Source: Bacteroidetes bacterium RIFCSPLOWO2_12_FULL_37_12 (GTDB lineage Bacteria > Bacteroidota > Bacteroidia > 2-12-FULL-37-12). From it: a stretch of 35,894 nucleotides of DNA. The notes under the pieces were generated by a model that saw only the letters and a list, made by a program, of their open reading frames with translations, was not told the DNA's origin and made no database searches. Positions 1-35,894 of this stretch are shown here, piece after piece; the first letter of the stretch is position 1, and each line of letters starts with the position of its first letter. A program made the translations under genes and the position numbers. Where the stretch lies: the NCBI GenBank assembly GCA_001769655.1, contig MEPC01000011.1:1-35894 (forward strand), read 5' to 3'.

Positions 1-1561
1 CCACTTTAACGGTTTGATTTTCAAAAATAAATTCACCGGTATCCCCTACCTGCCCGCCTGACTCTGCAAAAAAAGGTGTCTTATCAAGTACGAATTGGTA
101 AAAATCTTTGCCTTTTATATTAACTTTCCTGTATTGGAGAATGTGCGCAGTATTTTCTATCTGGTCATATCCTGTAAAGGAGAATGTATCCATTTTGTTA
201 ACGCTAAACCAATCCCCAGCGTTTATTTTCCCCTTTTGTTTTGAACGCTCTTTTTGTTTTTCCATTTCCGAATTAAAACCTTTTTCATCAACACTGTACC
301 CATTTTCACGGGCAATTAATTGCGTAAGATCAAGTGGAAATCCGTAGGTATCGTAAAGTTCAAAAGCCGGTTCTCCTTCAATTATTTTTTTCCAGGAACT
401 GCTCAATAATAACTCATCCAATTTTTTGAGTCCCGATTCAAGCGTGTTTAAAAATGTTTTTTCTTCTTCCCTTATTACTTTTTCTATAAATGATAACTGA
501 TTGGATACTTCTGGAAATACCAGATTGAATTGCTCTGCCAAAACAGGAAGCAATTTATAAAGAAAGGGTTCTTTAAAATTTAAAAAAGTGTATCCGAATC
601 TAACGGCTCTGCGGAGAATTCTCCTGATGACGTAACCGGCTTTTATATTAGAAGGAATTTGACCATCTGCAATTGCAAAAGCCACTGCGCGGATATGGTC
701 AGCAATAACGCGGTAAGCAACGTCTTTTTTCTCATCAACTCCATAATTTGTTCCACATAGTTTTACAATTTCAGCAATTAAGGTTTGAAAAATATCAGTT
801 TCATAATTTGAATTTTTGCTCTGTATAGCCATAGCGAGCCGTTCAAACCCCATTCCGGTATCTACATGTTTTTCAGGTAGTTTTAATAATGTTCCATTTA
901 CCTGCCTGTTGTATTCAATAAAAACAAGATTCCATAATTCAACGACAAGCGGATTCCCTGTATTTACAAGTTTTTCACCTGGAATTTTCTTTCTTTCAGA
1001 TTCACTTCTAAGGTCAATATGGATTTCAGAACATGGACCGCAGGGTCCGGTTTCACCCATTTCCCAGAAATTATCTTTAAGAGACCCTTCTATAATTTGA
1101 TTTACAGGTAGAAAGTTCTTCCAATATTGAAACGATTCATCATCGAATTGTAACCCCTGAGTTTTATCTCCTCTAAAAACGGTTGCATAAAGACGTTCTG
1201 CAGGGAGATGATAATACTGTGTAAGTAATTCCCATGAATATTCAATGGCTTCCTTCTTAAAATAATCTCCAAACGACCAGTTTCCCAGCATTTCAAAAAA
1301 AGTATGGTGGTACGTATCAAAACCAACTTCTTCCAGGTCATTGTGTTTTCCGGAAACCCTTAAACATTTTTGAGTATCTGCCACTCTTGTATTTTCCGGT
1401 TTATTGTTCCCAAGAAAAATATCTTTGAATTGATTCATACCTGCATTTGTAAACATCAAGGTTGGATCATTCTTTATCACTAAAGGAGCAGTGGGAACTA
1501 TTTTGTGCCCTTTATTCTCAAAAAATTTAAAAAACTGGGATCTGATTTCGGAGGAATGCAT
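1..1561 (-). CDS. alaS: Alanyl-tRNA synthetase, N-terminal part (cut by window edge)
   Basis: Charges tRNA-Ala with alanine in the cytoplasm. The frame opens with ATG at 1561 and stays open to base 1, giving about 520 codons of a family that is usually near 870 residues. I read [19 protein letters not shown] at the start, then the class II catalytic core with [15 protein letters not shown] and [18 protein letters not shown], motif-like [27 protein letters not shown], and [15 protein letters not shown] plus [13 protein letters not shown] from the tRNA-recognition region. The last visible part, [17 protein letters not shown], is the beginning of the editing domain. The HxxxH/CxxxH metal site of the editing domain and the oligomerisation domain lie outside the window. 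It is divergent from the M23 peptidase gene. Identity is certain from these motifs. Confidence 0.98.
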
Positions 1562-1576
1562 AGTAAAAAATTCCCC

Positions 1577-1584
1577 CAAAACTA
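1577..1584 (-). promoter_or_regulatory. Candidate -7 box for alaS
   Basis: On the minus strand this reads TAGTTTTG, a match to the Bacteroidota -7 consensus TAnnTTTG, 15 bases upstream of the alaS ATG. No clear TTTG is present at the -33 spacing, so the call is weak. Confidence 0.35.
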
Positions 1585-1625
1585 CGTTTTTCCTTACAAA
1601 ATTTAAGAATAAAGTATAAAAAACG

Positions 1626-1633
1626 TATCTTTG
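1626..1633 (+). promoter_or_regulatory. Candidate -7 box for the M23 peptidase gene
   Basis: Reads TATCTTTG, matching TAnnTTTG, 18 bases before the chosen ATG at 1652. It overlaps the possible upstream TTG start at 1631, which makes that earlier start unlikely because transcription should begin near 1640. No convincing -33 box is seen. Confidence 0.45.
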
Positions 1634-1651
1634 CAACCTACTAAGAGCGTT

Positions 1652-2629
1652 ATGGCAAAGATTAAGTACTTCTACGACACCGATACGTGTAAATATGAAA
1701 TTATCAGAACATCAGCGGGCAGGTGGATTCTTAATATTTCAGGATTTATTTTCTTCGCATTTTTTTGTGGCTTTATAATTTTTTTAAGTGTCTTTTATTT
1801 TATTGACTCACCCAAAGAGGCATTACTGAAAAAAGAAAATGAAGAGCTCAAAAATTATTATTCCGAATTAAATAAAGAAATGGAATTGGCTAATAAGATG
1901 ATTGCCGTATTACAAGACCGCGATGACAATATTTACCGGACAATTTTCGAAGCAGAGCCCATCCCAAATTCCATGAGGCAAGGTGGGACAGGAGGAGTAA
2001 ACCGGTACAAGGTGCTGATAGAAAAGGGGCTGAAGAATGAAAAATTGATTTTAAATACCCGTCAAAAAATAGATAACTTGAAAAAGCGTCTGTATATTCA
2101 GACAAAATCGTATGACGAAATCAGCAAGTTGGCGAAGAATAAATCACAAATGCTAATTTCAATTCCTGCCATACAACCCATTTCTAATAAAGATTTAACC
2201 AGCTTGGCATCGGGTTTTGGTTATAGAACTGACCCCATATATAAGATACAGAAATTTCATGAAGGGGTTGATTTTTCCGCTCCAAAAGGAACTCCGGTAT
2301 ATGCAACTGGAAATGGAGTTGTCATCAAAAAAGAATCCAGCTATTGGGGTTATGGAAATGAAATAGAGGTAGCTCATGGTTTTGGTTATATTACTAAATA
2401 TGCTCACCTTCAGGCATTTAATATCATCATTGGTCAAAGGGTTAAAAGGGGTGATTTAATCGGATATGTAGGAAGTACTGGAAAATCGGTTGGTCCACAC
2501 TGCCATTACGAAGTAATTCATAACGGTCAGAAAGTTGACCCAATTAATTATTTCTATAGCGATTTGAATCCGGATGATTATGAAAAGGTTATTGAAAATG
2601 CTTCAAAATTGAATCAATCATTCGATTAA
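1652..2629 (+). CDS. Membrane-anchored M23 (LytM-type) peptidase
   Basis: Predicted zinc endopeptidase acting on peptidoglycan cross-bridges, or a divisome/cell-shape regulator of the LytM class, facing the periplasm. The 325-residue product has a cytoplasmic N-terminus, one transmembrane helix at about 29-50, a charged coiled-coil at about 55-95 and 120-165, and an M23 domain at about 185-300. The active site appears intact: His203 and Asp207 (FHEGVDFS), His252 (KYAHL) and the HxH pair His283/His285 (GPHCHYEV). I chose ATG 1652 because the 21-base upstream extension starts inside the probable -7 box and adds a non-conserved MQPTKSV. The gene precedes a MerR-type regulator on the same strand and is divergent from alaS. 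The family is clear; the exact substrate is not. Confidence 0.93.
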
Positions 2630-2634
2630 AAAAG

Positions 2635-2664
2635 AATCGTAAATCGTAATTCATAAATCGTAAA
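2635..2664. repeat. Short tandem repeat, unit close to ATCGTAA
   Basis: In the 43-base gap between the peptidase and MerR genes the unit ATCGTAA occurs three times, the third after a diverged ATTCATAA copy. It is one of several unrelated 6-8 base repeat islands between genes in this window. Confidence 0.6.
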
Positions 2665-2672
2665 TTAATAAT

Positions 2673-3011
2673 ATGCCTTATAAAGAAACAGAAATAGAAA
2701 AGCAATATTTCACAATTGGTGAGGTTGCAACCATGTTTGATGTAGCCACTTCACACATACGTTTCTGGGAAAAGGAATTTGATATTCTGGAACCCAAGAA
2801 AAGTAAAAAAGGGAATCGTCTTTTTACTCAGAAAGACATAGAAAACCTGAAATTGATTTTTTTTCTGGTAAAGGAGAAAGGATATACACTTCAAGGAGCA
2901 AAAGAGACACTGAAAAATAAGAAAGTACAGGTGATGGAAAAATATGAAATTGTAAAATCTCTGGAAAAAGTGAAGGGTTTTTTGGTAGATATGAAAACGA
3001 AACTAGGGTAA
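2673..3011 (+). CDS. Small MerR-family transcriptional regulator
   Basis: DNA-binding regulator of 112 residues. Residues about 11-80 form a MerR winged helix-turn-helix: YFTIGEVATMFDVATSHIRF is the recognition helix region, followed by WEKEFDILEPKKSKKGNRLF and a second helix pair KDIENLKLIFFLVKEKGYTL. The remainder is a short helical tail (about 85-112) that could form the usual antiparallel dimerisation coil. There is no cysteine-bearing or ligand-binding effector domain, so it is not a typical metal or drug sensor. It follows the M23 peptidase gene by 43 bases on the same strand and may be co-transcribed with it. Its target is unknown. ATG at 2673 is the first start and lies next to the family's usual N-terminus. 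Confidence 0.9.
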   Translation: MPYKETEIEKQYFTIGEVATMFDVATSHIRFWEKEFDILEPKKSKKGNRLFTQKDIENLKLIFFLVKEKGYTLQGAKETLKNKKVQVMEKYEIVKSLEKVKGFLVDMKTKLG

Positions 3012-3022
3012 ATTAACGGGAC

Positions 3023-3050
3023 AAAAAAAAGGTAACCTCAAGGGGTTGCC
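3023..3050 (-). terminator. Hairpin plus T-run, terminator for the 3064-4371 gene
   Basis: GGTAACC (3031-3037) pairs with GGTTGCC (3044-3050) with one G-T pair. On the minus strand the stem is followed by eight T (3023-3030), as expected for a Rho-independent terminator of the minus-strand lipoprotein gene. The flanking GGGGTTGCCCCTACC gives it the look of a dispersed palindrome as well. Confidence 0.65.
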
Positions 3051-3063
3051 CCTACCAAATTCG

Positions 3064-4371
3064 TTACTTCTTCCTACGGTAACGGAATCCTATATAGTCA
3101 CAATCGTAATAATTTCCGTCTTTATCCGGTTTGTTAATAAAATCATCGTACACATCTGTAATCTTCATAAGAATATAATTCTCTTTACCTCTTAATTTAA
3201 CAACGAAAATATCCTCAAGAGATGCGAAAGATATTTGTGTCTTTTTTGTGCCTTTATTGAAAGCGGCAATCGCTTTTTCTAAAGTTGCAGTTTCAAAATC
3301 AATGGAACTATCGGCAAATACATATAGAGTTCCGTTCAGTGATTTCCATCCGTGAGCAAAAACGGCGTGAAAATTGGAATCGGCTGGATTATATGGGCTA
3401 TTAAATGTTATATTAATCATATCCTTAACACTATCCTGAGCAGATGCATAACGAATGGTATCATTTAGAAAATCATACCCGGAATTATTGTTAACATCAT
3501 CCTCTCCGCACGGATATTTGGCAGTAAATGTTCCTTGAAAGCTATCTTGTTTGCAAATAAACCGATAGTCACCAGGGACTTTTACAATGTAAGGATATGT
3601 GGCACCTACATTCAGAAACCCAGAATCCCACGGATCTGCTCCGGTAGGAATTTTTGTTGAGGTAGTTGAATGATTGGCTTTATTCCATTTCCAAACTATA
3701 GTATCCCCTATATTTACAAGGAGTCCGGTAGGTGAAAAGAAGGTTGAATCAACATTAATTGTAAAAGAACGTTTATTTTCTGCTACACTATTATGAATAC
3801 GCATACGAAATTTGTTGGTAATAAAATCAGCCATGGGTGTTTTCAAGTAATTTTTTACCACTTTGATATAAAAAAATCCAGAACTTCCCAGATCCCCGTC
3901 ATCTATTGCGTACAAATTAACTTTAAAGATGCTCCCACTCTCAATAATTGAATCGGTTGTAAAACTTCCACTGACAGTATCAGAAAAAACTTTTTTAGTA
4001 AAAGCACCTAAAATTTGCCCTGAAGTTGTATCCTCTTCTAACTTCATTGTGTTGCTTTTTATAATATTAAATTTCTTTTTTCCATTTTCTAATTTTGGTG
4101 CTAAAGTTACAGGTGAAATAACCTCCACACTGTCTTCATTCAGTTTATAATAAGTCAAAACCCACTTATATAGAATTGTGTCGGAAGAAATCTCGAATTT
4201 AAAGTTCACCACAGAATTCGAGTCAACAGTAATGGTATCATTTGAAGGTATAATTACTTTTACATTGGGTTTTGGTCTGTCGGGATCTTTGATTCTGCAG
4301 GAATCAAAGATAGCCGTCATCAATAGATTTACTATAATCAGATAAAAAAATATACCGTTTTTGAGTTTCAT
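3064..4371 (-). CDS. Lipoprotein with a degenerate cupredoxin-like domain
   Basis: Probable outer-surface or periplasmic lipoprotein of 435 residues. I start it at ATG 4371 (MKLKNGIFFY...); the frame is open to 4425 but that would precede the probable promoter. A hydrophobic signal ends in AIFDSC, with Cys25 as the likely lipidated residue (the -3 Phe is unusual). Residues about 30-180 look Ig-like. Residues about 203-284 resemble plastocyanin-like domains: FSPTGLLVNIGDTIVWKW, NHSTTS and DYRFICKQ. The first His and the Cys of a blue-copper site remain, but the usual CxPHxxxGM is replaced by CKQDSFQGT, so copper binding is doubtful. The C-terminal 135 residues match the C-terminus of the lipoprotein at 5801-6676 (DIFVVKLRGKENYILMKI against DIYIAKLRGGADYAVIKI). 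Role unknown. Confidence 0.8.
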   Translation of the reverse strand: MKLKNGIFFYLIIVNLLMTAIFDSCRIKDPDRPKPNVKVIIPSNDTITVDSNSVVNFKFEISSDTILYKWVLTYYKLNEDSVEVISPVTLAPKLENGKKKFNIIKSNTMKLEEDTTSGQILGAFTKKVFSDTVSGSFTTDSIIESGSIFKVNLYAIDDGDLGSSGFFYIKVVKNYLKTPMADFITNKFRMRIHNSVAENKRSFTINVDSTFFSPTGLLVNIGDTIVWKWNKANHSTTSTKIPTGADPWDSGFLNVGATYPYIVKVPGDYRFICKQDSFQGTFTAKYPCGEDDVNNNSGYDFLNDTIRYASAQDSVKDMINITFNSPYNPADSNFHAVFAHGWKSLNGTLYVFADSSIDFETATLEKAIAAFNKGTKKTQISFASLEDIFVVKLRGKENYILMKITDVYDDFINKPDKDGNYYDCDYIGFRYRRKK

Positions 4372-4396
4372 TGGCACGTTTATATGCAACACAGCG

Positions 4397-4426
4397 CAAA
4401 TATAATAAAAAATTGAATAAATCAAA
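4397..4426 (-). promoter_or_regulatory. Promoter of the cupredoxin-like lipoprotein gene
   Basis: Minus strand reads TTTG (4426-4423), an 18-base spacer, then TATATTTG (4404-4397), a good Bacteroidota-type promoter. Transcription would start near 4391, which decides in favour of the ATG at 4371 over the in-frame start at 4425. Confidence 0.65.
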
Positions 4427-4457
4427 GATTTAGTAATTTTTTAATGTACAGTACCCC

Positions 4458-5243
4458 TTATTTGACTGTTGTAATAACCAACTCCCTGACTTTAGTTTGG
4501 TTTGATTCGTCGGTAAGGTAGAAAACCAACTTTTCGCTACCCGCTACTGAATCCCTTGTTTTAAACAAACTCTTGAAATTATAGCTTGATTTGTTTGATG
4601 CTAATGTTGAATCTAAAAATGGGTTTGGAGCTTGATTATCTAAGGAAAGCATAATTTTAAATTTTTCAAGGTTTAGCTGACTGGAACTATTTGAAGTGCA
4701 TTGTATATTCAGATTAATAGCCGTACCGGCTGTAATGGTGGTATCTTTGGAGGGGTTTAATAAACTAACTTCTGGTAATAAGGAAACATCCGTTACGTTT
4801 AAGGTCACACTACCGGTATTGGTAAAACCATCTTCTGTGGTTACTTTGATGGTATAAACTTCCGTGCCTTTAATATTCCTGACCTTAAACCATCCTTTAA
4901 ATGAATGAACAGTAACGGTTTTCAGGAATGTAGTATCGCCTTTCCTAAACACATTATTTGCCATATCAAAGTCGAATAATAATAACGGTTCTTCGGCATT
5001 ATTATCATACTTTTTGGTGGTGGTAACCTTCTTAATCTTTGAAACAGTTCCATTGACAGCGGCAACGGAGAAGTCAATTTTCACCTGGCTTCCAATATAC
5101 CAGGTTTTACCATTGGAAGGTCTGCTAAAAATTATCTTTGGAATACCATTGATGGATTCTTCTTTTTCTTCCTCTTTTTTGCAGGAAAATAAGGAGAGAA
5201 GGATAGGTAGGATGAGCAGGTAACGGGTAATCGTGAAATTCAT
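4458..5243 (-). CDS. Lipoprotein with Ig-like domains
   Basis: Exported lipoprotein of 261 residues. The signal peptide MNFTITRYLLILPILLSLFS ends at Cys21, followed by a charged tether KKEEEKEES typical of Bacteroidota lipoproteins. Two beta-rich domains follow: about 33-150, ending VYTIKVTTEDGFTNTGSVTL, and about 153-261. The first resembles the N-terminal domain of the lipoprotein at 5801-6676 (YTYKFTVNTEDSKSASASVK). No enzyme motif is visible. It has its own near-consensus promoter just upstream and is followed 86 bases downstream by another lipoprotein gene with a separate promoter. It may bind a surface polymer or act as a structural surface protein; that is a guess from the fold class only. 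Confidence 0.8.
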   Translation of the reverse strand: MNFTITRYLLILPILLSLFSCKKEEEKEESINGIPKIIFSRPSNGKTWYIGSQVKIDFSVAAVNGTVSKIKKVTTTKKYDNNAEEPLLLFDFDMANNVFRKGDTTFLKTVTVHSFKGWFKVRNIKGTEVYTIKVTTEDGFTNTGSVTLNVTDVSLLPEVSLLNPSKDTTITAGTAINLNIQCTSNSSSQLNLEKFKIMLSLDNQAPNPFLDSTLASNKSSYNFKSLFKTRDSVAGSEKLVFYLTDESNQTKVRELVITTVK

Positions 5244-5304
5244 TTAAATTAAGGTTTAGGTTAATAGATAAAAACTAAGAATGATGACGCTTTATTTCCG
5301 GTAA

Positions 5305-5336
5305 CAAACTTACATGAAAAGTTTTACTCCCACAAA
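5305..5336 (-). promoter_or_regulatory. Promoter of the 4458-5243 lipoprotein gene
   Basis: Minus strand reads TTTG (5336-5333), a 20-base spacer, then TAAGTTTG (5312-5305): a full match to TTTG-N19-21-TAnnTTTG. The start point would be near 5298, giving a leader of about 55 bases. The -33 box lies inside the last codons of the vapC remnant. Confidence 0.7.
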
Positions 5337-5485
5337 ATCTTAATATTATATTTTGAAAAGTTCGGATCTTTAGTTATTACTGTTAAATTTTCTTCTTTAC
5401 TTTGAGCTACAATAACTCTGTCAAAAGGATCACAATGATGGTACTGCAATTTTAGTAAATGTAACAGATGTTCAAATATATTCAT
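5324..5485 (-). pseudogene. VapC-like PIN-domain toxin remnant (N-terminus deleted)
   Basis: A 53-residue frame that reads MNIFEHLLHLLKLQYHHCDP followed by FDRVIVAQSKEENLTVITKD and PNFSKYNIKILWE. The second half is the classic C-terminus of the COG3744-type PIN-domain toxins (HxDPFDRLLIAQA, LTLVTRD, F..Y.V). Full members have about 125-130 residues, so some 75 residues are missing after MNI, including the first catalytic Asp (the LLDTH motif) and the central Glu. The start ATG still overlaps the stop of the antitoxin frame by four bases (ATGA, 5485-5482), as in an intact toxin-antitoxin operon. It cannot be an active RNase. The deletion, not just poor annotation, explains its size. Confidence 0.8.
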
Positions 5486-5687
5486 TCCATATATTCTTTA
5501 AAATCATCTAATGGTTCGTCAAAATCTGCAGACATTTTGAAAAACCCTTTAGCACAACCAAATTTTCTTTTTTTGATTATCTTTTTGTTTGGTACTTATT
5601 ATCCAGAAATTGTATAAAATATGCTACTTCATTCCTTAGATTTACAGGTAATAAATTAAATTGTGTTATTACTTGAATATTGTTCAT
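5482..5687 (-). pseudogene. DUF2281/VapB-like antitoxin, frameshifted
   Basis: From ATG 5687 the frame reads MNNIQVITQFNLLPVNLRNE then VAYFIQFLDNKYQTKR and stops. In the -1 frame the protein continues as KKIIKKRKFGCAKGFFKMSA and DFDEPLDDFKEYME up to TGA at 5482-5484. One extra A in the run of five at 5582-5586 (T on the plus strand) would restore a 68-residue protein with the normal antitoxin ending KFGxAKGxFKMSxDFDEPLxDF. The pair with the downstream PIN-domain remnant and the ATGA overlap support a vapBC origin. Either the homopolymer deletion is real and the antitoxin is dead, or it is a sequencing error. Programmed frameshifting is possible but less likely, given that the toxin is also broken. 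Confidence 0.8.
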
Positions 5688-5745
5688 GGTTACAAAGATA
5701 AATATTTTCTCCATGAAATAAAAAAATCCAACACCCCCATAAAAC

Positions 5746-5776
5746 AAAAAACCCCGAGCGTTTGCTCGGGGTTTTT
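5746..5776 (-). terminator. Strong bidirectional Rho-independent terminator
   Basis: AAAAACCCCGAGC pairs with GCTCGGGGTTTTT around a GTTT loop. A GC-rich 8-bp core flanked by A and T runs works on both strands. It lies 25 bases after the stop of the lipoprotein gene at 5801-6676 and isolates it from the vapBC remnant. Confidence 0.93.
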
Positions 5777-5800
5777 AGAGAATAAACTATTATTAGATTA

Positions 5801-6676
5801 TTACTTTGTTTTGTATTCAAAAGTAACTTTCCCTTTATTAGTTGTTGGCGTTGTACCATCAGCACAAAAACCCACTGTTGCATCATTAGTTAATATCTTG
5901 ATTACTGCGTAATCTGCACCTCCTCTTAATTTTGCAATATAAATATCGCCTACAGCGGGACTAGAAACAGTTGCGGATGGGGTTCCGGCGGCATATTTTG
6001 TTGTGGCTCCCTCTACATTTGCACCGGCATAATTGTAAGCATTATCTTTAACATACATGGTTGAATTTCCAGCTGTCCATGTTCCTGTAAATGTTGCAGG
6101 AAGAACTGCATCTGTGTTTTTCATATCTTTATCTGTTTCCGGGTCAGCAGATCCTTTTGATACTCCTGTTACAAGATCAAAAGCTCCTTTGCAAGCTCCT
6201 TGTATGTGCCAAAATTGACCAGTTCTTGTTGTTGCAAGCGGTGTAGTTGAATTGAGTGTAACTTTTACACTTGCAGAAGCACTTTTGCTATCTTCGGTAT
6301 TTACTGTAAATTTATAAGTATAAGGTCCGCCACTCGCAGGAACTGTTATTGCTAATGTGTCAAGGTATTGTGACTCATCAGCACTTTTTAATGTAGCAGG
6401 CCATGTAGTATATTTCTTAGAAGCAACTCCTAACGCCGCATTATCCTGCGTTATAGAAAATGTTGTAAGCTTTTTCCCATCTGGATGTTTTCTTGCATCC
6501 CATGTAAAGGTCAATGTTGAACCTGGGTCAACCGTTTGATCAGTACTTGGTTTTACTGTCAATGTGGGACTGTTTTCCGGTGTTGGAGTAGTGGTATCAT
6601 CTCCACCACAACTGTTAATTAACGTAACACCTGCCACCGCAAGCATTAACATAATAGAATAACTTAGTTTTTTCAT
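5801..6676 (-). CDS. Lipoprotein with Ig-like and shared C-terminal domain
   Basis: Exported lipoprotein of 291 residues. The signal MKKLSYSIMLMLAVAGVTLI ends in the lipobox INSC with Cys23 lipidated, followed by an acidic, Thr/Pro-rich tether (GGDDTTTPTPE). Residues about 35-142 form an Ig-like domain (TLTVKPSTDQTVDPGSTLTF). Residues about 154-291 form a separate domain that is recognisably the same as the C-terminus of the lipoprotein at 3064-4371: FDL...DKDMKN, then an NGTLYV-type segment, then GDIYIAKLRGGADYAVIKI and a final aromatic strand VTFEYKTK. It is preceded by a good promoter and followed by a strong terminator, so it is probably monocistronic. No catalytic motif is seen and the function is unknown. 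Confidence 0.83.
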   Translation of the reverse strand: MKKLSYSIMLMLAVAGVTLINSCGGDDTTTPTPENSPTLTVKPSTDQTVDPGSTLTFTWDARKHPDGKKLTTFSITQDNAALGVASKKYTTWPATLKSADESQYLDTLAITVPASGGPYTYKFTVNTEDSKSASASVKVTLNSTTPLATTRTGQFWHIQGACKGAFDLVTGVSKGSADPETDKDMKNTDAVLPATFTGTWTAGNSTMYVKDNAYNYAGANVEGATTKYAAGTPSATVSSPAVGDIYIAKLRGGADYAVIKILTNDATVGFCADGTTPTTNKGKVTFEYKTK

Positions 6677-6750
6677 GACTTTAAACTTATTTTTGTTTAT
6701 TGGTTAAATTTTAATAATGATTCGGTGGATTTCCCTACCAAATTGCGGGG

Positions 6751-6780
6751 CAAAGATATAAAAAAAATATATATAACAAA
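6751..6780 (-). promoter_or_regulatory. Promoter of the 5801-6676 lipoprotein gene
   Basis: Minus strand reads TTTG (6780-6777), an 18-base AT-rich spacer, then TATCTTTG (6758-6751). A start near 6745 leaves a leader of about 70 bases. The rest of the 281-base gap (6677-6957) is AT-rich, with only a short repeat near 6927. Confidence 0.65.
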
Positions 6781-6926
6781 CGTTTTTTAAAAAAAAATTT
6801 CGGCTGTTATTTTAAATTCGGCTTTATCATATCAAAGGCAAACTGGTTTATTTAATTAAAGTTTAATTTTTTAAAAGGTTTTCAAGAAATCAAATCGCAA
6901 AGTGCCAATTTTTAAGGTGAAATATT

Positions 6927-6949
6927 GTTAAATGGTTAAATGGTTGAGG
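6927..6949. repeat. Short tandem repeat, unit GTTAAATG
   Basis: Two perfect GTTAAATG copies (6927-6934, 6935-6942) followed by a diverged GTTGAGG. It lies 9 bases beyond the stop of the OmpA-like lipoprotein gene. Confidence 0.6.
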
Positions 6950-6957
6950 CGCACATT

Positions 6958-8937
6958 CTATACCCGAAATTTCCTTAACCATATGTTTCTTTCAATTAAC
7001 TTTTTAATGCGTGGATTTAACCTTACAGCATGGGTCAAGTCCTCCTGAATTTTCTGTACATCTTCGGGGGTGCGTTTTTTTTTCTTTGCTAATAGCAAAG
7101 CGTTTAGAAATTTCCCGTTTCCTACCAAGGGCTGACTTTTACTTTTTATCAAATAATCAACATAGTCATCCAACCCTTTGTATTCATAGTTCAATAACTT
7201 ATTCAACAGGTGCATATTGGCGTAATACTCCTGAATAAGCATGTATTCTTCATTTTTAGGCAATCTATAGGAAGGGATGGGTTCCTTCTTATTATATACG
7301 CCTGCTCTGTATGCCCATACCAATTTATCAAGCACCTGGGTATAATGGTACAATGGTCTTCGATTTTTATCTACAATTTTCATCTCATCCCAATAACACC
7401 TTGCCACATCATCGTTATATTCCTTAAATTCAAGGTAAGCCAGCGCATAATTAATCAGATAAGGTATTAAAAATGAATAACGGTCAGATGAATACCCTTT
7501 ATTGATTATTTTTTCAAAGTATGCCTTCCCTTCTTCATATTTTCCATCCATTAAATATAGAAACCCCTTATTAATATGAAACAACAGCTCTTCCGGATAT
7601 CTTTCCAATAAAATTTCAGATACCATCCATTTTACTTTCATATCGTAAGTTACTAAGAGCACTACATCGAGGTTATGAATGTTTAATGAATTAAGATAAT
7701 TTTTAAGCTTATAATAATGAGTGCTGTCTGTATAGTAATTTTGGTTGTTCTTTATTTTTTTTAGATTCTTATAAGCAATAGGATTTGTAACAACGGTGAT
7801 ATCAAAAAATGCTTTTCTCAAGTCAGGCAATATTTCTTCTTTAATTCTATCATATATTTTAAAGCGTTTAATTTCTCTCTCAAAATCATCCCTTTTTAAA
7901 TCCTTTCTGGACAAAAGCACCGTAAGTTCTTTTGTGAAAGTACTATCTTTATTTTCCCGTATAAATTTTTTAAATTTTTTAATGAAAATTTCCCACGCCT
8001 CCCCTCTTCCTACTATCACCGGTTCAACCTTAGATACATCAAGGTCTCTAAATTCATTTAGTTTTTTCAGAATATACTCTCTCGCTTCTTTTCCGCGCAT
8101 TTTGCTTAAGCTATCGTTATAAGCCGAGTCACCTTCAATGGACGCATAGCTTTCAATATTAATCCGCTCAACGGTAGAACTGAAAAAAAATTCCGGGTCA
8201 AGTTCCCGGATGACAAAATCCTTGATTTGCGCTGTTTTCAGATCCGCTTTGTTGTAAGAAAAAGTCATATCCCCTTTATATACCGTTTTATCGCTCTGAT
8301 ATGGCTTAATAACCCCCCAGATGAAGGGAACCATCGTAGGTTCTGCTAATTCTATATAATCGTTGCAACAAAGAGCTAGGTCAACGGGGCGTTGAAGTTC
8401 CAAGCCATCCTGGTTTTTCAAGCGGAGAATTACCAAAAGTTTTGTATCAAACAGGTCTTCCCGATAAATAAAAAATGATTTTTGTATAATTTTTTGATAG
8501 GATAATGTCTGATTTTTCCCTCTGACCTGGCAGGGCTTGACTGTAATTTCAGAGTTTATAGTCACCGGAAAACGCATCGAATCGTTATATAAGTAAATAT
8601 CCGGTGAAAAAGTATAGACAGCAATGTCGCAGGGTACTTTATATTCCAGCGTAAAATGGACAGTATCTTTTTGTATTTGCAATTCCGGCTCAATGAGCTT
8701 AACTGTAATTTCGTTTAAATAATTTGAAAGTTCAAAACACCTGTTTCGATAATCAATCTTTTTATACATTAATTTTGCCCGTGGACTGGAAGGTGGAAGA
8801 TTACAGTCCTTGCAGGAGGAAAACAGAAAAATGGTTAGTATAAATGTAAAAAATACAGTTCGCAAATTAATTTGAGTAAAAAGTGAAAGAATTTTCAACA
8901 TCCGGCTTCCGGTATTTGGTAAGAAAAATTGCTTCAT
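6958..8937 (-). CDS. OmpA-like, TPR-containing lipoprotein
   Basis: Large exported lipoprotein of up to 659 residues. The hydrophobic signal VFFTFILTIFLFSSC gives a lipobox with Cys42; starting instead at the internal ATG at 8901 (MLKILSLF) would put the Cys at 30, a more usual length. After a beta-rich region (about 45-235) comes an OmpA C-terminal-like segment at about 245-320: INIESYASIEGDSAYNDSLS, then MRGKEAREYILKKL, close to the SYxSxEG...N..LSxxRA..V..YL pattern of peptidoglycan-associated domains. The rest is helical with TPR-like pairs (YPEELLFHINKGFLYLMDGK, YEEGKAYFEKIINKG). This suggests a scaffold between outer membrane and cell wall. The promoter is uncertain: a TATATTTG at 8961-8954 sits only about 17 bases from the first ATG. 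Confidence 0.72.
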   Translation of the reverse strand: MKQFFLPNTGSRMLKILSLFTQINLRTVFFTFILTIFLFSSCKDCNLPPSSPRAKLMYKKIDYRNRCFELSNYLNEITVKLIEPELQIQKDTVHFTLEYKVPCDIAVYTFSPDIYLYNDSMRFPVTINSEITVKPCQVRGKNQTLSYQKIIQKSFFIYREDLFDTKLLVILRLKNQDGLELQRPVDLALCCNDYIELAEPTMVPFIWGVIKPYQSDKTVYKGDMTFSYNKADLKTAQIKDFVIRELDPEFFFSSTVERINIESYASIEGDSAYNDSLSKMRGKEAREYILKKLNEFRDLDVSKVEPVIVGRGEAWEIFIKKFKKFIRENKDSTFTKELTVLLSRKDLKRDDFEREIKRFKIYDRIKEEILPDLRKAFFDITVVTNPIAYKNLKKIKNNQNYYTDSTHYYKLKNYLNSLNIHNLDVVLLVTYDMKVKWMVSEILLERYPEELLFHINKGFLYLMDGKYEEGKAYFEKIINKGYSSDRYSFLIPYLINYALAYLEFKEYNDDVARCYWDEMKIVDKNRRPLYHYTQVLDKLVWAYRAGVYNKKEPIPSYRLPKNEEYMLIQEYYANMHLLNKLLNYEYKGLDDYVDYLIKSKSQPLVGNGKFLNALLLAKKKKRTPEDVQKIQEDLTHAVRLNPRIKKLIERNIWLRKFRV

Positions 8938-8953
8938 GAAATTATTTATGTTT

Positions 8954-8974
8954 CAAATATATATATTATCTTTG
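8954..8974. promoter_or_regulatory. Back-to-back candidate -7 boxes
   Basis: Minus strand TATATTTG (8961-8954) points to the OmpA-like lipoprotein gene and plus strand TATCTTTG (8967-8974) points to the thioredoxin-fold gene, only five bases apart. Neither has a clear -33 TTTG at the expected spacing. Confidence 0.4.
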
Positions 8975-8979
8975 TATCT

Positions 8980-9073
8980 TTAATGAAAATGGGTATTAGG
9001 TATAAGGGTATAGGGTATAGGGTTGTAAATTATGTATTTCGCTTATACCTTTATACCTTTATACCCCTATACC
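8980..9073 (+). repeat. GGTATA-type imperfect palindrome, copy A
   Basis: The left arm (about 8991-9022) is a run of GGTATA/GGGTATA units and the right arm (about 9043-9073) is the reverse complement pattern TTATACC/CTATACC, separated by about 20 bases. It can fold into a long hairpin. The outer left end, TTAATGAAAAT (8980-8990), recurs in inverted orientation at the end of the second copy near 16217. It lies between a -7 box and the thioredoxin-fold start codon. Confidence 0.75.
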
Positions 9074-9109
9074 TTTTTTTACTTTCACATATTAAAACTT
9101 ATTATCAAT

Positions 9110-9601
9110 ATGAATCTGAAATATATAACTAAATTAGTGTTCGTTTTATTATTTCTTCTCATTATAAAAAGTAATGTAAAGGAATATGCTGTTTATGCTC
9201 AAACAGGATTTCCATGGAAAACCTGGGAAGAAGCAATAAAGGTAAGCCAGGAAACCGGAAAAATCATTATGATTGAATTTTATACGGACTGGTGCGGATG
9301 GTGCCGGAAGATGGAAAATGAAACTTTCACCGATGAAAAAGTCCTTACCCGTTTAAATGCCGGTTATATACCTGTTCGTGTAAATCCTGAAAAAAATGGT
9401 GAATTTATAATGGACGGAACTAAACTCAATACACGCACATTCACAGATAAAATAACTCACGGCCGCCTTCGTGGTTACCCAATGCTTGTTTTTTATTCTG
9501 CCAAAACCAAAAGCTATTCTTTCCAATCGGGCTATATTTCCGGAAAAGATTTTTATAATTTATTAGACCAGGTAAGAGAGAAATTTAGTGTGGGAAAATA
9601 A
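9110..9601 (+). CDS. Exported thioredoxin-fold protein (CGWC)
   Basis: Periplasmic thiol-disulfide protein of 163 residues. ATG 9110 begins a clear signal peptide (MNLKYITKLVFVLLFLLIIK, cleavage near YAQ); the frame is open further upstream to 9032, but those codons fall in the GGTATA repeat and encode nonsense such as FIPLYPYTFF. The thioredoxin-like domain covers about 38-160, with redox motif DWCGWCRKME and a cis-proline-type GYPMLVF. The region W.TWEEAIKVSQETGKIIMI matches the thioredoxin_7/DUF255-like group, often involved in reducing or protecting exported proteins. It is followed by the coiled-coil/TonB cluster but has an intervening -7 box, so it is probably separate from it. The exact partner is unknown. 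Confidence 0.88.
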   Translation: MNLKYITKLVFVLLFLLIIKSNVKEYAVYAQTGFPWKTWEEAIKVSQETGKIIMIEFYTDWCGWCRKMENETFTDEKVLTRLNAGYIPVRVNPEKNGEFIMDGTKLNTRTFTDKITHGRLRGYPMLVFYSAKTKSYSFQSGYISGKDFYNLLDQVREKFSVGK

Positions 9602-9623
9602 TTTTTTTTAAGGAAATTTTTTG

Positions 9624-9631
9624 TATATTTG
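9624..9631 (+). promoter_or_regulatory. Candidate -7 box for the coiled-coil/TonB cluster
   Basis: Reads TATATTTG, 31 bases before the ATG at 9662. A start point near 9638 would serve the coiled-coil, TonB receptor and DUF4249 genes together. The -33 region is only a run of T. Confidence 0.45.
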
Positions 9632-9661
9632 TAGTTAATTCGCAATTATAACTATAAAATT

Positions 9662-10048
9662 ATGAGCGTATCTGATCTTACAGAAGCATTCCGTAAAGCA
9701 ATGATTGAAGCCCTTGTTCCGGAATTAAAGGACTTGAAGGTCGAAATGAACGAGCGTTTCATTGACTTGAAAAAGGAAATGAACGAGCGTTTCGCAAAAG
9801 TGGACGAGCGTTTCGAAAAAATGGACGAGCGTTTCGCAAAAATGGACGAACGTTTCGCAAAACTTAATGAAAGATTAGATTCTATCCAACAGCAAATGTT
9901 TGGATTTCAACAGCAAATGTTGGAATTTAAACAGCAAATGTTGGAATTTCAAAAGACACAGGAGAAAATTCTATCAAAAATTAATTATGAAGAAAGAATT
10001 GTTAAGTTGGAATCACTAGTAGAGCAGATATTAAGAAAAGCGGCTTAA
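9662..10048 (+). CDS. Heptad-repeat coiled-coil protein
   Basis: A 128-residue protein without signal peptide or membrane segment, so probably cytoplasmic. Residues about 24-75 are heptad repeats of the type MNERFxx/MDERFAK, and residues about 80-104 are three near-identical heptads QQQMLEF/KQQMLEF. Both blocks are visible in the DNA as 21-base tandem repeats, so the copy number may vary between strains. It should form a long parallel or antiparallel coiled-coil. Only two bases separate its stop from the TonB-receptor start, so the two are almost certainly co-transcribed and may be translationally coupled. I do not recognise a function. Similar short heptad proteins are common in bacteria and are usually uncharacterised. 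Confidence 0.8.
   Translation: MSVSDLTEAFRKAMIEALVPELKDLKVEMNERFIDLKKEMNERFAKVDERFEKMDERFAKMDERFAKLNERLDSIQQQMFGFQQQMLEFKQQMLEFQKTQEKILSKINYEERIVKLESLVEQILRKAA
9745..9861 (+). repeat. 21-base tandem repeats inside the coiled-coil gene
   Basis: Units close to GACGAGCGTTTCGCAAAAATG recur about five times, each encoding one heptad. A second run of three 21-base CAGCAAATGTTGGAATTTCAA-like units lies at about 9890-9952. Confidence 0.75.
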
Positions 10049-10050
10049 GT

Positions 10051-12456
10051 ATGAGACAACTTTTCCTGGCTGTCGCTTCAATACTTTTTTTTACTACTAC
10101 TCCCCTATTTTCTATAGAACTTAAGATTGGCGAAAGGCATATAGGTCAGCCGCTACAGAAAAACATTTTCTACACCATAAGCGGCTATATTAAAGACAAA
10201 CAAACCGGAGAGGCACTGGTCGGAGCCAATGTTTTTGTCAAACAATTAATGAAAGGAACTACTACGAATGTTTATGGTTTTTACTCATTAACATTGGAGA
10301 ATGGCGAGTATGAAATTGCTTATATTTACCTTGGATACAAAGACCAGAAAATCAAATTCAATCTTCAGACAAACGTAAAACAAAATATCGAGCTGGAAGC
10401 AGAAAGTATAGAGGTAGGTGAAGTTGTTATTAAAGGAGAAAGAAACAGCAGTAACACTGAAAGTACGGATATGGGAAAAATTGACATTTCCGTTGAAAGC
10501 ATAAGAAATCTGCCGGTGATTTTTGGAGAGCAGGATATTTTAAAAACAATTCAATTGCTTCCGGGAGTAATGTCATCAGGAGAGGGTAATTCTGGTTTTT
10601 ATGTCCGCGGAGGTGGTCCAGACCAAAATCTTATTTTATTAGACGAAGCGGTGGTATATAATCCAGGTCATCTTATGGGCTTTTTTTCTGTTTTTAATTC
10701 CGATGCCATTAATAATACAACGCTAATTAAAGGAGGAATCCCGGCAAACTACGGTGGACGCCTTTCTTCTGTGCTTGATATTTCACTCAAAGAAGGGAAT
10801 ACAAATAAAATTACGGGTGAAGGCGGTATTGGCATTATTTCTTCACGCCTAACTTTACAGGGTCCCATAAAAAAAGAAAAAAGTTCTTTTATAGTTTCGG
10901 GAAGACGCACCTACATTGATTTTCTACTTCAACCATTTCTGAAAGGAACACGCTCGGAGGGCTCCGGCTATTTTTTTTATGACCTGAATACAAAAATTAA
11001 TTATACATTTTCTGAAAAAAACCGTATTTTTTTGAGTGGCTATTTTGGGAGGGATATTTTTTCATTTTCAGGTGGTAGAATAAGAAACTTTAAAACATTC
11101 ATCCCCTGGGGTAATGCCACTGCCACATTTCGTTGGAACCATCTTTTTAATGACAAGTTGTTTATGAACGCATCCGCTATTTTTAATGATTATAACTTTA
11201 AAATTGAAACAGGAGTTGAAAACTGGAATTTTTCCCTTTCCTCCGGAATCAGGGATGCCAATCTAAAAATTGATTTTGACTACTTTCCCCGTTTACGATC
11301 AAAAATTAAATTCGGAACAAATTATACCTATCATATTTTTACTCCAAACAGCAGTACATTTAAAAGTGGAGAAACTGAATTTAAAACCGATAATATCATT
11401 AATAAATATGCGCATGAGGGAGCTGTTTATGCGATGCATGAATATGACCTCAATGAGTCATTCAGAATAAATTATGGATTACGTTTCACGGGTTTCCAGC
11501 AGGTAGGTCCTTACTATCAGTTTCTTTACGATGAAAATGAATTCGTAACTGACACCGTGCATTATTTTAAATCCTTGGAAAATGTAAAAACATATTCCGG
11601 GCTGGAACCACGTTTTTCTCTCCGTTTTATGTTGAATAAAAATAATTCATTAAAAACATCCTTTACACGGAATTTTCAATATATTCACATGGTTTCCAAT
11701 TCAAGTCAGACCTTGCCAACTGACCTGTGGATCCCGAGCTCTCTGAAGGTAAATCCTCAGAAATCCGACCAATATGCAACCGGTTATTTTCTGAATTTTC
11801 TTGAAGACAAATATGAAAGTTCGATTGAAATTTACTACAAGACCATGAACAACCAGATTGAATTTAAGGATTCCTATCGTCCGGAATTAAACAGAGATAC
11901 GGAACTTGATTTTGTTTTCGGAGAAGGAACTGCTTATGGAATTGAACTGTTTGTAAAAAAGCGTACCGGAAAATTTAACGGTTGGATTGGTTATACGCTA
12001 TCTAAATCACTAAGACATTTTGAAGACCTTAAAACAACAGATTTCCCAACCCGCTATGACCGCACTCACGATGGTTCGGTAGTATTAAGCTATCAGATTT
12101 CCAAACGTTGGTCTGCCAGTGCCACTTTTGTTTATGGTACCGGATCGTCTATTACGTTACCTCTCGAAACGTATTTTATTGAAGGATACCCAACCAATGA
12201 ATATGGTCCGAGAAACAGTAACCGGATGGAAGATTATCACCGTTTGGATGTGGCGCTGACTTTATATGGAAAAGAAAATAAAAAATTCAAATCAAACTGG
12301 AATTTCTCGGTATATAATGTTTATAACCGGCATAATCCTTATTTTTATTATATTGATACAGAAGGTGAACCTAAAACGGATGCGTATAAAGTGACAGGGT
12401 ACAAGGTATATCTATTTCCGATTCTGCCTTCTGTGACGTGGAATTTTAAATTTTAA
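10051..12456 (+). CDS. TonB-dependent outer-membrane receptor
   Basis: Outer-membrane active transporter energised by TonB-ExbBD. The 801-residue product has a signal peptide (about 1-21), a carboxypeptidase-D-regulatory-like domain at about 42-120 (YTISGYIKDKQTGEALVGAN, GFYSLTLENGEYEIAYIYLG), a plug domain at about 145-245 (LLPGVMSSGEGNSGFYVRGG, LILLDEAVVYNP, IKGGIPANYGGRLSSVLDIS) and a beta-barrel to the C-terminus, which ends in the outer-membrane signature residue Phe (WNFKF). It lacks the SusC-type length and signatures. Its partner is the DUF4249 lipoprotein, whose ATG overlaps its stop (TAATG). Receptors of this pair type have no settled substrate. Start and end are well supported. Confidence 0.93.
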   Translation: MRQLFLAVASILFFTTTPLFSIELKIGERHIGQPLQKNIFYTISGYIKDKQTGEALVGANVFVKQLMKGTTTNVYGFYSLTLENGEYEIAYIYLGYKDQKIKFNLQTNVKQNIELEAESIEVGEVVIKGERNSSNTESTDMGKIDISVESIRNLPVIFGEQDILKTIQLLPGVMSSGEGNSGFYVRGGGPDQNLILLDEAVVYNPGHLMGFFSVFNSDAINNTTLIKGGIPANYGGRLSSVLDISLKEGNTNKITGEGGIGIISSRLTLQGPIKKEKSSFIVSGRRTYIDFLLQPFLKGTRSEGSGYFFYDLNTKINYTFSEKNRIFLSGYFGRDIFSFSGGRIRNFKTFIPWGNATATFRWNHLFNDKLFMNASAIFNDYNFKIETGVENWNFSLSSGIRDANLKIDFDYFPRLRSKIKFGTNYTYHIFTPNSSTFKSGETEFKTDNIINKYAHEGAVYAMHEYDLNESFRINYGLRFTGFQQVGPYYQFLYDENEFVTDTVHYFKSLENVKTYSGLEPRFSLRFMLNKNNSLKTSFTRNFQYIHMVSNSSQTLPTDLWIPSSLKVNPQKSDQYATGYFLNFLEDKYESSIEIYYKTMNNQIEFKDSYRPELNRDTELDFVFGEGTAYGIELFVKKRTGKFNGWIGYTLSKSLRHFEDLKTTDFPTRYDRTHDGSVVLSYQISKRWSASATFVYGTGSSITLPLETYFIEGYPTNEYGPRNSNRMEDYHRLDVALTLYGKENKKFKSNWNFSVYNVYNRHNPYFYYIDTEGEPKTDAYKVTGYKVYLFPILPSVTWNFKF

Positions 12457-13451
12457 TGAACCTCTTGAATAAGAATTTTTTCATATTAATAACCGCCCTC
12501 CTTCTATCTTCTTGCGAAGAAGAAATTACAATTGACCTTCCTGAAAGTGGTGGGAAAATGGTGCTCGAAGGGAAAATTGAAAAGGGAATGCCACCCATTA
12601 TCTATCTTACTGAAACCATCTCTTTCTTTTCATCCATCAGCGTTGAAAAAATACAGAGTGCATACATACATAATGCAAACATCACAATAAGCAACGGTGA
12701 CACTACCGTAAAATTAAAAGAATACCGTTCCGATAGTATTCAGTTTTTTCTAAACACCCTGCCACCCATTTTTAAATTAATCTATGGAAACATGCTTCCG
12801 GAATTTCTATTAAAAAATAATGACACTTTACCTTCCGGAACCTCTTTTTTTGTGTATTATTTTTATACCCTTGATTTTAATAACATTAATCTTTCATCAA
12901 TTTTCCTAGGTGAAGATGGAAAAAATTATTCATTAACCATTAAAGAAGGAAATAGAACTCTTACCGGTGTCACTTCTATTCCGGTGATAAAAAATCTTGA
13001 TTCCCTCTGGTTTGAAAAAACAGATAATCCCCTAAACGATACAAATGTAATTTTATGGACTCAATTGACTGATTCCGTTTTACCTGGAAATAATTACCGT
13101 TATTTTACAAGAAGAAACAGAGAACCATTTTTTCCTAACCCTTATGGTTCAGTTTTCGATGACCATCTCATTAACGGAAAAAGTTTGACTTTTTCTGTGG
13201 ACCGGGGAAGAAATCGAAATGTAGAAAATGAGCCAGGGACCGGCAGAACATTCAATATAGGTGACACTGTGACTGTCAAATGGTGTGCAATTGACAGGGA
13301 TCATTATTTATTCTGGAGATCTCTGGAAGCCGATAGAAGAAGCGTTGGTAACCCTTTTGGTTCGCCAACCATAATTTAATCAAATGTTGAAGGAGGACTG
13401 GGTGTATGGGGAGGATATGGAGTGGTGTATCAGACGATTATTGCAAAATAA
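12456..13451 (+). pseudogene. DUF4249 lipoprotein interrupted by an in-frame TAA
   Basis: Partner lipoprotein of the TonB receptor. From ATG 12456 it reads MNLLNKNFFILITALLLSSC, lipidated Cys20, then EEEITIDLPESGGKMVLEGK and PPIIYLTETISFF, the standard DUF4249 opening. The frame stops at TAA 13377-13379 after 307 residues (GNPFGSPTII). Directly after that stop, in the same frame, come 23 more codons, SNVEGGLGVWGGYGVVYQTI plus IAK, then TAA at 13449-13451. That tail is the conserved DUF4249 C-terminus (SPTxIxSNVxGGLGVWGGY), so one substitution to TAA appears to have truncated the protein. The truncated product may still fold and work; readthrough or a sequence error are alternatives. If the stop is real, the translated CDS is 12456-13379. 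Confidence 0.85.
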
Positions 13452-13460
13452 AGGGTATCT

Positions 13461-13496
13461 CCACTGCCACTGCTACTGCCACTACCACTGCCACTA
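13461..13496. repeat. Hexanucleotide microsatellite, unit CCACTG
   Basis: Six units of CCACTG or one-base variants (CTACTG, CCACTA) fill the gap between the converging DUF4249 and aminopeptidase genes. The final CTA supplies the aminopeptidase stop codon. Confidence 0.85.
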
Positions 13497-16046
13497 CTTC
13501 CCTCCCACTTCGTCAAGTAATTTAAAGTACTCAACCAATTGTTTATCTCTTTCGTTTGTTTTCAAATCTCTGTATAACTGTTTGATTTCCGGTAGTTCCT
13601 GTAAATTTTCCAGCCCTTTATATAATTCCATTTTTATCCAAAACGGATAATTACCGGCTTTTAACATACCCCCAATGGATTTTGCACCTTTCCATTGCTC
13701 TTCTTTTCCAACTTTCAATAAATAATTATTAAATTGTTGAACAAGATTATATAAATCGTTTTTCCGTTGTTTTTGTAATTTTTCAATAAACCAATCCGTT
13801 TTACCGGTAATATTGAATTTAACAAAAAGTTTACCCAATAACACTACGATGTTAGGATTATTGGATGTTTTATATTCTTCAAGACGTTGTAACAAATCAG
13901 GAACATCAGAATCGATGAGCGCATTTACTGCGGCAGTTACTACGGAATAAGCTGAATCATTTAAAGCCGCCAGAAAAACTTTTGTTTGTTTTTTATTCTT
14001 ATTGGTTGCCAGTGTATAAATTGCAGAAGATCTCACATATGATTTTGGGTCATTTAATGCCATTGCATAAATTTTCTCAAATATTAACGAGGAATCAATT
14101 CCATGATAACGTCTGAAATTTTCTATTGCCTTTTTCCGTATTGCCCAGAAAGGGTGGTCAAGCGCTGTCATATTCATTCTTCTGACTTCAGGCAGGTTTA
14201 TGCTGTCAGCAGTTGTGGAAAGTGCAGAAAACTTTGCAAGAAATTTCTCGCTTTGATAATATTGCGCCACCCACCATGAAAATGGTTTTAATTCTGTAAT
14301 ATCTGCCAGCAGTTGTTGCTTGCCATCAAAAAGAGCCGTTGAAAATTTTCCGGAAATTGGAATAGAGAATAGTTGTTTCGTTTTTTCAAATACAACCGGT
14401 ACGGAAGTTTTTTTATCATCCATCCATACATCAATATCAAGTGGCATTCTGAAAACTGGAGAGTAAATCGTATCCTGCAATTGTTCAGACATAACACGTA
14501 GCGTATCATTTTTTATAGTATAGTTGACCCGGATTTCAGGATGTCCCGGTGAAAGCCACCATTGATTAAAAAACCAATTCAAATCCTCCCCGGCGATTTC
14601 TTCAAAACATTTTCTTAAATCAGAGATCTCGGCAGTGCCATACTCGAATTTCTTTAAATAAACATTCAGCACTTCAAAAAAAACTGTGTCACCAACATAG
14701 TTTCTTAGCATGTGCAATACTCTCCCACCCTTCTCATACGTATGCACATCAAACATGGCATCAGGATTTTCATAATGATATCTGATGATAGGAACCCGTT
14801 GCTCTTCTGCAATATGGAGATATTGGTGAAGCGCATTACGTTGAATCAGGTCTGCCGCATCTTTCCCATATTTGAAATCCTCCCACAAATATTCACTGTA
14901 ATCGGCAAATGACTCATTTAAGGATAGATGTGTCCACGATTCACAGGTTACAACGTCACCGAACCAATGATGGAAAAGTTCATGTGCAATGGTGCTTTCC
15001 CCGTCATTATCCAAGTGCTCGCGTTCATTATGCTGAAAGGATGAATTATATACTACTGCTGAAGTATTCTCCATAGCTCCTGAAACATAATCCTGTACCA
15101 CAATTTGAGAAAATTTATCCCATGGATAAGGATATTTTAAAATGCTGGAAAAAAAAGTAATCATTTCAGAAGTTTTTCCAAAAACCATTCGGGCATATTT
15201 TTCATATTCCGGTTCAACATAATAATTTACTTCCATGTCCTTCCATTTATCTTTAACAACAGCAAAGTCGCCCCCTGCAATCATGACTAGATAGGGTGAA
15301 TGTTTTTTATCCTGCTTCCAGTAATCGGTGCGGGTTCCATCTTTATTTTCTTTTGCAGAAATCAATTTCCCATTAGAGAGAGTTACATAATTCTTTTCGA
15401 TGGTAATAAGGATTTCCTGTGTCATTTTCTGATTGGGAGCATCGAGTGTGGGAAACCAGCAAGAATTGTTTTCAGATTCACCTTGTGTCCAGAATTGAAC
15501 CGGTTTATCTTTAATTGAGCCATCCGGATTTATAAAATGCAATCCTTTATCGGACGATATTTCGGGTGGGATGGAATCAGGCATTGCCAGATAATCAATA
15601 AAAAGAACAAGGGTATCGGTTTTTTGATAGATTTTATCGAGATTAATGGATAATTTTTCCCCATTATATTGATAGGTAAGATTCAAAGTATCTTTGATGT
15701 TAATTCTTGCAACTTTGTTCATCTTCATCCCTTTGGCATTAAGGGTTACCATGCGTTGTGAAATGAAATGCGGATGCAGGTAAACAGTTGCTTTTCCAAT
15801 TAATGATGAGTTTTTCCAGACGGGAGTTATAACAAGGCGGGTGTGTATCAAGTCAAACTTTTTTTCCGCTGTTGGTTTCGAATCAAATTCCTCGTCGCTA
15901 AACCAGACAGGTCGGTCAACAACGGCATATTTCTCCATTTCCCGGTTTGAAGAAAAATCACTGCTTGCAGGAGGTGAGCTGGGTTTTAGGGCACAGCCAC
16001 AAATAGTAACTATAGCAATAAATTTAAGGTCGCTAAGGTAACCCAT
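13494..16046 (-). CDS. M1-family zinc aminopeptidase, lipoprotein
   Basis: Exported metallopeptidase of 850 residues that removes N-terminal amino acids from peptides. The N-terminus MGYLSDLKFIAIVTICGC looks like a lipoprotein signal with Cys18. Residues about 60-270 are the N-terminal beta-saddle, with FWTQGESENNSCWFPTLDAP typical of M1. The catalytic domain (about 275-510) has the exopeptidase motif GAMEN at 323-327 and zinc motif HELFHHWFGD (His355, Glu356, His359) with Glu378 (LSLNESFADY), all intact. Residues about 600-850 are helical HEAT-like repeats (AMALNDPKSYVRSSAIYTLA), as in larger M1 enzymes. It has a good divergent promoter upstream. Probably involved in nutrient peptide degradation or cell-surface processing. 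Confidence 0.95.
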   Translation of the reverse strand: MGYLSDLKFIAIVTICGCALKPSSPPASSDFSSNREMEKYAVVDRPVWFSDEEFDSKPTAEKKFDLIHTRLVITPVWKNSSLIGKATVYLHPHFISQRMVTLNAKGMKMNKVARINIKDTLNLTYQYNGEKLSINLDKIYQKTDTLVLFIDYLAMPDSIPPEISSDKGLHFINPDGSIKDKPVQFWTQGESENNSCWFPTLDAPNQKMTQEILITIEKNYVTLSNGKLISAKENKDGTRTDYWKQDKKHSPYLVMIAGGDFAVVKDKWKDMEVNYYVEPEYEKYARMVFGKTSEMITFFSSILKYPYPWDKFSQIVVQDYVSGAMENTSAVVYNSSFQHNEREHLDNDGESTIAHELFHHWFGDVVTCESWTHLSLNESFADYSEYLWEDFKYGKDAADLIQRNALHQYLHIAEEQRVPIIRYHYENPDAMFDVHTYEKGGRVLHMLRNYVGDTVFFEVLNVYLKKFEYGTAEISDLRKCFEEIAGEDLNWFFNQWWLSPGHPEIRVNYTIKNDTLRVMSEQLQDTIYSPVFRMPLDIDVWMDDKKTSVPVVFEKTKQLFSIPISGKFSTALFDGKQQLLADITELKPFSWWVAQYYQSEKFLAKFSALSTTADSINLPEVRRMNMTALDHPFWAIRKKAIENFRRYHGIDSSLIFEKIYAMALNDPKSYVRSSAIYTLATNKNKKQTKVFLAALNDSAYSVVTAAVNALIDSDVPDLLQRLEEYKTSNNPNIVVLLGKLFVKFNITGKTDWFIEKLQKQRKNDLYNLVQQFNNYLLKVGKEEQWKGAKSIGGMLKAGNYPFWIKMELYKGLENLQELPEIKQLYRDLKTNERDKQLVEYFKLLDEVGGK

Positions 16047-16063
16047 AATTCAAAAAAATTAAC

Positions 16064-16095
16064 CAAAGTAATGAAAAAATAACTTGGTTTACAAA
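16064..16095 (-). promoter_or_regulatory. Promoter of the M1 aminopeptidase gene
   Basis: Minus strand reads TTTG (16095-16092), a 20-base spacer, then TTACTTTG (16071-16064), one mismatch from TAnnTTTG. It is 18 bases from the start codon. Confidence 0.55.
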
Positions 16096-16102
16096 AATGG
16101 AC

Positions 16103-16110
16103 TATATTTG
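16103..16110 (+). promoter_or_regulatory. Candidate -7 box for the biotinyl-domain gene
   Basis: Reads TATATTTG. A TTG lies 16 bases upstream at 16084-16086, slightly short of consensus. Its -33 region overlaps that of the divergent aminopeptidase promoter, and the GGTATA palindrome follows it. Confidence 0.45.
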
Positions 16111-16133
16111 CTCTTGAAGGGAGGGGAGGATAG

Positions 16134-16217
16134 AGGTATAGGGGTATAGGGGTATAAGGAGAGCTTCAATTTTTCCTTATACCCTATACCTCTATACCAT
16201 ATACCTATTTTCATTAA
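16134..16217 (-). repeat. GGTATA-type imperfect palindrome, copy B
   Basis: The left arm is AGGTATAGGGGTATAGGGG-like (16134-16161) and the right arm is CCTTATACCCTATACCTC-like (about 16176-16206), with a short loop between. The outer right end, ATTTTCATTAA (16207-16217), is the reverse complement of the outer left end of copy A. It lies between a -7 box and the start codon of the biotinyl-domain gene, so it should be in the mRNA leader. Confidence 0.75.
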
Positions 16218-16223
16218 TGCAAT

Positions 16224-16751
16224 ATGATTCAATTAATAAATAAAAGTACGGGTAAAACCTTCTCCGTGGATTTTTCAGGCAATCAGGTAATTGTAAATGG
16301 GAAATCTTATAATTTCGACCTTAAGGAAATCAGTAAGAACAAAATGCATTTATTATTAAATCAGGATTCTCATAATGCTGAATTGCTTGAGATAGATTCA
16401 AATGAAAAACTTCTAAAACTTAAATTTAAAGGGGAAACAATTTCTTTTGGAATAAAAGATGACTTGGATTTATTATTGGAAAAAATAAGCATAGACAAGA
16501 ATGTTAAAAATGATAAACTAATAATAAAAGCACCAATTCCGGGCTTGATTGTTAATGTATTATGCAAAAAAGGGGAAGACATTAAAAAAGGGGATACTAT
16601 ATTGGTACTGGAGGCAATGAAGATGGAAAATACTATCAAATCTCCATATCAGGGATTGGTTAAAGAACTATATATTAAAAAAGGAGATAAGGTGGAGAAG
16701 GGGCAGGTGATGGTGGAGATGGGGGGAGGTACGTTATCTAACAAACAGTGA
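16224..16751 (+). CDS. Biotinyl-domain protein (biotin carboxyl carrier)
   Basis: Carries biotin and shuttles carboxyl groups in an acyl-CoA carboxylase, pyruvate carboxylase or decarboxylase complex. In the 175-residue product, residues about 100-170 are a biotinyl/lipoyl barrel with the biotin motif EAMKMENT (Lys133 accepts biotin), flanked by IKAPIPGLIVNVLCKKGEDI and SPYQGLVKELYIKKGDKVEK. Residues 1-90 resemble the N-terminal half found in stand-alone carriers of Bacteroidota acyl-CoA carboxylases. No biotin carboxylase or carboxyltransferase gene lies within the window, so its partner enzymes are encoded elsewhere. The next gene starts 54 bases later but is functionally unrelated. A lipoyl role is unlikely because of the Met-Lys-Met motif. 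Confidence 0.9.
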   Translation: MIQLINKSTGKTFSVDFSGNQVIVNGKSYNFDLKEISKNKMHLLLNQDSHNAELLEIDSNEKLLKLKFKGETISFGIKDDLDLLLEKISIDKNVKNDKLIIKAPIPGLIVNVLCKKGEDIKKGDTILVLEAMKMENTIKSPYQGLVKELYIKKGDKVEKGQVMVEMGGGTLSNKQ

Positions 16752-16805
16752 TTAAAATTATCACCTGTAATTTTTGAACTCAATAACAGGATTACTAATT
16801 AAGTT

Positions 16806-18791
16806 ATGAAAACCGATATTGAATTATACAGAAAAATTGAGCTTCTTAAGGGCCCTGTTTTGGTTTTTGGTGCAAGTGGATTTATTGGGGCAAATTTAGT
16901 GGATGCACTTATAAAAATCAGAAAAGATTGTTATATTTTAACACATGAACAAATTTTTGCATGGAGATTAAAACTTTTGCAATTTCCCGTTGAGAATATT
17001 ATTCATTGTGATATTTTATCTAAAACTTCTGTTCAAAAAGTATTTGAAAAAATAAAGCCAAGAACTGTTTTTAATCTTGCGGCTTATGGAACATATTCTA
17101 AAGAAATAAATGTTAATCTTATATATGAAACAAATGTAATAGGAACTATAAATATATTAGAAAACTGTAAAGAGGGTACTATATATATTCATGCAGGCAC
17201 AAGCTCCGAATATGGCTTAAATTGTACAACTCCTTTGGAAAATGAAAAATTGATACCAAATAGCCAATATGCTGTATCTAAAGTTTCTGCTTCTTATATC
17301 GTAAAGTACTATGCACAATTTCGTAATATTCATGCTATTAATTTGCGATTATATTCTGTTTACGGTGAATGGGAAGAGCCCGACAGGTTAATTCCCACGT
17401 TAATTCAAAATCTTAGAAATAACAAATTGCCTGAATTGGTTTCTTCTAATATTAGCAGGGACTTTATTTATATAAGTGATGCCATTTTTTCTTTAATAGT
17501 TTCTGCATTAAATATATCAGATAAAATTATAGGAAATTCATACAATATTGCAACAGGTAAAAAAACAACCATAGCAGAGTTGGTTAGCATTGCCTTGAAT
17601 GAATTTAATTTGAAGATTAATCCCCAATTTGGTTCCATGCCAAATCGCAATTGGGATTTACAAGATTGGTATGGGAATCCGGAAAAAGCAAAAAAGGATT
17701 TAGATTGGACCCCAAAGGTTTCTTTAAATGAGGGATTAAGAAAAATTTATGAATGGCAAGAAAAAACTAATTACGACAATTCCATAATTCCACTGTTTGA
17801 AAAGCCCCAGCTTAATCCCCTGATATCAGTGGTGGTTGCCTGTTATATGGATGCTCAGGCAATTCCTATCCTATATAATCGTTTGGTTTGTGTTTTTAAT
17901 GATATTAAAATACGATATGAAATAATTTTCATTAATGACGGATCTCCTGATAATTCAGAAGAAATTTTAGCTCCTATCTGCTCCAGAGATCCTTGGGTAA
18001 TTTCTATCACACATTCACGGAATTTCGGTTCTCAGGCATCTTTTGTTAGCGGAATGGAAATTTGTACGGGCGATTTGGTCGTTTTGATGGATGGGGACTT
18101 ACAAGACCCGCCTGAAATCATTCCAAAATTTCTTGAAAAATGGAAAGAGGGTTTTGAAGTAATTTATGGAAAAAGAATTAAAAGAGAGGCACCGTTGCTT
18201 ATGCAATTTTTTTACAAGATCTTCTATCTTATTTACCGCAAACTATCCAATATTAATATTCCCCTGGATGCCGGAGATTTCTCGATGATGGAACGCAAAG
18301 TTGTTAAAGCACTGATAAATCTTCCGGAAACAGAACAATTTCTAAGGGGATTACGTGCATGGGTTGGTTTCAAACACACCGGCGTTGAATACACCAGACC
18401 TAAACGTATGTTTGGTAAGTCAACCAATAATCTGAGAAAAAATTTTCTTTGGGCAAAAAAAGCTATTTTTTCTTTTAGCTTTGTTCCTTTGGAGTTTATT
18501 TCTTATCTCGGTTTTGCATTAACCGGCATTTCTTTTTTAGCTCTTATCATACAGATTATTGCTAAAATCTTTTATCCGGAGATTCCTCACGGTATAACTA
18601 CAATTATAGTATTGGTACTTTTCTTTGGGGGAATTCAGATACTGACAATTTCTTTTTTAGGTGAATATATAAGCAAAATATTTGAAGAAACTAAAAAACG
18701 TCCGAAATTTATTAGAACAAAAATCAGAAAAGGAAATTCAATTTTTATTTCTAACGAACAAATTAAAATGTATGTGGATGAGAGAAAGTAA
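16806..18791 (+). CDS. Fused NAD-dependent epimerase and GT2 glycosyltransferase
   Basis: A 661-residue two-enzyme fusion. Residues about 15-315 are an extended short-chain dehydrogenase of the sugar-nucleotide epimerase/dehydratase type: GASGFIG (22-28) binds NAD, SSEYG and Y155xxxK159 are catalytic, and NRNWDLQDWYGNPEKAKKDL is the usual C-terminal sugar-binding part. Residues about 335-635 are a GT-A family 2 transferase of the GtrB/DPM1 class: ISVVVACYMD, NDGSPDNS, MDGDLQDPPE (metal-binding DxD) and two C-terminal transmembrane helices (about 560-590 and 598-620). Such GT2 enzymes transfer a sugar to undecaprenyl phosphate at the inner membrane. The fusion suggests one protein makes the nucleotide sugar and loads it onto the lipid. 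No frameshift or internal start breaks the two halves. It precedes two methyltransferase genes. Confidence 0.93.
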   Translation: MKTDIELYRKIELLKGPVLVFGASGFIGANLVDALIKIRKDCYILTHEQIFAWRLKLLQFPVENIIHCDILSKTSVQKVFEKIKPRTVFNLAAYGTYSKEINVNLIYETNVIGTINILENCKEGTIYIHAGTSSEYGLNCTTPLENEKLIPNSQYAVSKVSASYIVKYYAQFRNIHAINLRLYSVYGEWEEPDRLIPTLIQNLRNNKLPELVSSNISRDFIYISDAIFSLIVSALNISDKIIGNSYNIATGKKTTIAELVSIALNEFNLKINPQFGSMPNRNWDLQDWYGNPEKAKKDLDWTPKVSLNEGLRKIYEWQEKTNYDNSIIPLFEKPQLNPLISVVVACYMDAQAIPILYNRLVCVFNDIKIRYEIIFINDGSPDNSEEILAPICSRDPWVISITHSRNFGSQASFVSGMEICTGDLVVLMDGDLQDPPEIIPKFLEKWKEGFEVIYGKRIKREAPLLMQFFYKIFYLIYRKLSNINIPLDAGDFSMMERKVVKALINLPETEQFLRGLRAWVGFKHTGVEYTRPKRMFGKSTNNLRKNFLWAKKAIFSFSFVPLEFISYLGFALTGISFLALIIQIIAKIFYPEIPHGITTIIVLVLFFGGIQILTISFLGEYISKIFEETKKRPKFIRTKIRKGNSIFISNEQIKMYVDERK

Positions 18792-18816
18792 TCCTCAAAT
18801 TTATACTATTTATCTT

Positions 18817-19554
18817 ATGAATGAAATATTCCGTCCATTGAATCATGTAAGTCCGGTTGGATTTATTAATAGCATCCGGTTTTATTCAAGAATTTTTTTT
18901 GATTTTCAGGTTAAAACTATCTATGATTCATTAAAATTATTTCTAAGAAATAAAAAGGGTAGAATATTAGATCTTGGCTGTGGTGATGGACCTTATGAAC
19001 ATCTTATAAATAAAAAAGGAGAATATATAGGTGCTGATATTAATAATTCCGATAAATTTAATTATATGAAAAAAAACATTTTAATTATAAACGAATATAA
19101 AATACCTCTTCCCGACTTATCTGTAGATTATATTATTTGTACAGAAGTACTGGAACATATTCAGGAACCTCTATTGTCAATAAAAGAAATGAACCGAGTG
19201 CTTGTAAATGGCGGGGAATTATTTTTAACCGTTCCATGGTCTGCAAGATACCATTATATTCCCCATGATTATTTCCGATATAGTCCAAGTATGTTGAGAA
19301 AACTATTTTACGGTTTTTCAGATTGTAAAATAATACCCAGAGGGACAGATCTACTTGTTATTATATCTAAAATAATGGTTATTTATTTAAGAAATTTAAT
19401 ACCACGTAAATTTTTAGGAACGATAAATTCAATGTTAGCTCTTTGCGTTACTCCATTGATTTTATTGTTAGTGTTTATCGGTTATATTGTACTTTATCTT
19501 AATTTAGGTTCAGATAATGATCCCTTGGGCTATACAGTAATTGCAAAAAAATAA
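18817..19554 (+). CDS. SAM-dependent methyltransferase (type 11), membrane tail
   Basis: Predicted class I methyltransferase of 245 residues. Motif I is GRILDLGCGDGPYEHL, followed by YIGADIN and the later DYIICTEVLEHIQEPLLSIK and GGELFLTVPW. The segment HDYFRYSPSMLRKLF is common in methyltransferases from polysaccharide clusters. Near the C-terminus there is a hydrophobic helix (TPLILLLVFIGYIVLYL) that may anchor it to the membrane. I chose ATG 18817, just after the upstream stop; in-frame starts at 18772 and 18778 would overlap the epimerase/GT2 gene by up to 20 bases and are possible, while the longer frame from 18682 is not credible. The acceptor is unknown, likely a sugar or lipid-linked glycan given the neighbours. 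Confidence 0.85.
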   Translation: MNEIFRPLNHVSPVGFINSIRFYSRIFFDFQVKTIYDSLKLFLRNKKGRILDLGCGDGPYEHLINKKGEYIGADINNSDKFNYMKKNILIINEYKIPLPDLSVDYIICTEVLEHIQEPLLSIKEMNRVLVNGGELFLTVPWSARYHYIPHDYFRYSPSMLRKLFYGFSDCKIIPRGTDLLVIISKIMVIYLRNLIPRKFLGTINSMLALCVTPLILLLVFIGYIVLYLNLGSDNDPLGYTVIAKK

Positions 19555-19555
19555 C

Positions 19556-20467
19556 ATGATGCTAATAAAAAAAAAGTGTTTATTCTGTGAAAACGAAAAT
19601 GTTTGCAACGAAGCAGGGAATCCAGAAAAACTGTACTCTCAAAATTTTAAAGAAAATGATTTGAATCCCGATGTTTTTTCTGCCAGACGAAGCACGGACC
19701 ACTTTCATTACAATATGAAACATTGCAGGAAAACCGGCTTGGTTTTCTCAAGTGATGTATTACCTGACCCAGTGTTGCTGGACCTTTATCAAAACAGCAG
19801 GTTCTCTTATCAGGAATTTACAGGTTTACTGTGTCAGAATTATTGGAATCCAATAAAAACATTTAATCATTTTTTTACTAAAGAAAATGCACTGGAAATT
19901 GGTTGTGGTAATGGGTTTTTTATTGAAAAATTAATGGGAATTGGCTTTAAAAATGTTTATGGATGTGAGCCCTGCAAACAAGCTATTGATATTGCAAAAC
20001 CCGAAATAAAAGAAAAAATCCTTTGCAACTTTTTTAAAAAAGGATTGTTTGATAAAAATTATTTTGATTTTATTTGCTCGTTTCATACCTTGGATCATGT
20101 TAGTGATCCCTCCGATTTTTTAAATACTTGTTTTGAAATTTTAAAACCCAAGGGCTTTGCATATTTTATAACACATAATGTAAATAGTATTCAAGCAATA
20201 CTTTTAGGAGAGAAATCACCTATAATAGACATTGAACATATTTATTTGTTTAATAAACAAACTTTACAAATGATTGGAGAAAAAGCCGGATTCAGAACGT
20301 TTAAAAATTTTAACATCCGCAACTCTTATCCAATAACCTATTGGTTACGCATGTCGCCTGTTCCTTTCAAAAAAATAATTTTAAAAATTGCTTCCTCTTT
20401 ACGTTTATCCAATAGAATAATTGCATTTAAGGCGGGTAATATTGGAATCTTATTTCAAAAATTATAA
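19556..20467 (+). CDS. SAM-dependent methyltransferase with Cys-rich N-terminus
   Basis: Predicted methyltransferase of 303 residues. The N-terminus has CLFC and, about 50 residues later, KHCRKTGLVFSSD, a layout like the zinc-binding head of C-methyltransferases and related enzymes from sugar clusters. The class I core follows: ALEIGCGNGFFIEKL, VYGCEPCKQAI, FDFICSFHTLDHVSDPSDFL, KPKGFAYFITHNV, then the DIEHIYLFNKQTLQMIGEKA block common in the methyltransf_23 group. Start ATG 19556 lies two bases after the previous stop, so it is in the same operon. Substrate unknown; deoxysugar C-methylation is one reasonable possibility but the N-terminal motif is incomplete. Confidence 0.88.
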   Translation: MMLIKKKCLFCENENVCNEAGNPEKLYSQNFKENDLNPDVFSARRSTDHFHYNMKHCRKTGLVFSSDVLPDPVLLDLYQNSRFSYQEFTGLLCQNYWNPIKTFNHFFTKENALEIGCGNGFFIEKLMGIGFKNVYGCEPCKQAIDIAKPEIKEKILCNFFKKGLFDKNYFDFICSFHTLDHVSDPSDFLNTCFEILKPKGFAYFITHNVNSIQAILLGEKSPIIDIEHIYLFNKQTLQMIGEKAGFRTFKNFNIRNSYPITYWLRMSPVPFKKIILKIASSLRLSNRIIAFKAGNIGILFQKL

Positions 20468-20567
20468 ACATTGTATAAAGTTTCGACCTAATTAAAAATA
20501 GTGTGTTTTTAATATAACCAATTTCGCATTTCTCAATAATGGCTACAAAATCAGCTTTTGCTATATA

Positions 20568-20610
20568 AAAACAATTATTATAGAAAACTTGGTTTTTAAA
20601 TAATTGTTTT
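20568..20610. repeat. Perfect 12-bp inverted repeat upstream of the T9SS gene
   Basis: AAAACAATTATT (20568-20579) and AATAATTGTTTT (20599-20610) are exact reverse complements separated by 19 bases. The right arm falls within the spacer of the candidate promoter. It could be an operator or a weak terminator for the upstream gene. Confidence 0.7.
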
Positions 20611-20619
20611 GTACATTTA
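20589..20619 (+). promoter_or_regulatory. Candidate promoter of the 20659-23289 gene
   Basis: TTGG (20589-20592), a 19-base spacer, then TACATTTA (20612-20619), one mismatch from TAnnTTTG. It lies about 40 bases before the start codon. Confidence 0.45.
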
Positions 20620-20658
20620 AGGGCTTATATCCTAAAACCATGCATTACACAAGTTATT

Positions 20659-23289
20659 ATGAAAACAACCTACATTATTATCAGACATATTATCCTGTAT
20701 TCGATATATATTTTTTGTTTCATATTTTGCTTTTCTTTCTTCTTAAAAGCAAAAAGTAAAGGTCAAACACCCCCCACTTCCTCTTTAATTTCTTTAAATT
20801 GTGATACGGCATCATGCAATCTAATCTGTAATGGTGGAATGGAAGAAGGTTTTGATTTTTCAAGCGACAGCACAGGAGACGCCGGGAAAAAAGGATTTCA
20901 GGAAATGATTTACTTTTGGGATAGAACAGCCGCCTCTCCTGATTTGTTCATTCGCGATAACCCTCTTACAGACAAAGGAATTCCTTATAACTTTGCCTCG
21001 TTGGGCGAGTTGGTTGATACACGAAACGGAACTCCTAACGACCGGTATTTAGGTATCCTTGGAAATGGGAATATATCCGGATGGCTTCAGAGTTATTATG
21101 TGGAAGGGGTTTATACAATGTTGAATAAAAATCCTCAAGAAGGAATAGAATATACTCTTTCTTTTTGGTATCGAGGTATTAAACAGAGCACATCATCCAT
21201 TAATAAATTTAAAATCGGTGCATATATGAATGTTCAAAAACCAAATTCCAATGACACCGGCGAAAGGGGTGTTTATGAGTTTTCAATTAACTCTAACCTT
21301 GAAGAATTAACATGCGCCGGTGATTGGACTAAGGTGGAACTTAATTTTGTTCCTACCTCAAGCGAATTTAATTATCTGATTATTGAAATGATAGCCGATG
21401 ACCCGGCTTCCGATGTTTATGTATATATTGATGATGTAACTTTAACTCTAAAAGGTATAAACTGTGAAGAAACTCCTCCATCCGTTCAAGCGCCTCCCTC
21501 AGTTAAAATTCTTAAAGAAAACTCTCCCTCCTTTCTTTGCAAGAGTAAATCTTATCAGTTTTCAGGTTCTGCCGAGAATGGCAACCCTCATTGGTCCCAT
21601 AACGGGAAAGGTAATTTGCAAAATGAAAATACACTTAATCCTGTCTATTTTGTAAATGAAACTGATTCCGGGATTACTACATTCATTTTATCCGCTGAGG
21701 GTCAATCAATGACTGTAAAAGATTCCTTACAATTAAGTATAATCCAGTCACCCAAAGCCATTATTTCCATTCAAGAGTTAAGCGAGTTATCAACCAGTGA
21801 GCTATCATCCTCTGTAAACTTAAAAGGACTAATTAACGAAGGTGATAATTTTTTGTGGAAATGCGATGGAGAAGGTGCTTTTACTGTTACGCAAACACTG
21901 AATCCAAAATATTTTTTTTCTGCTTCAGATAAAAAAAACGTAGAAATAATTTTACTCTCTTTTAACGGTTGCGATACTGCTAAAAACATTTTAAAAATTT
22001 CCAAAACAACTAACAACGTAAAAATTTTTGCAAATGCCGGAAATAAACTAATTTCAATCTGTGCCGGAGAATCCGTAAAGTTAGCAGGAAAATCGTCATC
22101 CGATTGTTCCGTTTCATGGACTCATAATGGCAAGGGTTCATTGAAATATAACAAAACATTAAATCCAATTTACACGAGTAATATTAACGATAATTCCTTA
22201 ATCACATTCACATTAACCGCCACTTATTCTGACAAAAAAACTAAAGCCACAAGTACTACTACTCTGGAAATAAAACCACGTCCCGTTTCATCTATTGTTA
22301 CCAAACCTGAACCCATTAACCGAAAACAAGACGTCACGATAAAAGGGGATTTCACTGATGGTGAAAAAGTAATTTGGGAATCCTCAGGAAAAGGAGGATT
22401 ATTTAACCTCTCCCCTACCACAGTACGATATTATCCTTCTTCCGAAGACCTTTCTATAGTCAAAATTAAAATGAAAGTAACTTCTCAATGCGGAGCTTCT
22501 GAGAGTATTGTATCTTTAATTATCAAAGATGAAGATAAAACAATGGTTTCAAAACGTTGCCAAGTAACGATTAAAGATTTTATGGGTGAGTTTAAAGATG
22601 ATAATATAGAACTTTCATGGAAAACCACAAATGAATTTGAAAACAAAGAGTTTGAAGTTTACCGTTTAAAAGACGAAAATACATACCAGAAAATCGGAAT
22701 TGTAAACTCTTTAAAACCATTGAATGGTTCCGGAAATTATGATTTTTCAGATAAGAATTTTGATCTTTCAGGCAATAACACATACCGTATTTTTCAAAAA
22801 TGTATAAATGAGGACTTAAAAGGTAAATATTCAGAGACAATTACAATTACTAATCCTGAAAAATTAAATATGTTTGAAATAAAAAGTGTTTATCCTAATC
22901 CCTCAGAAAGCGGACCAATGAAAATTAATATAGCCATGCCGGCTTCAGGCGAAGTTACACTTTCATTATTCAATTTATCCGGGAATCTTGTAACTGAAGA
23001 AATATTCAACGCTCCTGCCGGTGAATCAATTGTTGAACTGGATGTAGATAATCTTCAATTATCACGCGGAACCTATCTGTACAATCTCAAATATAATCTT
23101 AAAAATATCCAGGGAAAATATGTACGCCTCAGCAACAGGGAAAGGAGCATTAAAGAGGTGGATAATGATACTTTGAAATTTTTTGATTTTGAAGAGTTTT
23201 CTGACACATCAATTCAAAAAGGTACTAACACTAGAAAAGCTATCAAAATTACACCCGTAAATAAATATACCCCCCCCGCACGTAAATAG
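20659..23289 (+). CDS. Secreted multidomain protein with T9SS sorting domain
   Basis: Large exported protein of 876 residues, probably a surface protein sent through the type IX system. A long signal/hydrophobic region covers about 1-36. Residues about 50-265 form a beta-sandwich resembling CBM-like modules (CNGGMEEGFDF, YTLSFWYRG, YVYIDDVTLTL). Three Ig/PKD-like repeats of about 85 residues follow, each with a W-HNGKG or W-CDGEG motif and TLNPxY. Residues about 640-740 resemble a fibronectin-like domain (ELSWKTTNEFENKEFEVYRL). At about 755-830 there is a Por sorting-like domain (IKSVYPNPSESGPMKINIAM, GTYLYNL). Unusually, about 45 polar residues follow this domain, ending TPPARK just after a C8 tract. 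It is flanked by glycosylation-type genes. Confidence 0.85.
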   Translation: MKTTYIIIRHIILYSIYIFCFIFCFSFFLKAKSKGQTPPTSSLISLNCDTASCNLICNGGMEEGFDFSSDSTGDAGKKGFQEMIYFWDRTAASPDLFIRDNPLTDKGIPYNFASLGELVDTRNGTPNDRYLGILGNGNISGWLQSYYVEGVYTMLNKNPQEGIEYTLSFWYRGIKQSTSSINKFKIGAYMNVQKPNSNDTGERGVYEFSINSNLEELTCAGDWTKVELNFVPTSSEFNYLIIEMIADDPASDVYVYIDDVTLTLKGINCEETPPSVQAPPSVKILKENSPSFLCKSKSYQFSGSAENGNPHWSHNGKGNLQNENTLNPVYFVNETDSGITTFILSAEGQSMTVKDSLQLSIIQSPKAIISIQELSELSTSELSSSVNLKGLINEGDNFLWKCDGEGAFTVTQTLNPKYFFSASDKKNVEIILLSFNGCDTAKNILKISKTTNNVKIFANAGNKLISICAGESVKLAGKSSSDCSVSWTHNGKGSLKYNKTLNPIYTSNINDNSLITFTLTATYSDKKTKATSTTTLEIKPRPVSSIVTKPEPINRKQDVTIKGDFTDGEKVIWESSGKGGLFNLSPTTVRYYPSSEDLSIVKIKMKVTSQCGASESIVSLIIKDEDKTMVSKRCQVTIKDFMGEFKDDNIELSWKTTNEFENKEFEVYRLKDENTYQKIGIVNSLKPLNGSGNYDFSDKNFDLSGNNTYRIFQKCINEDLKGKYSETITITNPEKLNMFEIKSVYPNPSESGPMKINIAMPASGEVTLSLFNLSGNLVTEEIFNAPAGESIVELDVDNLQLSRGTYLYNLKYNLKNIQGKYVRLSNRERSIKEVDNDTLKFFDFEEFSDTSIQKGTNTRKAIKITPVNKYTPPARK

Positions 23290-23355
23290 TTTCCAAGGAT
23301 ATTTTTTTTTGAACGCAAAACCTGGAAAACAACGATTTTACAAACTAACTTTATT

Positions 23356-25047
23356 CTAAGGCTGTTCATTGATGGCTTCATCTCGCCTCTCATATAATAC
23401 GATAAAGTTGTCACTTATTAATCCGTTTTGCGTAGCATTTTCTCCCCAAGAGTAAACAGTGGGTTTATTAGGAAACAACTGGACAAGACCTGTCAGATTA
23501 TAATATTTTTCAGAATAGTTTTTAAACCATGAGAAAACTGTGGTATCAGTTCCAGGTAAAACGGCTAATGAAAAGGGATTATTAAATAAAATCATAAGAC
23601 GTGGTTTGGATAATTCAACTTCCTTTATAAATTCCATTTGAAATTGTCGATGCTTTGGAAATCCCGTTAATAAACTCGCAATGTCACTATGAACCGATGG
23701 GCTCCGGGTTTGAGTATAAAAATATATTTCGGGTTCAGAACCAAAAACTACAACGGGTTCTTTTTTAGTAATCATCGGTTTAATAAAATCAGCCACTTGT
23801 TTAGATTCAATAAATGGATTCATACCATATACTGTTCTCATTAATCTTACTTTGTCAGGATTAAAATAAAAATCTTTTAAATTATAAAAGTTAAGAACAA
23901 CCATAAAAATAAAAAAAATATATAACCCTGTAGGGTAATGGCTTGCATTTTTCTCAGAATTTAATATTTTTTTTAATGCATAAAAGGAAAATCCAATTAG
24001 CAGTGAAAGAGAAGGAATGAGTACAATCCAATAGTGTCCATAGAAACGAAGTCCGGGTATTATGGATAGAAACGAAATAATAAGAAATAACAATAAAAAT
24101 ATTTTCTTGTATTCAGTGTATCTGACACTCTTCATAAATGATAAAAATATCCCTACTGCTGACATAAACCAGAATAATTTATAATTATTGATTATGCGTT
24201 TAAAAAAAAGTGTTAAATTTAAAATTCCTTGCTCTAAAGTAATTGTAGAAATGTATTGAGAAGAAAAAGTAAAATTCCAGTATATAAATTCCTTTAATGA
24301 ATCATTATAAATAAGATATAAAATTGTCAAAAGAATAAGGGAAAAAGCTCCTATAAAAAAACTTGTTATATTCTTAATTGTGATTTTTCGTTTCTCTTTT
24401 TTTCCTATATAATTATAAAAGAATATGTACAAAATACTAAGAAAAATAAAAAATATTCCAGTTTGCTTTATCAGAGAACTACATCCTAACGAAAGTCCCC
24501 ATAAAAAATAATTTGATGTCTTATTGTTTTCTAATGCACAAAAAAGATAATAAACACCACAAACAACGAAAAAGGCAACTAATTGTTCTGCTTGAACTGT
24601 AAAACCAGAAATATGGGGTCCCAAAGAAAGTATTGAATAACTTGTAGAAATGATTATTCCGGAAACTGAATCCATAAGTTTCTTTCCGATTTGAAAAAGC
24701 AAAAGATTGGTTATTAGGTTAATAAATATAAAAATAAGGTGTACTCCTTCCAAAGAATTTCCACCCAACAAAGTGATAAAAGCATACGCAAAAAATAAAC
24801 CCGGAGGTTTCATTTCATAAAATGACTTATAAGGGATTTTACCGTCAAGAATCAATTGACCCAAAAAGCAATATTTTCCTTCATCCCGCTCAAAAGGAAC
24901 GGAAAGAAATTGCAACCGGATTAAGAAAAAAACAATATTTATTATGATTAATACTAAAGGTACCGGCTCAATAAAACCAAGTATTAAAGTAGGTTTATTG
25001 TTTATCGGTGAGATAAATATCTTGATATTGTCTGAATCCGATTTCAT
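23356..25047 (-). CDS. GT-C glycosyltransferase, family 39-like membrane protein
   Basis: Polytopic membrane protein of 563 residues with about 10-12 transmembrane helices. The first loop contains ERDEGKYCFLGQLILDGKIP and YEMKPPGLFFAYAF, the signature of ArnT/PMT-like lipid-linked sugar transferases, where the acidic pair (Asp-Glu) is catalytic. A soluble C-terminal part of about 150 residues faces the periplasm (EPVVVFGSEPEIYFYTQTRS). These enzymes use an undecaprenyl-phosphate sugar to glycosylate a protein, lipid or polysaccharide. The upstream epimerase/GT2 fusion could make such a donor. It converges on the T9SS gene and is divergent from the TMTC-like gene. Confidence 0.87.
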   Translation of the reverse strand: MKSDSDNIKIFISPINNKPTLILGFIEPVPLVLIIINIVFFLIRLQFLSVPFERDEGKYCFLGQLILDGKIPYKSFYEMKPPGLFFAYAFITLLGGNSLEGVHLIFIFINLITNLLLFQIGKKLMDSVSGIIISTSYSILSLGPHISGFTVQAEQLVAFFVVCGVYYLFCALENNKTSNYFLWGLSLGCSSLIKQTGIFFIFLSILYIFFYNYIGKKEKRKITIKNITSFFIGAFSLILLTILYLIYNDSLKEFIYWNFTFSSQYISTITLEQGILNLTLFFKRIINNYKLFWFMSAVGIFLSFMKSVRYTEYKKIFLLLFLIISFLSIIPGLRFYGHYWIVLIPSLSLLIGFSFYALKKILNSEKNASHYPTGLYIFFIFMVVLNFYNLKDFYFNPDKVRLMRTVYGMNPFIESKQVADFIKPMITKKEPVVVFGSEPEIYFYTQTRSPSVHSDIASLLTGFPKHRQFQMEFIKEVELSKPRLMILFNNPFSLAVLPGTDTTVFSWFKNYSEKYYNLTGLVQLFPNKPTVYSWGENATQNGLISDNFIVLYERRDEAINEQP

Positions 25048-25149
25048 TGTTAATTTTCTAAAAGTAAGTTTTTAAAAACCCAAGCAAGATAATAAATAAT
25101 TATCAATTTTACTGAATTTGTTGTATTTTTCAACCAGGTTTTCTCGATT

Positions 25150-27387
25150 ATGCCTAAAAAAACAGAAATAAAAAAAACTATTCTCGTCATTGTTTTACTG
25201 ACATGGACTTGCCTGGCCCATCTGCCAGGTCTGAAAAATGATTTTATCAATTTTGACGATAGAACCCATCTTATGGACAACCCTATGAACTCAACCATGA
25301 ATATTGATAATATCAAAAGAATTTTTTCAACGCCAGTCCTTGGAAATTATCAACCCATGATCGGATTACTGTTTGCTATTGAACATCTTTTAGTCGGTTT
25401 CAATCCTTTTTATTATCATTTGCTCAATCTTATACTCCATCTATGTAATACATTTTTAATTCTGTTGTTGATTTCTAAGCTAATTAATAATCAACAAATC
25501 GCATTTTTCACTGCATTAATCTTTGGAATTCATCCACTGCATGTAGAATCCGTTGCATGGGTTTCAGGAAGAAAAGACCTGCTTTATGTTTTCTTTTTTA
25601 TTTTATCTATGATTCATTACTTAAAATATCTGCAACAGGGAAAACGGCAATTCTCTCAATACGGATACTCTTTTGTGTTTTTTTTATTATCCTGTCTTTC
25701 AAAACCTATGGCAGTGGTCCTTCCGCTGGTATTATTATTAATTGATTATTATCAAACTGACAAAATCTCTATCAGGCAATGGCTGGAAAAAATCCCTTTT
25801 ATTATTATTTCACTTATCATCGGTATCATTTCTCTTAATATTCAACAAGAAGCTGGCGCTATACAACTCAATCAACATTTTTCAATTTTTGACCGTTTTA
25901 CTTTTGGCGCTTTTACTTTTATAAGCTATTTATTAAAATTCGTATTCCCATTTCCATTATCCGCCTACTACCTGTATCCGATAAAAAATGGTTTCTTTCT
26001 ACCTTTTATTTATTATCTTCAACTATTTGTTTTTTTATTTTTTATCCTTTTGTTTTTCTGTGTCTATAAAAAAAATAAGAACTTTACGTTTGGAATATTA
26101 TTTTTCTTCATTACTATCGCTTTAGTTCTACAATGGTTGCCGGTAGGTGGTTCCTTGATAGCTGAACGATATGCTTATTTGTCTTATTTTGGATTAGCAT
26201 TTCTTTCTTCATGCTTTGTTTTTAAAAACAAAAATCCTTTGAGTAATAACATGACCAAAATTTTACTTGTTATTTTAGTCATGGTAATACTCATTTTTTC
26301 TTTTCTTTCCTTTAACAGATATAAAATTTGGAAAAACAGTGACACGTTTTGGACTGCTCTGATTGAAAAATACCCGTCTTTCTCTTACGCCTATGCCATG
26401 AGGGGAATTTATTTTCTTGAAGAAGTCAATAATAAAGAGCTGGCTCTCATTGATTTTAACTCAGGTTTGAAAGCAGACCCAAATTCTTTTAAAGCGTATT
26501 CAGGCCGTGGGTGTTATTATTTAAAAGAAACGCAATTTGATAAAGCCATATCAGATTTTAGAAAATCCTTAATGATAAAACCTAATCAACAGGAAGTTTT
26601 TAATAATCTGGGACTTGCTTATTATCTTTCAGGCAAAACCGATTCTGCAATTACAGAATTTACCAAAGCAATCACTTTTTCAAATACTGCCCACGGAAAT
26701 TATCTCAACAGGGGTAACGCATGGTTTGATGCTGAAAATTATATGAAGGCAATTGAAGATTATAATATCTTCATTTCCTATTTTCCTAACCATCCTTTAG
26801 TATATTATCTGAAGGGCTTGTGTTGGTTTGAATTAAAAGAATACCACTATGCATTGAAAGATATTGAAACTGCCATTGCTAAAGGAACTGTGGAACCTGA
26901 AGTTTTTGCTTCTTATGCCCGCTTGTTAGAAGAATTGCATAGATTTAAAGAATCATCAGCCACTCTTCAAAAAGCTATTACTTTAGGATATAATGTATTA
27001 TCATCTCCTTGTCATTTTGATAGGATTGAAGATGAACTCAATAAAAAAGGAAATAAATTATTTTATGAACAAAAATACGACTCAGCTCTTATGTGTTATT
27101 CAGAAGCATTAAAAAGCAATTCAAAATATTGGGATGTATATGTGAACAGGGCTAATACATTGAATGTACTAAAACAATATCAGCTTGCTATAAATGATTA
27201 TAATATCTTCCTGAAACATTCTTATTTTAATCACCAGGCGTATTATTGGAGAAGTATTGCTCGGATTGGTCTTGGTGACTTAAAAGGTGCTTTAGAAGAT
27301 TTGAATAGGACACTTAAACTTCAACCTGAACTGTCTCAAGCGAACACATTAAGAAATCAGATTCTTCTGGAAATTGATAAAAAATGA
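25150..27387 (+). CDS. TMTC-like membrane protein with C-terminal TPR repeats
   Basis: A 745-residue protein with about 10 transmembrane helices in residues 1-390 and TPR repeats in about 410-745. The membrane part matches the bacterial relatives of eukaryotic TMTC1-4 O-mannosyltransferases (DUF1736-type): NDFINFDDRTHLMDNP with the loop Asp-Asp pair, HPLHVESVAWVSGRKDLLYV, SKPMAVVLPLVLLLIDYY and GGSLIAERYAYLSYFGLAF. At least eight TPR units follow (KADPNSFKAYSGRGCYYLKE, YSGRGCYYLK, NNLGLAYYLSGKTDSAITEF). This suggests glycan transfer to exported proteins in the periplasm, with the TPR region recruiting substrates. ATG 25150 is close to the first helix. Function is inferred from family only. 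Confidence 0.88.
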   Translation: MPKKTEIKKTILVIVLLTWTCLAHLPGLKNDFINFDDRTHLMDNPMNSTMNIDNIKRIFSTPVLGNYQPMIGLLFAIEHLLVGFNPFYYHLLNLILHLCNTFLILLLISKLINNQQIAFFTALIFGIHPLHVESVAWVSGRKDLLYVFFFILSMIHYLKYLQQGKRQFSQYGYSFVFFLLSCLSKPMAVVLPLVLLLIDYYQTDKISIRQWLEKIPFIIISLIIGIISLNIQQEAGAIQLNQHFSIFDRFTFGAFTFISYLLKFVFPFPLSAYYLYPIKNGFFLPFIYYLQLFVFLFFILLFFCVYKKNKNFTFGILFFFITIALVLQWLPVGGSLIAERYAYLSYFGLAFLSSCFVFKNKNPLSNNMTKILLVILVMVILIFSFLSFNRYKIWKNSDTFWTALIEKYPSFSYAYAMRGIYFLEEVNNKELALIDFNSGLKADPNSFKAYSGRGCYYLKETQFDKAISDFRKSLMIKPNQQEVFNNLGLAYYLSGKTDSAITEFTKAITFSNTAHGNYLNRGNAWFDAENYMKAIEDYNIFISYFPNHPLVYYLKGLCWFELKEYHYALKDIETAIAKGTVEPEVFASYARLLEELHRFKESSATLQKAITLGYNVLSSPCHFDRIEDELNKKGNKLFYEQKYDSALMCYSEALKSNSKYWDVYVNRANTLNVLKQYQLAINDYNIFLKHSYFNHQAYYWRSIARIGLGDLKGALEDLNRTLKLQPELSQANTLRNQILLEIDKK

Positions 27388-27395
27388 TAGCACGT

Positions 27396-28994
27396 TTATC
27401 TGTATAATCTATACCCACCTGCTAATTCTTCTTTTGAAAATATTATCATATTTTCACGCCATTTTCTTAACGTCACAAGATTCAAAATATCCAGCATCGG
27501 TTGATTATCTGTGAAAATAAAAGTATCATAAGGATAAACCTTAATTGATGAAGGTAAGTTCGCAAGTATTTCCTGCGACCATGGTTGAGCCGCACAACAT
27601 ATTGTCATATTCTCCCTCTTAAGCAAAGAAAAATCAACTTGCAGGGGTGAGGCAACAATAATAATATCTGTGAAGCCGATAACAGCATCGGCTGAAAAAT
27701 AAACGAAGAAACCAGCATTTTCCATCGTTCGCATTATAGACATAAATACAGGTGTTTTCCCCTTCTCAAGGAATTCCTGAAATTCAATCAACACTACTCC
27801 ATTGGGTGTCAAACATTGTTTCAATTCCTGAAAACTTTCTTTAGTAAATACATAGGATGGCTGAACCTCGCCGTTAGCAACATCAAAAACAGCTAAATCA
27901 TATTTCTTATTCGTAGTTCGTAAGTAGTGCCGGGCATCATCTACAAAAACACTGGTAGAAGTATCTGAATAATAAAAATATTTTTTTGCTATTTCTAACA
28001 TTCTGCCATCAATCTCCACTGCATCCACTCTTAAACCTAATCGTGCAAGTTCTGAAGAAACACTTCCTGCACCTAAACCAAATAAAACTGCTGATTTGCC
28101 ATTTTTCTTCAACGAGGAATACATAGCGATTTTATGAACATATTTCCAACAAGAATAAGCGGATGGTTTATTAAGTATCCTGGATTGTGGAATTCCATTG
28201 ATTAATAAATGTCTGGCTTGATAACCCGCTTCCATATCGTGTTTATCAACTACTTTTAATTGACCAAAAAGACCCTCTGTATTGTATCGTATTCTAAAAG
28301 CAGCTTCCTTATTAAATTTTGCAGGTAATAAAAGAAAAATTCCAACACCTGAAAATAATAGTAAAGGAACTATTTTATTAATAAAGGTTAAAAATTTCCA
28401 ACCAATAATTATCCATATAAAAAGCATTACGATTCCAGCAAATAAAAGTGGAATTGAAATACCCCAAGTTGGTATAATATAAAATCCTAATAGGAAGGTT
28501 GCAAATATTCCACCGGTTGTTGATAAAGAATAAACCAAACCTGAGTTCTTACCTCCTGTTGTGTATACATCAGATAATAATTGAATAATTATAGGAGAAA
28601 AGGTGCCTATGCATAAAAGCGCAGGTCCTATAAGAAACAGAAAATTAAAAACACACCCAATATAAATATTCATGTTTCCAAAAAAACTGAACATGGGTGT
28701 TGCAAAAATGAGCATAAATTCTATAGAAAAAGCAGATGCAAGTATTAATTTTAATAAAGACCGTTGAGGATTTTCTTGTTGGGAAATTTTTGCCCCAAGA
28801 TAATAACCTAAGGAGAGTGAAAAAAAAGTAACTCCCAATACAGAGGTCCAGACAATAAAAGCAGTGCCATAAAAAGGGGCAAGCATTTTAGCTCCAAAAA
28901 CTTCAATTGCAATTCCCACCCCACCCTCTAAAAGAGCAAGGGAATATAATTTTGAGCGTGAAAGCGAAAGTTCTGACTTAGATATATTTTTCAA
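27396..28994 (-). CDS. Membrane protein fused to a spermidine-synthase-like domain
   Basis: A 532-residue protein. Residues about 15-225 hold seven or so transmembrane helices beginning LYSLALLEGGVGIAIEVFGA and KMLAPFYGTAFIVWTS, the standard start of fused MFS/spermidine synthase proteins. Residues about 235-470 resemble an SpeE-type Rossmann domain: LLFGLGAGSVSSELARLGL-like motif I (read here as VLFGLGAGSVSSELARLG), VDAVEIDGRMLEIAKKYF, FVDDARHYLRTTNKKYDLAV and NGVVLIEFQE. The usual GGGDG of true spermidine synthases is GLGAG, so polyamine synthesis is doubtful. It starts 29 bases after the T9SS propeller gene ends on the same strand, so it may be co-transcribed with it. It converges with the TMTC-like gene, eight bases apart. 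Confidence 0.88.
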   Translation of the reverse strand: MKNISKSELSLSRSKLYSLALLEGGVGIAIEVFGAKMLAPFYGTAFIVWTSVLGVTFFSLSLGYYLGAKISQQENPQRSLLKLILASAFSIEFMLIFATPMFSFFGNMNIYIGCVFNFLFLIGPALLCIGTFSPIIIQLLSDVYTTGGKNSGLVYSLSTTGGIFATFLLGFYIIPTWGISIPLLFAGIVMLFIWIIIGWKFLTFINKIVPLLLFSGVGIFLLLPAKFNKEAAFRIRYNTEGLFGQLKVVDKHDMEAGYQARHLLINGIPQSRILNKPSAYSCWKYVHKIAMYSSLKKNGKSAVLFGLGAGSVSSELARLGLRVDAVEIDGRMLEIAKKYFYYSDTSTSVFVDDARHYLRTTNKKYDLAVFDVANGEVQPSYVFTKESFQELKQCLTPNGVVLIEFQEFLEKGKTPVFMSIMRTMENAGFFVYFSADAVIGFTDIIIVASPLQVDFSLLKRENMTICCAAQPWSQEILANLPSSIKVYPYDTFIFTDNQPMLDILNLVTLRKWRENMIIFSKEELAGGYRLYR

Positions 28995-29023
28995 AAAGGA
29001 GAAAATGAATGATATACAAAGAT

Positions 29024-31591
29024 TTAGTCCGTAATAAATACTTTTCTATTTATATTATGCCCAGGAATTTTAAGAAAATAAATACCCGGATTCAAATAAT
29101 TTACATTAATTCGTTTTTGTTGGCTATTACCCATTGCATTGTCCAATACTAAAGAGCCATTAATAGTAAAAATTTGTATTCTTCCACCAATTGCCTTTGG
29201 ATTGTAAATCAGAATTTGTTTATTATAAGCATTAAAACAAAAAGTACCGAAAAAATTATCACCCGGCTGGTTGAACTCTAAAATATTATCAATTAAATCA
29301 ATTACCAGGGTTTCCTGATATGATTTTTGACAGGATGAATCAGATGAATAAATGTTCAACGTTACCTGATAAGAACCGATAGAATCATACGTGTGTACAG
29401 GGTTTATTTCTATTCCTGTTGTACTATCTCCAAAGGACCAAAAATAACTCCCTATATTTCCAGTACTGGTATTTGTAAAACTCACTGTACCCGTTAATGA
29501 ATCAATGACATAAGTAAACCCGGCTACAATATCACAGATATTAACAGTGACATTATATGAAGTATCCCCTACACATGTACTATCGTTGGAATATACAACC
29601 AGGTTTACGGAATAAGTTCCACTGGATATATAGGTGTGATCAGGTGGATTTGACAATACTGAAGTCAACCCATCTCCAAAATCCCATTTGTAATTTTCCA
29701 GGTAATTTCCTGATGATAGATTTGTAAATGATACGACCCCTGTTTCTGGTGTGACTGTGAAGCTAAAATCAGAAACATTATTGCAAACTGGAGGAATGTA
29801 AGGAGTTTCAAATTTTAATATAGAAAGGTTTTCTCCCGCAGTATAAGCAACGTTTTTTGATTTGAAAGACAAAGATGTCAGAAAATAGTTCGTATTAATT
29901 TTTTCAATATTCCAAGTGTTTCCTCCATCTTCAGTTTTGAGAATTAGCCCTCCACTTCCTGCTACCAATCCTACATTATTATCAATAAACTGTATAGCTC
30001 TTAAATCATTGGTTACGTTACTCTGGAGTGTGGTCCAGGTGGATCCATTATTGGTAGTTTTAAGTATTACCCCCCCTTGGCCAACAGCAAAACCTGTACT
30101 TACGGTAGTAAAAAATGTAGAATATAAATTATTTGATGTTCCACTATTGAGTGATGCCCATGTTGAACCTGCATTGGTAGTTTTTAAAATTATTCCACTT
30201 TCACCAACCACAAAACCATTGTTAACATCAAAAAAATATACACCAAGCAACGGGTCAAATAAACCGCTATTCTGGTTTGACCATGTGTTTCCACCGTTTA
30301 TAGTTTTAATTATTGTACCCATATCACCAACAGCAAATCCTTTATTAGCATCAATAAAATGCATACCAAATAAATACGAACTCGTTCCACTTGATTTGGA
30401 AACCCAACTGGAACCACTATCTGTAGTTTTAATAACTTTTCCGGATTCACCTACTGCAACTCCAGTTGTTGAGCTTGTAAATGAAATACCGTATAACGCG
30501 GAATTAGTGCCACTATTCAAATTTGTCCATTGTTTTCCACCATCAGTGCTTTTCATAATAATACCACTATCCCCGGCTACATACCCATTCAGTGTATCAA
30601 GAAATGATAAGGAATTCAAATACCCCGTTGTTCCCTTTGCTATAACAGACCATGTGTTGCCACCATCAGAAGTATTAAGAATGGTTCCATAAAATCCTGC
30701 AATGGTTCCATCGATTGAATTATTAAAAGAAATTGAGCGTAATGTGTTTGCAACTCCGCTTGTAACAAGATTCCATGTGATGCCACCATCTGTTGTTTTA
30801 ATAATAGTTCCATTTTGCCCGGTCGCAAAACCGATAGTGTTGTCTAAAAAATTTAATGCATATAAATAATTATTGGTTGAACTATTTATTGAGGACCATG
30901 TTGTGCCTCCATCAGTGGTTGACAGTATTACTCCGGCTTCACCTACGGCAAATCCATTGGATGCATTTAAAAATTTAACTGCATATAAAAAAGTTGTTAT
31001 CCCACTGGTTTGCGCCGACCAATTCATTCCTCCATCCACAGTTTTAATAATTGCACCATTCTGTCCAACTCCATATCCTATATCAGAGCTTGGAAAATCC
31101 ATAGAAAAAATATAGTCGATCACATTACTGTTTTGCTTAATCCAGGTTGTACCACCATCCGCAGTTTTTAAAATTGTTCCTGTTTTACCGGAAGCAATTC
31201 CATTTTCAGAATCCCAAAAATAAACATCCGAAAGATTCTTAATAGACCCGGAGTTCAGAGAATCCCAATTTTCTCCCCCATCGACAGTTTTCAAAATTGT
31301 TCCGTTTGAACCAACTACAAATCCTGTATCAATACCAATAAAATAAATGGACCACAATATTTCTGTAGTTCCACTGTTTTGTATTTGCCAGTTATTCCCA
31401 GAATCATTGGTTTTCATAATCATTCCGCTTTCACCAACGGCATATCCGATATTGCTGTCTATATACTTTATAGAATACAATGAGTTACCCTGAGGGATCG
31501 GATTTTGCCAATGCCATTGGGCATGTATAAGCATTGGAATGTATAAAGCCAATGTCAACATTAGGTATGTTTTTTTTGTTATGTTTATCAT
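29024..31591 (-). CDS. T9SS cargo: 14-repeat beta-propeller, two PKD domains
   Basis: Secreted surface protein of 855 residues. I start it at ATG 31591 (MINITKKTYLMLTLALYIPM, cleavage after IHAQ); the longer frame from 31651 adds a polar, non-signal stretch. Residues about 30-605 are fourteen consecutive repeats of 41 residues (the last partial) with the pattern F...NGFAVGxxGTILKTxDGGxTW, the BNR/Ycf48-like propeller blade. Two PKD domains follow at about 615-700 and 700-775 (YKWDFGDG, YFWSFGDS). A Por sorting domain closes the protein (KQILIYNPKAIGGRIQIFTI, YLNPGIYFLKIPG). It is the first gene of a likely two-gene unit with the spermidine-synthase-like gene. Adhesion or glycan binding is plausible but not shown. 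Confidence 0.9.
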   Translation of the reverse strand: MINITKKTYLMLTLALYIPMLIHAQWHWQNPIPQGNSLYSIKYIDSNIGYAVGESGMIMKTNDSGNNWQIQNSGTTEILWSIYFIGIDTGFVVGSNGTILKTVDGGENWDSLNSGSIKNLSDVYFWDSENGIASGKTGTILKTADGGTTWIKQNSNVIDYIFSMDFPSSDIGYGVGQNGAIIKTVDGGMNWSAQTSGITTFLYAVKFLNASNGFAVGEAGVILSTTDGGTTWSSINSSTNNYLYALNFLDNTIGFATGQNGTIIKTTDGGITWNLVTSGVANTLRSISFNNSIDGTIAGFYGTILNTSDGGNTWSVIAKGTTGYLNSLSFLDTLNGYVAGDSGIIMKSTDGGKQWTNLNSGTNSALYGISFTSSTTGVAVGESGKVIKTTDSGSSWVSKSSGTSSYLFGMHFIDANKGFAVGDMGTIIKTINGGNTWSNQNSGLFDPLLGVYFFDVNNGFVVGESGIILKTTNAGSTWASLNSGTSNNLYSTFFTTVSTGFAVGQGGVILKTTNNGSTWTTLQSNVTNDLRAIQFIDNNVGLVAGSGGLILKTEDGGNTWNIEKINTNYFLTSLSFKSKNVAYTAGENLSILKFETPYIPPVCNNVSDFSFTVTPETGVVSFTNLSSGNYLENYKWDFGDGLTSVLSNPPDHTYISSGTYSVNLVVYSNDSTCVGDTSYNVTVNICDIVAGFTYVIDSLTGTVSFTNTSTGNIGSYFWSFGDSTTGIEINPVHTYDSIGSYQVTLNIYSSDSSCQKSYQETLVIDLIDNILEFNQPGDNFFGTFCFNAYNKQILIYNPKAIGGRIQIFTINGSLVLDNAMGNSQQKRINVNYLNPGIYFLKIPGHNINRKVFITD

Positions 31592-31700
31592 GTTAAAATA
31601 ATTATTATATTTAAGTTGTAAACGATTAATGTTTGTTTGGAAAATGGTCACAGAAGTATAGAATTAATAAACATTTAAAACATTTGTCACAAAAGGGTAA

Positions 31701-31734
31701 AAAAAAACGATCACAAGCCGAATGCGATCGTTTT
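31701..31734 (-). terminator. Rho-independent terminator of the large T9SS gene
   Basis: AAACGATC (31705-31712) pairs with GATCGTTT (31726-31733), extended inward by GCA/TGT with a G-T pair. On the minus strand it is followed by a T-run (31707-31701). It lies about 20 bases after the stop at 31756 and separates that gene from the propeller gene. Confidence 0.85.
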
Positions 31735-31755
31735 ATATAATAAAAAATAAAATCT

Positions 31756-34700
31756 TTATTGTTTAATCAACTTATTAGTAATAACAGGATTTTTGGGAGA
31801 TGTTATACGTAACATATACAAACCTTTATTGATTTTGTTCATATCAACAGGAATAGAATTGTATCCTTCTTTTACATCAATTTTTTCGCTATGCATTAAT
31901 TGGCCCGTTAGAGTAACCACATTAATAGTAACATTAGTTTCTGGTTCCGGATTATATACATTCACATAAGCGGTACCTGTAACCGGATTAGGGATCACAC
32001 TTACTATCTCAAATTTTGAAAAGTTGTCTATAGCAACAACTCCTTGAACATGGTTGCTACCATCCAGGTCTGTTTGAGTTAATCGGTAATAAGATATACC
32101 TTTCAATGGATCGTTATCATTCACCTGATAAGAATGGAATGTTGAACTGTTTCCCGATGCAGGCACTGTAGCAATAATATTTTCAAACGATGATGACTCA
32201 GTGCTACGCTCAACAACAAATGATTTTGAGTTTTGCTCACTTGCAGTGGTCCAGTCAAGAACAACTTTGTTATTTTCAAGTTTTGCTTTAAAATTAATCA
32301 AATTAACTGGTAACGGAGCGGCGCCCGCTACAGCTACAAACGGCGAAAATTCAATAATATCATTAGCGGTAACCGTATTGGTTGTGGCTGTTGCATTTGT
32401 AGTTCCGGTTAAGTTAACGATTCCGGTTCCTCCTTTCCCATCATTCCAAATAGTGCCTGTCCAGTGTTGAATTCCGATTTCGCCGGTTCGATAATTAGGA
32501 GTTCCAGTTAGCATTGTATTTTCTGACCCAAGAAATGTAAAACTAACATCTGCACCGCTTCCCCCTAAAGGTGAAACTGTTGAAGAAATATCCCACCACC
32601 TGTCAATAACGTCTTTGTCAGGACATTCGCAATTAAGTGCCGCAGATTTCATATTAGTTACCCCAGATGCCCATGTAGAACTCGACTGAACAGCATCGGG
32701 ACGTGTGGAAATAGTTACATTTCCACTTGCAACAGAGTTGTTAAAAGTTACAGGTATATATAAACCGGAAGTTGTCCCAAAGGGAAAGACATGTGCACCC
32801 GTTGTACTTCCGATGTTCCATTGCAGTTTACTTGGGTTGGTTATTGAGTTTGTTTCACTTACAACATAACCGCTTGTTCGTGCAATTGCGGCTGTGGCAG
32901 AACGAGTGACTGTAGCGGTTAAACTGTTCAAATTAAATGGACCCTCGGTAAGTGCAAATGTATTTGATACTGTAACAGGAAGCATTTGAGTAACACCTCC
33001 GCTGGATGAATTGTCTATCGTTAAATTATAAAAGGTGCTGGCAACAGTTCCTCTGATTTCCTGTGCAATCGAGCCATTAAAATTAAAAGTTGATACTCCC
33101 GCTGTAAACCCTTCATTATTATATAAATTTCCTTCAATGGACGTTGTATATGGCGTAGAAGCATTAAAAATTACGGAGCCATCGCTTGATTCAATAGTGA
33201 AATCATTCCTCGCTCGCATATTACTGCTATAAGTAACAGCCCCGCCAGCTACTCTTACTTTATAATTATAAAACCCTGAACCTCCTATCTGGCTCCAATC
33301 TCCAGAAACTCCCCATGTATTTGATGGATAATCGCGAAAATAAGTACCATAATCTGGATAAAGAGATGTTTGATCTAAAGTCATACCTTGTGTTGCAAGC
33401 ATCCATAAATACCCTGTATTGATTCGGATTGCACTCCCGGATTGATTAAACTCAGTAGTAACTTTCAATTGGTAACTTCCTAAATCCAATGTACCAATGG
33501 TTGCTGTTTTTGTTGCATTAAGAGTGGCAATTTCGGCATCTGCTATTAAAGTAGTATAAGAACCATCTTGAACATACAATGTTATACCAGTATATGTACC
33601 TGTTCCACCCCAAGTGGCATTATCACCACTTAATCTTACTCCACGTGTAGTTCCAAGATTGGTTTGTTCAATCTCTCCATTGTTTGAAAGATTTCCAAAA
33701 ATATCAAGGTAAATATTATTAGAAACAGTAATTGTTAGTTTAGCACCGTTATTAATCGTCAAGTTATGGCATTCGGCAGCTGCTGAAATTGTTGGTTGAG
33801 TACCACCTGACGGAATAGTAACATCATGGCAAGAAGTTGGCACACCCGCAGACCAATTTCCTCCAGTCCCCCATGCATTTGAGCCACTATTATCCCACGT
33901 ATTAGCAGTTACCCCTGAAACAGATACATCTACAACGGTTGAGTTTGCAGAAGTACAACCATCATTTGTCAATTCTGCCCTAACCTTCACGGTACTGTTA
34001 TAGGTTTGAATCATGGTCGTGTTATTCTGACCAATAATATCACTATAGGTTGTACCTCCATTAAAAGATTGTTGCCATTGAATAGTGCCCGTACTGCCTG
34101 ATAAACAATACACAATAGTGGAAGGAGTGCCACAGGTAACAGAAGATGTGCCCGCAGGACTTACAGTCCCGCCTACCGCATTGGCAGTCATGCAGGGAGA
34201 AGAACAGCTGGAATAGCAATCAGGGCAATCGCGGGTAACGCGGATATCGTCCACATATATATATGAGCTACCACACCCCCCTGCGCCAGCTCCATAAAGC
34301 TGTATGCCTATGTATTTTGATTCTGTTGCCGTAACAGTGAATGAAGCCGATGCGGATACATAAGAACCGGTTGGGGTTTTTCCACTTAATAAAATATCGC
34401 TCCCTGTAGCAGCTAACATTGCGGCATTGGTTGCAGTTGTACTTTTCATAATTTTTATAGCATTTGAAAAGGCACAAACGCCTCCTTTTACTTTAAACTC
34501 TATAGAATAAGTACAACCTGGTTCAAAAGTTAATAAAGGTGTAATAAGAGATCCGCTATATGCTCCGTTTGAAGAAGCACCAAGAATGGAGCCGTGAACC
34601 GTACCTATATTGGGTGAGGTAGTATTGGTTTCACTTATAGATTGCCCTGTTGTAAGGTCTGTAGTAATAGCGGTATTATCACAAGTTTCAAAACTCGTTA

Positions 34701-35894
34701 CAAACATGGTCTGAACGGTTGTAGTTGGATTTGGAGCACAGGGTGAGTTATCTGAAGTTACAGTACAAATTCCGGAGTAACTTGAACAACCATTGGTTAC
34801 TTTACATTTATAATAATAGTTTCCAGAAGACAATGCAGGTGTAGTATAAGAGGCGGTTGTAGCGCCCGAACCGCCAGAAACGTTAGCATAAGTGGAGCCA
34901 TCCGTTGAAACCTCCCATTGAAAAGTTGAACCGCCTGTGTAACCGGAAATAGACACACCGGTTGTGCCCCCTGTAGGACAAACTGTAGCAGAAGTTGGAG
35001 AGATGGTACCGGGATTAGTTCCACATATACTTACCGTATAATCCTCTGTCTCACCATAAGTACCTGCCATAGTACAAGACATAGTTGAAGTAACTGTCAC
35101 TGCAAACGCATAACGAACTCTCATTCGTGTAGTCCCTATAAAGGCGCCAGATGGAACGGGGACAGATACAGACACAGTAGAACTTGGGCTAATCGAATTG
35201 CTTATCAATACAAATTCATCAGCATCGCCAAAATCACCATCATCATTAAAATCAAACCAGACACCTGCGCCATGAGTGCCTGTTCCAGAAGCAGAGGTTA
35301 AATACAAAGTAAATGAAAGACCCGTGGTAAGTGTTGTGGTTTGTGTGCCACTCGCCGCATAGTTAGTATAACCACTGGCTGCACATGTAGTTGTATTATT
35401 CAGCGAATTTATTGTCACATTAGAAATGCAATCGCTAAAGGAAGTATTCAGGTTTCCTGTTGGTGTACAGTAGTTCCAGCAACCGGAACCTGCCGTGGCG
35501 GTAATTACCACATCGTCGGTAACAGAAGTACAACCGCCATTAGATATTGTCCAACGTAATGTTGTTGCAAGTCCGGGTGTTAACCCTGTGACAGTTGAAG
35601 TGGGTGAATTTACGGACGTAATTGAAACGCCTGTGCAGTTAGTGATACAGGACCAAGTACCGGTTCCTGCTGAGGGTGTGTTCCCAGCCAGGGTTGCTGT
35701 TGTGGCACAAAGCGCGAGATTTTGATCGGGACCCGCATTGGAGCCGGTGTAAGTAATAATAATTTTACCAGTGCCGCCAGCGCTTCCACTGTTGTTGCCT
35801 CCGCCTAAATCCTGCGCGCCACTACCCCCCCCACCAGTATTTGCAGTACCAGCATTAGAGCCATCACTGGAAGATCCGGCACCATTCCCTGAGC
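31756..35894 (-). CDS. Large T9SS cargo with Ig-like and GEVED domains (N-terminus outside window)
   Basis: Surface protein of at least 1379 residues; the frame stays open to the window edge, so the apparent GTG start near 35511 is not the true start. From the visible N-terminal end: a Gly/Ser-rich stretch encoded partly by a C8 tract, KIIITYTG, an Ig-like module (AGPDQNLALCATTATLAGNT), then a GEVED domain (AGVWFDFNDDGDFGDADEFV, ending GETEDYTVSICG), more Ig/PKD-like modules rich in Thr, Ser and Gly with paired Cys, a beta-helix-like region (GNLSNNGEIEQTNLGTTRGV), and a C-terminal Por sorting domain (VSVIPNPVTGTAYVNVYNPE, NKGLYMLRI). Composition is less AT-rich than its neighbours. Likely an adhesin or matrix protein; no catalytic motif seen. 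Confidence 0.9.
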   Translation of the reverse strand, partial: SGNGAGSSSDGSNAGTANTGGGGSGAQDLGGGNNSGSAGGTGKIIITYTGSNAGPDQNLALCATTATLAGNTPSAGTGTWSCITNCTGVSITSVNSPTSTVTGLTPGLATTLRWTISNGGCTSVTDDVVITATAGSGCWNYCTPTGNLNTSFSDCISNVTINSLNNTTTCAASGYTNYAASGTQTTTLTTGLSFTLYLTSASGTGTHGAGVWFDFNDDGDFGDADEFVLISNSISPSSTVSVSVPVPSGAFIGTTRMRVRYAFAVTVTSTMSCTMAGTYGETEDYTVSICGTNPGTISPTSATVCPTGGTTGVSISGYTGGSTFQWEVSTDGSTYANVSGGSGATTASYTTPALSSGNYYYKCKVTNGCSSYSGICTVTSDNSPCAPNPTTTVQTMFVTSFETCDNTAITTDLTTGQSISETNTTSPNIGTVHGSILGASSNGAYSGSLITPLLTFEPGCTYSIEFKVKGGVCAFSNAIKIMKSTTATNAAMLAATGSDILLSGKTPTGSYVSASASFTVTATESKYIGIQLYGAGAGGCGSSYIYVDDIRVTRDCPDCYSSCSSPCMTANAVGGTVSPAGTSSVTCGTPSTIVYCLSGSTGTIQWQQSFNGGTTYSDIIGQNNTTMIQTYNSTVKVRAELTNDGCTSANSTVVDVSVSGVTANTWDNSGSNAWGTGGNWSAGVPTSCHDVTIPSGGTQPTISAAAECHNLTINNGAKLTITVSNNIYLDIFGNLSNNGEIEQTNLGTTRGVRLSGDNATWGGTGTYTGITLYVQDGSYTTLIADAEIATLNATKTATIGTLDLGSYQLKVTTEFNQSGSAIRINTGYLWMLATQGMTLDQTSLYPDYGTYFRDYPSNTWGVSGDWSQIGGSGFYNYKVRVAGGAVTYSSNMRARNDFTIESSDGSVIFNASTPYTTSIEGNLYNNEGFTAGVSTFNFNGSIAQEIRGTVASTFYNLTIDNSSSGGVTQMLPVTVSNTFALTEGPFNLNSLTATVTRSATAAIARTSGYVVSETNSITNPSKLQWNIGSTTGAHVFPFGTTSGLYIPVTFNNSVASGNVTISTRPDAVQSSSTWASGVTNMKSAALNCECPDKDVIDRWWDISSTVSPLGGSGADVSFTFLGSENTMLTGTPNYRTGEIGIQHWTGTIWNDGKGGTGIVNLTGTTNATATTNTVTANDIIEFSPFVAVAGAAPLPVNLINFKAKLENNKVVLDWTTASEQNSKSFVVERSTESSSFENIIATVPASGNSSTFHSYQVNDNDPLKGISYYRLTQTDLDGSNHVQGVVAIDNFSKFEIVSVIPNPVTGTAYVNVYNPEPETNVTINVVTLTGQLMHSEKIDVKEGYNSIPVDMNKINKGLYMLRITSPKNPVITNKLIKQ

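Follow-up and report, generated by a model that had tools for sequence, protein, structure and literature searches.

A dispersed family of GGTATA-word palindromes with shared ends between the genes of a Bacteroidota genome

Introduction

The closest described architecture to the repeat family reported here is that of BrickBuilt, a MITE of Porphyromonas gingivalis with 19 copies, built of 23-nt direct repeats and bearing a terminal inverted repeat (TIR), GAGACCTTTGCA, that matches the IS5 family (PMC4596501). Closest in genomic position are the tagged REPs, which measure 20-40 bp and carry either GTAG or CGTC as their tag; the GTAG REPs also have a RAYT flanked by the same repeats (PMC3733652). 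Closest in unit length are two arrays of heptamers. The TAACTGA arrays, known from Beggiatoaceae, Cyanobacteria and some Bacteroidetes, are direct and almost never inverted, and in the best-studied genome most of them lie a few nucleotides upstream of start codons in one orientation (PMC4679880); the G-rich GGGNATC heptamers of Xanthomonas and Nostoc were described as direct arrays without a partner arm or ends (PMC4692102).

The DNA analysed here, referred to as the window, is a stretch of 35,894 nucleotides on contig 11 of Bacteroidetes bacterium RIFCSPLOWO2_12_FULL_37_12, whose genome was searched as a whole (3.94 Mb, 43 contigs). A palindrome of GGTATA units in this window, copy A, had been predicted to be a small dispersed element in an mRNA leader. 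We report that it belongs to a genuine dispersed repeat whose novelty lies in a combination of known features, the unit sequence, ends and inverted-array design being found in none of the four systems above as they are described.

Results

Copies A and B in the window

The window holds two copies, A and B, with the following neighbouring features.

8967-8974, forward strand: putative TAnnTTTG promoter-like box TATCTTTG, read from the sequence, upstream of copy A
8976-8993, forward strand: left end of copy A, ATCTTTAATGAAAATGGG
8999-9022, forward strand: G-rich arm of copy A, three GGTATA units
9042-9073, forward strand: C-rich arm of copy A, four TATACC units, then a T run
9081-9120, forward strand: possible decayed right end of copy A, uncertain, reaching into the start codon of the thioredoxin-like gene
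9110-9601, forward strand: exported thioredoxin-fold gene downstream of copy A (Pfam Thioredox_DsbH 1.4e-13, Thioredoxin_7 7.3e-12)
16103-16110, forward strand: putative TAnnTTTG promoter-like box TATATTTG, read from the sequence, upstream of copy B
16134-16217, reverse strand: copy B, three GGTATA and four TATACC units
16224-16751, forward strand: Biotin/lipoyl-carrier-domain gene, 6 nt downstream of copy B (Pfam Biotin_lipoyl 1.3e-18)

Copy A extends over 8980-9080, with its palindrome of GGTATA units at 8999-9073 followed by T7; the covariance model of the family matches 8986-9079, and the agreement with the full-length consensus is 89% over 98 nt. The box, the palindrome and the sequence TTAATGAAAAT (8980-8990, within the left end) were all found where the original prediction had placed them, 5′ of the exported thioredoxin-fold gene, which starts at 9110. 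As the end of the palindrome, TTAATGAAAAT is present in A but is a minority variant, the left end of the family being CTAAAAGAAAATGGG. When positions 9081-9120 were aligned with the right-end consensus, 94 of 2000 shuffles aligned equally well; with p only about 0.05, a decayed right end overlapping the start codon is not claimed.

The top inverted-repeat partner of copy A in the whole window is copy B, in agreement with the predicted inverted recurrence: 8980-9022 and 16175-16217 are 86% complementary over 43 nt. The left end of B, ATTTTCATTAA, lies at 16207-16217, which gives B the opposite orientation to A. Folding of both copies is beyond chance: A reaches -37.3 kcal/mol (z -4.5) and B -45.9 kcal/mol (z -7.2), none of 200 dinucleotide shuffles being as good in either case, and both fold better on the coding strand. 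The distance from the start of the box (8967 and 16103, respectively) to the first GGTATA is 32 nt in both.

Repeats of other kinds occur inside coding sequences of the window. An ORF at 9662-10048 contains 21-nt in-frame tandem repeats (9731-9955), and its product is probably a coiled-coil protein, as judged from weak Pfam coiled-coil matches. Twelve tandem 123-bp repeats at 30035-31472, within a reverse-strand ORF (29024-31651), correspond to a 41-residue repeat protein.

Family size and spread

A DNA search of the host genome returned 91 matches at about 45 places. The pattern GGTATAN{0,5}GGTATA has 708 occurrences there, and its reversed control has 24. With a covariance model derived from 21 copies, at least 71 distinct palindromic loci were identified at E<=1e-3, a lower bound from 150 scored candidates. 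The many further palindromes have unrelated neighbours, and their ends are common to copies in both orientations, which bears out the proposal that the repeat is a small dispersed element and did not arise by chance; neither of the two outcomes named as refuting it, an absence of further copies and mismatched ends, was seen.

Among 395 genomes of the class, the host is an extreme outlier in word-pair count. The next highest counts are 61, 53, 32 and 32 (genomes G067, G095, G127 and G007), most other genomes have fewer than 15, and the pair is rare in nearly all of the 394. The moderately rich genomes contain similar palindromes in which the G-rich arm likewise comes first. Searches of plasmids and phages gave no match, Rfam gave none at the gathering threshold anywhere in the window, and the exact left-end pattern, searched across a contig database, gave one unrelated Clostridiales match without a palindrome. 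No description of GGTATA words or of these ends was found in the open-access literature, where absence is weak evidence.

Anatomy of the repeat

The arms are inverted arrays of tandem GGTATA(N1-2) words of 7-8 nt, separated mostly by spacers of one or two bases (GG, G, AG, AA or A). A longer, ~140 bp form is retained in about 11 copies, with the ends TATACTAAAAG...GCAAACTCATTCAGCATGAGTATA. This full form starts with the left-end consensus of the family, (TATA)CTAAAAGAAAATGGG, and continues with a G-rich GGTATA(N1-2) arm, a short AT-rich loop, a TATACC arm and (A)TTTTTACTAATTTCCGCAAACTCATTCAGCATGAG(TATA). The right end of the family, CGCAAACTCATTCAGCATGAG(TATA), is a small hairpin, and the ends of the full-length element can also be written TATACT...GCTGAATGAGTTTGC and GCAAACTCATTCAGC...AGTATA. 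Full-length copies from unrelated loci agree with the consensus at 91-98% identity, and unrelated loci have unique end sequences of 15-40 nt in common. In the host genome the TIR is only about 6 bp long (TATACT/AGTATA). Most full-length copies have TATA on both sides, some have mismatched flanks, and one (C39:24148-24291) has TTTA on both sides; these flanks are ambiguous and may represent either a duplicated or a retained target.

Position statistics were derived from 775 kb in 65 segments, partly chosen around matches, with 603 genes (85% coding) from our own caller rather than a full annotation. Defined as three or more words, 93 clusters were found there. All 73 two-armed clusters have the G-rich arm first, with no case of the C-rich arm first; 20 are single-armed, and some arrays reach about 20 units. 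The lengths of the two arms within one copy are uncorrelated (-0.19). Arm similarity is 0.71 within a copy and 0.75 between copies; without any excess likeness within copies, and with uncorrelated lengths, compensatory change is not holding the hairpin in register.

Genomic position and transcripts

All 93 clusters are intergenic, despite the coding density of these segments. Copies in the gaps between tandem genes stand a median of 5 nt behind the upstream stop codon, whereas the median distance to the next start is 48 nt (p 0.0004). For 33 of the 41 tandem palindromes the distance from the upstream stop is between -15 and +16 nt; negative distances mean that the stop codon is inside the array, since one frame of the word reads GTA TAG or GTA TAA. 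Convergent copies are within 20 nt of a stop in nine cases out of nine. The family-wide check of positions relative to start codons, suggested by the original prediction, shows most copies directly behind the stop codon of the upstream gene.

TAnnTTTG is a promoter motif of Bacteroidota. It was found at -10 to -120 of 28% of the called genes, compared with 4.6% of random 80-mers. Within 80 nt upstream of an element, it was found in none of 42 tandem copies and on 7 of 22 divergent sides, including those of A and B. The predicted leader is therefore plausible locally, for A and B, which lie between a box and a start codon, but false for the family. A and B are two of the minority of copies in 5′ leaders, and this position is probably incidental.

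The sense strand folds better in 17 of 41 tandem copies, showing no overall bias, and the strand of the nearer gene folds better in 8 of 11 divergent copies (p 0.17, not significant). Where the next gene is less than 35 nt away, the sense strand gives the weaker hairpin in 15 of 16 copies, versus 9 of 25 with a more distant gene (Fisher 0.0003); the 35-nt threshold was picked after viewing the data, so this link to folding is post hoc. Selection against strong sense hairpins within operons is possibly behind the pattern. T runs of four or more follow 38 of 90 hairpin sides, against a background of 15%, and occur on the sense side in 13 of 41 and on the antisense side in 16 of 41 copies; frequent but without a sense-side excess, they make a terminator function possible only. 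Given strong hairpins on both strands, local effects on transcription or mRNA are possible.

Related elements in the host and in other genomes

The right-end motif also delimits small palindromic, inverted-repeat elements in genomes from two further families of the class, where it forms a longer TIR than the 6 bp of the host. In G007, from another family, it takes the form CAAAATCATTCAGCATCAGTATA and delimits more than 15 palindromic, MITE-like elements; in G373, from a third family, it is the TIR of a ~75 bp element, TATACTGAGCGAATGAGTTTGC...GCAAACTCATTCAGCCGGAGTATA. Other intergenic palindromes of the host genome are made of the words GGATTACAC, GTAATACGATT, GAACAATA, TTGGATRT, ACATATA, CACAGAGG and CGCAAAGG. 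A second family of the host is clearly a MITE: its 12-bp TIR, GTTACTRTTCAG, occurs at 45 exact places (none in the control), with several pairs about 150 bp apart that enclose, where read, a GGATTACAC palindrome. MITE-like families of the host other than the GGTATA repeats, for example with the TIR GTTACTGTTCAG, have palindromic cores of other repeated words.

L177-L196, e.g. L179 around 1100-1225: MITE-like elements of G007 with ends TATACTGAYG...CATCAGTATA
G000:C2:55779-55940, C19:15524-15681, C39:1960-2120, C2:11048-11208 and C1:42737-42883: copies of the GTTACTRTTCAG MITE
G000:C24:402612-402795, C24:194273-194403 and C20:136961-137078: further intergenic palindromes with the related ends GTTACTACTCAG and TTACTATTCA and the word cores ACACTAAACATA, CACATAGG and CACAGAGG

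Two loci (L031, C38:85494-88838; L032, C20:126033-129377) contain RAYT-like Y1_Tnp genes flanked by the palindromes AACCCCGTAGGGGTT; CCCTGAAAGGGC / ACAGGGC..GCCCTGT and are apparently ordinary REP-RAYT systems. An iterated palindrome of the 11-nt word GTAATACGATT lies near L031.

Discussion

Comparison with described repeats

Like BrickBuilt, the GGTATA family occurs in Bacteroidota as a small, non-coding, intergenic repeat in which a leader and a tail with short inverted ends flank an internal tandem array, and many of its copies have degraded ends; unlike BrickBuilt, its units measure 7-8 nt in inverted arrays, its ends are different, and both the 23-nt bricks and the BrickBuilt TIR are absent (PMC4596501). 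With the REPs it shares intergenic palindromes, most of them positioned downstream of a gene in tandem or convergent gaps, but it has the ends AAAATGGG and CCATTTTT, no GTAG/CGTC tag and a median palindrome length of 82 nt, and, unlike for GTAG REPs, a RAYT gene adjoins the element in 0 of 33 loci (PMC3733652). The TAACTGA arrays resemble it in their 7-nt words, intergenic tandem organization, variable word number, lineage-specific expansion and a function that is not known, whereas the GGTATA clusters are two-armed in 73 of 93 cases and sit behind stop codons rather than just before starts (PMC4679880). The GGGNATC arrays are likewise G-rich, gene-avoiding, intergenic tandem 7-nt words, and the G3x4 quadruplex pattern is matched by 27 of 63 GGTATA palindromes; over half, however, are without four G3 tracts, and the family has a palindromic partner arm and element ends (PMC4692102).

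Origin of the family

We consider it probable that the family, of which A and B are old copies, is a non-autonomous, MITE-like repeat with an iterated-word core, most likely an element whose palindromic core is prone to slippage. This reading is favoured mainly because the combination of transposon ends with an iterated-word palindrome recurs. As in MITEs, the element is short (about 140 bp), non-coding and present in many copies at unrelated loci, at least 71 here. A putative transposase acting in trans would copy the elements via their ends, and replication slippage would then lengthen or shorten each arm independently. Insertions hitting genes or promoters would be lost, and the survivors would be those immediately after stop codons, in convergent gaps and away from promoters. 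The uncorrelated arm lengths and the arrays of about 20 units fit slippage. Counting against a MITE are the ~6-bp TIR and the ambiguous target duplication, together with the lack of a demonstrable empty site, the relatives being of class level only and the sample of paralogous loci yielding none. The transposase search, which covered two families in six genomes, points the same way: Y1_Tnp genes were found without these ends, and DDE_3 was absent, leading us to reject IS630-type mobilisation (TA target). The roughly 20 single-arm arrays suggest that, for some of the family, spread or growth may not have involved transposition.

Growth of the whole family in this local manner, with 7-8 nt words amplified by slippage and quasi-palindromes arising through template switching, would parallel the heptamer arrays of other bacteria. 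It would account for the long single-arm arrays, for the freely variable word number with independent arm lengths and for the recurrence of the same architecture in several unrelated words of the host genome. We nevertheless regard it as rather unlikely, given the unique ends common to unrelated loci and the constant precedence of the G-rich arm (73 to 0); recent template switching also predicts arms that are more alike within a copy, unlike the values obtained (0.71 against 0.75). The placement directly behind stop codons, the frequent T runs and the post hoc weakness of sense hairpins ahead of close genes would suit co-opted bidirectional transcription terminators or 3′-end stabilisers. Such a role seems very improbable: T runs are no commoner on the sense than on the antisense side, many copies separate genes too close to tolerate termination, and purifying selection on insertions would leave the same stop-codon placement.

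A cis-regulatory RNA leader, serving the mRNAs of A, B and other genes as an attenuator or as a hairpin bound by a protein, appears very improbable. The position of A and B between box and start codon, with better folding on the coding strand, and the 8 of 11 divergent copies speak for it, but the latter ratio is not significant, tandem copies show neither the upstream box nor a sense-strand preference, Rfam has no match in the window, and the downstream genes are unrelated. The arms do not covary either, which argues against a selected RNA switch. Hardly any credence can be given to a REP family mobilised by RAYT, the Y1 tyrosine transposase, although the palindromes are intergenic and downstream of genes and RAYT genes are present. 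This origin is contradicted by the Y1_Tnp loci, none of which (0 of 33, in six genomes) has the end motif beside the gene; at about 1 kb, only one weak motif match (L219) and one GGTATA word pair (L225) were seen, and the inspected loci of the host genome and G007 are flanked by other palindromes. The missing tag and a full form of about 140 bp, against 20-40 for REPs, also argue against it.

Significance

Returning to the MITE-like reading, we tentatively raise the possibility, itself rather doubtful, that iterated-word palindromes constitute a distinct, undescribed class of mobile repeats in the phylum. Such a class would combine few ends (TATACT..., GTTACTRTTCAG, GTTACTACTCAG) with many cores of 7-11 nt words, the cores being rebuilt within lineages and the ends common across families. 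A repeat architecture of hairpins formed by inverted 7-8 nt word arrays is unusual. As one genome is flooded with these repeats and nearly all of the 394 others hold few, they can be used to date or trace a recent expansion, and the dozens of strong intergenic hairpins that they place behind stop codons may be mistaken for terminators or riboswitches.
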